A stretch of DNA of 54,767 bases. Source: an uncultured Lachnospiraceae bacterium. GTDB lineage: Bacteria > Bacillota > Clostridia > Lachnospirales > Lachnospiraceae. The position numbers and the translations under genes were made by a program. The DNA is taken from assembly GCA_947652925.1 (NCBI GenBank), contig CANTEW010000014.1, forward strand, positions 1 through 54,767. The letters run 5' to 3'. The notes beneath the pieces are model-generated. The model searched no databases. It worked only from the letters and a program-made list of their open reading frames with translations, and was not told where the DNA came from. This document shows positions 1-54,767 of this stretch, one piece after another. Within the stretch, counting starts at the first letter, position 1, and each line of letters opens with the position of its first letter.

Positions 1-25
1 ACCAAAGGAAAAGGAGAAGTGTAGT

Positions 26-1315
26 ATGATGAAGAAAAAAGTAATTGCTACAGCGCTTGTGGCGGCCATGCTGGTGGGCATCACCACAGAGCTTGCCGGA
101 TGCGGCTCGGATTCCGAAACAGCAGACGGAAAGACCCGTATCAGCATCCTTCAATACAAGCCGGAAGCGGTAAAAGCTTTCGAAAAGATGCAAGAGGAAT
201 TCAATGCCACCCATGATGATATCTATCTGACCATTGAATCTCCCAACGATGCCATGACCGTATTGAAAACACGTTTGATCAAAGAAGATGCCCCCGATAT
301 CATCGGGATCGGAGGCGATGTGAACTATTCAAATTTCCTTGATGCAGAGATCCTCATGGACATCTCTGATCTCGAAAGCATCTCCCAGGTAAAACAGTCC
401 TATCTGGACATCGCCAAAAACCTGGAATTCGTACCGATGGACGGCATTTACGGAGTCCCCTATGTGGCCAACGCAGCCGGCGTCCTGTACAACCGGGAGA
501 TGTTTGAAGAAAACGGTTGGGAGATCCCCACAACATGGGATGCGTTCATCGAACTGTGCGACACCATCCAGGCCTCCGGACAGCAGCCGCTGTACTTCGG
601 GTTCAAAGATGTGTGGACCTGCCTGGCTCCCTGGAACGCTCTGGCTGTAGACCTGGCTCCGGCCGATGTATGTCAGCAGGTGAACAAAGGGCAGACCAGA
701 TTTGCCGACGAATACACAGAAGTGGCAGAAAAGATGCTGGAGCTCCTGCCCTATGCACAGGATGACCCCTTCGCATACAACTATAACGACGCATGTACCG
801 CCTTTGCCAACGGGGGATCCGCCATGTACTGCATCGGCAGTTACGCCGTACCCCAGATCCAATCCGTCAATCCGGATATGGACATCGACTCTTTCGTCAT
901 GCCGGGGAGCAACAATGAGGAAGAGAATGTCTTGAACTCCGGTATCGACCTGCAGTTCTGTGTCACCACTGACTGCAAGGACAAAGAAGCTGCCTATGAA
1001 GTACTGGATTTCCTCATGCAGGACTCTACCATCCAGACATATCTGGACGATCAGAACGCTGTCCCCTGTAAAGACAAGGAATTCACGCTGCCATCCAGTC
1101 TGGACGGCATGACCGCCCACATCCAGGAAGGCAGGATGTCCGATTACCAGGATCACTATTATCCTGCTGAGATGAGCGTGGACGCCCAGATCCAGACTTT
1201 CCTGCTGAACAAAGACGTAGGCGCTTTCCTGGACAGATTTGATACCGACTGGACCCGATATAACCGTGACATCATCCGCAAAGTACAGGAATATGAAGAA
1301 AAGGGAGGGAAATGA
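26..1315 (+). CDS. Extracellular solute-binding lipoprotein of a sugar ABC importer
   Basis: This is the substrate-binding lipoprotein of a carbohydrate ABC importer (family 1 solute-binding protein fold), expected to sit on the outer face of the membrane and deliver sugar to the two permeases encoded just downstream. A lipoprotein signal is clear: a Lys-rich start, a hydrophobic stretch, then a lipobox ending LAGC with the lipidated Cys at residue 26. The mature protein starts with a Ser/Asp/Thr-rich linker and continues with a typical two-lobe binding protein sequence (about 400 residues, normal for the family). An AGGAGA ribosome site about nine bases upstream supports the ATG at 26; the next ATG (29) is also possible. 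Its TGA lies next to the first permease start, so it is translationally linked. The alpha-galactosidase downstream suggests raffinose- or melibiose-like substrates; this is inference from context. No ATPase gene is present here, so a shared MsmK-type ATPase encoded elsewhere is likely. Confidence 0.93.
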   Translation: MMKKKVIATALVAAMLVGITTELAGCGSDSETADGKTRISILQYKPEAVKAFEKMQEEFNATHDDIYLTIESPNDAMTVLKTRLIKEDAPDIIGIGGDVNYSNFLDAEILMDISDLESISQVKQSYLDIAKNLEFVPMDGIYGVPYVANAAGVLYNREMFEENGWEIPTTWDAFIELCDTIQASGQQPLYFGFKDVWTCLAPWNALAVDLAPADVCQQVNKGQTRFADEYTEVAEKMLELLPYAQDDPFAYNYNDACTAFANGGSAMYCIGSYAVPQIQSVNPDMDIDSFVMPGSNNEEENVLNSGIDLQFCVTTDCKDKEAAYEVLDFLMQDSTIQTYLDDQNAVPCKDKEFTLPSSLDGMTAHIQEGRMSDYQDHYYPAEMSVDAQIQTFLLNKDVGAFLDRFDTDWTRYNRDIIRKVQEYEEKGGK

Positions 1316-1317
1316 TC

Positions 1318-2187
1318 ATGAAAAAACTGACCAGAAACCAGACTTTTATGCTTATCACAGTCCCGGTACTGGCGCTGTTCTTTTGTTTCAACACACTGCC
1401 CCTGATCAAGGGTCTGATCTACAGCTTCACCAATTTCCGCGGATTCGGGAACTACGAATGGGTGGGCCTGCGCAACTATGCCGATCTGTTCACAGACAGC
1501 CGCGTGGGAAGATCTTACCTGTTCACATTTAAGTTTGCTATCCTTGCTACCATCGTCACCAATGTGATCTCTCTTCTGCTGGCCATGGGGCTGAACAGCC
1601 GTATCCGGGCAAAGAGCGCGCTGCGCGGCGTATACTTCGTACCCAGGATCTTAGGCGGCCTGGTCGTAGGTTATATCTTTGGATATTTCTTCACGTACAT
1701 CCTGCCCGCGATCGGACAGTCCATGGGGAGCGACGCTCTAGGTTCCAGCATGCTCTCCAACACAAAGACAGCCTGGATCGCCATCGTGATCGTTGCCGCC
1801 TGGCAGTCCATCGCTCAGACGACCCTGATCTACATATCCGGTCTGCAGACCGTACCGGAAGATGTATATGAGGCAGGAGCGATCGACGGCGCCACCGGAT
1901 GGAAGAAGTTCAAAGAACTGACTTTCCCCATGATCATCCCGTTCTTCAGCATCAACATGGTCTTAAGTACCAAGGATTTCCTGATGGTCTTCGACCAGAT
2001 CATGGCGTTGACCAAAGGCGGTCCGGCACAGAGTACAGAATCCATCTCCTACCTGATCTACAACAATGGTATGGGCGGCGGACAATTCGGTTTCCAGAGC
2101 GCCAACGCCGTGCTGTTCTTCGTAGTGATCGTAGCCATCTCTGTATTCCAGCTTAACTTTACAGGAAAGAAGGAGGAGCAGTTATAA
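1318..2187 (+). CDS. Sugar ABC transporter permease, MalF/UgpA type
   Basis: First of two membrane permeases of the sugar importer. It has about six hydrophobic segments and, in the loop near residues 183-205, the EAA motif that contacts the ATPase (EAGAIDGATGWKKF then P). Length (289 residues) fits the UgpA-like permeases of oligosaccharide systems, which lack the extra N-terminal part of E. coli MalF. Two ATGs are possible: 1312, which overlaps the lipoprotein stop, lies only three bases from the GGGAGG ribosome site, whereas 1318 lies nine bases away and is preferred. The second permease follows with a one-base overlap (TAATG), so the two should be made in equal amounts. Confidence 0.93.
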   Translation: MKKLTRNQTFMLITVPVLALFFCFNTLPLIKGLIYSFTNFRGFGNYEWVGLRNYADLFTDSRVGRSYLFTFKFAILATIVTNVISLLLAMGLNSRIRAKSALRGVYFVPRILGGLVVGYIFGYFFTYILPAIGQSMGSDALGSSMLSNTKTAWIAIVIVAAWQSIAQTTLIYISGLQTVPEDVYEAGAIDGATGWKKFKELTFPMIIPFFSINMVLSTKDFLMVFDQIMALTKGGPAQSTESISYLIYNNGMGGGQFGFQSANAVLFFVVIVAISVFQLNFTGKKEEQL

Positions 2188-3035
2188 TGAAAAAGAAAAA
2201 TAGAGTCGCAGCGGAAACGAACTGGCCGCTTACCATTTTATTGATCCTCGGCTGCGTGACGGTCATCTTTCCCCTTTACATGGCGATCGTCATCGCATTC
2301 AAAAAACCTTCGGAAATGACCAACGACATCGCGGGGGCTTTGAGCCTTCCCAAGAGCTGGAGCCTGGAAAACTTCGCGGAAGCCATGCGGGTGACCGACT
2401 TCTGGCATTCCCTGGGATACAGCCTCCTGATCACGGTCGTCACTGTAGTCCTGGCGATCTTGATCCACTCACTGGCAGGTTACGCCATCGGCAGATCCAA
2501 GATGGGGAGCAGATTTTACAATTTCTCTTATCTGTACATCGTGAGCGGTATGTTCGTACCTTTTGCGATCCTGATGATGCCCCTGGTAAAACAGACGGCG
2601 CAGCTGCACATTGACAACTGGGTGGGCGTGATCTTGTGCTATCTGGTGTTCTATATGCCCATGAACGTGATGCTCTACACCGGATATCTGAAAAACATCC
2701 CCATCGCGCTGGAGGAAGCCGCCACCGTGGACGGCGCCAGCACATGGACCACCTACTGGAAGATCATCTTCCCGATCATGAAACCCATGCACGCCACCGT
2801 CGCTGTACTGACGGCCCTGGGGACCTGGAACGACGTCATGACCCCTCTGGTCATCATGTCCGGCACGGGCGCCAATACGCTGCCCCTGACACAGCTGACA
2901 TTCCAGACACAGTTCGGGACCAACTATAATCTGGCCTTCGCATCTTACCTGCTGGCTCTGGTCCCCATCCTCATCTTCTATCTGGTCTGCCAGAAACAGA
3001 TCATCAACGGTGTTGTAAACGGCGCTGTAAAATGA
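2187..3035 (+). CDS. Sugar ABC transporter permease, MalG/UgpE type
   Basis: Second permease of the importer. It is 282 residues with about six membrane segments, and carries the EAA loop near residue 175 (EEAATVDGASTWTTYWKI followed by a Pro). An AAGGAGGAG ribosome site lies eight bases before the ATG, which overlaps the previous stop as TAATG. The gene is followed by a perfect 13-bp hairpin without a U-run and then by the alpha-galactosidase gene 79 bases on, so the transport genes and the enzyme probably share a transcript. Confidence 0.93.
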   Translation: MKKKNRVAAETNWPLTILLILGCVTVIFPLYMAIVIAFKKPSEMTNDIAGALSLPKSWSLENFAEAMRVTDFWHSLGYSLLITVVTVVLAILIHSLAGYAIGRSKMGSRFYNFSYLYIVSGMFVPFAILMMPLVKQTAQLHIDNWVGVILCYLVFYMPMNVMLYTGYLKNIPIALEEAATVDGASTWTTYWKIIFPIMKPMHATVAVLTALGTWNDVMTPLVIMSGTGANTLPLTQLTFQTQFGTNYNLAFASYLLALVPILIFYLVCQKQIINGVVNGAVK

Positions 3036-3046
3036 TATGATGTAGA

Positions 3047-3077
3047 AATGCCAAAAGTCTCCAGGACTTTTGGCATT
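3047..3077 (+). promoter_or_regulatory. Intercistronic hairpin between permease and alpha-galactosidase genes
   Basis: Perfect inverted repeat: 13-bp arms 3047-3059 and 3065-3077 around a 5-base loop (TCCAG). It is not followed by a T-run, so it is unlikely to be an efficient intrinsic terminator. Such structures between transporter and enzyme genes often act as RNA-stability or processing sites (inference). Confidence 0.6.
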
Positions 3078-3114
3078 CTGACACAAAAATACAATATGAT
3101 GTGAGGAAGTTTTT

Positions 3115-5313
3115 ATGGCAATCTTATCCAACGAGACAAAATCCATTTTTACATTGCAGACAGACCACAGCATGTATCAGATGAAAGTGGATGCCTATGG
3201 GGTCCTGCTCCACACGTATTATGGCGAAAAAGGGACTCCCTTCGATCTTTCTTATCTGATCACCTATGCTGACCATGGATTTTCCGGCAATCCTTACGAA
3301 GCCGGGGATGAGCGCACCTATTCTCTGGACGCCCTTCCCCAGGAATACCCTGTCTATGGGAGCGGCGATTACCGTGCCAGCGCGCTGAAAGTCCGCTACC
3401 CAGACGGCTCCCATGCCTGTGAGCTACGTTATGTAAAACACCAACTCCAGAAAGGGAAATATGCATTGCCCGGCCTTCCCGCTGTCTACGCCGAGAAAGA
3501 TACCCCGGCTGATACCCTGATCATCACATTGGAAGATACACGAAAGTCTTTCTATGTCCACCTCTATTACGGTGTCCTGGAAGACTTGGATCTGATCACA
3601 CGCAGCGTGTGCATCGAAAACCACGGAGAAGCCCCCCTGTACCTGGAGCAAGTCCTCAGCACCTGCATAGACTTCCAGCACGGGGAGTACCATCTCCACA
3701 CCTTTTACGGACGTCACATGAAGGAAAGGACCCACCAGCGTATCCCTGTCAGCCATGGCATCCATTCCGTCGGGAGCAGCCGGGGCGCTTCTAGCCATCA
3801 GCACAACCCATTCATCCTCCTCACCAGCCCTCAGGCGACAGAAGATCATGGAGAATGTTATGGTCTCTCTTTCCTCTACAGCGGCGACTTCCTGGCGCTG
3901 GGGAGCAAAGACCAGTTCAGCCAGACCAGGATCTTGATGGGTATCCATCCGGATAATTTCTGCTACCGCCTGGATACAGGGGAACGGTTCTATGCCCCTG
4001 AGACAGCCATGGCCTACACCAGCCATGGGATGGCAGCCCTCTCCCAGATCTATCACAGAGCATACAGGCATGATCTCTGCCGTGGTAGATACAAGACCGC
4101 CAGACGTCCGGTACTCCTCAACAGCTGGGAGAGCGTATACATGGATTTTGACGGAAAAAAACTGGTCGAGATGGCCAAAGACGCCGCCGATCTAGGCATT
4201 GAACTCTTCGTGATGGACGACGGCTGGTTTGGCAAACGCGACAGGGATGTGTCCGGATTGGGCGACTGGCACGTCAATGAAGAAAAACTGGGCTGCGGAC
4301 TGAAAGGATTATCCGATGAGATCCATAAACTGGGGCTGCAGTTCGGCATCTGGTTTGAACCGGAATGCATCAATGAGGACAGCGATCTGTACCGGAAACA
4401 TCCCGATTGGGTATTGAAAGTCCCTGGAAAAGCCCCTGTACGGGGACGTTATCAACTGGTACTGGATTTTTCCCGGGAAGACGTACGGGCATATATCCTT
4501 AAACAGATCTGCCAGGTGCTGGATTCCGCCAGGATCGAATACGTAAAATGGGACTTTAACCGGAGTATCTCGGATATATACAGTGCGCTCCTCCCGCCCG
4601 AAAGACAGGGAGAAGTCGCCCACCGCTATATCCTGGGTCTGTATGATATGCTGGAAAAGCTCACGGCCCGCTATCCAGATCTTCTCCTGGAGGGCTGCAG
4701 CGGCGGCGGCGGACGTTTTGATGCAGGTATGCTCTATTACACGCCCCAGATATGGTGCAGCGATAATACCGATGCCATAGACCGCCTGTCCATCCAGTAC
4801 GGCACATCTTTCGGCTATCCCGTCAGCACCATAGGAGCCCATGTCTCCCACTGCCCCAACGACCAGACGGGCAGGATCACACCTCTGGAGACGAGAGCTA
4901 CTGTGGCCATGGCCGGCACATTCGGTTACGAATTGGACACCAACGAGATCACAGAAGAGGAAAGACCGGTCATCCAGCAGCAGATCCAAGAATTCAAGAA
5001 ATATTATGACCTGATCCAGGACGGCCTCTATTACCGCCTGACCGATCCGGACAGATATCCTGCCTGCCACTGCTGGGAATTCGTAAAGCCTGACCACAGT
5101 GAAGCGCTCCTGTGTATCGTAGCGCTGCAGATACAGCCCAATACAGTCAGATCTTGTATCCGTCTAAAAGGTCTGTCCCCGGATAAGATCTATATGATAG
5201 AGGGAAGAGCATATCCCGGTTCCGCGCTCATGAACGGCGGATATCTGATCCCCAATGCCACGTCAGAATATGAAAGTTTCCGCATCCATATCATAGAAAA
5301 AAACAGGGAATGA
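3115..5313 (+). CDS. aga: Alpha-galactosidase, glycoside hydrolase family 36
   Basis: Cleaves alpha-1,6-linked galactose from melibiose, raffinose and stachyose; no signal peptide is seen, so it acts in the cytoplasm on sugars brought in by the upstream importer. At 732 residues it has the usual GH36 size: an N-terminal beta-sandwich of about 300 residues, the central TIM barrel, and a C-terminal beta domain. Catalytic motifs are intact: the nucleophile is Asp480 in KWDFNR and the acid/base is Asp550 in CSDNTDAIDR, almost the same numbering as in Geobacillus AgaB (478 and 548). Other family motifs are FVMDDGWFG and GIWFEPE. The ribosome site GAGGAAG precedes the ATG. The TGA stop lies inside the loop of a terminator hairpin shared with the convergent leuD. 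Confidence 0.95.
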   Translation: MAILSNETKSIFTLQTDHSMYQMKVDAYGVLLHTYYGEKGTPFDLSYLITYADHGFSGNPYEAGDERTYSLDALPQEYPVYGSGDYRASALKVRYPDGSHACELRYVKHQLQKGKYALPGLPAVYAEKDTPADTLIITLEDTRKSFYVHLYYGVLEDLDLITRSVCIENHGEAPLYLEQVLSTCIDFQHGEYHLHTFYGRHMKERTHQRIPVSHGIHSVGSSRGASSHQHNPFILLTSPQATEDHGECYGLSFLYSGDFLALGSKDQFSQTRILMGIHPDNFCYRLDTGERFYAPETAMAYTSHGMAALSQIYHRAYRHDLCRGRYKTARRPVLLNSWESVYMDFDGKKLVEMAKDAADLGIELFVMDDGWFGKRDRDVSGLGDWHVNEEKLGCGLKGLSDEIHKLGLQFGIWFEPECINEDSDLYRKHPDWVLKVPGKAPVRGRYQLVLDFSREDVRAYILKQICQVLDSARIEYVKWDFNRSISDIYSALLPPERQGEVAHRYILGLYDMLEKLTARYPDLLLEGCSGGGGRFDAGMLYYTPQIWCSDNTDAIDRLSIQYGTSFGYPVSTIGAHVSHCPNDQTGRITPLETRATVAMAGTFGYELDTNEITEEERPVIQQQIQEFKKYYDLIQDGLYYRLTDPDRYPACHCWEFVKPDHSEALLCIVALQIQPNTVRSCIRLKGLSPDKIYMIEGRAYPGSALMNGGYLIPNATSEYESFRIHIIEKNRE

Positions 5314-5330
5314 CATCCCTGTTTTTTCTT
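5297..5330. terminator. Bidirectional intrinsic terminator between the galactosidase gene and leuD
   Basis: Stem ACAGGGA (5303-5309) pairs with TCCCTGT (5316-5322) around a 6-base loop, flanked by an A-run on the left and a T-run on the right, so it can stop transcription in both directions. The galactosidase stop codon (5311-5313) is within the loop. Confidence 0.85.
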
Positions 5331-5337
5331 TAAGCTC

Positions 5338-5823
5338 TTATCTTGTATTGATATAATTGACCAATCCACCCGCCTGGATGATCTTCTGCATAAAAGGCGG
5401 GAACGCCTGCCCCTGGAATTCGGTGCCCTTTGTACGGTCATAGATCTTACCACTGTCAAAATCCACTTCCACCTGATCCCCATCTTCAATACCTTTGGCT
5501 GCCTCCGGGCACTCAATGATCGGCAGGCCGATGTTGATCGCATTCCGATAGAAGATCCTCGCAAAAGTCTCTGCAATGACACAGCTCACCCCAGACGCCT
5601 TGATAGAGATCGGCGCATGCTCTCTGGAAGATCCACAGCCAAAGTTTTTGTCCGCTACGATGATATCGCCTTTTTTGACTTTATTTACAAAATCCGGGTC
5701 GATATCCACCATGCAGTGAGCCGCCAACTCTGCCGGGTCGGAAGAGTTCAGGTATCTTGCGGGGATGATCACATCTGTATCCACATTGCTGCCATACTTA
5801 AATACTGTTCCGTTCGCTCTCAA
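5338..5823 (-). CDS. leuD: 3-isopropylmalate dehydratase small subunit
   Basis: Small subunit of isopropylmalate isomerase, which with LeuC converts 2-isopropylmalate to 3-isopropylmalate in leucine synthesis. The sequence has the swivelling aconitase-C fold of the short (about 160-residue) LeuD type, with [13 protein letters not shown] near the N terminus and the [10 protein letters not shown] substrate-binding loop around residue 60. Start choice: the GTG at 5829 is only two bases from the AGGAGG ribosome site, while the TTG at 5823 is eight bases away and gives the N terminus (M)[10 protein letters not shown], which matches how family members begin; TTG is therefore preferred. The gene follows leuC closely, with the ribosome site overlapping the leuC stop. 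Confidence 0.93.
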
Positions 5824-5838
5824 CTTCACATCCTCCTA

Positions 5839-7104
5839 TCATCCTATCTCCGCAGGTGCAGATATCTTTCCCGTCACTGCGCTGGCTGCGGCGACTGCAG
5901 GGCCTGCCAGATACACCTCTGACTCCACATGCCCCATCCGTCCGACAAAATTCCGATTGGTGGTAGAGATACAACGCTCCCCTTCTGCCAGGATGCCCAT
6001 GTAACCGCCCAGACAGGGACCACAGGTAGGCGTACTCACCACTGCCCCTGCCTCGACAAAAGTTTTCACAAGCCCCTCTTCCACCGCCTGCAGATAGATA
6101 GCCTGGGTAGCCGGGATCACGATGCAGCGCACACCTTTTTTGACTTTACGCCCTTTTAGGATACTGGCCGCACAGCGCAGGTCTTCGATCCGTCCATTGG
6201 TACAGGAACCGATCACAGATTGATCGATCCGTATTTCTTCCTGGATCTGAGAGATCCCTTTCGTATTCTCCGGGAGATGGGGGAACGCCACCATAGGCTC
6301 CAATGCGCTCAGGTCGATGATATATTCCTGCTCATAGACAGCATCCTCATCCGCCTCGTAGACCGTATACTCTTTCTTTGAATGTTCTCTCATATAAGCC
6401 ACAGCCTTCTCATCCACTGGGAAGATACCATTCTTCCCCCCGGCTTCAATAGCCATATTCGCGATGGCAAAACGGTCGTCCATACTCAGGCTCGCCACGC
6501 CCTCCCCGGTAAATTCCATCGATCTGTACAGAGCGCCGTCCACCCCGATCTTGCCGATGATATATAAGATCACATCTTTGCCACTGACCCATGCAGGCAG
6601 GGAACCTTTCAGCACAAATCTCAGCGCCGACGGGACTTTGAACCATGCTCTCCCTGTCGCCATACCGGCGGCCATATCGGTACTCCCCACCCCTGTGGAA
6701 AATGCCCCCAGCGCACCATACGTACAAGTATGGGAATCCGCACCGATGATCACATCCCCGGCAACAGTCAGACCTTTCTCCGGAAGGAGCGCGTGTTCGA
6801 TGCCCATCTCGCCCACATCAAAAAAATTGGTGATCTGATGTCTATGGGCAAACTCCCGCACACATTTACAATGCTGTGCTGACTTGATATCTTTATTCGG
6901 TACAAAATGATCCATGACCAGAGCGATCTTATCCTTATCAAAAACAGTCTCCACTGTCATCTGATCCATCTCACGGATCGCCACTGGTGAGGTGATATCA
7001 TTTCCCAATACCAGATCCAGATCCGCTTCGATAAGCTGCCCTGCTTCCACAGAATCCAAGCCTGCATGGGCAGCAAGTATTTTTTGTGTCATCGTCATTC
7101 CCAT
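5839..7104 (-). CDS. leuC: 3-isopropylmalate dehydratase large subunit
   Basis: Catalytic large subunit of isopropylmalate isomerase, an aconitase-family [4Fe-4S] enzyme. The three cluster cysteines are visible: one in GSCTNGR (about residue 299) and two in CGPCLGG (about 360). At 421 residues it is the short LeuC/HacA-type subunit that partners a separate small subunit. A GAGGAGG ribosome site lies eight bases before the ATG at 7104; a GTG just before it (7107) and an ATG at 7098 are alternatives. Only 41 bases separate it from the chemoreceptor stop upstream and I see no promoter there, so leuCD is probably read from upstream. Confidence 0.95.
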
Positions 7105-7145
7105 CACATCTTCCTCCTCATCCCGAAAAGCAGTTCAAGAGACGC

Positions 7146-8852
7146 TTATTCCATATCCGCCGCCTGATAGCCCCCATCATTTTTCAATCTGAAACGTCCA
7201 ACAAACTCTTTCAGTATCTGTGCCTGGTCGGACAACTCCTCACTGGCTGCCGCACTCTGCTGTGCCGTAGCAGAATTGGTCTGTACCACACTTGAGATCT
7301 GATCCACACCTTCTGTCACCTGGGCGATCGCCTGTGCCTGCTCATTGGACGCAGTAGAAATCTTGCCTACGATCGTAGTGATATTCTGCGCGCCGTCCAC
7401 AGCTTTCAACAAGGCCTGCGCCGTATCTCCTGCTATGGAAGTCCCCCGTTCCACAGCCTGCAGTGAATTTTCGATCAGGACAGATGTATTCTGGCTGGCT
7501 TCCGCACTCTTGGATGCCAGGCTCCTCACTTCGTCTGCCACAACTGCGAACCCTTTGCCCGCGGTACCTGCCCTCGCTGCCTCCACCGCGGCATTCAGAG
7601 CCAGGATATTTGTCTGGAAAGCGATATCTTCTATGGTCTTGATGATCTTGCCGATCTCGCTGGAACTCCTGCTGATATCCTCCATGGCTTTGATCATCTC
7701 CTGCATCTTCTGGTTGCTGTCTTCCATCTCTTCGCCCACCTGGCTGGCCGCTTGGCTGGCCTGTTCCGCATTCTGGGCATTTTCCTTCACCTGGGATGAG
7801 ATCTCCGTCACAGTAGCCGCGAGTTCCTGGATGGAAGAAGCTTGTTCTGTCGCACCCTGTGAGAGCGCCTGGGATCCATCAGATACCTGTACCGAACCGG
7901 AAGCCACCTGATCCGCTGATTCATTTACATGCTGCAGCGTATCGCTCAGATTCGTATTGATCGTGCGCAGAGAAGCCAGGATAGCAGAAAAATCACCTAC
8001 ATAACGGTACTCTGCCGCTGTCTTCACGTCAAAATTACCAGCGGACATCTCTCCCAATAGATGAGCCTCATCAGAGATGATGACCTTCAGCGTATCCGCC
8101 AGCTTGCGTATGGTATTGGACAATACACCCAATTCATCTTTCGACTCATATTCGATCATAACATCCAGATGACCTTCCGCCATCTGGATAGCCGCACTCT
8201 CGATCTCCGAGATCGGCTTCTTCAGGCCTTTTGTTATGTAAGAGGACAAAAACAGCGTGATCACTACTGCGACCGTGGCGATCGCCAGGACCAGGATCTG
8301 CACTGTGACCTGGATATTCTCAGATGATCTAAAGGATGAGTCTGCGATCTCAGTCACCGTGTCCTGCAACTCCATGAGCTGCTGATTGATGTCGTCCAGT
8401 ATAGGGGCATAAGACGCGAAAAATATCCTCTTCGCCTCTGCATTCTGCTTCCTGTCCTCAAGATCTTCGATCTGATCCCAATACTCATTGGACTGCTCCA
8501 TCAGGGATTCCACCTGCTCCATAATGCTCTTGCCTTCCGGATAGATCTTCTGCAGCTCCGTTATCATACTCTCAACGGAAGTCAGCTGTTCATCCGCATC
8601 TGCCAGATAACTCTGGGTACTGGCAGTATCTTCCACATGCAGGCTTAGGGCGATGGACTTCATAGCCCTCTGCATCGCCCTGCGCATATCCATCGTCTTC
8701 ACATTGACCTGGTAATTCACTTTGTAAAATTCTTCAAGATTCCCACCCAATGTCCTCATGCTGAGCTGTGTGACTAGGATCGTGATCAGATACAACAAGA
8801 TGATCGTCCCAAATGTGATCAGTAGTTTTTTCCCGATTTTCAAGTTTTTCAT
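7146..8852 (-). CDS. Methyl-accepting chemotaxis protein
   Basis: Transmembrane chemoreceptor of 568 residues. Order: TM1 (about 9-30), an extracellular helical ligand domain of about 150 residues resembling the four-helix-bundle MCP sensor, TM2 (about 186-207), HAMP linker (about 208-260), then the cytoplasmic signalling domain. The kinase/CheW-binding hairpin is highly conserved ([21 protein letters not shown] near residue 410). The start has AAGGAGAAGGAC directly before ATG. It lies between a DUF4234 gene (40 bases) and leuC (41 bases) with the same orientation and no clear promoter on either side, so it seems to be part of the ilv-leu transcript. No other chemotaxis gene is in the window. 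Its ligand is unknown; a link to branched-chain amino acids is only suggested by position. Confidence 0.93.
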
Positions 8853-8891
8853 GTCCTTCTCCTTGTTAATAAGCTATATTTATACCAAGAC

Positions 8892-9257
8892 CTAATATCC
8901 GCCTGGCCGAAAACCCGCATAATATTGATTCAGTTCATTCTGCGCTACTGCATTCACGACAATGGATAATCCAAGGATATACAACAAAAGATACAAAAGC
9001 CCCGAATTATCCGTATAACGTCCATACCTGGCATTGATCCGATCGATCCGCTGTCCCAGCTGATACGCCCAATAGATACCGTAGATACCGCAGGTGACAA
9101 GTGTCAGCACGAGTACCATCATCCCCTGGGTGCCGTCTTCACCGGCAACTTCCAGGGAATCATCATTCAAGACTACCATCCAGTACAGACCGAACAGACC
9201 ACAGGTGACCAATGTCAGTATCACATATATCGCCACATTCCTCACCTTAGGGATCAT
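8892..9257 (-). CDS. DUF4234 small membrane protein
   Basis: A 121-residue membrane protein of unknown function. It shows the repeated DUF4234 pattern twice: LVTCGLFGLYW near residue 15 and LVTCGIYGIYW near 52, each followed by a short polar stretch, then a third hydrophobic segment near the C terminus that ends in a Gly/Tyr-rich tail. An ATG at 9257 is preferred over the GTG at 9269, because GTGAGG then acts as the ribosome site and the GTG would overlap the ilvC stop. It is packed between ilvC and the chemoreceptor. The stop codon is TAG. Confidence 0.82.
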   Translation of the reverse strand: MIPKVRNVAIYVILTLVTCGLFGLYWMVVLNDDSLEVAGEDGTQGMMVLVLTLVTCGIYGIYWAYQLGQRIDRINARYGRYTDNSGLLYLLLYILGLSIVVNAVAQNELNQYYAGFRPGGY

Positions 9258-9268
9258 AAAAAACCTCA

Positions 9269-10282
9269 CTAATTATCTAACAATTTATTTTCTTCATTCC
9301 AGCTGTAGAGTTTACGGAGTTCCTGCCCCACCTGCTCCAGCTGATGGCCTGCCTCGATCCTGCGCTTCGCCATAAAACTAGGACATCCCACTTTATTCTC
9401 TGTGAGCCAATCACGCGCAAACTTGCCTTCCTGGATATCTTTCAGCACCTGACGCATAGCATCCTTGGTATCCTCTGTGATGATCTTCGGGCCCGTCAGA
9501 TAATCACCATATTCCGCCGTATTCGAGATCGAGTACCTCATACCCGAAAAACCGCTCTGGAAGATCAGATCCACGATCAGTTTCATCTCATGGATACACT
9601 CAAAATATGCACTCTCCGGTTCATACCCTGCTTCCACCAATACCTCAAACCCTGCTTTCATCAGAGCAGTCACACCGCCGCACAATACAGCCTGTTCGCC
9701 AAACAGATCCGTCTCGGTCTCTTCCCTGAATGTTGTCTGGAGCACCCCTGCCCTTGCGCCGCCGATCGCCAATGCATATGCCAGCGCCAGGTCATGGGCC
9801 TTGCCTGTATGATCTTGCTGCACCGCGATCAGACAGGGGACGCCTTTTCCTTCCTGGTACTGGCTCCTGACTGTATGGCCCGGTCCTTTGGGAGCGATCA
9901 TCGTGACATCTACATTTGCCGGAGGCTTGATCTGTCCGAAATGGATAGCAAAACCATGAGAGAACATCAGCATATTGCCCTCCTCCAGATTCGGTTCCAC
10001 AGACTCTTTGTACATAGCTGCCTGTTTTTCATCATTGATCAAGATCATGATGATGTCTGCTCTTTTAGCCGCTTCAGCTGCTGTGTACACTTTAAAACCC
10101 TGTTCCTCTGCACGTTTCCAGGATCTGCTCCCCTCGTACAGACCGATGATCACATCACAGCCAGATTCCTTTGCGTTCAATGCCTGTGCATGTCCCTGAC
10201 TGCCATAACCGATCACCGCTATGGTCTTCCCTTCCAAGAGAGAAAGGTTGCAATCCTCCTGATAATAAATCTTAGCTGCCAT
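9269..10282 (-). CDS. ilvC: Ketol-acid reductoisomerase
   Basis: Second common step of valine and isoleucine synthesis: NADPH- and Mg-dependent isomeroreduction of acetolactate or acetohydroxybutyrate. It is a class I (short) enzyme of 337 residues. The N-terminal Rossmann motif [12 protein letters not shown] is near residue 26, and the C-terminal knotted helical domain has the metal-binding acidic motif in [13 protein letters not shown] near residue 190. An AGGAGG ribosome site lies upstream of the ATG. It follows ilvN in the same orientation, 111 bases apart. Confidence 0.96.
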
Positions 10283-10393
10283 TTGTACATTACCTCCTGC
10301 TTAAATTTTAGTTTCTAAAGATCTTATGTTTTTTCCGGATATTTTATTATAGATTTTATGATAATGTAGAACGTGAAAAAGAAGAATGATCAT

Positions 10394-10894
10394 CTATGTC
10401 AAAAACCGCACATCATCCGCCCCTCTGGACAGCCCGGTTATGCCGGTCCTTGCCAGCTCCAGTATCTCATATCCTTCCAGCAGGCTGAGAAAAGCTTCGA
10501 GTTTCGCCTTAGTGCCCGTTAACTCGACCACCAGCGACTTCTGCCCTATATCCACGATCTTCGCCCTGAATACATCGGCAATGGATATGACGTTCTGTCT
10601 CTCCTCCACAGTTGCCGCGACCTTTACCAGGATCAGCTCCCGGTTCACGCTCTTATCCGGATCCAAGACTTTGATATCCCGCACGTCCACCAATTTGGAT
10701 AACTGAGCAGTGATCTGTTCCAAGATCAGCTCGTCCCCTGTCGCGACCACAGTCATCCGTGAAAACCTGGGATCTGCAGTCGGACCTGCAGTGATACTGT
10801 CGATGCTGTATCCCCGCCTGCTGAACAGACCCGCGACCCGGCTCAATACACCTACCGTATTATCTACCAAAATGGATAATATTCTCTGCTTCAC
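10394..10894 (-). CDS. ilvN: Acetolactate synthase regulatory (small) subunit
   Basis: Regulatory subunit of acetohydroxyacid synthase, which binds valine through its N-terminal ACT domain and tunes the catalytic subunit. The first 80 residues form the ACT domain (ILVDNTVGVLSRVAGLFSRRGYSI), followed by the second conserved domain; 166 residues is normal. The start codon is GTG, with AAAGGGAG about nine bases upstream. The catalytic subunit gene ilvB is not in this window. The gene is first in a minus-strand unit and has a consensus promoter about 40 bases upstream. I see no T-box or BCAA attenuator between promoter and start: the leader is too short. The symbol ilvH is also used for this gene. 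Confidence 0.95.
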   Translation of the reverse strand: MKQRILSILVDNTVGVLSRVAGLFSRRGYSIDSITAGPTADPRFSRMTVVATGDELILEQITAQLSKLVDVRDIKVLDPDKSVNRELILVKVAATVEERQNVISIADVFRAKIVDIGQKSLVVELTGTKAKLEAFLSLLEGYEILELARTGITGLSRGADDVRFLT

Positions 10895-10936
10895 TGATCG
10901 ATCTCCCTTTCATCGTTTCGTCATCAATACCTAATG

Positions 10937-10965
10937 ATTTTACCAAGTTCTAAATTTTTTGTCAA
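10937..10965 (-). promoter_or_regulatory. Sigma-A promoter of the ilvN unit
   Basis: On the minus strand: TTGACA (10960-10965), exactly 17 bases, then TAAAAT (10937-10942). The -35 is perfect and the -10 differs by one base from TATAAT. The start should be near 10930, about 35 bases before the ilvN GTG. It diverges from the promoter of the VanZ-like gene. Confidence 0.85.
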
Positions 10966-11035
10966 TGGAAAGTAATATCTTTCATTTCATATCTCTATAT
11001 ATTTTCATCCGCGTAAGTCCCTGCTATTTCCAGGA

Positions 11036-11064
11036 TTGCAATCTTTTTTGTCTTATGCTATACT
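11036..11064 (+). promoter_or_regulatory. Extended -10 promoter, predicted leaderless start
   Basis: TTGCAA (11036-11041), 17 bases, then TATACT (11059-11064) preceded by TG at 11056-11057 (extended -10). Transcription is expected at about 11071-11072, which is the A of the ATG that starts the VanZ-like gene. No ribosome site exists between the -10 and the ATG. Confidence 0.8.
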
Positions 11065-11071
11065 GATACCC

Positions 11072-11581
11072 ATGAAAGAATTGATCATAAATATCTTACG
11101 TCCGTTTTCGTTCCTGCCCGCGATCTTGATCATGTATGCCATATTTACCCTGTCCGGCCAGCCCGGGGAGACTTCTGCTGACCTGAGTTATAAAGTGAGC
11201 TACAAGATCGTGGAGATAAAGAACAGACTGACAGATGGATATATGGATAGCTATCAACTGGCTTATGAAGCGGAGCTGATCCATCCCAAAGTGCGGAAAC
11301 TGGCCCATATGACAGAATATTTCTGTCTGGCAGTCGCCGTTTCCTTCCCCTTTTATGTATATGGACTGCGGGGCATCCCGCTCATGCTCGTGGCCGGCGT
11401 GATCTGCGTGGGATTTGCAGGTCTGGACGAGTACCATCAGTCCTTTGTGGCAGGCCGCGGCCCATCCAAACGGGATGTGGCGATCGACAGCATCGGGATC
11501 TTCTTTGGGATCATAGCTGTACGGATCTTCTGCTGGATCTTCCTGCTGTTGATACCGAAAAAACGAAAAAAACATCTCTGA
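11072..11581 (+). CDS. VanZ-like family membrane protein
   Basis: A 169-residue integral membrane protein of the VanZ-like family, members of which are linked to low-level teicoplanin resistance in enterococcal clusters but are mostly uncharacterised. Hydrophobic segments are near residues 8-27, 78-96, 100-120 and 143-163; the family pattern SGQPG follows the first segment, and KLAHMTEYF and FAGLDEYHQSFVAGRGPSKRDVAID occur in the second half. The start is taken as ATG 11072: the earlier in-frame TTG (11036) is the promoter -35 element. No ribosome site precedes the ATG, and the promoter spacing predicts a leaderless message. The gene is convergent with mtnA. Confidence 0.85.
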   Translation: MKELIINILRPFSFLPAILIMYAIFTLSGQPGETSADLSYKVSYKIVEIKNRLTDGYMDSYQLAYEAELIHPKVRKLAHMTEYFCLAVAVSFPFYVYGLRGIPLMLVAGVICVGFAGLDEYHQSFVAGRGPSKRDVAIDSIGIFFGIIAVRIFCWIFLLLIPKKRKKHL

Positions 11582-11609
11582 GGGCCACCAGTCCGGCTGG
11601 CGGCCCTCA
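11579..11609. terminator. Terminator between VanZ-like gene and mtnA
   Basis: Long stem: GAGGGCC (11580-11586) with GGCCCTC (11102 bases in, 11602-11608), extended inward by CCAG/CTGG after one mismatch, loop TCCGG. On the minus strand it is followed within a few bases by a run of seven T, so it mainly serves mtnA. It overlaps the stop codon of the VanZ-like gene. Confidence 0.7.
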
Positions 11610-11612
11610 CTA

Positions 11613-12662
11613 TCACTCTCTCCTCCCGCACAGGGAGCTGGTATATGGTTCCCGGAAGATCCCCTGATCGGTCACGATGGCTGTGATCAGGGAATGATCC
11701 GTCACATCAAAAGCCGGATTGTAACATTTTGTCTCCGGCAGCGCCATGGGCTGGCTGTAGAATTTTTCTTTGATCTCCTGGGGAGACCGCAGCTCGATCG
11801 GGATATCTGCCCCTGTGGGACAGTCAAGGTCGATCGTCGAACTGGGTCCCAGCACATAGAAGGGAATGCCATAGTATTTGGCCAGGATCGCCACGCCGCT
11901 GGTCCCGATCTTGTTCGCCGTGTCCCCATTGGCCGCCACCCGGTCGCATCCCACAAAACAAGCCTGCACCCATCCATTTTTCATCACCATGGACGCCATA
12001 TTATCGCAGATCAGCGTCACATCCACCCCGCCCCGTTCTAACTCATAAGAAGTAAGGCGCGCCCCCTGGAGGAGCGGACGCGTCTCATCGGCAAACACCC
12101 GGAAGTCCATGCCCCTCTCCTTTCCCAGGAAGATCGGGCCGAGAGCCGTACCGTAACGGGAAGTAGCAAGCGGCCCGGCATTGCAGTGGGTCAGGATGCC
12201 GTCCCCGTCTTTTATGAGAGAAAGCCCATACTCTGCGATACGGCGGCACATGTCCATATCTTCCTGCTGGATCGCCTGCGCCTCTTTTTTAAGCTTTTCA
12301 CAGATCTTCGGCACAGGACTGGAAGGATCACTCATCACCACTTTTTCCATCCGTTCTAACGCCCATTTCAGGTTCACAGCTGTGGGACGTGAGCTGGCGA
12401 TATGCTCCTTTGTCTTTAAAAACTCCCTGCAGAACTCTCCATAATCCTCCTGGGGCATGGAGAGTGCCAATACATACATACTGAACGCGGCGCAGATCCC
12501 AATAGCCGGAGCCCCCCGTACTTTCAGATGGAAGATCGCTTGGTAGACGTCCTCGGCTGTCGCCAGCTCTATATACTCAACTTTATTAGGCAGTTTCGTC
12601 TGATCCAGGATCACCACCCGGTCGCCTGCCTGGCTCAGTGATACATTTATCATATCGTCCAT
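11613..12662 (-). CDS. mtnA: S-methyl-5-thioribose-1-phosphate isomerase
   Basis: Aldose-ketose isomerase of the methionine salvage pathway (MTR-1-P to MTRu-1-P), related to eIF2B subunits. Family motifs are present: the catalytic Cys in [18 protein letters not shown] (about residue 160) and the catalytic Asp in [17 protein letters not shown] (about 240), with RGAPAIG near residue 50 for phosphate binding. Length is normal (349). The ATG at 12662 is preferred over GTG 12674, because the GAGGAGG ribosome site is directly against the GTG but 11 bases from the ATG. Upstream lie a MITE-like element and punA. Because no other mtn gene is nearby, it may work in MTA salvage with the nucleoside phosphorylase, or in a partial shunt; this is inference. 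Confidence 0.93.
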
Positions 12663-12692
12663 AGATACAGACACCTCCTCTCACTCATTTCC

Positions 12693-12857
12693 CTAGTACA
12701 ACATTGCATAAATATCGGTGGATTCTGTACCCGCTATTTCTGCCAGTACGGCGTTGTCGTCAATCGACGATGCCACCGCATCGCCTCATTCCTCCGTCTT
12801 GTCCTGACAAAAATATCAGGCATATTATTCACTGATATTTACGCAACGCTGTACTAG
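12693..12857. mobile_element. MITE-like element with 24-bp terminal inverted repeats
   Basis: A 165-bp stretch bounded by inverted repeats at 12693-12716 and 12834-12857. They start CTAGTACA and end AAATATC inward, and match at 21 of 24 positions; all three differences are A versus G, so an RNA copy could still pair by G-U. CTAG at both ends may be the duplicated target. The inside is GC-richer and contains small hairpins, for example CGATGC/GCATCG near 12768-12783. On the minus strand a GGAGG precedes a very short frame at 12734-12781, and another frame runs about 30 codons and ends at the TAG of the left CTAG. No transposase is present. The left end lies only about 15 bases before the mtnA ribosome site. 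Confidence 0.65.
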
Positions 12858-13107
12858 AGTGTGTTTGAATACCCTCTAAATCTTGTAAATAGTTTGAATT
12901 TTACAAATATTTGATACGATCCGTGGCCGCTCTGATCTTTTCTGTGTACTTTTCTACGAGAAAAATACCAAAAGCGCCGGGGGATTGCGGATCTCACCCG
13001 GACCCCTTAAAACGCTGTTTTTTGGAATGTACTCATCTATTATCTATAAATTTATTATATTTTAAAGATATTGAGGTTTGCAAACACTCTCTAATACTCC
13101 ATAGACT
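12858..13107. other. Intergenic AT-rich stretch between MITE and punA
   Basis: No convincing gene. It holds an operator-like inverted repeat, TTGTAAA (12883-12889) and TTTACAA (12900-12906), and weak outer inverted similarity between GTGTTTGAATACC (12861) and the complement of the stretch near 13073-13085, which might be a second decayed MITE. A GC-rich patch near 12975-13010 separates two AT-rich parts. I see no clear promoter for mtnA. Confidence 0.4.
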
Positions 13108-13941
13108 TTATCCCAACTTTCCGATCCGTACGATAGATTCCATGATCAGCTGCTTAAAGAGCGGCGCCACCCTGTCCGCCGTATCTTGGACTTCTTTATG
13201 GGTGAGGGGATGGTCGGCGATCCCGCAGGCAAGATTCGAGATACAGGAGATACCGCAGATCTTCATCCCCATATGGTTGGCGGCGATCGCTTCGCAGGCC
13301 GTACTCATCCCCACTGCGTCCGCCCCCAGTATCTTGCACATCTGCACTTCCTGGGGAGATTCATAGTTCGGCCCGGTGAGCTGGATATAGACGCCCTGCC
13401 GCAAGGGGATCCCCAGGTCTTTGGCCGCGCCGAGGATCACTTTCCGCAGATCCTCATCATAGATCTGGCTCATATCCGGGAAACGTACGCCCAGCTCATC
13501 CATATTCGGCCCGATCAGTGGAGAGGGGACGAAATTCCCGATCTGCCCTGTGATCAGCATAAGATCCCCCGCCTGGAATCCCTCCCCGATCCCACCCGCG
13601 GCATTGGTCAGGAATAATTTTTTTGCACCCATCAACTTCATCAGGCGTATGGGCAGCACCACATCACTGATGTCATAGCCTTCATAATAATGCACCCGTC
13701 CCTGCATGATCACTACCGGCACATCGTGCACGTATCCAAAGACAAACCGTCCTCTATGGCCTGGCACCGTGGATACCGGGAATCCCTCTATATGGGAATA
13801 ATCCAGCACTCCCTCCACCTGGATGCTGTCGGCGTGATCCCCCAGGCCGGAGCCCAGGACCAACGCCACATCCGGCCGGAAATGGATCTTCTTCTGAAAA
13901 CTCTCATAACATTTCATTAATTTTTCATAAACTGCATTCAT
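13108..13941 (-). CDS. punA: Purine-nucleoside phosphorylase (trimeric type)
   Basis: Phosphorolysis of inosine, guanosine and deoxy forms to base plus (deoxy)ribose-1-phosphate. It belongs to the trimeric PNP class: phosphate-binding LVLGSGLG near residue 28 and GHRGRF near 83, LTNAAGG near 112, GMSTACEAIAA with the ribose-contacting Met near 212, and ISCISNLACGI near 232 with the Asn that selects 6-oxopurines. The 277 residues fit the family. The start overlaps the stop of the preceding gene as ATGA. mtnA lies downstream, so a role in MTA or purine salvage in the same unit is possible, but the Asn motif favours inosine/guanosine over MTA. Confidence 0.93.
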   Translation of the reverse strand: MNAVYEKLMKCYESFQKKIHFRPDVALVLGSGLGDHADSIQVEGVLDYSHIEGFPVSTVPGHRGRFVFGYVHDVPVVIMQGRVHYYEGYDISDVVLPIRLMKLMGAKKLFLTNAAGGIGEGFQAGDLMLITGQIGNFVPSPLIGPNMDELGVRFPDMSQIYDEDLRKVILGAAKDLGIPLRQGVYIQLTGPNYESPQEVQMCKILGADAVGMSTACEAIAANHMGMKICGISCISNLACGIADHPLTHKEVQDTADRVAPLFKQLIMESIVRIGKLG

Positions 13942-14288
13942 ACCTCTTCCTCCTCGTTTTCCTCTCCAGATCTGTCTTTGGGACAGCTCTCATGGCCATC
14001 TTTCTTTTCCCCCTCCAGAGCTTTCTCATCTGTATCTCCTCCGGCGGGCGGCTGGGGCAGGCTGTCATGCTCCGCCTGCGCTCCCTTCATCTCTCTGTCC
14101 GCCTGCCGGGATCCCAGCAGGCCTGTGACGCAGAAAAAAAGTCCCAGCGTTCCAAATAATATGCCCACCAGCATAAAACCTACCGACGCCTCATTCTCCA
14201 CAAAATACCCCTTGATCAGGGAATAGCCCAGATAGATCAGATAGGCGCCGGCCAGTATCCGAAATGTATAAGACGCTTTCTTGTTCAT
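13938..14288 (-). CDS. Small membrane protein with acidic tail, unknown function
   Basis: A 116-residue protein with two hydrophobic segments near the N terminus (about residues 8-24 and 36-58) and a highly charged C-terminal tail rich in Glu, Asp and Lys ending in a run of Glu. GGGGAGG lies four bases before ATG 14288. Its stop overlaps punA as ATGA, so the two are translationally coupled, and it follows the ABC exporter genes by 25 bases. I do not recognise a named family; it resembles short DUF-type membrane proteins of Lachnospiraceae. Confidence 0.72.
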   Translation of the reverse strand: MNKKASYTFRILAGAYLIYLGYSLIKGYFVENEASVGFMLVGILFGTLGLFFCVTGLLGSRQADREMKGAQAEHDSLPQPPAGGDTDEKALEGEKKDGHESCPKDRSGEENEEEEV

Positions 14289-14313
14289 TTTACCTCCCCG
14301 CTCTACGGACACT

Positions 14314-16071
14314 TCACGACTGTGCGAACTGACTCTGGTACAGTCTGGAATAAGCTCCTCCGAGAGCCAGCAGTTCTCCATGGGTGCCCTGTTCGATGAT
14401 ATTGCCGTCTTCCATGACTAAGATCAGGTCTGCCGTCCGGACAGTGGACAGACGGTGCGCCACCACAAAGCTGGTGCGTCCCTCCATCAATCTCTCAAAA
14501 GCCTGCTGCACCCGAATTTCTGTACGTGTGTCGATCGATGACGTGGCCTCGTCCAGGATCAGCATAGGCGGGCGCATCAGCATCACCCGGGCGATACAGA
14601 GGAGCTGCTTCTGCCCTTGCGATATATTTTCCCCATCCTCCCCGATCCATGTATCGTATCCGTCTTTCATCCGCTTGATAAAACCATGGGCATGGGCCTG
14701 CCGCGCCGCCTCTTCGATCTCCTCCCTGGAAGCGTCCGGCTTTCCGTAAGCGATATTCTCCGCGATCGTGCCCGCTTTCAGCCAGGTCTCCTGCAGCACC
14801 ATACCAAAATCCCTGCGCAGAGAATCCCGGGTGAGCCGTCTCACCGGATGGCCGCTGACACATATCTCCCCACTGTCCACATCGTAAAACCGCATCAAAA
14901 GATTGATCACCGTCGTCTTGCCGCAGCCCGTGGGACCTACGATCGCGATGCGCTGCCCTGGCTTTACCTGTATGCTGATGTCCTGCAAAAGAGGCGTCTG
15001 GGGGACATAAGAAAAACTCACCTGTCTTAACTCCACACTGCCGTCTACCTCTTTGAGCTCTATCGCATCCGGGGCATCCGGCTCCTCCGTCGGCGTTTCC
15101 AGAAGATCGAAGATCCGTTTCGCACAGGCAAGTGCATTCTCCAACTCCGTGATCACACCGGAGATCTCATTGAAAGGCTTGGTGTACTGATTGGCATAAT
15201 TCAGGAAACTGATCAGCTGCCCCACGCTCATACCGCCCCCGATCACGATAAACGCCCCCAGGATACTCACCCCCGTATAGACCAGCCCGTTGACAAACCG
15301 GGTAGACGGATTGGTGATCGCTGAGAAGAACAGGGCTTTGATCCCCCAGACCCGCAGTTCTCCATTGACCTGATCGAACCGCTCCATACCCTTTTCTTCA
15401 TAAGAAAAAGCCTGCACCACCCGCTGGTTGCCCACCAGCTCTTCCACCAGGGAAGTCATCCCGGCCCGTTTCTCCGACTGGACCTGGAACATATGGAATG
15501 TCCGGCTGGCGATAAAACTGGCCACGAACAGAGACACCGGAGTCAGTACCATTACCAAAAGAGCGATCTTCCCGTTTATAGAGATCATAAAGCCTATGGT
15601 CCCTAAGATCGTCGCGACACCTGTGAACAGCTGTGTAAAGCCCATGAGGAGGCCGTCTGAGAACAGCCCCACGTCCGTCACGATCCGGCTCAGGATATCG
15701 CCGGGCTGGTTTTGATCCACGTAACTGACTGGCACCTGTTCCAGATGGATGAATGCCTAATCGCGGATATCTTCCACCACCCGGTACGTCACCTGATTGG
15801 TCAATAGGTTCATGAGCCACTGGGCCAAAGCCGTGACAGCTACAGCCCCCGCCAGATATAAGAGGATCTGGGCCAATCCGTCAAGATCCACCCGGTCAGG
15901 TCCTAAGATCCGATCCACACCCTGCCCGATCAGCACAGGAGCATAGAGCGTAGCGGCCACCGTGACCATGGCAAAAAACACCATCGCCCCCACTTGCAGT
16001 CTATAGGGACGGATATAGGTCAAGACCCGACGCAGGATCTCTTTCTGGCCGGCTCCTTTTTGCTCTCTCAT
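14314..16071 (-). pseudogene. ABC exporter half-transporter (TM288/BmrD-type) split by an in-frame amber codon
   Basis: Second half of a heterodimeric ABC exporter. The reading frame begins at ATG 16071 (overlapping the partner stop as ATGA) and runs 104 codons to a TAG at 15757-15759, then continues in the same frame to TGA at 14314; both sides align to one membrane-ATPase protein of about 585 residues. The break is just after VVEDIRD, in the first cytoplasmic helix, where relatives continue AFxxLxxxPVSYxD; here AFIHLEQVPVSY follows directly. The downstream part could restart at GTG 15735 but would lack two membrane helices. The ATPase part is intact: Walker A GPTGCGKTT (about 380), signature ISQGQKQLL (degenerate, about 482), Walker B LILDEATSSID with the catalytic Glu. 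The single base change, with no other damage, suggests a recent mutation, a sequencing error, or suppression. Confidence 0.85.
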
Positions 16072-17816
16072 ATGGGGGACACCTCCTTTTCTGATAACTG
16101 GGAAAGACAGATCTCTTTATAGACCTGGCAGTCTCTCAGCAGTTCCTCATGGGTGCCCACTCCCGCCAGACGGCCTTCATCCAGCACCAGGATCTTATCC
16201 GCCTGTTTGATCGAAGCCGCCCTCTGTGAGACGAGGAACACTGTCATCTCCTGTCCGTCTCCAGACACCTGTTCCCGCAAGGAACGGCGCAGAGCCGCAT
16301 CTGTGGCATAGTCAAGGGCCGAAGCGCTGTCGTCCAAGATCAAGATCTCCGGTCTGCGCACCAGCGCCCGGGCGATGGTCAGCCGCTGCCGCTGCCCGCC
16401 GGAGAAATCCCTGCCTCCCTGGGCTACCATCGTTTCGAGTTTTCCTTCCTTTTTCTCCACAAATCCCCGCGCCTGGGCAGTGTCCAGAGCCTGCCATATC
16501 TCCTCATCCGCAGCGTTTTCTTTCCCCCAGCGCATATTGTCCCGTATCGTCCCCCGGAACAAGACAGCCCGCTGGGGTACTACCCCGATCTTCTTTCTCA
16601 GCTGCTGCAATGGATATGCGTCCACCCGGTGTCCGTCCACTTCCACCGAACCGAAAGCCGCATCGTAAAACCGGGGGATCAGATTGACAAGCGTAGATTT
16701 TCCGCTGCCTGTCCCCCCGATGATCCCGATGACCTGGCCCTTTTCTGCTGAAAAGGAGATATCCTCCAACGCCGGGGAGCTTGAATGGGCATAGGTAAAG
16801 CTCACATTGCGAAAGACCACCCGGCTGCCCTGGGATCTGCTCTTGATCTCCTGAACCGCTCCATCTTTCAGACTGGTTGACAAGGCGAACACTTCATTCA
16901 GCCGCGTACCGGAAGCTGCCGCTTTCGTCACCGCCACGATCAGGTTTGCCAAAGCCAGGAGCGCCAGCAGGATCTGCGTCATATAATTGACCAGGGCCGT
17001 CACCTCTCCCTGCGTCAGACGCCCGGCATCCACCTGCCTGCCGCCCACCCATAAGATCGCAACGATCGCCAGGTTCATGATCACATACGTAGCCGGGTCC
17101 AGCAGCGCAGAGATCTTACCCGCAGCCATCTGGATCCGGGTAAATTCCCGGTCAGCCTGGGTGAAAGCACGGATCTCCTCCTGCTGCCGACCAAAGGCCC
17201 GCACCACCCGGGCGCCCACATGGTTCTCACGGGTCAGGCGCGAGATCAGATCCAGCATCTTCTGTACTTCCCTGTAGATAGGGACCGTCCAGCGCATGAT
17301 CAGGTAGATCACAAGAGAGATCAGCGGCACAGCCACCAGGAAGATCATAGCTACAGGCACGTCGATGGTAAAAGACATCACCAATGCCCCTGCCACGATG
17401 AACGGCGAACGCAAAAACAGCCGCAGCACCAGATTGACCCCTGTCTGTGCCTGGTTCACATCACTGGTGATCCGCGTGATCAGCGTAAGTGTCCCGATCT
17501 CATCCAGCTCCCGATAAGACAGGCTGCTGATATGGGCGAACAAACCTTTCCGCAGAGCCGTGCTGAACCCCATCGCTGCCTTCGCCGCGAAATACTGCGC
17601 TGTCAGGGAACACACCAGTCCTACCAGTCCCAGCGCCACCATGACCAGCCCCATCTTCCAGATAAAAGGCACATCCCTCCTCTGGATACCCACATCGATG
17701 ATCTGCGCTGTGACCAGCGGGACGATCAGCTCAAAACTCGCCTCTAACATCTTGAACAGAGGGGCCAGTATGGTCTCCCTTACATAGCCCCTTAGATATC
17801 GCAATAGTTTCCTCAT
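16068..17816 (-). CDS. ABC exporter half-transporter (TM287/BmrC-type)
   Basis: First half of the heterodimeric exporter: six-helix membrane domain (about 1-320) fused to an ATPase domain. Walker A is GGTGSGKST (about 366) and the signature FSGGQRQRL (about 475) is canonical, but Walker B is ILILDDSASALD, with Asp in place of the catalytic Glu. This is the pattern of the degenerate-site subunit in TM287/288 and BmrCD, and fits the partner, which has the Glu but a degenerate signature. The transported substrate is unknown; relatives export drugs or lipids. It starts two bases after the malQ stop, so it is coupled to malQ. Confidence 0.93.
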   Translation of the reverse strand: MRKLLRYLRGYVRETILAPLFKMLEASFELIVPLVTAQIIDVGIQRRDVPFIWKMGLVMVALGLVGLVCSLTAQYFAAKAAMGFSTALRKGLFAHISSLSYRELDEIGTLTLITRITSDVNQAQTGVNLVLRLFLRSPFIVAGALVMSFTIDVPVAMIFLVAVPLISLVIYLIMRWTVPIYREVQKMLDLISRLTRENHVGARVVRAFGRQQEEIRAFTQADREFTRIQMAAGKISALLDPATYVIMNLAIVAILWVGGRQVDAGRLTQGEVTALVNYMTQILLALLALANLIVAVTKAAASGTRLNEVFALSTSLKDGAVQEIKSRSQGSRVVFRNVSFTYAHSSSPALEDISFSAEKGQVIGIIGGTGSGKSTLVNLIPRFYDAAFGSVEVDGHRVDAYPLQQLRKKIGVVPQRAVLFRGTIRDNMRWGKENAADEEIWQALDTAQARGFVEKKEGKLETMVAQGGRDFSGGQRQRLTIARALVRRPEILILDDSASALDYATDAALRRSLREQVSGDGQEMTVFLVSQRAASIKQADKILVLDEGRLAGVGTHEELLRDCQVYKEICLSQLSEKEVSPI

Positions 17817-17818
17817 CT

Positions 17819-19297
17819 CTATCTCCGGTAGATCCTCACCAAAAGCCGCATCTTCTCCACAACCTCATGACTGATCTGTCCTTTTAAGAGCCGCCATTTC
17901 CAGTTGTCCCCCAGGGTGGAGGGCGTATTGATCCGCGCTTCACTGCCCAGACACAGATAATCCTGGATCGGCACGATCGCCAGATCCGCCACACTGGCCA
18001 TGGCCAGACGGATCATGTCCCAGATAGACTGTTCCATATCATGGTCTTCATTGTTCATATACTGGCGCGCCTGCCACAAGTCGTGTTCGTTGGCTGTCTC
18101 ATACCAGCCTCTTACCGTATCGTTGTCATGAGTCCCCGTATAGATCACGCAGTTGCGGTCGATATTGTGGGGCAGATAATCACTGTTCTCCGTGTTATCA
18201 AAAGCAAACTGCAGGACCTTCATCCCTGGCAGTCCTGTCTCTTTAAGGAGCTGGCGTACACTGTCCGAGATCATCCCCAGATCCTCCGCGATCAGAGACA
18301 CATCCCCCAGTTTTTCTTTGATCTGGTGGAACAGCTCGATCCCCGGCCCTTTCTCCCAATGGCCGAACTGAGCTGTCTTATCTCCATAAGGAATAGAATA
18401 ATACTCGTCAAAACCCCGGAAATGGTCGATACGCACCACATCGTAGAGAGACAGACTGTAGGAAAGCCTCTGGAGCCACCAGCTGTACTCCGTAGTACGA
18501 TGATACTCCCAACTGTAGAGAGGATTTCCCCAGAGCTGCCCTTCCGCAGAAAACCCATCCGGCGGACATCCCGCCACCGCCACCGGCTCGTTCTTCTCAT
18601 CAAATTGGAACAGCATGGGATTGGCCCAGGTATCCGCACTGTCAAAAGCCACATAGATCGGGATATCCCCGATGATCTTCACCCCGTTTTGGTTGGCATA
18701 ATTCTTCAGCCAGTGCCACTGCTTGTGGAACAGATACTGCCGGAAACGATAAAAGGCGATCGTATCTTCCAACTTCTCCCTGCACTCCTGCAAAGCCCCT
18801 GGATGACGGTCCTTAAGCTCTTCCGGCCACTGGCTCCACTCTGCCCCCTCCTGGTCCTCTTTGATGGCCATATACAGACAATAATCCTCCAGCCAAAAAC
18901 CATTTTCCCGGACAAACGCCCCATACTCCCCGTCCTGTTCCAGGTTATAACGCTCAAAAGCCAGACGCAGGACTTTCGCACGGGATCTATGGACTTTCGT
19001 ATAGTCTACATAACTCTCCGTATCCCCCCAATCCATGGACGATACTTCCTCTTCCGTCAAGAGCCCGTCACGGATCAGCACCTCCAGGTCGATATAATTC
19101 GGGTTTCCCGCAAAAGTCGAATAAGACTGATACGGAGAATCCCCATAAGCCGTCGGCCCCAAAGGAAGGATCTGCCAATACTTTTGCCCCGCAGAGATCA
19201 GAAAATCTACAAATGCATAGGCTTCTTTAGAAAAACACCCGATCCCAAACCTGGACGGCAGGCTGGATATGGGCATTAATACACCACTCGCGCGCAT
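17819..19297 (-). CDS. malQ: 4-alpha-glucanotransferase (amylomaltase), GH77
   Basis: Transfers alpha-1,4-glucan segments between maltodextrins in the cytoplasm. The GH77 catalytic set is complete: nucleophile Asp in VVRIDHFRGF, acid/base Glu in LIAEDLG and the third Asp in YTGTHDNDTVRGW; the N terminus has the typical SLPSRFGIG and DSPYQSYS motifs. The chosen ATG (19297) has AAAGGGGGA seven bases upstream; an earlier TTG (19318) is less likely. At 492 residues it has the normal length. The stop is TAG, which shows that TAG is an ordinary stop in this genome. Confidence 0.95.
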   Translation of the reverse strand: MRASGVLMPISSLPSRFGIGCFSKEAYAFVDFLISAGQKYWQILPLGPTAYGDSPYQSYSTFAGNPNYIDLEVLIRDGLLTEEEVSSMDWGDTESYVDYTKVHRSRAKVLRLAFERYNLEQDGEYGAFVRENGFWLEDYCLYMAIKEDQEGAEWSQWPEELKDRHPGALQECREKLEDTIAFYRFRQYLFHKQWHWLKNYANQNGVKIIGDIPIYVAFDSADTWANPMLFQFDEKNEPVAVAGCPPDGFSAEGQLWGNPLYSWEYHRTTEYSWWLQRLSYSLSLYDVVRIDHFRGFDEYYSIPYGDKTAQFGHWEKGPGIELFHQIKEKLGDVSLIAEDLGMISDSVRQLLKETGLPGMKVLQFAFDNTENSDYLPHNIDRNCVIYTGTHDNDTVRGWYETANEHDLWQARQYMNNEDHDMEQSIWDMIRLAMASVADLAIVPIQDYLCLGSEARINTPSTLGDNWKWRLLKGQISHEVVEKMRLLVRIYRR

Positions 19298-19349
19298 AAC
19301 GATGTCCCCCTTTATCAATATTCGCTATGTGCATATTCTACCATCTTTT

Positions 19350-19496
19350 TCAGCAGATGTACATCTCTATTTGTTCCGGCTGTCTCCTGATCAGTTCCCC
19401 GTTGTCTTCCATATCTTCCTCTGCACAGCCGACCAGCAGAAAGACCGTCAGCAAGAGTCCCAGGATGATCAAGATCCTCTTAGATCTCTCTCCCAT
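19350..19496 (-). CDS. Small lipoprotein, 48 residues
   Basis: A very short predicted lipoprotein: basic start GERSKR, hydrophobic core, lipobox LVGC (Cys near residue 24), then an acidic tail of about 24 residues. GAGAGGGGG lies seven bases before the ATG at 19496. It sits between malQ and a large surface-protein gene, all in the same orientation, with a hairpin upstream. The function is unknown. Confidence 0.6.
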   Translation of the reverse strand: MGERSKRILIILGLLLTVFLLVGCAEEDMEDNGELIRRQPEQIEMYIC

Positions 19497-19577
19497 ACAT
19501 GCACCCCCTCTCCATGATCTCTGTACAGTATGGGCATTCCCTGGAAAAAATATACACAGGGCAGATGTCTCCATGAT

Positions 19578-19611
19578 AAAAGAGCAGATACACGAAGGCA
19601 TCTGCTCTTTT
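19578..19611 (-). terminator. Hairpin after the surface-protein gene
   Basis: Twelve-bp perfect stem 19578-19589 with 19600-19611 and a 10-base loop; the arms end in A4/T4, so on the minus strand the stem closes with TTTT. It probably terminates the 19622-21421 gene. Confidence 0.7.
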
Positions 19612-19621
19612 ATCCATATCT

Positions 19622-21421
19622 CTATGATCTATCCCGTTTCTTGCGGAAGATGGCTGCGCCGCTCCCCGCTGCTGTCAGCATCAGCACCACCAATGCCCCA
19701 ACAGGCGTATTATCCATGGTCGAAGCATTTTTGGCATTGGAACTTATACTGCTCCTTGCCGCCGTAGTCGTGACACCTGCTGTCCTATACGGTGTCGTGT
19801 ATGGATATCTGGTGGGTGTGACAGTAGCCACATTCCTGATGTAGAAATTCACACTCCTGGTCGTCACTTCCCTCTGCGGCTTCCATTTCCTCCCTGTATA
19901 GATCTCTCTCTGATAGTTCACTTGGAGAGCATACGGTACGGAAGTATATTGATTGGTACTCAGTGTGAAAGCATCTTTAAACTGGTACTCACCCGGTGTA
20001 TAACCATTCCCCGATGTAGAAGTAGTGCCCGAAGTCACGACCTTGTCCCTTTTCCTCCAGGAACCACTGGCCACTCTCGTCCCGCCGGATGTGACCACAT
20101 TCCAATTGACAGGCACATATCTGGTCGCCCTGCGCACTGGGTGCAGCTCCTGGGGTTCCGTCGGCCCATACCCTGCTCCCGTCGCATAGAACTGCAGCGT
20201 CGCTCCGGAACGGTATGTGGCTCCCTCGTTGATCCAGTAAAGACCATTCTCAGCTGGCTGTGCCTGCTGGTCAGGGATATCTGTGGGCGTGATACTCGGA
20301 GAGGGCCGCGGCGTATCTGTCGGTATGGATGAAGGCAATGATGTAGGCTTAGGTGTGGATGATGGAGTGGGTAAAGGTGTGGACGACGGTGTGGGTGTGG
20401 TCGTACTCACGACTTTCTGCAATTGTGAACCGTTGCCGCTCACAACCCCTTCCAGATCCACATCCCCAAACTTATCCTTAAGCCTGAGCTGTACCTCCCC
20501 CTCTGGGAGGTACATGAAGATCCGCCCTTTTTCATCTGAACGTATGACCGAACCGTACAGGGTGTACGGCGCCGATGCAACTTTCACGTCGTTGAGCGTA
20601 TGATCCTCATTTGCGCGCAATCCCTGGATCAATACTGAATAGAGATCTTCTCCTTTCTCATTCTGGGGTCTGATCCCGGAAAACTCCGTCTGGATATTCC
20701 CGCCTTTCACCACCACTTTAGAATAAGGACTGCACTGGATCCCGCCCTCTGCCTGCAGGATGCCTTCCCCGTCGATCGTTATCTGTTTATCATTATCAAC
20801 GCGTATACTGGCCAATATATTCTTCTGTCCAGCCAGATGGAGCTTGACTGCCCCTGAACCGCTCGCCACCTGCAGCGCAGGGCTCTTGGCGATGTACAGG
20901 TCTTCAAATGTAAGATCCGCCCCGCCTGCACTGTCCACAAGGATGCTCCCGTCTGAGACAGTCCCCCCGATCGTAAGCGCCCTATCCTTCCGGACTGTCA
21001 GCTTCTCGCCGTCCGTGGCATCATATGTATAAGCATTCTCTGAGATACCCACATCTACTTTGAAACTCCCTGTGTCTCCGGAGATATCGTCCTGCGACAG
21101 GCTTTCTTCTCTTTCTTCTTTTTCCTCTTTTGATCCCTCGTCAGAAGGATCAGAGACTGTAGACACAGACAGGGAACTGGAAGAGACCTTGTTGGAAGAG
21201 GTGCTGTTACCGCTCAGATCTTTCTCTATCTTCTTTGCTTTTTTTGCCTTTGTCTTTTTCCCTTTGGCCGTATCTGCGCTCTCACTTTCTTTCTCCTCTG
21301 TCTTGCCCGACTCTTTACTGTCTCCGGAAGAAGCAGAAGCCAGCGCTACCGAAGGCCCCGACAACACCATGGAGCCCGCCAGGAGCAACGCCAGTAATGT
21401 CGCCGCACGTTTGTTTCGCAT
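19622..21421 (-). CDS. Surface protein with beta-helix carbohydrate-binding-like region, Pro/Thr linker and wall-anchor-like C terminus
   Basis: A secreted 599-residue protein. A signal peptide ends near residue 30 (ALASASS). Residues about 35-115 are low-complexity, Ser/Lys/Glu rich. Residues about 120-330 show repeated short beta strands (for example GADLTFEDLYI, VKLHLAGQKN, ITIDGEGIL, VVVKGGNIQT) as in right-handed beta-helix carbohydrate-binding domains of Clostridia. A Pro/Thr/Ser linker follows (about 340-385), then a Tyr/Thr-rich globular part. The C terminus has STMDNTPVG, a hydrophobic stretch and FRKKRDRS; this resembles the TGDxxP-type anchoring signal of Lachnospiraceae surface proteins with Gly replaced by Met. 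Its ligand is unknown. Confidence 0.72.
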   Translation of the reverse strand: MRNKRAATLLALLLAGSMVLSGPSVALASASSGDSKESGKTEEKESESADTAKGKKTKAKKAKKIEKDLSGNSTSSNKVSSSSLSVSTVSDPSDEGSKEEKEEREESLSQDDISGDTGSFKVDVGISENAYTYDATDGEKLTVRKDRALTIGGTVSDGSILVDSAGGADLTFEDLYIAKSPALQVASGSGAVKLHLAGQKNILASIRVDNDKQITIDGEGILQAEGGIQCSPYSKVVVKGGNIQTEFSGIRPQNEKGEDLYSVLIQGLRANEDHTLNDVKVASAPYTLYGSVIRSDEKGRIFMYLPEGEVQLRLKDKFGDVDLEGVVSGNGSQLQKVVSTTTPTPSSTPLPTPSSTPKPTSLPSSIPTDTPRPSPSITPTDIPDQQAQPAENGLYWINEGATYRSGATLQFYATGAGYGPTEPQELHPVRRATRYVPVNWNVVTSGGTRVASGSWRKRDKVVTSGTTSTSGNGYTPGEYQFKDAFTLSTNQYTSVPYALQVNYQREIYTGRKWKPQREVTTRSVNFYIRNVATVTPTRYPYTTPYRTAGVTTTAARSSISSNAKNASTMDNTPVGALVVLMLTAAGSGAAIFRKKRDRS

Positions 21422-21468
21422 ATCTCATTCCCTTCTTTCTGTAAATGTTGACCACTGTAATATAAGTA

Positions 21469-22395
21469 TTATACTAACTTTTGCCTGATAAAACAATAGC
21501 AGTTTCTATAAATTTTATCCTTTTCACACTCATTTAATAATTCGTGGCGCAGGCCCGGATATATCTTTCCTCTGACATCACTGTACCCCTGCATCCGCAT
21601 ATGGTCCAGCGCCTGTTTGAATCTACTCACACTCCCCATGCAGGGGTCGTCCCCGCCGCTGATAAAGAGGATCGGCAATCCAGGGTTCCTACAGCCCCAG
21701 CCCTTATCTGAATACGTCTGCCCCATCAGATCCAGTAAAGCCCGGTATCCGTCTGCGGTGAAGGGAAAACCGCACAGGTCGGACGCCTCATACGCGCTGA
21801 CCACCTCATCATCCGAACAGATCCAGGCATACGTACTCCTCTCCTCAGAAAACTTAGCCGCATAGGGGCCAAAAGACAATGACTGCATGAGTTTACTGGG
21901 ATGACGCTCCCCACAGAGCCTGCCCTCTGCCCAGGCGATCATCTGACCCCCTCTCCAGAGGGGATTTTTGCTGGGTGAGCCGCATATGATCGCCGCATTT
22001 ACCAGATGATCGTACTTTTTCAGGTACGTGCGCGCCACCAGGCTGCCCATGCTGTGTCCAAATAATACCAGGGGCAGCTCTTTTCCATATCTCTTTCTCA
22101 TATAAGCGGTCACCAGGCGGGTGTCCTGTACCAGAGCCTCAGCGCCCCCTCCGTACATATACCCCAGGTCTTTTTGATCATATACACTCTGTCCGTGCCC
22201 CCGATGGTCATGGATCATACAGCCGATCCCACGCTCAGCCAGATACTCCATAAAAGGCAGGTAACGTTCCTTGTACTCACACATCCCATGGACGATCTGC
22301 ACCAGACACCAGAGTCCCTCCTCCGGGAATACTCCCATGACAGAAAGAGGCAGCTGATCCACTTTAGATCTGATCGTTGTTGTTCTTACTCTCAT
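21469..22395 (-). CDS. Alpha/beta hydrolase, serine aminopeptidase S33/monoacylglycerol lipase-like
   Basis: Cytoplasmic alpha/beta hydrolase of 308 residues, related to lysophospholipase and monoacylglycerol lipase. The triad is visible: nucleophile Ser in LFGHSMGSLVAR (about 114), Asp in ISGGDDPCMG (about 247), His in YPGLRHELLNE (about 283). HGMCEY near residue 35 is the oxyanion-hole motif. Its ATG overlaps the stop of the EamA transporter gene (ATGA), so the two are coupled. The substrate is not predictable; a lipid or acyl ester is usual for the family. Confidence 0.88.
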   Translation of the reverse strand: MRVRTTTIRSKVDQLPLSVMGVFPEEGLWCLVQIVHGMCEYKERYLPFMEYLAERGIGCMIHDHRGHGQSVYDQKDLGYMYGGGAEALVQDTRLVTAYMRKRYGKELPLVLFGHSMGSLVARTYLKKYDHLVNAAIICGSPSKNPLWRGGQMIAWAEGRLCGERHPSKLMQSLSFGPYAAKFSEERSTYAWICSDDEVVSAYEASDLCGFPFTADGYRALLDLMGQTYSDKGWGCRNPGLPILFISGGDDPCMGSVSRFKQALDHMRMQGYSDVRGKIYPGLRHELLNECEKDKIYRNCYCFIRQKLV

Positions 22396-23276
22396 TTTGA
22401 TATCCCACCTTTCTTTAAAACACAGATATTTTTATTATAGAAAAACATCCCTACCGCCATGGAACAGATCACCAGATACCCAAGCCAGCTCAGCAGATCC
22501 GGCACCTGGCCGAACACCAGATACCCAAGCCCCGCTGAAAAGATGATCTGGGAATAATCATAGACCGAGATCTCCCTGGCAGGCGCATAGCTGTAGGCCG
22601 CCGTGATAGAGAACTGTCCCCCTGCCGCGCTCAGTCCGGCCAGCAAGAGGAGGACCAGCTGCCCCCCTGTCATAACATGAAAGTCCAGGATCAGAAAAGG
22701 CAGTGTAGCCAGACAGGAAAACCCAGAGAAAAAGCATACGATCAAAGGTCCCTTCTCCCCCCGTCCAGACAGATAACGCACCATCGTGTAAGCGGCTCCG
22801 GCCCCCATACCGCCCAAGAGACCCAAGAACGCCGGGAAAATCTCCATACCAATGCCTGTGGGCTTGATGATCAGAAGGCTCCCCAGAAAAGCGCTGGCCA
22901 CAGCAAAGGCCTGGAAAGGGCGCACTCTCTCTTTTAGTACAAAATAGCTGCATACGATGGCAAAGAAAGGCGACATCTTATTCAGCATAGAAGCATCCGC
23001 CAGCACCAGATGATCCACCGCATAAAAATTACACAGGATCCCCACCGTCCCAAAGACAGACCGCAGGAGCAAAGGCAGGATATTCTCTTTTTTCCCGGAA
23101 AACCCAATGTGTTCCTTCTTCATGATCGCCAGGGCGAAAAAGAACGCTACAAGATTCCTGAAAAAACTCTTCTGGACAGAAGGGAGTCCTCCGGAGAGAC
23201 GCACAAACAGATTCATCAGCGCAAAACAAAACGCGGATATGATGATACAGAAGACTCCTTTATATTTCTGGCTCAT
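22392..23276 (-). CDS. EamA/DMT-family transporter
   Basis: Ten-helix drug/metabolite transporter superfamily protein (294 residues) made of two EamA repeats; such proteins mostly export amino acids, nucleosides or other small metabolites. ATG 23276 is chosen because GGAGGTAGGG lies just before it; an upstream in-frame start (23303) falls in a hairpin. It stands between the lysine-less PLP-fold gene and the hydrolase gene in one tight unit, so it may move the compound those proteins act on (inference). Confidence 0.9.
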   Translation of the reverse strand: MSQKYKGVFCIIISAFCFALMNLFVRLSGGLPSVQKSFFRNLVAFFFALAIMKKEHIGFSGKKENILPLLLRSVFGTVGILCNFYAVDHLVLADASMLNKMSPFFAIVCSYFVLKERVRPFQAFAVASAFLGSLLIIKPTGIGMEIFPAFLGLLGGMGAGAAYTMVRYLSGRGEKGPLIVCFFSGFSCLATLPFLILDFHVMTGGQLVLLLLAGLSAAGGQFSITAAYSYAPAREISVYDYSQIIFSAGLGYLVFGQVPDLLSWLGYLVICSMAVGMFFYNKNICVLKKGGISK

Positions 23277-23297
23277 CCCTACCTCCATCCTCTCCAT

Positions 23298-23333
23298 GAG
23301 CAAGACCGGAAAACATACTCCCCGGTCTTACTC
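23298..23333 (-). promoter_or_regulatory. Intercistronic hairpin before the EamA gene
   Basis: Twelve-bp stem (23298-23309 with 23322-23333; one G-U on the minus-strand RNA), 12-base loop, no U-run. It lies directly between the decarboxylase-like gene and the EamA ribosome site, so it may set the ratio of the two or be an mRNA processing site. Confidence 0.55.
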
Positions 23334-23339
23334 AAGCTC

Positions 23340-24566
23340 TTATCCCTCTGTCTCTTCCGGCTCGTCCATGCCCGTCCTCATGTTTAACTTACAGGATCCT
23401 TCCCGCTCCCGTATCAATCCCATCCCTGTGTCTCTGGAATAGAGATAGACTTTGGGCAGGTCATAGCTGTTGAAGAAATACCTCCCCTCAACAACGGAAT
23501 AAGCGCCTGTCCGCTCAAAGATCATCAGATCGCCGGGTTTTGGATCTTGCATGGGCAGCTGACGTACCAGCACGTCGGACGGGATCGATAAAGCCCCGCA
23601 CACATCCCACAAAGTCTCTTCCGACTGGGGATCCGGATCCTGGGGCAGATGTGTACAATGGGGGATCCGCGCCCCCTGCTCCCCGCCATCATACTCCAGA
23701 TGATGGGTCCCTCCGTCCACGATACAATAATTTTTACCGCCCTGGCTCTTCACATCCACCACCGTCGTATAATAAGAACCGCAGAAAGCAGTCAGGAAAC
23801 GCCCCATCTCCAGCACCACCGTCCCGGGAAACTCCAATTTGTGCAGCAGACCGTCCAGATCTTTCAGTATCTGATCCAGATCCTCTTCCGCATCCCCGTC
23901 AAAATAAGGCACGCCGAGTCCCGGACCATATTCCAGGATCTTCACCTCAGATCCCAGTCCTTCTCTCAGTTTCCTGCAGAGTCCATCCAGCATCTCAAGC
24001 TCTTCGCCCACCTGCGCCAACCCATTTTTCTGTGTACCGGAATGATACTGGATGCCGATGATATGGAGGTTTTCATACTCTTCTTTCTTGGAGATACATT
24101 TGAGCAGCGTCTCCTCATCCATACCGAACTGATCTTTGCTGGTAAGGCGCAGCAATACCTGTATCTGCTGGTCCTGCCATTTTGCACAATACTGCAGTAC
24201 TTCCATCTGTTCCAGAGACTCTGCCGTAAAGATAGACCTGCCCTCAAATTCTCCCATCATCCGCGCTGTATCCAGCGTAGCTTTATAGATCCCGGACACC
24301 ACCACAGTATCCATAGGGATCTTCGCAGCCTCACAGATATGGAATTCTCCCGGGGAACTGACTACAAAACCATCCACGCGGTCTTTCAGCGTCTCTACCA
24401 GAAACGGATTGGCATTTACAGAAAAACAGATCCTTGTACCCTGTCTTGTGATCCCTTTTTTGACAGCAGCCACACGCGCCTGTACCTGATCCAGATCAAA
24501 GACATAAGACGGCGTGAGGTTTTCTTTATATTGTTCTTTACCACCCTGTTTGACAATTTGTAACAT
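23340..24566 (-). CDS. PLP fold-III decarboxylase homologue lacking the PLP lysine
   Basis: A 408-residue homologue of diaminopimelate/ornithine/carboxynorspermidine decarboxylases (alanine-racemase-like barrel plus C-terminal beta domain). Recognisable motifs: YHSGTQ (about 190), YGPGLGVPYF glycine loop (about 235), LEMGRFL in place of EPGR (about 275), GALSIPSDVL in place of GPLCTPLDVL (about 335) and RTGAYSVVEGRYFFN near the C terminus. The segment normally reading YAVKAN is FSVNAN: residue 51 is Asn (codon AAT) instead of the Schiff-base lysine, and the active-site Cys is Ser. It therefore probably does not act as a classical PLP decarboxylase and may be a pseudoenzyme or carry a new function. 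GGAGGGATATC precedes the ATG. It is the first gene of a unit with an EamA transporter and a hydrolase. Confidence 0.82.
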   Translation of the reverse strand: MLQIVKQGGKEQYKENLTPSYVFDLDQVQARVAAVKKGITRQGTRICFSVNANPFLVETLKDRVDGFVVSSPGEFHICEAAKIPMDTVVVSGIYKATLDTARMMGEFEGRSIFTAESLEQMEVLQYCAKWQDQQIQVLLRLTSKDQFGMDEETLLKCISKKEEYENLHIIGIQYHSGTQKNGLAQVGEELEMLDGLCRKLREGLGSEVKILEYGPGLGVPYFDGDAEEDLDQILKDLDGLLHKLEFPGTVVLEMGRFLTAFCGSYYTTVVDVKSQGGKNYCIVDGGTHHLEYDGGEQGARIPHCTHLPQDPDPQSEETLWDVCGALSIPSDVLVRQLPMQDPKPGDLMIFERTGAYSVVEGRYFFNSYDLPKVYLYSRDTGMGLIREREGSCKLNMRTGMDEPEETEG

Positions 24567-24626
24567 GATATCCCTCCAAAATGATATTCAGGTAAACCCC
24601 TGTATCTTTCTTTTTTACAGATAGAA

Positions 24627-24669
24627 AAACCGGAAGCTACCTATCCTATCACATAGGGGCTTCCGGTTT
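24627..24669 (-). terminator. Terminator of tRNA-Gly
   Basis: Eleven-bp perfect stem 24627-24637 with 24659-24669; on the minus strand the second arm ends in TTTTT. The 21-base loop contains further short pairing. It lies directly after the tRNA and about 60 bases before the PLP-fold gene. Confidence 0.8.
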
Positions 24670-24676
24670 CTCATAG

Positions 24677-24749
24677 AGCGTGAAACGGGACTCGAACCCG
24701 CGACCCCAACCTTGGCAAGGTTGTACTCTACCAACTGAGCCATTCACGC
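24677..24749 (-). tRNA. tRNA-Gly (GCC)
   Basis: A 73-base cloverleaf: acceptor GCGTGAA/TTCACGC, D-arm GGCTCAGTTGGTAGAG, anticodon loop TTGCCAA flanked by CAACC/GGTTG giving anticodon GCC, T-arm GCGGG TTCGAGT CCCGT. The discriminator is U as is usual for glycine. CCA is not encoded. Confidence 0.97.
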
Positions 24750-24793
24750 TTATTGCCGATGTCTTATCAACTGATGTCCTATCGACAATAGAT

Positions 24794-24822
24794 ACTATAC
24801 TACGATCTTCCCTATGTGTCAA
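24794..24822 (-). promoter_or_regulatory. Sigma-A promoter of tRNA-Gly
   Basis: Minus strand TTGACA (24817-24822), 17 bases, TATAGT (24794-24799). The start is near 24787, giving a leader of about 38 bases before the tRNA. The leader contains two copies of a GATARGACATC repeat. Confidence 0.85.
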
Positions 24823-24849
24823 CAACTTTTTTTGATCTTTTTTATTTTC

Positions 24850-25962
24850 TTATCCTGCGCAGGATTTGAAATTGTATAGAGGGCGTATGATATCCTGGAT
24901 CTCCACAGTCTCTTTGATATCCTCCATGATACTCTCCATATCTTTATAAGCCATAGGGCATTCATCCAGTGTCCCTTTCCCGATGGATGTGCTGTACACT
25001 CCTTTCATCTGTTTTTTAAACTCAGACACAGTAAAGGACTGCTTTGCCTCCGACCGGCTCATCAGCCTCCCGGCCCCATGGGGCGCCGACTGGTTCCAGT
25101 CATCACTGCCTTTCCCCACACAGATCAAAGAGCCGTCCCTCATGTTGATCGGTATGAGGAGCTTCTCCCCCTTCCTGGCCGAGACCGCCCCTTTCCTCAA
25201 GATCATAGCATCTGTATCAATATAATTATGTGTCGTAGTGAACTGCTCCGCCACATGCAGCTTCATCCCCCTGATGATCTCGTCCACCATGGCCTGCCGG
25301 TTCAGCCTGGCATAGTCCTGGATGATCTTCATATCATGGATATAATCCCGGAACAGATCCCCGGATACATAGGCTAAGGTTTTCGGGATGTCCTCTCTCT
25401 CCTCCTGCCCCAGTGCCTTGTACCCCTCCTCCTGATAATACTCTGCCACTTCCAGCCCCAGATGTCTGCTGCCTGAGTGGACCACCAGATAGAGACTGCC
25501 CTCCTCATCTTTATCCACTTCGATAAAATGATTCCCGCCGCCTAAAGTCCCAAGGCTCTTCTCTGCCCGGAGCGCATCGATCTTTTTATAACAACACAGT
25601 CCCTCCAGATCTATATCCTGAAAATATCTGTGTGTCTTTTCCCGGATCTGGGGTCCAGAAGGGATCTTCGCATAGATGAGCTTGTCCAGTTTCTGCAGTT
25701 CTATATGCCTTTCTTTGATCCGCACAGTCTCCATGCCGCATCCGATATCCACCCCCACCAGGTTGGGTACCACTTTATCCCCGATCGTCATCGTCGTCCC
25801 GATCGTACACCCGGCCCCGGCATGGATATCCGGCATCATCCGCACCCTGCTCCCCTGCACGAACGCCTGGTCCAGCAGGAGGCGCACCTGCGCGATGGAC
25901 GCCTCGTCAACAACATCTGTAAATATCTTTGCTCCATTGTATCTTCCTTTTAATATGATCAT
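24850..25962 (-). CDS. rtcB: RtcB-family RNA-splicing ligase
   Basis: GTP- and Mn-dependent ligase that joins 2',3'-cyclic phosphate (or 3'-phosphate) and 5'-OH RNA ends, used in RNA repair. It is the compact 370-residue form. Metal-binding residues are seen in GVDIGCGM (Asp72, Cys75), GGGNHFIEV and HSGSRHLG; the His that takes GMP is in APHGAGRLMSR (about 294). GGAGA lies eight bases before the ATG. It is divergent from rpmB and single: no rtcA or rtcR neighbour is visible. Confidence 0.94.
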   Translation of the reverse strand: MIILKGRYNGAKIFTDVVDEASIAQVRLLLDQAFVQGSRVRMMPDIHAGAGCTIGTTMTIGDKVVPNLVGVDIGCGMETVRIKERHIELQKLDKLIYAKIPSGPQIREKTHRYFQDIDLEGLCCYKKIDALRAEKSLGTLGGGNHFIEVDKDEEGSLYLVVHSGSRHLGLEVAEYYQEEGYKALGQEEREDIPKTLAYVSGDLFRDYIHDMKIIQDYARLNRQAMVDEIIRGMKLHVAEQFTTTHNYIDTDAMILRKGAVSARKGEKLLIPINMRDGSLICVGKGSDDWNQSAPHGAGRLMSRSEAKQSFTVSEFKKQMKGVYSTSIGKGTLDECPMAYKDMESIMEDIKETVEIQDIIRPLYNFKSCAG

Positions 25963-26021
25963 GATATAGTCTCCTTACGTTCCCCTGGCCTGCAGATCTT
26001 ACCGCTTTTTTTTAAATATAC

Positions 26022-26050
26022 TTGCAAAAACAAAACTCTTCTGATAGAAT
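26022..26050 (+). promoter_or_regulatory. Promoter of rpmB
   Basis: TTGCAA (26022-26027), 17 bases, TAGAAT (26045-26050). The start is near 26057, about 30 bases before the rpmB ATG. Confidence 0.75.
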
Positions 26051-26088
26051 ATAGACATTGCTGAAAAATGGATCAAGGAGGTGCGACC

Positions 26089-26280
26089 ATGGCAAAATGT
26101 TCTATTTGTGGTAAAGGCGCGCATTTTGGTATCAAAGTGAGCCATTCCCATAGAAGGTCAAATAAAATGTGGAAACCCAATGTAAAATCCGTAAGGATAA
26201 AAGTAAACAACGGTACAGCCACAAAGAAACAATATGTATGTACTTCTTGCCTGAGATCTGGAAAAGTGGAGAGGGCTTAA
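26089..26280 (+). CDS. rpmB: 50S ribosomal protein L28
   Basis: Ribosomal protein L28 of the large subunit, 63 residues. It is the zinc-binding form, with CSIC at the N terminus and CTSC near the C terminus. AAGGAGGTGCGACC directly precedes the ATG. It is monocistronic with its own promoter and a strong terminator, as in many Firmicutes. Confidence 0.96.
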   Translation: MAKCSICGKGAHFGIKVSHSHRRSNKMWKPNVKSVRIKVNNGTATKKQYVCTSCLRSGKVERA

Positions 26281-26296
26281 GGAGTAAGAGTAAAGA

Positions 26297-26324
26297 GCGG
26301 ATCCATCAGGATCCGCCATTTTTT
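26297..26324. terminator. Bidirectional terminator shared by rpmB and the 47-residue gene
   Basis: Stem GCGGATCC (26297-26304) and GGATCCGC (26309-26316), loop ATCA, followed on the plus strand by CATTTTTT. On the minus strand it is followed by TCTTTACTCTT. The stop of the minus-strand gene overlaps its T-run. Confidence 0.85.
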
Positions 26325-26466
26325 ATGGACAACAACAGAACAGATTATAACCAGCCAAAAGACATATGGCGGCAATGAGCGCCATTACCAGACCTTTAGG
26401 AGCAATAAGGGCGATTACCATGCCAACACCGGTAAAAAACAAAGCAAGGCCGACGACACGACTCAT
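26323..26466 (-). CDS. Small membrane protein, 47 residues
   Basis: An intact short frame, too small for routine detection: it begins MSRVVGLALFF, has two hydrophobic segments (about 3-20 and 25-43) around a short APKG turn, and ends GYNLFCCCP. Similar 45-50-residue proteins ending in GYxLFC occur in Clostridia, as far as I recall; the function is unknown. A weak ribosome site (AGGAG) lies upstream. It is downstream of ytfJ in the same direction and stops in a shared terminator, which fits a real gene at the end of the ytfI-ytfJ unit. Confidence 0.65.
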   Translation of the reverse strand: MSRVVGLALFFTGVGMVIALIAPKGLVMALIAAICLLAGYNLFCCCP

Positions 26467-26524
26467 ACCAGCTTCCACTCCTGCTCATCCCTCTTACTCC
26501 TATGATATGCAGCATCCGCCCATA

Positions 26525-26935
26525 TCATTCCTCTTTCTCATTTTCAACTTTCTCAGGCTCCTCTGCCACTTCCATGACAGGAGCATCTTTTTCTCCCCCG
26601 GAAGTAAATTTATTGACAAAATCCGGGACCATATCCAGGACTTTTGTGAGTCCATCCTGGTTCTTCACATTCACCAGTTTTGTTGTACCATTTTGGATGA
26701 CCAGCACTGCGCAAGGCGTGACCTTTCCGCCCATACCGCCGCCCCCGTTGTTCTTCTTATCGCCGGAAAATGCCCCGGCGCCTATGCCAAAAGCCACATC
26801 CACCAGAGGCAGGATGATCGTATCCCCGATATGGATCGCATCCCCTACCACAGTCCTGGCATCCACATAGCCTTCCATCCCCTTGAACAGCGCACTGACT
26901 GTTGACTGAAAATCATTGTTATTTTCCTGTGACAT
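26525..26935 (-). CDS. ytfJ: GerW/YtfJ-family sporulation protein
   Basis: A 136-residue YtfJ (GerW) protein, in Bacillus made in the forespore and needed for normal germination. Family features: N-terminal MEGYVDARTVVGDAIHIGDTIILPL, the Gly-rich loop around residue 75 (KNNGGGGMGGKVTP) and VLVIQNG. ATG 26935 follows GGAGG with five bases between. It overlaps the end of the DUF2953 gene, the same pairing as ytfI-ytfJ in Bacillus subtilis, and it supports a spore-forming host. Confidence 0.92.
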   Translation of the reverse strand: MSQENNNDFQSTVSALFKGMEGYVDARTVVGDAIHIGDTIILPLVDVAFGIGAGAFSGDKKNNGGGGMGGKVTPCAVLVIQNGTTKLVNVKNQDGLTKVLDMVPDFVNKFTSGGEKDAPVMEVAEEPEKVENEKEE

Positions 26936-27902
26936 AATTCCCTCCATTCTTCCTGAACCATTGGATCACATATCTTACGTTTTTATCAAAATATATCCTG
27001 ACCGCCATATATAACACCATGATCCCATAGACTCTGCCTTTCACACATGCCTTCCCCTCCAGGACCTTCCTGTCCCAGACAGGCACCACAGAAAGCTGTC
27101 CCCGGTAGATGGGATACGTGGCTCCCAGTATTGCTAAGACCTGCCCAGTAGCCGCCGGATCATCCAAGCCAAAGTACACATCGCCTTCCCATTTCTGCGG
27201 CCCCACATGGCGCAGGAGCTTACACCCCTGCTGCCAGGCCAGACCCACAGCCGCCCCCGTATGGGGATCCACAAGAAATCCTTTCCATAAGCTTGTTGTA
27301 TCACGCATGTTCTGCAGCGCAGCGACAAATTTTCCAAAAGCAGCCCTTATACTCCGGTATTTTTCCAGGATCTTCATCCACAGCCGTCTGCACAGGCCCT
27401 CTTTTTCCGTCTCCAGATCCTCTTGGATCTTCTCCCCCTGGATACTATCCTTTTGGGCGCCATCCCCACGGATATCATCCTCAGGCATATCATCTCCACG
27501 GATACCATCTTCAGGGATATCATCCTCAAGGACACCATCCCCAGAGTTATCTTTCTCTATGACCGACACATCTGCGGCAGGCAGTGTATCCTGTGTATCC
27601 AGTCCCTTTTTCACCGTTTTCTTTTTCCTGGAAAATGATCTTTTCAAAAAAGAGAGCTTTATCCCAAGTATGCGTATGTCCACATCCATCTTGGCGCTGC
27701 CTCCCCGGACTGTCACACTGAGCAGCCCGAAAAGCCAGCTGACTCTCCCCTGCGCTCCCCATTCTTCCAGCGTCTTCTGGATCTTTGCCCGATACCTGAC
27801 CGGACAAAATAAGATCGATACCAATGCCAGCAATATGACCGCCAGCAAAACTGCCAGCAGTATCCCTATACATTTGATCACCAGCCAAAGTATATGTAGC
27901 AT
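26919..27902 (-). CDS. ytfI: DUF2953 membrane-anchored protein (YtfI-like) with acidic pentapeptide repeats
   Basis: A 327-residue protein with one N-terminal membrane segment (about 3-30) and the DUF2953 pattern: a short beta-rich domain (RVSWLFGLLSVTV), a variable linker, and a C-terminal part with GAAVGLAWQQG. The linker (about residues 118-160) is unusual: repeated acidic five-residue units such as DDIPE, DGIRG, DDMPE, DDIRG. GGTGGGAGT lies before ATG 27902. Neighbourhood with ytfJ supports a sporulation link. Confidence 0.85.
   Translation of the reverse strand: MLHILWLVIKCIGILLAVLLAVILLALVSILFCPVRYRAKIQKTLEEWGAQGRVSWLFGLLSVTVRGGSAKMDVDIRILGIKLSFLKRSFSRKKKTVKKGLDTQDTLPAADVSVIEKDNSGDGVLEDDIPEDGIRGDDMPEDDIRGDGAQKDSIQGEKIQEDLETEKEGLCRRLWMKILEKYRSIRAAFGKFVAALQNMRDTTSLWKGFLVDPHTGAAVGLAWQQGCKLLRHVGPQKWEGDVYFGLDDPAATGQVLAILGATYPIYRGQLSVVPVWDRKVLEGKACVKGRVYGIMVLYMAVRIYFDKNVRYVIQWFRKNGGNYVTGK
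27420..27545. repeat. 15-bp tandem repeat region inside the DUF2953 gene
   Basis: About eight imperfect 15-base units (core ATATCATCCTCAGG on the plus strand) encoding the acidic pentapeptides D-[DG]-[IM]-[PR]-[EG]. The unit keeps the frame, so copy-number change would alter linker length without disrupting the gene. Confidence 0.75.
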
Positions 27903-27937
27903 ACTCCCACCTGCCCTATGCTTTCTCGTATATATGG

Positions 27938-28294
27938 CTATCGGCGCCCACCCCATGGGATACTGCCTGCCGAATAGCCGCCCCTATGCCCCAGATATGC
28001 CTCCACCTGAAAATTCCCAGTATCTGCATAAGTATCTTTCAAGATCCTCTGCATCAGGACATAAGCTTCCTCCCGCCCCCGCGCGATCCCGATCACCCGC
28101 GGACAGCGCACATGGGCCGTTTCCTGCAAAAGAACTGAAGTGGGAACGATCTCCATGATATTCTTTCTGTTGTGTGGCAGTGTGAGGAGATACACACCTG
28201 GTGTAGGTTTCCTCCTATTGATCCGCCCCATGGTCCTTCGTACCTGTTTCTTGACTTTTTCCCCCACGTACAAATGTACATACCATGTCAACAT
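27938..28294 (-). CDS. Conserved hypothetical protein, 118 residues
   Basis: A basic soluble protein without a signal peptide. It begins MLTWYVHLYVGEKVKKQ and ends with a Gly/Tyr-rich segment; the middle reads GVYLLTLPHNRKNIMEIVP and VIGIARGREEAYVLMQRILKDTY. Similar proteins seem common in Lachnospiraceae, but I know of no function. It lies 35 bases upstream of the YtfI-like gene in the same direction, which suggests a shared unit. Confidence 0.75.
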   Translation of the reverse strand: MLTWYVHLYVGEKVKKQVRRTMGRINRRKPTPGVYLLTLPHNRKNIMEIVPTSVLLQETAHVRCPRVIGIARGREEAYVLMQRILKDTYADTGNFQVEAYLGHRGGYSAGSIPWGGRR

Positions 28295-28355
28295 CCCTTA
28301 TACCTGCTTATTTTTAAGATTGCCCATTTTTAAAGAAACTAAACCCCAAATCCAT

Positions 28356-28377
28356 AAAAGGGGCGACCGCCCCTTTT
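28356..28377 (-). terminator. Terminator of the Nudix gene
   Basis: Nine-bp stem AAAAGGGGC (28356-28364) with GCCCCTTTT (28369-28377), loop GACC, directly after the Nudix stop. Confidence 0.75.
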
Positions 28378-28380
28378 ACA

Positions 28381-28833
28381 TCAAAAATATTTCGGACGGC
28401 CCCACATCCGGGCCCGCCTCAGTTCCATATATTCACCATACGCCCTCTCCACGATCTGTTTCTCATTGGCAAACCGCAGCAAATGATATACTTCATGGAA
28501 CTTATAATAACCGGAATCAACAAAATACTCTTCTCTTTGAGGCTTACTATGATAATTATCTGCCGTCATCAAATACCAATGTACTTCCTTCGCGACCACA
28601 TCTTCAGGTATGGCAAAATTATAATGGCTCCGACCAATGTATTTCACCACAGCCGCGTTCACATCCGCTTCTTCTTTCACCTCCCTGAGTGCAGTCTCCT
28701 TGTATTCTTCCCCGTCCTCTACCGTACCTTTTGGCAGTACCCCTCCTTCATACCGGTTTTTGTAGGATTTGTACAGAGCCAAGATCTTCCCACGATAAAT
28801 TACCACACCGCCACAGCTCGTTGCTTCGATCAT
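28381..28833 (-). CDS. Nudix hydrolase
   Basis: A 150-residue Nudix protein, expected to hydrolyse nucleoside diphosphate-linked compounds. The Nudix box is near residues 36-58: GTVEDGEEYKETALREVKEE then ADV; the core G-x5-E-x7-RE-x2-EE is complete, but the final Gly is Asp. The N terminus SCGGVVIYRG is typical of the Ap4A/DIPP-like branch. CAGGAGGCATTGCA lies before the ATG. It is monocistronic, with its own promoter and terminator. Confidence 0.92.
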   Translation of the reverse strand: MIEATSCGGVVIYRGKILALYKSYKNRYEGGVLPKGTVEDGEEYKETALREVKEEADVNAAVVKYIGRSHYNFAIPEDVVAKEVHWYLMTADNYHSKPQREEYFVDSGYYKFHEVYHLLRFANEKQIVERAYGEYMELRRARMWGRPKYF

Positions 28834-28882
28834 TGCAATGCCTCCTGTTTGCGTGTGTTTTTATTTTAAATGACTAATGTAT

Positions 28883-28911
28883 AGTATACCTCTTTTTCCC
28901 ATTGCTAGCAA
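28883..28911 (-). promoter_or_regulatory. Promoter of the Nudix gene
   Basis: Minus strand TTGCTA (28906-28911), 17 bases, TATACT (28883-28888). The start is near 28876. Confidence 0.7.
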
Positions 28912-28936
28912 CCATAATTTCCATGGGTCGGCTCGT

Positions 28937-30385
28937 TCATCCATAATAATAAGAATTAAAGACCGCACCGGCGACGGGTACCGCGGATTCACTCCCTGAC
29001 CCGCCCCCTTCGATGATCACACTGACGACAAGATCTGGATCTTCCACATTGGAATACCCCACGAACCAGGAATGGCTGTCCTTGATCTCGCCCTCCCCGT
29101 ATTCTGCCGAACCAGTCTTCCCGGCCACAGTATAACCCTGACCGCCCAGGGAAGCCGCCGTCCCGTAGTCCACCACTTCTTTCATGAGCCCTGCCAGCAC
29201 CGAGGCCTCTGCAGCGGGGATCAGCTCCCGATAAGCAGCCGGCATGTATTTTTTCACCTGGTCGCCGTTGTGGTTTTCCACCCGGTCGATCAGGTATGGT
29301 TTCATCAAGATCCCCTGGTTGGCGATGGCGCTGACCATCATCGCCATGTGCATGGGGGATACCAGCGTATTGCCCTGCCCGATGGATGTCTGCATCAGCA
29401 GGGGGACGACAGATCTCCCGTCTATAGAGAGTACACTGGATCTGTAATCCATGGTCAAAGGGAGTTTTTTGTTAAATAACAGAGCTTCCCCCGCTTCCCG
29501 CAGGGACATGCCCCCCAGCTGGACGCCCATCTCTACAAACGCGCTGTTGCATGAGTATGCAAATGCCGCGTGCAGATCCACCTGTCCATGGGCCGTACGG
29601 TCATAATCGGTGATCGTATGCTCCTGTTTCGTGATCTCCCCCTGGCAGTCATGGCTAAATCCTTCCACGGATCCATGCTTGCGCAGATAATCCAGGGCCG
29701 TCACGATCTTGAACACCGATCCGGGCGGATACTGGCCCTGGGTAGCCCGATTGAGCAGACTGCTGTTCTCTTCATCAGAGGTCAGATAGTCCCATTCCTC
29801 TTCCAGATGATTGGGGTCAAAATCAGACCGGCTCACCATAGCCAGGATCTTTCCTGTGGACGGCTCCATAGCCACGATGGCCCCTTTTCGATCGCCCAGA
29901 GCATTAGATGCCGCTGTCTGCAGCTTTACGCTCAGCGTGCTCACCACGTTATCCCCTTGGTTCTTCTCATCCTTAAACTCATTTTTCATCTGCTCCAGGA
30001 AAAAAGCATGTGAATTCAGAAGATGGAAATTCGCCTCCGCTTCCAACCCGCTCTTCCCATAGGAATCAAACCCCACCACATGGGCAAACATGCTCCCATA
30101 GGGGTAATACCGATATTCAGATCCGTCGTCTGCGATCTGGGTAGCCGCCAGCACTTCTTTTTCTGATGAAAGGATACTCCCGCGGATCACCCGGTCTGCA
30201 AAGGTATCCTGCCGGGTATTATAAGGACTGTTGATAAATTCCTCACTCTTTATCAGGTTAAAATACAGCAGCCAGACGATCAGAGATACAAAGATCGCCA
30301 CAAACATATAAGAAACGATCGCATAAGGCTTATTTCTGGACCGGCTGGGATCTGTCTTCTTATCTCCCCATTTCTTCCTGGGCAT
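28937..30385 (-). CDS. Class B penicillin-binding protein (PbpA-like)
   Basis: Monofunctional peptidoglycan transpeptidase of about 480 residues with one N-terminal membrane segment. Active-site motifs: SVFK with the acyl-serine (about 222), YSCNSAF as SxN (about 279) and KTGSAE (about 423). It lacks long PASTA-type extensions. It follows and overlaps the FtsW-family gene, the usual pair of glycosyltransferase and cognate transpeptidase, as with PbpA-RodA in actinobacteria and Clostridia. The start is uncertain: ATG 30385 overlaps the upstream gene by 26 bases without a strong ribosome site, and ATG 30424 is another choice. Confidence 0.92.
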   Translation of the reverse strand: MPRKKWGDKKTDPSRSRNKPYAIVSYMFVAIFVSLIVWLLYFNLIKSEEFINSPYNTRQDTFADRVIRGSILSSEKEVLAATQIADDGSEYRYYPYGSMFAHVVGFDSYGKSGLEAEANFHLLNSHAFFLEQMKNEFKDEKNQGDNVVSTLSVKLQTAASNALGDRKGAIVAMEPSTGKILAMVSRSDFDPNHLEEEWDYLTSDEENSSLLNRATQGQYPPGSVFKIVTALDYLRKHGSVEGFSHDCQGEITKQEHTITDYDRTAHGQVDLHAAFAYSCNSAFVEMGVQLGGMSLREAGEALLFNKKLPLTMDYRSSVLSIDGRSVVPLLMQTSIGQGNTLVSPMHMAMMVSAIANQGILMKPYLIDRVENHNGDQVKKYMPAAYRELIPAAEASVLAGLMKEVVDYGTAASLGGQGYTVAGKTGSAEYGEGEIKDSHSWFVGYSNVEDPDLVVSVIIEGGGSGSESAVPVAGAVFNSYYYG

Positions 30386-31712
30386 TTTGTTCAAGTGCCT
30401 TTCTGATCTTCTCAAGTTCTTCATCCTCATCTTCCCGCAATATATATAGTCCCTGAATGATCGCCAACATGATGATCGTCGTCAGGGCTGAACTGCCTCC
30501 ATAGCTCACCAGAGGGAGCGTGATCCCTGTCATGGGGATAAATTTCGTAGCTCCCCCGATATGCAAGAACACCTGGAACGCATATTCCGTGCCCAGACCC
30601 AGGGCGATCAGTTTATAAAATGGATTCTTGATCTGCAAAGAGATGTTCAAGATCATCAGGAAAAAGCTCATACAGATCAAGATCAGGCAGATCGCGAAAA
30701 CACCGCCCAACTCCTCGCAGATAGCAGAAAACACAAAATCCTCATCCGCCACAGGGATACTCTCCGGTGAACCCTGGAACAGCCCCATCCCGAACCAGCT
30801 CCCTGTGCCGATGGCAAACATAGACTGCACGATCTGATACCCTTCCTGCTCATAGACAGAAAAAGGTCTCTTCCATGCCGTCACCCTCTGGCGCACATGG
30901 CCGAAGAGGAAATAAGCGATGACAGAGGCCACCGCGCCTCCCGCCATCCCTCCCACAAAATAAAGAGGCTTGCGGGTCACCACATAGATCATCACCAGAT
31001 AAGTGATAAAAAAGACCACCGCGCTCCCCAGATCCCGGGACATGACCAGGATCAGCACATGCATCCCCGCCACGATCGTAGCCCGCACGACCTGGGGAAA
31101 ACTGGCATCCTTCCACAACAGAGATGCCATAAAGAACACAAAGATGATCTTGATGAACTCTGAGGGCTGCACGCCAAACAGCGTCAGCTTCGCGCCAAAT
31201 GTGGTCCTCCCCAGGACAAACACAGCCGCCAGCATCACAACGCCCACCGCCGCATAGATCCAAGTCAGCTTCTTCAAAAACTGCATCTTACGGATCATCA
31301 CCGGCACCGCCAGCGCCAGCGCGCTCCCCGCAGCCACGATCATGAACTGCCTCTGCGCCTTTTCCATGTTCAGCCTGCATAAGATCACCAGGCCGATGGA
31401 GAGCAGCATACACATATTATTCACCAGGAGCATGGACGCCTTCTTATAGAGCATCCGGTATGCAACCTGTACAGCCGCCACATACAAGAGCATCTGACCG
31501 TAAAACAAGAGCATCCGGATCGTACCGCTCTTTAAGAACATCACCAAAAAGCTCAGAGAGAGAAACAGCACGATCACTGCCAGTTGTTTTCCTAAAAGTA
31601 TACCCTGTCTGTGTTCCTCCCTCTTGCGGAACATCTGGAAACACTGCAGGGTATACAAGATCACCAAGATCGCCAACAGATATTTAGACAATTCTACGAT
31701 TATATTGATCAC
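30360..31712 (-). CDS. FtsW/RodA/SpoVE-family peptidoglycan glycosyltransferase
   Basis: A 450-residue SEDS protein with about twelve membrane segments that polymerises lipid II. Typical signs are GVQPSEFIKI (about 182-191), MSRDLGSAVVFF (about 225) with the catalytic Asp position, and MTGITLPLVSYGGSS near the C terminus. The start is GTG (31712), with AGGTGG close upstream. It starts just after the U32 stop and overlaps the PBP gene. Whether it serves elongation, division or cortex synthesis cannot be decided here. Confidence 0.93.
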   Translation of the reverse strand: MINIIVELSKYLLAILVILYTLQCFQMFRKREEHRQGILLGKQLAVIVLFLSLSFLVMFLKSGTIRMLLFYGQMLLYVAAVQVAYRMLYKKASMLLVNNMCMLLSIGLVILCRLNMEKAQRQFMIVAAGSALALAVPVMIRKMQFLKKLTWIYAAVGVVMLAAVFVLGRTTFGAKLTLFGVQPSEFIKIIFVFFMASLLWKDASFPQVVRATIVAGMHVLILVMSRDLGSAVVFFITYLVMIYVVTRKPLYFVGGMAGGAVASVIAYFLFGHVRQRVTAWKRPFSVYEQEGYQIVQSMFAIGTGSWFGMGLFQGSPESIPVADEDFVFSAICEELGGVFAICLILICMSFFLMILNISLQIKNPFYKLIALGLGTEYAFQVFLHIGGATKFIPMTGITLPLVSYGGSSALTTIIMLAIIQGLYILREDEDEELEKIRKALEQNAQEEMGR

Positions 31713-31720
31713 TTTGCCAC

Positions 31721-33835
31721 CTATTCCACTCCACGTTTCATATGTCCTTTTGTAAAAGAAAACTCTCCCGACACCTGCTGTCCCTGTATATATGCTTTTT
31801 GGAAAGCCTCCGCCACCTCTTTCGTACGGCCGGGACTCTCCAGGGTAAAAGACAATAAAAACCGATATAACCCCATCTCCAGCAGGACATCTCTGTATCC
31901 CAACAGCCCATAAGGGAGACTATTATAAATGATATTATAACAAAGATCGCAGCAGCATTGTACCGGAAATCCTTTTTTATAACGGTCTTTTAAAAACAGC
32001 CGCCCGCTCTGGCCGTCACATTTTCCGGTATTTTTCTGTACACATTGGGCCGAGACCATCAAAGGGATATAACCATACACCATCATAGAACTCATGGAAT
32101 TATCCCTGTGGGCGATCTCCTTCTGGTTCAGCTCCAAAGGCACCATGTCAGCCGCCACTTTTTGTCTCCGCCAAAAATCCACGGCCTCATCATTGAACGT
32201 ATAAAGGGATGCATCCAAATGGCACAATCCAGACCAGCCATTCCCGGCCAAAAAACTAAAACTCTCCAGATCACGCACCAGAAAGCCTTTGCATCCATAG
32301 GACAGAGCCTGGCTGCAATCCTCAAAGAGCCTGTCCAGATCCTTATGCCGGGTGATATGCGGCATCGCCAGGGACCAATCCCTGCGCTGGGACAGGGATC
32401 GGAAATATCTCCCGCCTTCCCGCCTGCAGATCCTCTCAAATAAAGGAATGCCCAAAAATACTTCCTTTACACCATCCATCCCTTCCAAGATCTTCCATTG
32501 CCCCAAAGTCTCGCAGGAAGCAGATAGGATGACATCCTTCTTTGCCGTCCCCACTCTCTGGGGCGGCCGGTCATACACATCCGGTCCCCCTTGCCTTCTA
32601 TACCTTTGCAGGAGCTTCTCTTCCAGGAGGCAGAGACCCTCTCTCCGAAGATCGTTCAATTGGCTGATGGGTATAAAAAGTCCCTCTTCCATCTCCAGGC
32701 AGAAGTCCTCAAACTCAAAGGGCGTCTCTCCCGTCTTACACATCTGCTCTAGGATACGCTCCCGGGCTGTGGGCTGTCTCAGCGCTCTCTCCGGCACTTT
32801 GCCAGTGACCACCGCTCTACAGTCACCGGAAGATACTTCCAGTATAGCACGTGTATGGGAAGATAACATTAAATAACCCTTAATTTTTTCTTTACTTTTT
32901 CTGATCTCTACCTTACACGCCCCGGTCTTCTTTTCATTTTGGAGAGCGATCATGGCCGGCCCCGGGTCCTCCCGGAGATATCCCTGGCAAAAACCGCCCC
33001 GGTGGAACAGTCCTTTCAGAAACTCTTTGTCTTCTTTCAGTTCTTTTGGATCCCACTCCTCCAAAGGAAGATCCAGATATTTCCGATAGACAGACACCAC
33101 CCCGGCCACATATCCCGGCTGTTTCATCCTTCCTTCGATCTTAAGGGAGGACACCCCCGCCTCTATGATCTGCGGGAGCAGCTCTAATGTACAGATATCC
33201 TTCGGGCTCAACAGACAGCCTCTGCGGCCGCCCGCCTGATAGGGCAGACGGCAGGGCTGGGCACACCGCCCCCTGTTCCCGCTCCTGCCGCCCAACATAC
33301 TGCTGAACAGACATCGCCCCGAATAACTATAACACAGGGCTCCGTGGATGAATATCTCGATCTCAAGCGAAGTCCCCTCCCGTATCTGCCGCAGTTCTCC
33401 CAGCGACAGCTCCCGGGCGGCCACGATCCGGGAAGCACCTGCCTCCTCTAACATCTTCGCACCGCTCACCCCGGTGACCGCCATCTGGGTACTGGCATGC
33501 AGGGGAAGATCCGGGAACCGTTCCCGGATATGGGAAAACACCCCCAGATCCTGGACGATCACACCATCCAACCCCTGCCGGTACATAGGGAGCAGATACT
33601 CGTCCAACCGCTCAGAGATCTCTCTGTTCTTCAACAATGTATTGACCGTCAGATACAACTTCCGTTTCCTTATATGCACATGATCGATCGCACGGCACAG
33701 CTCGTCCACAGAAAAATTCTCTGCGTAAGCCCGCGCTCCGAAAAGTGCGCCGCCCGCATAGACCGCATCCGCCCCCGCGCCGATCGCGCCTTCCATAGCC
33801 TCCCAGGACCCGGCAGGGGCCAGCAGTTCCACCTC
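31721..33835 (-). CDS. U32-family protein (RlhA/TrhP-like)
   Basis: A 704-residue peptidase U32 family protein with an additional C-terminal domain (DUF3656-like). Family members RlhA and TrhP of E. coli hydroxylate rRNA and tRNA, so an RNA-modification role is more likely than proteolysis. Motifs: N-terminal LLAPAGSWEAMEGAIGAGAD and, near residues 160-200, FIHGALCYSYSGRC and GNRGRCAQPCRLPY with the conserved cysteines. AAAGGAGGG precedes ATG 33835. The stop is TAG, next to the FtsW-family GTG start. Confidence 0.9.
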   Translation of the reverse strand, partial: EVELLAPAGSWEAMEGAIGAGADAVYAGGALFGARAYAENFSVDELCRAIDHVHIRKRKLYLTVNTLLKNREISERLDEYLLPMYRQGLDGVIVQDLGVFSHIRERFPDLPLHASTQMAVTGVSGAKMLEEAGASRIVAARELSLGELRQIREGTSLEIEIFIHGALCYSYSGRCLFSSMLGGRSGNRGRCAQPCRLPYQAGGRRGCLLSPKDICTLELLPQIIEAGVSSLKIEGRMKQPGYVAGVVSVYRKYLDLPLEEWDPKELKEDKEFLKGLFHRGGFCQGYLREDPGPAMIALQNEKKTGACKVEIRKSKEKIKGYLMLSSHTRAILEVSSGDCRAVVTGKVPERALRQPTARERILEQMCKTGETPFEFEDFCLEMEEGLFIPISQLNDLRREGLCLLEEKLLQRYRRQGGPDVYDRPPQRVGTAKKDVILSASCETLGQWKILEGMDGVKEVFLGIPLFERICRREGGRYFRSLSQRRDWSLAMPHITRHKDLDRLFEDCSQALSYGCKGFLVRDLESFSFLAGNGWSGLCHLDASLYTFNDEAVDFWRRQKVAADMVPLELNQKEIAHRDNSMSSMMVYGYIPLMVSAQCVQKNTGKCDGQSGRLFLKDRYKKGFPVQCCCDLCYNIIYNSLPYGLLGYRDVLLEMGLYRFLLSFTLESPGRTKEVAEAFQKAYIQGQQVSGEFSFTKGHMKRGVE

Positions 33836-33912
33836 CATCTGAAGCCCTCCTTTCTCAAAAATGAAAAGAAGCTGCCTCACACATCTGATCGAGACAGCCC
33901 ACTTTATGCTCT

Positions 33913-34269
33913 TTACCGCTCCAGTCTTTTGCGGAGCTTCTCTCTTTCCTGCTCCAACTCTTCTATCTTCATCTTCAAAGAGACCAATTCATGTTTCAAG
34001 TCATACATTTCCTGATCCTTCTGGCTCAACTCCTGCTCCAGGATCTCTGCCTGTTTCTTCGCTTTAAAAAAATCATCACTGATATTCAGGCTGAGCAGCA
34101 TGTGTTTTGTCTCCATGGGCTGTCTGGCATACCCGGGAAGTTCGTTGAATTCCTCCAGTTTCCCATTCATATAATTGGCGACTTTCTGCAGATAATCTGA
34201 ACTCTCATACCCTCCCAGGGTGATCACTTTCCCCCCAATGACTACCTGCGCCGTATTTTTGCCTGCCAT
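33913..34269 (-). CDS. zapA: Cell-division protein ZapA
   Basis: Small activator of FtsZ bundling, 118 residues: N-terminal globular part (VVIGGKVITLGGYESSDYL) and a long coiled coil from about residue 60 to the end. AGGAGGCTTGGG directly precedes ATG 34269. It lies upstream of the U32 gene. Confidence 0.9.
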   Translation of the reverse strand: MAGKNTAQVVIGGKVITLGGYESSDYLQKVANYMNGKLEEFNELPGYARQPMETKHMLLSLNISDDFFKAKKQAEILEQELSQKDQEMYDLKHELVSLKMKIEELEQEREKLRKRLER

Positions 34270-34377
34270 CCCAAGCCTCCTCTTAAGCTGATCGTATCCC
34301 TGATCATCCCTCTTCATCCAGTATAAAAAACATCATCTTATATATTATAATCAAAATCTCCAGAAAAACAACCTTTT

Positions 34378-35376
34378 TTATTCCTGCTGCTGGAGACCCA
34401 GATGGCTGTAAGCCAGCCCTCCGGCCACTCTCCCTCGGGGGGTCCGGCTGATAAAACCATTCTGCAGCAGATAGGGCTCATACACATCCTCTAAAGTCCC
34501 CGGATCCTCACCGATAGAAGCGGCCAGCGTATCCAGTCCCACCGGCCCTCCCTGGAAATTGATGATCAGGGTCTTCAGGATCTTCCGGTCCACCTGATCC
34601 AGCCCATACTGATCCACCTCCAGAAGATCCAGTCCAAAGGAAGCCACATCCTCTGTGATCTTGCCATCATATTTTACCTGGGCAAAGTCCCGGATACGCT
34701 TCAGGAGCCGGTTGGCCAGCCTGGGTGTCCCTCTGGAACGGTGCGCGATCTGCATAGCCCCTTCTTCATCGATCTTCACTCCCAGGACCCGGGCAGAGCG
34801 CAGGATGATCGTACTGAGTTCCCTGGGATCATAGAACTCCAGATGCTGGGTCACGCCAAAACGGTCGCGCAGAGGCGCAGTCAGCAGTCCCGCCCGCGTC
34901 GTGGCACCCACCAGCGTAAAACGCGGCAGATCCAGACGGATAGAATGGGCCGAGGCCCCTCTCCCAACGATGATATCGATAGCAAAATCCTCCATGGCCG
35001 GATAGAGGACCTCCTCCACCTGTCTGTTCAGACGATGGATCTCGTCTACAAAAAGGACATCCCCCTCCTGGAGGTTGTTGAGGACCGCCGCCATATCTCC
35101 CGGTTTCTCGATCGCCGGCCCGGAAGTCACCTTCATATGGACCTGCATCTCATTTGCGATGATCCCCGCCAGTGTCGTCTTCCCCAGCCCGGGAGGCCCG
35201 TAGAACAGCACGTGGTCCAGGGGATCCTTCCTCTGTCTGGCGGCTTCTATGTATATCTTCAGCGAGCGTTTGATCTTTTCCTGCCCAATGTATCCATCCA
35301 GGGTCTGCGGCCGCAGGTTCCCTTCCAGACGTATGTCTTCTTCCATCACATCCGTGGTGATCATTCTCTTTCCCAT
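34378..35376 (-). CDS. ruvB: Holliday junction branch-migration helicase RuvB
   Basis: Hexameric AAA+ motor that drives branch migration with RuvA. Walker [10 protein letters not shown] (about 61), Walker B LFVDEIHR (about 109), sensor GATTRAG and the C-terminal winged helix are present. The 332 residues are normal. The start is ATG 35376 or 35364. It follows ruvA by 22 bases; no ruvC is present, as usual in Firmicutes. Confidence 0.97.
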
Positions 35377-35397
35377 CTGTCAAACTTCTCTCCCAAC

Positions 35398-36003
35398 TCA
35401 GACCATCTGCTTCAAAGCGGCCCGCAGGAGCCCTTCCACATCCATGTCCTCTCCCACAGATACCTGGCGCACTGCTCTCAAAGCTTCCGTGCGGCCGTAC
35501 CCCAATGCGACCAGAGCCTCCACTGCCTCCTGGGACGCCTCTGATACCCCCGTACTCTCCCTGGGGATATCTCCTGACAACTTCTCTTCAAGAGCATCCT
35601 GTAACTTGAGCTTATCTTTCAATTCCAATATGACCTTCTGCGCCGTCTTCTTACCGATGCCTGGCGCTCTGGCGATAGCCGCCGCATCATCCGAGAGAAC
35701 GGCAAAACTCAGATCCTCCCAGGAAAAATGGGACAAGATCCCCATCGCCGCCTTCGGTCCGATCCCGCTCACCCCTAAGAGCAGACGGAACACTGACAGA
35801 TCGTTTTTTGTAAGGAAACCATAGAGCAGCATGGCATCCTCCCTCACATTCAGATATGTATGGACAGTCAGCTCCTGTCCTGTCCTCCCCATCCGCTCCA
35901 ACACAGAGACCGGCATGAAGATCCGGTAACCGATACCCCCGCATTCCAATATGATACTGTCCTTCTCTATCTCTGCCACTGTCCCTTTTAAATATGCGAT
36001 CAT
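35398..36003 (-). CDS. ruvA: Holliday junction-binding protein RuvA
   Basis: Tetrameric junction-binding partner of RuvB, 201 residues: N-terminal OB fold (MIAYLKGTVAEIEKDSIILE), helix-hairpin-helix repeats (LLGVSGIGPKAAMGIL and APGIGKKTAQKVI), and the C-terminal RuvB-binding domain. AAAGGAG lies before the ATG. Confidence 0.97.
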   Translation of the reverse strand: MIAYLKGTVAEIEKDSIILECGGIGYRIFMPVSVLERMGRTGQELTVHTYLNVREDAMLLYGFLTKNDLSVFRLLLGVSGIGPKAAMGILSHFSWEDLSFAVLSDDAAAIARAPGIGKKTAQKVILELKDKLKLQDALEEKLSGDIPRESTGVSEASQEAVEALVALGYGRTEALRAVRQVSVGEDMDVEGLLRAALKQMV

Positions 36004-36102
36004 ACGAATGCTCCTTTACGCTGTTTCCATAAGGAGATTTTATCATACCCTCTGATAGATTTCAACTCTAAGGGATGATCATCCATCTGCAAAAGAAAAA
36101 GA

Positions 36103-36122
36103 GCATCTGCACAGACAGATGC
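36103..36122 (-). terminator. Terminator of the secreted His/Gly-rich protein gene
   Basis: Stem GCATCTG (36103-36109) with CAGATGC (36116-36122), six-base loop, followed on the minus strand by TCTTTTTCTTTT. Confidence 0.65.
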
Positions 36123-36146
36123 CCTCTAAGAAAGAAAGCCCTTTAC

Positions 36147-36611
36147 CTATAATCCCAGAGCTCTCAATACTGGTTTTTTGATCGCGCAGTTTGCCTTCAG
36201 GCCGCAATCCCTCTTAAATCTCCTGATAGCCTTCTTCGTCTTGGCGTTCATCACACCGTTGGCCCTCCCACAGCGGTAACCGATGCGGTTCAGCCTCTTC
36301 TGGACCTTCCTTACAGTACTCTTACTCACACTCTGCTTTGCAGGAGCGGGCGTGGGAACGGTCGGAGCGGTATATGCATAAGGACAAACGCCATTATTAT
36401 GCAGATGCGCTTCATGGCCATTACAATAATAATAGCAGGGAGCAGCACCGCCTCCATAACCATATCCGCCTCCATGATGGCCGCCTCCGCCGCAATGCCC
36501 ATGGGCATAGACAGTCGTCACAAAAGGCTGGTCCGCTACGCCCGCCACCGGTGCAAGGGATACCACTCCCGCAACGGCAACAGCCAACAGACTACGTGTA
36601 ACACGTCTCAT
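36147..36611 (-). CDS. Secreted His/Gly-rich protein with peptidoglycan-binding-like domain
   Basis: A 154-residue protein with a signal peptide (about 1-26). Residues 37-75 are rich in Gly, His, Tyr and Cys (GHCGGGGHHGG, then CNGHEAHLHNNGVCPY), a likely metal-binding or disulfide region. The C-terminal 60 residues (VRKVQKRLNRIGYRCGRANG, KTKKAIRRFKRDCGL) match the PG-binding-1 fold of wall-associated proteins. A -10 TATAAT lies at 36662-36667 on the minus strand with only a weak -35. The function is not established. Confidence 0.78.
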   Translation of the reverse strand: MRRVTRSLLAVAVAGVVSLAPVAGVADQPFVTTVYAHGHCGGGGHHGGGYGYGGGAAPCYYYCNGHEAHLHNNGVCPYAYTAPTVPTPAPAKQSVSKSTVRKVQKRLNRIGYRCGRANGVMNAKTKKAIRRFKRDCGLKANCAIKKPVLRALGL

Positions 36612-36746
36612 AAAAATAACTCCTTTCTGTTTAAAAAAACAAGATCGACTTTATCTTTACCATTATAGACTATGTAGGGTCAGAAAACTATCCGAAATAT
36701 AGACAGATCATGTCAACATTTTTTGTCATATTTTTGATCCGTATGC

Positions 36747-37877
36747 TCAGACATACACCCGGGGGACCCTTGCCGTCAGGCCACAGGCAAATTCATAATC
36801 AAACCTGCCGCTCAGATCCCCCAGCTCTTCCATTGTGATCCGCTCATCCCCATCGCTCCCGATGAGTGTCACTGTATCCCTTGTCTGCGCCTGCGGGATA
36901 TGGGACACATCCACCATGAACTGGTCCATACAGACTCTCCCGAGTATAGGGGCTTTCTTCCCACGGATCAGCACATACCCCTTATTTGACAGGCTCCTGG
37001 GATATCCATCCCCATAGCCCACCGGGATGGTGGCGATCCGCATCTTCTTTGGCGTTACATAGGTACCCCCATAACTGACAGGCACGCCTCTCTCCACATC
37101 TTTGACATAGATCACATGGCTCTTCAATCCCAACGCAGGCTTTATCCGGACCTTATCCGTATAGACCTGATCGGAAGGGAGCAGGCCGTATAAGATGATC
37201 CCCGCCCGCACCAGATCCAGCGCCGCCTCTGGATAATTCATGATCCCTGCGCTGTTGGAACAATGACGGTACTGCAGATGCACCCCTTCTCTCTCCAGCG
37301 CATCTGCAAAGGCCTGATACCTCTCCAATTGCCGGATCGATGGATCCAGATCATATTCATCCGCCCTGGCAAAATGCGTGAACATCCCTGTCACACGCAG
37401 ACCCGGGAGCGCTGCGATCTCTGCGCATGTCCTGACAGACTCCTCGTCATCTGTGAATCCGATCCGGGTCATGCCCGTATCCAGGGCCAGATGGACTTCC
37501 ATACAACCTTTTTGGCCGCAGGCGGCCTGCGACATTTTCCGGGCCATCTCCAATGTGAACACTGTGGGTATGACCTTTTCCTGGCACATCCTGGCATGAT
37601 CCTCCTCAAAAGTATACCCCAATACCAAGATCGGCTTACGGATATCTGCGCTCCGCAGCTCGTATGCTTCTTCTGCCGTAGCCACCGCGAACCCCCACAG
37701 ATACTCCAGGCTCTCCACTTTCTTTGCGATCGGTATGGCCCCATGGCCGTATCCGTCCGCCTTTATCACCGCCATGATCTGTGTATGTCCCGCAGTCGCC
37801 TCATGGATCTGCTGCAGATTCCACATGATGGCCCCCAGATCCACATAGGCACACACTCTTTGGTGTCCTTGTCCCAT
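36747..37877 (-). CDS. alr: Alanine racemase
   Basis: PLP enzyme making D-alanine for peptidoglycan. PLP lysine is Lys39 in VIKADGYGHG; the second catalytic base Tyr lies in VSYGGTYV (about 268), and GYGDGYPRSLSNKG binds the phosphate and substrate. The length is normal (376). GGAGGAGAAAAAG precedes the ATG. degV lies upstream, 46 bases away. Confidence 0.96.
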   Translation of the reverse strand: MGQGHQRVCAYVDLGAIMWNLQQIHEATAGHTQIMAVIKADGYGHGAIPIAKKVESLEYLWGFAVATAEEAYELRSADIRKPILVLGYTFEEDHARMCQEKVIPTVFTLEMARKMSQAACGQKGCMEVHLALDTGMTRIGFTDDEESVRTCAEIAALPGLRVTGMFTHFARADEYDLDPSIRQLERYQAFADALEREGVHLQYRHCSNSAGIMNYPEAALDLVRAGIILYGLLPSDQVYTDKVRIKPALGLKSHVIYVKDVERGVPVSYGGTYVTPKKMRIATIPVGYGDGYPRSLSNKGYVLIRGKKAPILGRVCMDQFMVDVSHIPQAQTRDTVTLIGSDGDERITMEELGDLSGRFDYEFACGLTARVPRVYV

Positions 37878-37922
37878 CTTTTTCTCCTCCCCTCACGGAA
37901 CGTCTCTCTGTCCATCTGTACT

Positions 37923-38792
37923 CTATCTTAAATCCCCGAGGAAAAACAGCGCCACTGTCCCCGGGCCGGAATGGGCGCCGATCGTAGCACCCACATAATT
38001 GATGACGACCGTCTGTATAGGATAGATCTCTCTGACTTTCCTCTCCACATAACGGGCATCTTCCAGGCAATCCCCATGGCTGATAAAGACCGTATCGCAC
38101 TGAGGCGCATAAGAACCCACACGCTCTTTCATCCCATCCACCAGAGCCTGCAGGGACTTTTTCCTCCCCCGTACTTTTCCGATCGCCACCAATCTGCCCC
38201 CATCATCCACATGGAGTACCGGCTTGATATTTAACATGCCGCCCACCACCGCTGTTGCTTTGGAGACTCGTCCGCCCCTGTGCAGATGATCAAGATCGTC
38301 TACAGTGAACAGATGTACAATGTTCCTGCGATGGTCCTCCACCCACTCTGCTACCTCTTCCATGGACTTCCCTTCCGCTTTCATCTTCACAGCATAATGG
38401 ACCAGGAGTCCCTGTCCCAGAGAAGCACACAGAGAATCCACCACAAGGATCTTCCGCTGGGGATATCTCTCAGACAGCTCCGCCGCTGCTGTGCAGCTGC
38501 TGTCATAACTCCCGCTCAGCCCTGAAGAGAAGGCGATATGCAGGATGTCTTTTCCCTCCATCAGATAAGGTTCCATCATCTCTCTGGCCGTCTCAGGATT
38601 CACCTGGGCCGTGGTGGGCATGGCTCCCGCCCGCATACGGGCATAAAACTCGTCTGTGGGCAGGAACTCTTCTTTCGTATACGTCCGGCCGTCTATGCTG
38701 TAGCTGAGATAGGTACATCCCACCTGATAGTCCCTGTAAAGATCCTCCGGCAGATCAGAATTATTATCTGTTGTGATTATGTACTCACCCAT
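37923..38792 (-). CDS. DegV-family fatty-acid-binding protein
   Basis: A 289-residue DegV protein; family members (FakB) bind fatty acids for the kinase FakA. The N-terminal TTDNNSDLP, TTAQVNPE and IAFSSGLSGSYDS (ligand-binding Ser) motifs are present. Start ATG 38792 has GGAGGGTCTTAT before it. No FakA gene is in the window. Confidence 0.92.
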   Translation of the reverse strand: MGEYIITTDNNSDLPEDLYRDYQVGCTYLSYSIDGRTYTKEEFLPTDEFYARMRAGAMPTTAQVNPETAREMMEPYLMEGKDILHIAFSSGLSGSYDSSCTAAAELSERYPQRKILVVDSLCASLGQGLLVHYAVKMKAEGKSMEEVAEWVEDHRRNIVHLFTVDDLDHLHRGGRVSKATAVVGGMLNIKPVLHVDDGGRLVAIGKVRGRKKSLQALVDGMKERVGSYAPQCDTVFISHGDCLEDARYVERKVREIYPIQTVVINYVGATIGAHSGPGTVALFFLGDLR

Positions 38793-38823
38793 ATAAGACC
38801 CTCCATCTATATCCATGTACATA

Positions 38824-39993
38824 CTATTGTCCCGTTAATACTTCCACTGCCTTTTTCAATTGGGCATCTTCTTTGCTCTCTCCATCCATCTCCACTTTCT
38901 CGTCCGGTTCGATACCCACGCCGTGGATATTGACGCCGTTGGGCGTGTAATAATTGGATATGGTCAGTTTCAGAGCGCTGCCGTCGCCAAGATCTTTGAC
39001 CGTCTGCACCACACCTTTTCCATAGGTGGTGGTCCCCACGATCGTGCCTACCTGATGGTCTTTGACAGCACCGGCGAAGATCTCCGAGGCGCTGGCGCTG
39101 TTCCCGTTGACCAGCACAGCCAATGGTATGTCGATCGGTGTGCGGCCCTCGCAGAGTTCCTCTTCCCTCTTTCCATATTTGTCCTCTGTGTATACGATCA
39201 GGCCTTTGGGCAGGATGGTGCGTAGCACATCACAGACTGATGAAAGGAGTCCCCCCGGATTATCCCGAAGATCGATCACCAGCTTCTCCATCCCCTGCTC
39301 TTCCAGGTCTTTCCTCGCTTCCTGATACTGTTCCAGCGTCACGTCTGTAAATTCATAGATTGCGAGATAACCCACATGATCGTCCAGCATCTCATGGCCG
39401 ACCACAGGGACCTTCACTTCTTCTTTCTCGATATCCAGTTCAAGATGATCATCTTCCCCTTCTCTTGCGATCGTCAGATGGACTGGATCGACTTTAGGGT
39501 CTTTGATCTTTTTTGCCACAGTGGAAAGATCCATATCCAATACTTCCTGGTCATTTACTTTATAGATCACATCCCCTGCCTTCAAGCCTGCCTTTTCCCC
39601 GGGAGCGCCTTCATAACAGCGGACGAGGGTGACCAGCCCGTCTTCCCCCTGCTGCATGACCACGCCGATCCCCTCGTAATGGCCCTGTGTCTCTTCATTG
39701 AGCGCCCCATATTCTTCAACGGTATAATATCGGGAATAGGGATCCCCCAGGCCAGCCACCAGCCCTGCATACATCCCTTCCTGCAGATCTGCCACTTTCG
39801 TATCATTGAGATAATACATATCGATCAGATCGCTCAGATAGCCGATCTTATCCAGGCTCTCCTTACTGGTGAGCGCTTCTTTTGACCGTGCCTGCCCCAT
39901 CGTCGTATATACATAAAAACCTCCGGCAGACAGCACCGCCATCAGCAGGATGCCCAGAACAAAACCTTTGAAAAATCTCCCATGACTCTCCAT
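38824..39993 (-). CDS. S41-family carboxyl-terminal processing protease
   Basis: A membrane-anchored CtpA/CtpB-like serine protease, 389 residues: one N-terminal membrane helix (about 10-30), PDZ domain (about 100-185), then the S41 domain with catalytic Ser in NGNSASASEIF (about 300) and Lys in TYGKGVVQ (about 325). ATG 39993 has AAGGAG five bases before it. It follows ftsX by about 100 bases. In related genomes ftsEX, a murein hydrolase and ctp are grouped; here no hydrolase gene lies between. Confidence 0.93.
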   Translation of the reverse strand: MESHGRFFKGFVLGILLMAVLSAGGFYVYTTMGQARSKEALTSKESLDKIGYLSDLIDMYYLNDTKVADLQEGMYAGLVAGLGDPYSRYYTVEEYGALNEETQGHYEGIGVVMQQGEDGLVTLVRCYEGAPGEKAGLKAGDVIYKVNDQEVLDMDLSTVAKKIKDPKVDPVHLTIAREGEDDHLELDIEKEEVKVPVVGHEMLDDHVGYLAIYEFTDVTLEQYQEARKDLEEQGMEKLVIDLRDNPGGLLSSVCDVLRTILPKGLIVYTEDKYGKREEELCEGRTPIDIPLAVLVNGNSASASEIFAGAVKDHQVGTIVGTTTYGKGVVQTVKDLGDGSALKLTISNYYTPNGVNIHGVGIEPDEKVEMDGESKEDAQLKKAVEVLTGQ

Positions 39994-40093
39994 ATCCACT
40001 CCTTGTCATCCTCTCCAGAGTAAACTGCGCGGGCTGTGATCCTGCCCGCGCCATAAATGACTTATTACTATTCTTATCCGATCTTTCCATCTT

Positions 40094-41002
40094 TTATACA
40101 TTCAAATGCTTCCTGGTGGTAAATAAACTGCCAAAAAATCCGATCCCCATGCCGAGCATCAGGCCCACAGGGAGCAGGACTCTGAACACCTGTCCTACTG
40201 GTACAAACTGCAAGATCCCGTCCAGCACTTTGAATTTTTCTAAAATATGTAAGATCACCTGGTTATACATCACGAACAATGCTGCCAGAGGGATCGCCGC
40301 TCCGATCAGCCCCAATATGATCCCTTCCAGCAAAAAAGGTGTGCGCACAAAGAGGTCTGTGGCTCCGATCAGCTTCATGATCCCGATCTCTTCCCGCCGG
40401 ATCGTGATCCCCGTGGAGATCGTATTGCTGATCAAAAAGATCGCTACGACCAGCAGGATAGCGATGATAGCGATCGACACAGTGGCCACCAGACGGTTGA
40501 AACTCACCAGAGTCTTGACCGCACTCTCTGACTGCCGGACTTCCCGTACACCTTCCAGTCCCTCGATATAGGCGACCAGATCCCCCTGCTGCTCGATCTG
40601 TTTTACATAAACCTCATAGTTCGAGGAATTTGCCAGCGGATTGTCATCGTGGAACCCCTCCGCAGCAGCCTTGGATCCCCCGAAATACTGATCCCTGAAA
40701 GTCTCCCATGCCTCTTCTGCCGACACATACCGGATCTCCAGCACTTCTGGACGATCCTGTATCCGCCGCCCCACGTCCTTGATCACTTCCTCGCCCACAT
40801 TTTCCTCAAATAGGACTGTGATCGGCACTTCCTCTTCCACACTCTTCACAATATGATCCACATTCGTGACGATGGAATAGAAGATACCGAATATAAAGAT
40901 ACAGGCCGCCATCGTGACGATCGACGCCAGAGAGAACATCCAGTTCCTGGCGATATTCTTAAATCCCTGTTTCAGCTCATAAGCGATCGTACTAATCCTC
41001 AT
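40094..41002 (-). CDS. ftsX: Cell-division ABC transporter permease FtsX
   Basis: Membrane partner of FtsE that controls peptidoglycan hydrolases outside the cell. The 302 residues have four membrane segments, a large extracellular loop (about 45-165) after TM1, and the FtsX domain at the C terminus with EEIGIMKLIGAT. ATG 41002 is chosen because the AAGGAG lies about nine bases upstream; it overlaps ftsE by 11 bases. Confidence 0.96.
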   Translation of the reverse strand: MRISTIAYELKQGFKNIARNWMFSLASIVTMAACIFIFGIFYSIVTNVDHIVKSVEEEVPITVLFEENVGEEVIKDVGRRIQDRPEVLEIRYVSAEEAWETFRDQYFGGSKAAAEGFHDDNPLANSSNYEVYVKQIEQQGDLVAYIEGLEGVREVRQSESAVKTLVSFNRLVATVSIAIIAILLVVAIFLISNTISTGITIRREEIGIMKLIGATDLFVRTPFLLEGIILGLIGAAIPLAALFVMYNQVILHILEKFKVLDGILQFVPVGQVFRVLLPVGLMLGMGIGFFGSLFTTRKHLNV

Positions 41003-41678
41003 AGTGATACTCTCCTTCTTGCTCATCGCTGATGATCACGCCTTTGCGCATGGCCACCACACGCTTTTTCATAGCGTTCACGATCTCTTTATTATGAGTG
41101 ACCACTACGACCGTTGTCCCCCTGTTATTGATCTCCTCCAACAGACGCATGATCTCCGTAGCATTCTGCGGATCCAGATTCCCGGTAGGCTCATCCGCCA
41201 GCAGGATATCCGGACGGTTGACGAGGGCACGGGCCAGAGCCACCCTCTGCTGCTCGCCTCCGGACAATTCTTTCGGACGGGCTTTGTATTTTTCCGCCAG
41301 CCCCACCAGGGTCAGCATCTCCGGGACTCTCTTGCGGATCACCCTGGTCGGCCGTCCGATGACCCGCTGGGCAAAAGCCACATTCTCATACACATTCCGG
41401 TCTTTCAACAGACGGAAATCTTGAAAGACCACCCCCAGTTTCCTGCGGTATTTTGCCACCTGGCGGCGTTTCATATTCCTTAAGTCGATCCCGTCTACCA
41501 TCACTGTCCCTGAAGAGGCATCCAGTTCTTTCAGCAGCAACTTGATCAATGTGGATTTTCCGGAGCCGCTATTCCCTACAATAAATACAAACTCTCCTTT
41601 TTCTATATGCAGATCAGCATTCTTGACTGCCGGCTGCCCTTTCGAATATGTTTTGCTCACATCTATCAGATCGATCAT
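40992..41678 (-). CDS. ftsE: Cell-division ATPase FtsE
   Basis: ATPase of the FtsEX complex, 228 residues. Walker A VGNSGSGKST (about 36), signature LSGGEQQRV (about 138) and Walker B ILLADEPTGNLD are intact. AAGGAGAGTACG precedes ATG 41678. It overlaps ftsX, as is usual. Confidence 0.97.
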   Translation of the reverse strand: MIDLIDVSKTYSKGQPAVKNADLHIEKGEFVFIVGNSGSGKSTLIKLLLKELDASSGTVMVDGIDLRNMKRRQVAKYRRKLGVVFQDFRLLKDRNVYENVAFAQRVIGRPTRVIRKRVPEMLTLVGLAEKYKARPKELSGGEQQRVALARALVNRPDILLADEPTGNLDPQNATEIMRLLEEINNRGTTVVVVTHNKEIVNAMKKRVVAMRKGVIISDEQEGEYHYED

Positions 41679-41706
41679 CGTACTCTCCTTATGTGACACC
41701 CTTTCT

Positions 41707-42795
41707 TCAATACTCCAGGGTTTCCATGTATTTCATATAGCGCACCACCATCAGGGCGATCTTAAAAGTTATGGCATCTTCAAATACGCGCAGATCCAGA
41801 CCCGTACTCTTCTGCAGTTTATCCAAACGGTAGACAAGCGTGTTCCTATGGATATAGAGCTGTCTGGACGTCTCCGAGACATTTAAGCTGTTTTCAAAAA
41901 ACTTATCGATCGTGGTCAGGATCTCCTCGTCAAAATCATCCGGTGACTTTGACTCGAAGATCTCACGGATGAACATCTTGCAGAGCGGTATGGGGAGCTG
42001 GTAGATCAGCCTTCCGATACCCAGGGAACTGTACGCGATCACATCCCTCTCACCGAAAAAGATCTTGCCCACATCCAGAGCCATCCGCGCCTCCTTGTAA
42101 GACCTGGACACTTCCTTGAGTTCCCGGACGATAGCCCCGTAAGCGATATGGCTGCCGGACTGTTTGTCGATCCCCAGTGAATCCAGGATACTGCGCGCCA
42201 GTTTATCCATCTCCTCATAGCCTTCATCTTCCGCCAGCTCTTTTACGATGATGATGCTCTTCTCATCCACTGCGGTGATAAAGTCGCCGCTCTTTCCATG
42301 GAACAGAGCCTTCACATTCTCCACTGAATGATGTTCCTTTTCCTGTCTCACTTCCAGGATGAACACCACCCTGCGAACGTCCGCTTCAATATGGAGTTTT
42401 TTCGCGCGGTTATAGATATCCACAAGGAGCAGGTTATCCAGCAGGAGATTCTTGATAAAGCTGTCTTTATCAAACCTCTCCTTATATGCCACGATCAGGC
42501 TCTGGATCTGGAACGCGGCTAATTTACCGATCATATATGTATCTTCATTATCCCCGTACACCACCAGGATATAATCCAGCTGGTTATCATCGCTGACTTT
42601 AAAATACTGATAGCCCTTCACCAACTGACTCTCTGCCTGGGATTCTGCAAAGGCCTTCACTTCCACAAAAACAGGGACATCCTCCGCAAATGTGGAAGCC
42701 AAGACCTTCCCTTTCACATCCATGATACATAGATCTGTCCTTGATATTTCTTTTAACCCTTCTATCGTATTTTGGAGCACCTGATTCGATATCAT
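41707..42795 (-). CDS. CdaR/PucR-type transcriptional regulator
   Basis: A 362-residue regulator with an N-terminal sensory part (ISRTDLCIMDVKGKVLAST, sugar-diacid-recognition-like), a central GGDEF-like fold and the C-terminal PucR helix-turn-helix (NVSETSRQLYIHRNTLVYRL). Such proteins respond to small organic acids or sugar diacids. It lies 28 bases before ftsE in the same orientation, so it may read into ftsEX. GGGTGAGAGG lies directly before ATG 42795; a TTG upstream is possible. Confidence 0.85.
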   Translation of the reverse strand: MISNQVLQNTIEGLKEISRTDLCIMDVKGKVLASTFAEDVPVFVEVKAFAESQAESQLVKGYQYFKVSDDNQLDYILVVYGDNEDTYMIGKLAAFQIQSLIVAYKERFDKDSFIKNLLLDNLLLVDIYNRAKKLHIEADVRRVVFILEVRQEKEHHSVENVKALFHGKSGDFITAVDEKSIIIVKELAEDEGYEEMDKLARSILDSLGIDKQSGSHIAYGAIVRELKEVSRSYKEARMALDVGKIFFGERDVIAYSSLGIGRLIYQLPIPLCKMFIREIFESKSPDDFDEEILTTIDKFFENSLNVSETSRQLYIHRNTLVYRLDKLQKSTGLDLRVFEDAITFKIALMVVRYMKYMETLEY

Positions 42796-42960
42796 CCTCT
42801 CACCCAATCCCTTCTCTCTCTTTCAGGCTCTTGCAATAGTTCCTTTCCCTCTATTTTATTACAAAATAGCCAAAAAAGAAAGTGGAAATATAAGAATATC
42901 GCTATTTTTTTGTGTAAAATTACCTATATCAGACCATGCGCCCTGTCTTTTTTAACAATT

Positions 42961-44733
42961 TTAGATGTCCCTGTCCAATTGACGGGTCAAATATTTACCA
43001 ACGATCTTTGAAAAATCCTCAATATCATGGATATATGCAAAATCTTTCCCGAAGATCTTCTTCTCCGTGGCCAGATCTTTTTCCTCCCCGGCGAACACGC
43101 CCAGAACGCTCACGCCCATATTGCGCAGCCTGCGCACTTCAAACCCTGTGTCCTTGATGGCATATCCTCCTTCATAAGGCTTTGGGTTGCGGGCATTTGG
43201 CCTGTTCACGATCACATCATGGGGCCGGCCGTCGCTGAGGACGATCAAGATCTTCTTCTCTTCCTCTCTCTGCAAAAGCCCGTAACCCGCCGCTTTCACC
43301 GCCAGTCCATCCCGGTTATTGGAAGATGTGATATAGTCGAAGATCCGGTCATTCTGGCTCCTGTCGTCATCATAGTCCCTGAACCTGTGCAAGATCGTAT
43401 AGTCCCAGAACGTACAGAAACTCATCACCCGGTGAGGGATCGCCACATTGCTCAGGCTCTCGCTGATCATATACCCCTGGATCGCCACTTCCCCCTGCCG
43501 GGAACGCTGGGATCCGCTGGCATCGATCAGCACATCCACGACGAAATCCGAACTGTCGCCCTTGATCTCCCTGGTAAACAGGCGGGTATCGTCTGAACGG
43601 CCCACTTTCCACATCTTCGCCGGCACCACCCGCCCCCAGTGGGAATCCACCTCCATCACCTCGTTGCGCATGACCAGGGATTTTTTCAGAGTATCCGTGA
43701 GCACGCTGATGTTGCGTTTGACGATCCGATGTTTATCATAATAGAGGAATTTATTTTTTTCCCGGGTCTTTCTCGCGTATTTTAACTGATAATTCTCTTT
43801 CACCGGATCTTGCAGGATACCTTCGGTAAAATAAAGGCTGCAGTCGCTGTGGATATCCCGGCACATGTGATGGTTGATCTTCTTATTTTCAAGTTCCGGC
43901 AGATACGTCCTGCCGAAATTCAGTTCCACATAGGAATACATCTTCTCCAGAGCCTCCGGCGTCACCACTCTCACGACCTTTTTTTGAGGCGCGCGTTCTT
44001 CTTTTTCCTCCGGCTCTTCCTGCTCCAGGCTCTCCATATTGGTGATGTTATCGGTCAGCTGTTCCAGATAAGCCTCCAGAGCATCTTCATACATCTCTTC
44101 GGAGAGGAAGTCCTGCCAGGAAAACTCTGTCAGTTCCTCTATGGTCACCGCCAGGACTTTCTCCAGATCCCCATGCGCTTTCTCGAATCCCGGATCCACC
44201 ACCTGGTTATAGAGCCGGTCGATGATCTGGATCAGCTCCCCGCTGTCCTTTGTATCCCTGCACTGATAGACCTGATCCATCCACGCCCTTATCCTCTTTT
44301 CCGCCGGATGACTGCCCTGTACATATTCTTTTAGCAGAGCGAATTTGAGCCTGCCCCAGGGGGTGGACGCCATGTATCCCAATTCCTGCTCCAGGATGGC
44401 GGCAAAAGCTTTCTGCCGGATAGACTCCACCCCCGGACGCTCCGCCCGGATCCGCTCTCCCACTGCCTCCTCCATACAGAGCTGCGCCACATAGGTGAGC
44501 GGCCCTTCCTCCGCCTTCAGATAGATCTTCTTGACCAGATAGAGTCCCAGTTCTTCTTTATCGTAATATTTTGCAAAAGCTCCCTGTTTTACGCCGTCGT
44601 ACAATGCGATCTCTTTTGCCCGGAGGAACGCTTCCACGTCCGGCTTCATATCCAGGGTATAATCGCCGCTCACCGTCCACAGGAGGTTTTTGATCCTATT
44701 TTCTAATTCCAGCTGATTTTCATCCATAGACAT
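42961..44733 (-). CDS. VWA-domain protein partnering the MoxR ATPase
   Basis: A 590-residue cytoplasmic protein, with no signal peptide or membrane segment. The first about 390 residues are mainly helical, with an acidic stretch (EQEEPEEKEE, about 245); the C-terminal von Willebrand A domain has an intact MIDAS (DVLIDASGS, about 403) that binds Mg. MoxR-VWA pairs such as NorQ-NorD and CoxD-CoxE act as ATP-driven insertase or chaperone systems for metal enzymes. No target enzyme gene is visible nearby. It overlaps the MoxR gene by 14 bases. Confidence 0.87.
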   Translation of the reverse strand: MSMDENQLELENRIKNLLWTVSGDYTLDMKPDVEAFLRAKEIALYDGVKQGAFAKYYDKEELGLYLVKKIYLKAEEGPLTYVAQLCMEEAVGERIRAERPGVESIRQKAFAAILEQELGYMASTPWGRLKFALLKEYVQGSHPAEKRIRAWMDQVYQCRDTKDSGELIQIIDRLYNQVVDPGFEKAHGDLEKVLAVTIEELTEFSWQDFLSEEMYEDALEAYLEQLTDNITNMESLEQEEPEEKEERAPQKKVVRVVTPEALEKMYSYVELNFGRTYLPELENKKINHHMCRDIHSDCSLYFTEGILQDPVKENYQLKYARKTREKNKFLYYDKHRIVKRNISVLTDTLKKSLVMRNEVMEVDSHWGRVVPAKMWKVGRSDDTRLFTREIKGDSSDFVVDVLIDASGSQRSRQGEVAIQGYMISESLSNVAIPHRVMSFCTFWDYTILHRFRDYDDDRSQNDRIFDYITSSNNRDGLAVKAAGYGLLQREEEKKILIVLSDGRPHDVIVNRPNARNPKPYEGGYAIKDTGFEVRRLRNMGVSVLGVFAGEEKDLATEKKIFGKDFAYIHDIEDFSKIVGKYLTRQLDRDI

Positions 44734-45637
44734 TTTCCCTGGTCCAATCTTCCGGTATCCTGGTCATCACCACATCGTCCACGATCTCCTTTTCAAAGAT
44801 ATCGAAGGTCTTATTGGTGATGCCCATGCGCACAGCCTGCACCGGGCGCAGGCCTGTCCGTATCGTACCCAGCGCCGCCAAGAGCCCCCTCAGATCCAGC
44901 GCTTTCGTAGATATCTCGCTGTTATCCGCTTTCAGCTGCAGATCCAAAAACAGACCTACGAACTGCTCCACCGCCTCCGGCTTTGCCTGGGGGTAGGAAG
45001 TACGGATGATGAATCCCAGTGTCTCCGCTGTCTGCGCCGGCATATCGATCACCAGGAACCTGGAGACCAGCGCCTCGTTGAGTTCTTTCGTCCCGGCATA
45101 CCCGTAGTTCATCGTCCCGATGAACCGGGCCGCCGGATGGAGGTCTATCTTATGGTACCCAGGCACATCGATGCTCCTGCGGTGGTCCAATGTGGCGTGC
45201 AGCACGGAAACTGCGTCGTTTTTTGCCATGTTGATCTCATCTAAGATGCCAAACCCGCCATATTGGGCGCACTGGTAGATACTCCCCCGGCGCAGCTTGA
45301 CCTGGCCATCCTCGAAGGTATCCGTCCCGATCAGTTCCGCGCTGCTGGTGTTCACGTGAAAAGATACATTGTAGGCAGGTCTGTGGAACAGATACGCCAG
45401 AGTCTCCGCCAGGATATTTTTTCCCGTGGCCTTCGGCCCGGTCAGGAGGATATTCTCTCCATCCAGCAGAGCGGCGATCGCCATCTCCAGGATCTCTCTC
45501 CCATAAAACATGAGCATCGGCTTTACGATCCTGTCTGCCGCCTCTTCTGCCACCGTATATTCCTCCCGGTATCTCATAACGCCCTGGATCAGCTCCGGGC
45601 TGACATGCTGTTCTTCCAAAAACTTCAGATCGTCCAT
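44720..45637 (-). CDS. MoxR-family AAA+ ATPase
   Basis: A 305-residue AAA_5-type ATPase. Walker A is GPKATGKN at residues 67-74; the final Ser/Thr that normally binds Mg is Asn. Walker B is GILDEIN (about 130), followed by GTMNYGYAGTKELNEALVSRF with the sensor and arginine finger. It forms a transcriptional unit with the VWA gene. GGGGGACAAAGAA precedes the ATG, and a TTGCAA-17-TAAAAT promoter lies about 100 bases upstream. Confidence 0.88.
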   Translation of the reverse strand: MDDLKFLEEQHVSPELIQGVMRYREEYTVAEEAADRIVKPMLMFYGREILEMAIAALLDGENILLTGPKATGKNILAETLAYLFHRPAYNVSFHVNTSSAELIGTDTFEDGQVKLRRGSIYQCAQYGGFGILDEINMAKNDAVSVLHATLDHRRSIDVPGYHKIDLHPAARFIGTMNYGYAGTKELNEALVSRFLVIDMPAQTAETLGFIIRTSYPQAKPEAVEQFVGLFLDLQLKADNSEISTKALDLRGLLAALGTIRTGLRPVQAVRMGITNKTFDIFEKEIVDDVVMTRIPEDWTRENVYG

Positions 45638-45681
45638 TTCTTTGTCCCCCTAAGTGAAATGTCTTTTTCCCATATCATCCT

Positions 45682-45732
45682 CTATATATCCAAGTGATGC
45701 TTTTTTCCCGCATCCATATCGCTGCCGGACAT
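45682..45732 (-). CDS. Possible leaderless 16-residue leader peptide before moxR-like gene
   Basis: The moxR promoter -10 ends at 45739, and the seventh base downstream is the A of an ATG (45732) opening a 16-codon frame (MSGSDMDAGKKHHLDI) that ends in TAG. If transcription starts there the frame would be leaderless. There is no ribosome site and no homologue that I know, so it may be coincidence. Confidence 0.25.
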   Translation of the reverse strand: MSGSDMDAGKKHHLDI

Positions 45733-45738
45733 GGGGAC

Positions 45739-45767
45739 ATTTTACCATAAGGCCTCTTTCGTTGCAA
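45739..45767 (-). promoter_or_regulatory. Promoter of the MoxR-VWA unit
   Basis: Minus strand TTGCAA (45762-45767), 17 bases, TAAAAT (45739-45744), with TG one base before the -10 (extended). The start is near 45732, giving a leader of about 95 bases. Confidence 0.75.
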
Positions 45768-45787
45768 GCCGCATCGCTCCCAGCGCT

Positions 45788-48700
45788 CTATAGATCTACT
45801 TTCTTTTTCTTTTTTGTAGCGTACGTGTATTGATACCAGATCTTTCCCGACTTGTAGACGATCTTCTTCGCCGTTATCTCCTCACACGCCCCTACGGTGA
45901 TCTTGCCTGTGAGAGTTTTATCTTTACCGGCGGAGAGGTTACAGGAACGCACCTGAGCTGTCCACCCTTTGCCTGCTCTCTTCGAAAGAGCTTCCACGTA
46001 GTAGACTCTCGACTTGGTCATGGACGCCGCCAGACATTTCCTGGCGATCTGTGTTGCCCTGCCTGTAGATACATTCAATATAGAATAGGACTGCGGCTTC
46101 ACTTTCGCTGCATAAGGTTTCACAAGGAACTTCTTCCCGCGGCTGCTCACGATCGTGGTGTCCGTGCGGACCAGCTGCTTTTTGGATGTCCGGATATCCA
46201 TCGCATAGAGGTCCCTGCGGCTTTTTGTGACGGCTTTTTCAAAATACAATTTTTTTCCGGTCATCAGTCTCAGATAGGCTTTTGCCCCGATCTGGGTGAG
46301 CTTCTCTTTGCTCTTGCCCTTTTTCTGCCGGTAGATCACTGTCGTAGAGTCTGACTTGCCGATGATATGATCCGCTGTGTATGTATAGGATCCATTTTTT
46401 ACAGTCCCGCCCGCTCCCACTCTCGGGATCTGGACCGTGACATTGCAGACTGCCGATCTCTTGCCATCCACTGTCTCCGCCGTGATCACTGCAGTACCAT
46501 TGGCCACTGCCTTCACGTTCCCGGACTGATCCACAGACGCGACTTTCTTATCACTGCTGCTCCATGTGACAGACCGGTCATTCGCATTGCTGGGTGTGAC
46601 TGCTGCCGAGAGCTTCTGCGCTGCCCCCTTTTTCTCCAACTTGATCTGCTGCTTATCTAACTTGACCCCTGTGACCTTGATATCTACTGTGACCTTACAG
46701 ATCACGGAGATACTCCCGTCCTCTGTGGCCGCGCTGATATCCGCTGTGCCGTTCCCTATGGCCGTGACCTTCCCTCTTTTATCCACCGTGGCTACTTTTT
46801 CATCACTGGTCGCCCAACGGATCTTCTCATCCGCTGCCCGTTTCGGTTTGATCGTGGCTTTGAGCTTTGCCGTCTGCAGAGCCTCTGTGAAAGTGATCTC
46901 ACTCTTATTTAATGTGAGGCTCTTCACATTTGTTGATAATTTCTGTATCCTAAAACGCTGCCCTGCTGTCGTGTCGAAAGCCTGCATACATACCAGATCA
47001 CTGTCGCCTTCTCCACTCTGCCCAAGGACACTGATCTTCTCATCTCTCGGATTGAGATAATATGTATCCTCTCCTGCCTGGAGTACCTGCCAGATCTGCT
47101 CTTGTCCCTGGCCTGCCTGGAGTACTGCGCAGGCATCTCCGCCCGTTGAGGGGGCAGAGACTGACAGATACGCGCTGTTTGACTTCAGCTGGATGGTATA
47201 CCCATAGTCGTCGTCCCGCACAAATCTCCATATCTGGTCATCCGCGCCTGTATCTGTCCGGCCGACGACAGCCATGCGGTCCGTTAGACCAGTCAGGACT
47301 CTGCCGCTGCCCTCATTCTCGATCCGGGCGATAAAATCAGTGCTGATATTCTTTGCCTCGTACTGATCCAGAGCGGTCAGATCTATGGATACCTCTTTTG
47401 CTGTCACCGCAGACTGGTTCCCTATCATATCGTACGCATAGATACGCGTCGTATATGTCCCGCTCTGGCCGCCCAGCTCTGCGATCGGGATATAGCATTC
47501 CGCCACACCGTCTTCCACTGTACCGTTCAACCGCACCGCCTGCTCCTCGGTCTGGGTATCATGCCAGGACAGGAACTCTACTTTCTTGATCCCCACATTA
47601 TCTGATACCTCACAGGTGACCATATAGCCCTCCGCTGAGATATCACTGACTTCCACATTGGTGATCACTGGCCTTTCTTTATCTTCTTTTATATTGACCG
47701 TACTGGAGCCGAGCATGGGATTGGGATCCTTTTCCCCTATGCTGACAGCATATACATAGATGGGCTGATCCCCTGTCCTGCTGACGGCCACCGTAGCGTC
47801 AAAACCATGTTCCTCGCCCACGCCCGGATAGACCATATCCACATCTTCCCGGGTCTTGTCTGCCTTGACCGTATAGCCAGGCGCGCCAGATCCTGCAGGC
47901 CCGCCCACATACACATGGATATCCAATGGCTGGGTGAGATCGTTCTCATCAAAAGCCCAGCCCTTCACATGCACACTGTTATCGCCGCCTGTCACAGCAT
48001 CCAGACAGCCACGGACCTGGGGCGCCGTAGACGTCTGCGGCGTGCCATACCCGATGATCTGGATGTCTGTGAGAGCATACCCGGCTGTACGCCCGCCATC
48101 AAGCCTTACGGCATCCCCCGCATTCCCCTCGATCGTATGTACCCGTCCGCCGCTCACATAATGGACGATGCCCACATGGTCATATCCGCCGTTGGCGTCC
48201 CAGTCAAAATAAATGATATCTCCCGCTTTGGGGACATAACCGCTGATCCGGTCCTTCCACTGCCCCCGGGCTTTGAACTCCTGTGCGCCGTAAAAACAGC
48301 TGGCCGTCCGGGGGATCTGCCCCGCTCCGCCGATCTGGGCGCCGCACCAGGATACAAAGGCATGGCACCACGCATAAGAATAGGTACCGCTTATAGCCCC
48401 CAGCCAGTATGTATACTTATTCGGCCGGCCTGAGACTCCTACTTCACGGAGAGCTGCGTCGATGATATTCCCCACCCCGGCGCCCGCCCTCTGATCGTCT
48501 CCATGGATCTCCTCCGTATCCGGTACCAGTTCCACAAGCCCGTCGGCCAGCGCTTTGTCAAGTTTCTCCTGATCCTGCAGGTCTTCCAGAGGGACTCTCC
48601 CCGTATATCCATCCTGATCCCCGTCTGAGACTCCATCTCCCCGCATCTCTCCCTGGATCATCTCCGCAGGTCCGCCGCTGTCTCCCCCGGCTCCTTCCAG

Positions 48701-48997
48701 ATCCTCCGATCCCTCCAACTCCTCCGACACCCCCTGTCCGTCCGCGTCTGTCCCTCCATCTCCCAAGGGTCCAGTCTGCAAAAAGTCCCCGCTCACTCCC
48801 TGCATCAACTGATCCGGAAGATCCGGTATCCCATCTACAGATATCTGCCCCAGAGATACCTGGTCCTCCGATACAGTAGTCTGGGGCAAGCACTCTGGCA
48901 GGATCTCCTGCACTGAAGCCGCCACCGGACTGGATATAGTCGTCGCCGCCAAAAAGACTGCTGTCGTAAAAGCTATCGCCCGTTTCCTTGCTGTCAT
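45788..48997 (-). CDS. Secreted CHAP/ricin-B/Big2 multidomain surface protein
   Basis: A 1069-residue secreted protein. Signal peptide about 1-28 (ending PVAAS); an acidic Gly/Asp-rich spacer about 60-165; a CHAP amidase domain about 195-300 (Cys in YAWCHAFVSWCG, His in YDHVGIVHYV, Asn in IEGN), which hydrolyses peptidoglycan peptide or amide bonds; a GBS Bsp-like repeat about 330-430 (HVKGWAFDENDL); a further Ig-like region; a ricin-B-type lectin domain about 550-685; two Big2 Ig-like domains about 690-770 and 775-850; and a basic C-terminal domain. No LPxTG-like motif is seen, so it is probably held by binding or shed. A promoter (TTGCAA-17-TAGAAT) lies directly upstream. Confidence 0.88.
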   Translation of the reverse strand: MTARKRAIAFTTAVFLAATTISSPVAASVQEILPECLPQTTVSEDQVSLGQISVDGIPDLPDQLMQGVSGDFLQTGPLGDGGTDADGQGVSEELEGSEDLEGAGGDSGGPAEMIQGEMRGDGVSDGDQDGYTGRVPLEDLQDQEKLDKALADGLVELVPDTEEIHGDDQRAGAGVGNIIDAALREVGVSGRPNKYTYWLGAISGTYSYAWCHAFVSWCGAQIGGAGQIPRTASCFYGAQEFKARGQWKDRISGYVPKAGDIIYFDWDANGGYDHVGIVHYVSGGRVHTIEGNAGDAVRLDGGRTAGYALTDIQIIGYGTPQTSTAPQVRGCLDAVTGGDNSVHVKGWAFDENDLTQPLDIHVYVGGPAGSGAPGYTVKADKTREDVDMVYPGVGEEHGFDATVAVSRTGDQPIYVYAVSIGEKDPNPMLGSSTVNIKEDKERPVITNVEVSDISAEGYMVTCEVSDNVGIKKVEFLSWHDTQTEEQAVRLNGTVEDGVAECYIPIAELGGQSGTYTTRIYAYDMIGNQSAVTAKEVSIDLTALDQYEAKNISTDFIARIENEGSGRVLTGLTDRMAVVGRTDTGADDQIWRFVRDDDYGYTIQLKSNSAYLSVSAPSTGGDACAVLQAGQGQEQIWQVLQAGEDTYYLNPRDEKISVLGQSGEGDSDLVCMQAFDTTAGQRFRIQKLSTNVKSLTLNKSEITFTEALQTAKLKATIKPKRAADEKIRWATSDEKVATVDKRGKVTAIGNGTADISAATEDGSISVICKVTVDIKVTGVKLDKQQIKLEKKGAAQKLSAAVTPSNANDRSVTWSSSDKKVASVDQSGNVKAVANGTAVITAETVDGKRSAVCNVTVQIPRVGAGGTVKNGSYTYTADHIIGKSDSTTVIYRQKKGKSKEKLTQIGAKAYLRLMTGKKLYFEKAVTKSRRDLYAMDIRTSKKQLVRTDTTIVSSRGKKFLVKPYAAKVKPQSYSILNVSTGRATQIARKCLAASMTKSRVYYVEALSKRAGKGWTAQVRSCNLSAGKDKTLTGKITVGACEEITAKKIVYKSGKIWYQYTYATKKKKKVDL

Positions 48998-49033
48998 TGA
49001 TCAATACCCCCTATTTCAAGATTCCTTATCCAT

Positions 49034-49062
49034 ATTCTAACCTATTTTTAATCATTTTGCAA
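49034..49062 (-). promoter_or_regulatory. Promoter of the CHAP surface-protein gene
   Basis: Minus strand TTGCAA (49057-49062), 17 bases, TAGAAT (49034-49039). The start is near 49027, about 30 bases before the start codon. Confidence 0.75.
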
Positions 49063-49131
49063 TAGTTTTGGTATTTATATTACAAAAATATTAAATCAAA
49101 AAAAAGGCTTTTCTTTTTCGCCAAAATATAT

Positions 49132-49137
49132 TATAAT
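49132..49137 (+). promoter_or_regulatory. -10 element of tRNA-Pro
   Basis: TATAAT eleven bases before the tRNA 5' end; the -35 region (TTTTCT) is weak. The T-rich stretch upstream may help as an UP-like element. Confidence 0.5.
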
Positions 49138-49147
49138 GCTTTTTGTC

Positions 49148-49221
49148 CGGGGCATGGCTCAGTTTGGTAGAGCGCACGGTTCGGGACCGTGAGGCCGCAA
49201 GTTCGAATCTTGTTGCCCCGA
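49148..49221 (+). tRNA. tRNA-Pro (CGG)
   Basis: A 74-base cloverleaf: acceptor CGGGGCA/TGCCCCG, D-arm GGCTCAGTTTGGTAGAGC, anticodon stem CACGG/CCGTG with loop TTCGGGA, giving anticodon CGG, and a TTCGAAT T-loop. The discriminator is A. CCA is not encoded. Confidence 0.96.
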
Positions 49222-49233
49222 TCTATAGATTTA

Positions 49234-49279
49234 AAAGGAGCGATAGTCGCTGGTCTTTCCAGAGATTGTCGCTCTTTTA
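49234..49279 (+). terminator. Terminator of tRNA-Pro
   Basis: Stem 49238-49248 with 49264-49274 (11 bp, two G-U), loop about 15 bases, followed by TTTTAT. Confidence 0.75.
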
Positions 49280-49448
49280 TCGTATTTTATCATATAGGAG
49301 ACTCTGCCGTCTATGTGGTAGATCTCTCTGGGGATGCGCATGCGGGATATGTTTTCTGGTGTTTTACTATGTTTAGAGATTTTTTAGAGGTTTTTCTCTT
49401 CTATCTGTGATATGATATCAGATCATAGTATAGAAAAAAGGAGTCCCC

Positions 49449-50129
49449 ATGCATATCTTGTTGATCGAAGACGATGAAAACTTATGTGAAACCCTGAAAT
49501 ATCAGTTGGAACAGGAACAATGCCGGACAGAGACCTGCCCGGATGGAGCCGCCGGCCTGGAACTCATCCGCACGCAGACTTATGATCTTGTGATCCTGGA
49601 CCGTATGCTGCCCTCGATGGACGGACTGACCCTTCTAAAGACCATCCGGAAAGATAATATCCAGACCCCTGTCATCCTCCTCACCGCCCTGGGCGGGCTG
49701 CAGGATAAGATCACCGGCCTGGACTGCGGTGCAGACGACTATATCGTCAAACCATTTGCATTTCAAGAGCTGATGGCGCGGATACGCTGTATCATCCGGC
49801 GTCCCTCCTCTATGGTGGACCATCAAGGGCTCACTTTCAGCGACCTCAGATACGATACCCAGCAAAATATCCTGTCCTGTCAGACCAGATCCTGCACCCT
49901 TTCCAAACGGGAGGGGGATCTGATGGAGCTTTTCCTGCGCAACCCCCGGCAGACGCTCCCCCGCAGTACGATCCTGACCAGCGTATGGGGTATGGATGCC
50001 GAAGTGGAGGACGGCAATCTGGATAATTATATCCATTTCATCCGCCGCAGGCTGAAGGCCGTTGAAAGCCATACCCAGCTGAAGACCATCCGGGGGATCG
50101 GTTACCGATTGGAGGCGGGCCATGTTTAA
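49449..50129 (+). CDS. OmpR/PhoB-family response regulator
   Basis: A 226-residue two-component regulator: receiver domain (about 1-118) with phosphoacceptor Asp51 in VILDRMLP, acidic pocket EDD at 7-9, switch Thr in LLTALG and Lys in VKPF; winged-helix DNA-binding domain (about 125-223) ending TIRGIGYRLEAGHV. AAAGGAG lies upstream of the ATG. It overlaps the sensor kinase start. The target genes are unknown. Confidence 0.95.
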   Translation: MHILLIEDDENLCETLKYQLEQEQCRTETCPDGAAGLELIRTQTYDLVILDRMLPSMDGLTLLKTIRKDNIQTPVILLTALGGLQDKITGLDCGADDYIVKPFAFQELMARIRCIIRRPSSMVDHQGLTFSDLRYDTQQNILSCQTRSCTLSKREGDLMELFLRNPRQTLPRSTILTSVWGMDAEVEDGNLDNYIHFIRRRLKAVESHTQLKTIRGIGYRLEAGHV

Positions 50130-51381
50130 AAAACTCCATCTGCAGCTCACGATCTTCTGTACACTGGTCACAGGCTCGATCCTCATCGCCATGACCTGCA
50201 TCTGTCTCTTTATCCTGCACGCCGACGCTTCCCGTGAGAGTTTCCTCTCTTTTGAGAAAAACGCGGCCTCCGCGGTCTCCTATCTGGAAGATCAGTCTGT
50301 GATCTCCCACCAGTGGTTACTGCAGTTAGAGGATAACCATCATTTCCTGATCCATATCTCGGATGGGGACACGCCCCTTTTTTTTAACTCTTTAAGTCAT
50401 ACGGACGAAACATCCGGGCTTTTTAAAGAAGCCCAGAAAAAAGCCGGCCTCAAAGAACAAAACAACAAGGTGACGGAGACTAAAACATTCACTCTTGATA
50501 AAGGACACGGATACTATGCCTCCGTATCCATCATCCCCAGAAACAAAAACGCCCTCCATGTGACCACCTTATACTCTCTGGAGAGGGAAAAAAATGCCCG
50601 CATGCGGCAGAACTCACTCTTTCTCACCGCCGCCCTCACAGCACTCCTCTCCCTGGCTGTCTTCTCCTGGTCTTTCACCCGGCGCGTGCTGCTGCCTATA
50701 GAAGAAAACCGCAAACGCCAGACAGCGTTCATAGCCGCCGCCTCCCATGAACTGCGCACTCCCCTGACGGTCATCTTATCCAGTCTGACAGCTATGCAGG
50801 GAGCCCCTGAAAAGAAACAGCAGCAATTTGCCGCCAACATCCAGGAAGAAGGCCATCGGATGGAACGTCTGATCAACGATATGCTGGCCCTGGCCAATGC
50901 TGACAGCGGTAATTGGAGCTTCCATCCTTCAAGGACAGAACCGGACACCTTTTTATTGGAGATCTATGAACGGTATCTGCCGCGGGCCAGGGGAAAAAAC
51001 ATCCGCCTGGATATCCATCTTCCCGAGGATGCCGTCCCACCCCAAGAATGGGATCCAGACCGTATGACCCAGGTACTGGAGATCTTGCTGGATAACGCAC
51101 TGTCCTATACACCCGCCGGCGGCCACATCCAACTAGATCTTTCCCAAAAACACAGAAAGCTCATGATCCAGGTGGCCGACAACGGCCCTGGTATACCGGA
51201 CGATCAAAAAGAAGCCATATTCAGGAGGTTCTATCGGTCGGACTGCGCCCACCACGATAGAGACCATTTCGGCCTGGGGCTCTGTATCGCCAAGGAGATG
51301 ATACATCTGCACAAAGGACAGATCTACGTGGAAGACACTCCCGGAGGAGGCGCCTGCTTCGTCATCACACTGACTGCCTGA
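50122..51381 (+). CDS. Membrane sensor histidine kinase
   Basis: A 419-residue partner of the regulator. Two membrane segments (about 8-30 and 166-188) bracket an extracellular sensor of about 130 residues. The HisKA domain has the phosphoacceptor His209 in ASHELRTPL; the ATPase domain has the N box (LLDNALSYTP), G1 (VADNGPGIPDD) and G2 (HFGLGLCIAKEM). There is no HAMP of clear form. The ATG lies within the regulator's last codons (8-base overlap). The extracellular domain is not one I recognise, so the signal is unknown. Confidence 0.94.
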   Translation: MFKKLHLQLTIFCTLVTGSILIAMTCICLFILHADASRESFLSFEKNAASAVSYLEDQSVISHQWLLQLEDNHHFLIHISDGDTPLFFNSLSHTDETSGLFKEAQKKAGLKEQNNKVTETKTFTLDKGHGYYASVSIIPRNKNALHVTTLYSLEREKNARMRQNSLFLTAALTALLSLAVFSWSFTRRVLLPIEENRKRQTAFIAAASHELRTPLTVILSSLTAMQGAPEKKQQQFAANIQEEGHRMERLINDMLALANADSGNWSFHPSRTEPDTFLLEIYERYLPRARGKNIRLDIHLPEDAVPPQEWDPDRMTQVLEILLDNALSYTPAGGHIQLDLSQKHRKLMIQVADNGPGIPDDQKEAIFRRFYRSDCAHHDRDHFGLGLCIAKEMIHLHKGQIYVEDTPGGGACFVITLTA

Positions 51382-51411
51382 GGCATATCTCTTATCCCCC
51401 CGCCCAGACCG

Positions 51412-53157
51412 TCAACTTAAAGTATATTTACGCGCATATACCTTAAATCTCTCCTGAAATATCTCATTATCATCCCGGAACTCACGCAGCGACCCATGAA
51501 GATCCATCTTATGCTCAGCCATCTCTATGATACATCCGGCGATGTTCGAACAATGGTCTGAGGTCCGCTCCAGATCGGTGAGAAGATCGGACCATATAAA
51601 GCCGGCGTCAATGGAACACACACCTTTTTGCAGACGGAGGATATGGCGTGTGCGCATCTGCTCTTTCATCTGATCTATGACCTGCTCCAGCGGCTCTACC
51701 ATAGACGCCGCTCCCAGGTCATCTTCCAGAAAGGCCGTCAGCGACAGATCCAGGACCTCGCTGATCGCCGAAGAGAGCGTCTCGAACTCAGATACCGCCG
51801 TAGGCGTGAAAAGCAGCCCCCTGCCCTGCATCTCTTCCGCCGAACCCAGCAGATTCACGGCGTGATCGGAGATCCTCTCAAAATCCCCGATGAGTTTCAA
51901 TAATTTTGCCGCTTCCGCATTATCGTCTCCGCTGATCTGTTTTGCACTCAATCTGACCAGATATGTCCCCAGGATATCCTCATAGTGATCTGTCTTCTCT
52001 TCTTTTTCCCGGATAGACGCGGCAAGTTTCGGGGAATGGTCTTTGAAGGAAGCCATCCCCTCCTTTAAAGCGCTGACCGCCAGCTGCGCCATATCCACAG
52101 CCACCTCACGACACCGCTCCAGCGCGATCGCAGGCGTGGCGAGAAGGCGTTCATCCAATTCTTCCTGGGTCTCCAACTGTTTTGTATCAGGCACAAGGCG
52201 GATCACCAGTTTTTCCAAGGCCCCGGATAAGGGGAGCATAAAGACTGTACATAATAGATTGAAGATGGAATGTGCCACAGCGATCCCTATCAGCGCCGCA
52301 GGCTCATCTAAAAACGCCGGGGCAAAGATGATCTTGATGATGCCAAATAACGTAAGGCAGATCACTGTCCCGATCACATTGAATGACAAATGTACCATCG
52401 CCGCACGTTTTGCATTCTTATTCGCTCCCACAGAGGAGAGCATGGCCGTCACACAGGTGCCGATATTCTGTCCCATGATGATAGGGATCGCCGCACCATA
52501 GGAGATCTGTCCTGTGACAGCCAGCGCCTGCAGGATACCCACCGACGCGGAACTCGACTGGATGATCGCCGTCAGGATCGTTCCCGCCAGGACGCCGAGG
52601 ACCGGATTTTTGAACGTGACGAAGAGTTCCTGGAACGCCGGAACGCTGCGGAGTCCGGAGACAGCGCCTGACATAGTCTCCATACCGAACATCAATGTGG
52701 CAAATCCCAGCAGGATCATACCCGTATCTTTTTTCTTATCATTATGGCAGAACATGTAAAAGATGATCCCTATCAGCGCAAGGATCGGTGTGAATGAAGA
52801 TGGCTTCAGCAGGCTGACAAAAACATTGCCGCTGTCTATCCCGGCAAGACTCAGCACCCATGCCGTGACTGTCGTACCGATATTCGCGCCCAGGATAACG
52901 TTGACTGCCTGTTTCAATGTCATCAGACCGGAATTTACGAAACCTACCACCATGACTGTTGTGGCTGAAGAACTCTGGATGACCGCCGTGATCCCCAGCC
53001 CTGCCAAAAGGCCTGCTGCTTTGTTTGTGGTCAGTTTGCCAAGGAGCGGCCGCAGCTTTCCTCCTGCCCGGCGTTCCAGGGCCTGTCCCATGATACTCAT
53101 GCCAAACAGAAATAAACTCAAGCCTCCGATCAGTGTCAGCATATCGAATACATCCAT
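51412..53157 (-). CDS. Na/Pi-cotransporter-family protein with PhoU domain
   Basis: A 581-residue Na-dependent phosphate transporter II-type protein (NptA/YjbB-like): two inverted membrane repeats each with the QSSSA motif (about residues 60 and 205) and GANIGTT/GQNIGTC, followed by a C-terminal PhoU-like helical domain (about 340-560). It may export or import phosphate; the direction is not known for most relatives. GGAGGGG precedes ATG 53157. The gene is convergent with the histidine kinase. Confidence 0.92.
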   Translation of the reverse strand: MDVFDMLTLIGGLSLFLFGMSIMGQALERRAGGKLRPLLGKLTTNKAAGLLAGLGITAVIQSSSATTVMVVGFVNSGLMTLKQAVNVILGANIGTTVTAWVLSLAGIDSGNVFVSLLKPSSFTPILALIGIIFYMFCHNDKKKDTGMILLGFATLMFGMETMSGAVSGLRSVPAFQELFVTFKNPVLGVLAGTILTAIIQSSSASVGILQALAVTGQISYGAAIPIIMGQNIGTCVTAMLSSVGANKNAKRAAMVHLSFNVIGTVICLTLFGIIKIIFAPAFLDEPAALIGIAVAHSIFNLLCTVFMLPLSGALEKLVIRLVPDTKQLETQEELDERLLATPAIALERCREVAVDMAQLAVSALKEGMASFKDHSPKLAASIREKEEKTDHYEDILGTYLVRLSAKQISGDDNAEAAKLLKLIGDFERISDHAVNLLGSAEEMQGRGLLFTPTAVSEFETLSSAISEVLDLSLTAFLEDDLGAASMVEPLEQVIDQMKEQMRTRHILRLQKGVCSIDAGFIWSDLLTDLERTSDHCSNIAGCIIEMAEHKMDLHGSLREFRDDNEIFQERFKVYARKYTLS

Positions 53158-53263
53158 AATGATCCCCTCCATATCATCATCCTATCATCCATGTTATTCT
53201 GCCAAACACATGCCAGATCTATTACCTGAGTTTTATAAAATTTTTAGGTACTGGTCAGATCTC

Positions 53264-53350
53264 TTAAAAAAAGGTGTTCCATATCCACAAGGCTACTGAA
53301 ACGCCCGTAACGGTAAATACAAGTACACAAAATATATTTTTCTTTTTCAT
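53264..53350 (-). CDS. Predicted 28-residue membrane peptide
   Basis: An intact mini-gene: AAGGAG lies seven bases before ATG (53350), then MKKKN, about 17 hydrophobic residues, and the tail WIWNTFF before TAA. A basic start plus one hydrophobic segment looks like a small membrane peptide, leader or toxin-like peptide. It lies about 107 bases before the Na/Pi gene in the same direction. I recognise no family. Confidence 0.45.
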   Translation of the reverse strand: MKKKNIFCVLVFTVTGVSVALWIWNTFF

Positions 53351-53401
53351 TGAGATCTCCTTCATGTCCAAAAGAGATGGGGACTGAAAAAATGTTCCCA
53401 C

Positions 53402-53630
53402 CCACTCATTGATGATGATATTGAAAGACACAAAAAGATCCTTACATATTTTTTGAAAATAACATGATCCAACGAACTAAAAAAAGGAAAGCTTTATGAT
53501 ATATCCTTTAAATCAAATGATCAAACAAGAGCTGGAGAATATGGTGAAGAGTTTCAGTCAAACATAAAATCATCAAACTTTATTGATCTAGATACTGAAG
53601 GTTTGGCTCTGACACCTCTCTTTGTCTACA
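53402..53630 (+). pseudogene. Possible decayed coding remnant in an AT-rich stretch
   Basis: The plus frame starting at 53402 reads like protein on both sides of a TGA at 53465-53467: before it DIERHKKILTYFLKIT, after it ELKKGKLYDISFKSNDQTR and EEFQSNIKSSNFIDLD. The stretch is much richer in A and T than its flanks, and no intact gene fits. In another frame a 23-codon mini-frame at 53496-53567 has its own ribosome-like site. I do not recognise the parent gene; it could be chance. Confidence 0.3.
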
Positions 53631-53635
53631 GTCTG

Positions 53636-53675
53636 CCCGGAGGTCCCTATACTGGGACCTCCGGGGATCATTTTT
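53636..53675. terminator. Strong hairpin downstream of the collagen-like gene
   Basis: Twelve-bp perfect stem CCCGGAGGTCCC (53636-53647) with GGGACCTCCGGG (53654-53665), loop TATACT. The T-run (TTTTT) follows on the plus strand only, so polarity favours plus-strand transcripts, but it also lies just after the stop of the minus-strand collagen gene. Confidence 0.7.
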
Positions 53676-53686
53676 ATCTCGCGCTG

Positions 53687-54767
53687 TTAATTGATGCTCA
53701 GACCTGCGCTCGCGTATCCTGCAACCGTATTGACCAGTGTCAATCCACTTGCTGTTGCTGAAAATACGAGCATCAGCCGTGTCTGGGCCGTTACCGGGAT
53801 ATTGAGCCCTGTGAGCGCACCGTTCAACAATGTCCCAACAGATAGGATCCCAGTAAGTGACGGCGTCAGGCTGATCAGCGTCCCCGCGATCGGAGTAAAT
53901 ACGTTGTTTGGCGTCGCAGACTGATAGATCTGCGCCCTTACCGTGACAGTGGAACCCACTAAGGAAAGCGCCGCTGTTGTACTAAAGAATGCGCTGAACG
54001 AAGTGATGGTACCTGCACGCGGGACCTGGAATGCAAAGTTGGAAAGCGTCCCGCTGGCATTCGTGATGTCGATCGTAGATCCCAACAGTGTAAGACCCTG
54101 CGCACTGTTCCCAAACCCGATAAAGGCGGGGAGTCCCGCAAGGCCTCCGGCGATCGTGGTCAGAGAGACTGGTACCCCTGATGCAAACGGGATGATCGCC
54201 CCCGTACCTGCAACACCAGTAGGTCCTGTCGGCCCGGTCGCTCCAGTTGCCCCGGTAGCTCCATCGGCTCCTGTTGCTCCCGTCGCCCCGTCGGCTCCTG
54301 TCGCTCCCGTTGCTCCTGTCGCCCCGTCAGCTCCCGTTGCTCCATCGGCTCCTGTTGCTCCCGTTGCTCCTGTCGCCCCGTCAGCTCCCGTTGCTCCGGT
54401 TGCTCCATCGGCTCCGGTTGCTCCTGTCGCCCCGTCGGCTCCTGTTGCCCCTGTCGCTCCATCGGCTCCTGTCGCTCCCGTTGCCCCTGTCGCTCCTGTT
54501 GCCCCGTCAGCTCCCGTTGCTCCGGTTGCTCCTGTCGCTCCATCGGCTCCTGTTGCTCCTGTCGCCCCGTCAGCTCCCGTTGCTCCTGTCGCTCCATCGG
54601 CTCCTGTTGCTCCTGTCGCTCCTGTCGCTCCATCGGCTCCGGTTGCTCCTGTCGCCCCGGTAGCCCCATCAGCTCCCGTTGCTCCTGTCGCTCCGGTTGC
54701 CCCGTCAGCTCCCGTTGCCCCTGTCGCCCCGTCGGCTCCGGTTGCTCCTGTCGCCCCGGTAGCCCCG
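53687..54767 (-). CDS. Collagen-like exosporium protein, BclB-related (5' end outside window)
   Basis: A partial gene; the 3' 359 codons are visible and the start lies beyond the right edge. The upstream part is a collagen-like run of Gly-X-Y triplets, mostly GAT and GAD, about 62 triplets from 54766 to about 54209. It is followed by a C-terminal domain beginning [14 protein letters not shown] and including [32 protein letters not shown] and [20 protein letters not shown], which closely resembles exosporium glycoprotein BclB-related proteins. It probably forms hair-like or glycosylated filaments on the spore surface, with Thr residues as possible glycan sites. The stop is TAA. Confidence 0.9.
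54209..54767. repeat. 9-bp-period Gly-X-Y repeat tract
   Basis: DNA repeat encoding GAT/GAD triplets on the minus strand. Many copies of a nine-base unit vary at third codon positions, which creates open frames on other strands that are not genes. Recombination could change repeat number. Confidence 0.88.

Follow-up and report, generated by a model that had tools for sequence, protein, structure and literature searches.

Teichoic acids are D-alanylated through the Dlt operon, which comprises DltA, DltB, DltC and DltD. In the butirosin pathway, BtrK (PDB 2j66 and 7ru7) acts as an L-glutamyl-[BtrI acyl-carrier protein] decarboxylase. This enzyme is reported to decarboxylate a carrier-bound amino acid, BtrI-S-glutamate (PMC7857480). 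Another described system is the exosortase-A-associated pair represented by the NCBIfam models TIGR03098 and TIGR03099. Antizyme inhibitor is a eukaryotic protein that acts through antizyme. It has been described as an inactive homologue of ODC that regulates ODC activity (PMC2217671).

Here we compare these systems with a BtrK-like homologue of fold-III (alanine-racemase-fold) decarboxylases, 408 aa long, that is encoded at 23340..24566 on the minus strand of the window, i.e., the whole 54,767-nucleotide stretch analysed, from an uncultured Lachnospiraceae bacterium (contig CANTEW010000014.1). Its genome (G000) is considered together with three congeners, G001, G002 and G004, G002 being the sister species of G000. 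The copies of G000, G001 and G002 are devoid of surrounding operon genes and are called orphans below.

A BtrK-like homologue with an intact frame

The open reading frame extends over 408 codons at exactly 23340-24566 (minus strand) with no internal stop, in agreement with the intact frame recorded in the initial annotation, and a ribosome-binding-site-like GGAGGG, read by eye, precedes it (24572..24577, minus strand). Both PF02784 and PF00278 score above the Pfam cut-off, and Pfam as well as the fold model give the protein an alanine-racemase-type barrel and a C-terminal sheet domain. The AlphaFold2 model, in which the predicted fold is intact, has a mean pLDDT of 89.7.

By sequence, BtrK (the top PDB relative, E about 1e-24) and diaminopimelate decarboxylases (DapDC) come closest among proteins of known structure, and BtrK is also the closest fold according to Foldseek (7ru7, TMq 0.85), with further matches to SbnH and DapDC. 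This double proximity comes with only 23% identity to BtrK. The top NCBIfam match of the protein is TIGR03099 (145.9 bits) and TIGR03098 matches a ligase of G004 (197.1 bits), but both scores are far under the respective model cut-offs (478.45 and 592.35 bits), which sets the locus apart from the exosortase-A-associated pair. Identity amounts to 61-75% with the three congeners, among which the G004 copy is operon-borne, and to 25-48% with the other relatives among the matches listed.

A single further match to the protein occurs elsewhere in the genome of the window; it is partial, 25% identical and presumably LysA. A heterodimer with a close paralogue is thus unsupported.

Catalytic positions across the family

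Residues were counted in 94 homologues, i.e., the window copy and 93 loci that all originate from its own bacterial family, and in 119 sequences obtained by adding 25 further loci, of which 118 cover each of the sites 51, 68 and 327. The added loci remain from 33 extra ones after removal of eight duplicates recognized by an exact stretch; seven of these are loci already fetched and the eighth, L192, belongs to another genome, whose residue 51 is uncounted. L223 does not reach positions 51, 68 and 70, and L139, located on a truncated contig, does not reach position 327. The final lysine counts take in the matches that pass the E-value limits and leave out weak ones.

The Schiff-base lysine for PLP is missing from the window protein and replaced by Asn51 (codon AAT, 24414..24416, minus strand): in the motif FSVNAN, this residue aligns with the lysine of both BtrK and DapDC, as had been proposed from the sequence. 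Column 51 of the 94 homologues contains 92 K, one N (the window) and one A (G002), and 116 of the 118 sequences carry Lys51, the only exceptions being the window (Asn) and its sister species (Ala). The lysine loss is therefore not confined to one strain, but the conserved Asn51 subclade that the initial annotation proposed to look for does not exist, Asn occurring in one of 118. Searches of open-licence full texts aimed at lysine-less fold-III proteins yielded no paper.

The serine recognized earlier in place of the active-site cysteine is likewise borne out, Ser327 of the CGALS motif (codon 23586..23588, minus strand) aligning with this cysteine; the column shows 92 C, one S and one gap (L139) in the 94 homologues, and Cys is found in 117 of 118. 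Though lysine-less, G002 still has Cys327. A third loss had been overlooked in the initial annotation: position 68 is Val in the window (codon 24363..24365, minus strand), whereas E or D occupies it in 115 of 118 homologues, and the only non-acidic residues of the family at this site are those of the three orphans (Val in the window, Met in G002 and Gly in G001). At position 70, cysteine is changed in two of the three orphans (S, G).

Other motifs are kept. The EMGR motif (23799..23810, minus strand), previously considered as a departure from EPGR, is the norm of the family, with Met as second residue in 65 of 94 homologues and Pro in none of the 94. Its Glu253 and Arg256, as well as Gly214 and Gly216 of the glycine loop, are present in 119/119 homologues and Tyr356 in 118/119. 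The C-terminal motif GAYxxxxxxxFN, described as kept, holds for GAY but not for FN, residue 366 being Leu in 113 of 119 members and Asn in three, including the window and G002.

The conservation of Glu253, Arg256, the loop glycines and Tyr356, in which the orphans share, would suit a lysine-independent PLP or PMP chemistry, where the cofactor would be held by the EMGR Glu and Arg and by the glycine loop without any need for an internal aldimine. Some fold-I PMP-dependent dehydratases do react without internal aldimine; we know of no fold-III precedent. However, E68 and C327 are altered as well, and G002 also lacks the lysine yet has a different residue in its place, making such a chemistry very improbable.

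A lysine at another position could also have taken over the role of Lys51, a possibility that the initial annotation had named as a refutation; no such lysine was found, K95 and K144 both occurring in Lys51-bearing members. Residue 95 is Lys in 118 of 119 homologues, Lys51-bearing ones included, which excludes it as a substitute. Residue 144 is Gly in 108 of 119 but Lys in the window protein, within a conserved GNQFG stretch, so that an aldimine formed by K144 might keep the enzyme working. Lys144 is found also in L109 and L212, which both keep Lys51 and thereby exclude it as the marker of a relocated lysine; moreover, G002 retains Gly144 without having Lys51, and E68 and C327 are changed. We give almost no credence to this relocation.

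A conservation of 90% or more among 87 members singles out 69 columns, the four copies of the genus and L151-L153 having been left out of the 94 homologues for this definition. The window copy departs from these columns 11 times, G002 and G001 eight times each and G004 twice, against a median of one mismatch in the 87 members outside the genus, of which only two have at least eight (L139 with 13, being truncated, and L143 with nine).

Two side observations concern individual members. The orphan of G001 (L063:12822-14051) keeps the lysine, has Gly at residue 68 and exhibits a change from Gly to Asp in the SGTQ motif; it possibly represents an intermediate stage. In two genomes of one genus (L082:5741-8557 and L086:4716-8057), the decarboxylase frame runs into a C-terminal extension that harbors a transglutaminase-like domain together with Ig-like or Rib matches, not all of them above cut-off, which is a surprising combination in a cytoplasmic enzyme.

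Genomic context and the Dlt-like operon of relatives

Upstream of the gene, a tRNA-Gly(GCC) (24676..24749, minus strand) is common to G000, G001, G002 and G004. Between this tRNA and the gene lies a terminator-like hairpin followed by a T run (24624..24672, minus strand; fold -30.6 kcal/mol, z -7.9), which was missed by a consensus terminator scan with a loop limit of 8; a similar inverted repeat with a T run was recognized by eye in G001, G002 and G004. The scan gave no promoter-like site between the hairpin and the decarboxylase homologue. Further upstream of the tRNA, the window encodes an RtcB-family RNA ligase (24850-25962, minus strand), also present in G002.

Downstream, an EamA-family transporter gene (PF00892; 22392..23303, minus strand) begins after 37 bp and overlaps by 4 bp a gene for an alpha/beta hydrolase (Hydrolase_4, PF12146; 21469..22395, minus strand). 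The gene at 19622-21421 (minus strand) encodes a protein of 599 aa that looks secreted by eye, with a C-terminal hydrophobic segment and a basic tail; it has no match in Pfam or NCBIfam, and relatives adjoin the hydrolase gene in three congeners (about 40% identity in G001 and G004).

In most relatives, the neighborhood of the decarboxylase is of another kind. When G004 proteins served as queries within 8 kb and on the same strand, 84 of the 94 loci proved to have a DltA-like AMP-ligase; the small carrier protein was retrieved at 83 loci, the MBOAT at 70 and the DltD-like protein at 37. The counts are minimum values, since distant members may have escaped the search and some contigs are cut short; the thresholds were set in the script, and for the window the scan covered flanks of 1.5 kb, the remainder being taken from the list of open reading frames. 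The frequent adjacency of a carrier-protein gene is a further resemblance to BtrK. The order in G004 is tRNA-Gly, hairpin and T run, ligase, decarboxylase (with the motif KAN), carrier, MBOAT, DltD-like, EamA and hydrolase, whereas in the window, G001 and G002 it is reduced to tRNA-Gly, hairpin, decarboxylase homologue, EamA and hydrolase.

The likeness of this set to the Dlt operon lies in the matches of the G004 ligase to DltA models, of the MBOAT to a DltB model and, weakly, of the carrier to DltC. None of them reaches the curated Dlt cut-offs, and the set of the relatives differs from Dlt in including a decarboxylase. The G004 gene that follows the MBOAT has no family match and is called DltD-like here from its place and size. 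The operon with a BtrK-like carrier-linked decarboxylase (G004, L062:666-6091) is widespread in this bacterial family; at E 1e-15, a decarboxylase homologue was found in 90 of 397 sampled genomes of the family, and at E 0.001 none was found in G003, an assembly that is 61% complete. Such an operon may attach a decarboxylated amino acid, rather than D-alanine, to a surface polymer. No paper on an operon of this kind was found in searches of open-licence full texts, subscription papers being outside their scope.

The set is missing from the genome of the window. Orthologues of the ligase, the carrier and the DltD-like protein were found in none of the searched assemblies of the orphan-bearing genomes (G000 98%, G001 91% and G002 98% complete). 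The best matches in G000 are at 21% identity for the ligase (E 1.9e-9) and at E 0.088 for the carrier, with no match for the DltD-like protein in this assembly. Other MBOATs of G000, G001 and G002 match that of G004 at 34-41% identity, those of G000 at 34-37%, and G001 has a nearly full-length one at 39% (G001:C152). A Dlt-type set was thus not found elsewhere in the 98%-complete assembly of G000. The protein also differs from BtrK in this respect, its assembly showing no cognate ligase or carrier protein, in addition to its lack of the PLP lysine, the cysteine and the acidic residue 68.

The three adjacent genes of the window had been seen as a module, in which the decarboxylase homologue, the EamA exporter and the hydrolase would jointly handle one small molecule. 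Their shared direction, the short gap and the overlap are consistent with this, as is the order decarboxylase-EamA-hydrolase kept in G000, G001 and G002. However, EamA and hydrolase genes lie near the decarboxylase in only four of 94 loci, all of the genus of the window. In G004, the carrier, MBOAT and DltD-like genes separate the decarboxylase from EamA; the EamA and hydrolase genes are thus found downstream of the complete operon and of the orphaned gene alike, and their adjacency to the decarboxylase in the orphans falls where the three intervening genes are missing. The proposed coupling to export and hydrolysis consequently finds no support besides adjacency, and the module is an improbable reading.

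Selection acting on the orphaned gene

If the gene had become dispensable after the loss of the operon, it might be a slowly decaying relic in which the lysine was lost independently and recently in each lineage, before any stop or frameshift appeared. The residues that differ between lineages at K51 (N, A), C70 (S, G) and E68 (V, M, G) point in this direction, and so do the additional mismatches of all three orphans at conserved sites.

Against it, the three orphan copies all have open frames and dN/dS is low. The dN/dS between G000 and G002 is 0.164 at a dS of 0.96, close to that of the lysine-bearing pairs nearest in dS (0.169, 0.155 and 0.131, for pairs with dS of 0.5-1.7), whereas six lysine-bearing pairs at dS >2 have lower values (0.057-0.149). 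Two further lysine-bearing pairs gave 0.201 (L082-L086, the fused frames, dS 1.55) and 0.392 (L115-L124, dS 0.03); in total, 13 of the 28 pairs had an unusable dS and four of the remaining 15 are within the genus. Among the neighbors compared between G000 and G002, dN/dS is lower for EamA (0.066) and MalQ (0.053) and equal for the hydrolase (0.167).

Branch codon models were fitted on the tree with G004 outside, and the tests on omega hold for this one topology, the stem estimate having hit its bound on another. Tip omegas are 0.159 and 0.144 for the lysine-less copies and 0.122 for G001, and omega = 1 is rejected on each tip (2dlnL 22.6 and 18.5 for the lysine-less ones, 33.2 for G001) and on both lysine-less tips jointly (2dlnL 147.4). 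The stem of G000 and G002 has an omega of 0.293 that is indistinguishable from 1 (2dlnL 2.2), and the orphan clade evolves faster than the rest (omega 0.162 vs 0.071, 2dlnL 11.9, with saturated background branches), both of which would fit decay.

In neutral simulations, runs taken to 0.475 substitutions per site accumulated 12.7 stops on average and none of the 1000 stayed stop-free, ruling out an open frame kept by chance through long neutral drift. A short neutral spell would leave some frames open, 11% of runs being stop-free at 0.05 substitutions per site. Simple decay, which had been doubted from the sequence, does indeed seem unlikely in view of the open frame and of a dN/dS of about 0.15, significantly below 1 on both lysine-less tips of the one tree used; the slowly decaying relic is the less probable outcome, though one to be taken seriously. 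Taken together, the dN/dS values and the mismatches in the core suggest that constraint persists on the gene and has been lifted from parts of its conserved core, including the catalytic positions.

Phylogeny and order of events

The sister relation of G000 and G002 has a support of 96-100 in three five-genome trees and of 81 in a seven-genome tree. For the branching of G001 relative to G004, genes of the rpoB/rpoC region give supports of only 43 (seven-genome tree) and 49-53 (five-genome trees). The decarboxylase gene itself favors a tree that unites the three orphans to the exclusion of G004 (one-ratio lnL -6463.1 vs -6473.5 and -6477.9), though a faster rate in the orphans could distort this preference.

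The simplest history would start with a single dismantling of the operon in an ancestor of the orphans. The acidic residue would have disappeared next, the lysine after it in the line leading to G000 and G002, and last the cysteine in G000. As Asn and Ala differ at site 51, two independent losses of the lysine are possible, in which case the low dN/dS could mostly reflect the time before these losses. The Asn codon AAT of the window is one nucleotide change away from a Lys codon, whereas the Ala codon GCG of G002 is at least two away, so that the loss in G002 is unlikely to be a single last step, which again speaks against a recent relic.

From enzyme to probable pseudoenzyme

In our view, the window protein is probably a pseudoenzyme that descends from a carrier-protein-dependent decarboxylase of a Dlt-like operon and has outlived both its operon and its lysine. 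The ancestral operon would have used the AMP-ligase to charge the carrier protein with an amino acid, and the BtrK-like enzyme to decarboxylate this amino acid on the carrier, as BtrK does; the product would then have been handed over to a surface polymer by the MBOAT and DltD-like proteins. On one side of the decarboxylase gene the ligase, and on the other the carrier-MBOAT-DltD-like block, appear to have been lost in this genus, and the disappearance of ligase and carrier would have removed the substrate of the decarboxylase. Residues of the catalytic site are changed, presumably as a later step: all three orphans lack E68, two of them K51 and C70, and one C327. The gene as a whole shows purifying selection, and the barrel, the glycine loop and both the Glu and the Arg of EMGR are kept.

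The lack of the lysine in a gene with an open frame and a low dN/dS makes a pseudoenzyme likely, as the initial annotation had proposed; the idea is plausible and now comes with a likely evolutionary cause, the loss of the operon. The present role is most likely that of a non-catalytic barrel that would bind a ligand or a protein. Judging from sequence, the retained Glu and Arg, glycine loop and GAY would allow the binding of a ligand or cofactor without an aldimine.

Antizyme inhibitor offers a precedent for such a role, as a decarboxylase homologue working without catalysis, with the differences that it is eukaryotic and acts via antizyme, whereas the window protein is bacterial. More tentatively, the decarboxylase might have been kept as a non-catalytic binding protein once the operon was dismantled, having shed its lysine in the common ancestor with different residues there now, and might thus be a prokaryotic counterpart of antizyme inhibitor, of which G004 would hold the catalytic-looking form and G001 an intermediate.

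One genus thus appears to hold a graded series, from the complete operon of G004 to G001, with the lysine and without the acidic residue, then to G002 without the lysine, and finally to the window without lysine and cysteine. This natural series makes the transition from enzyme to pseudoenzyme testable with natural sequences. The finding also brings into view the system of origin, the Dlt-like operon and its carrier-linked decarboxylase, which is common in the family.
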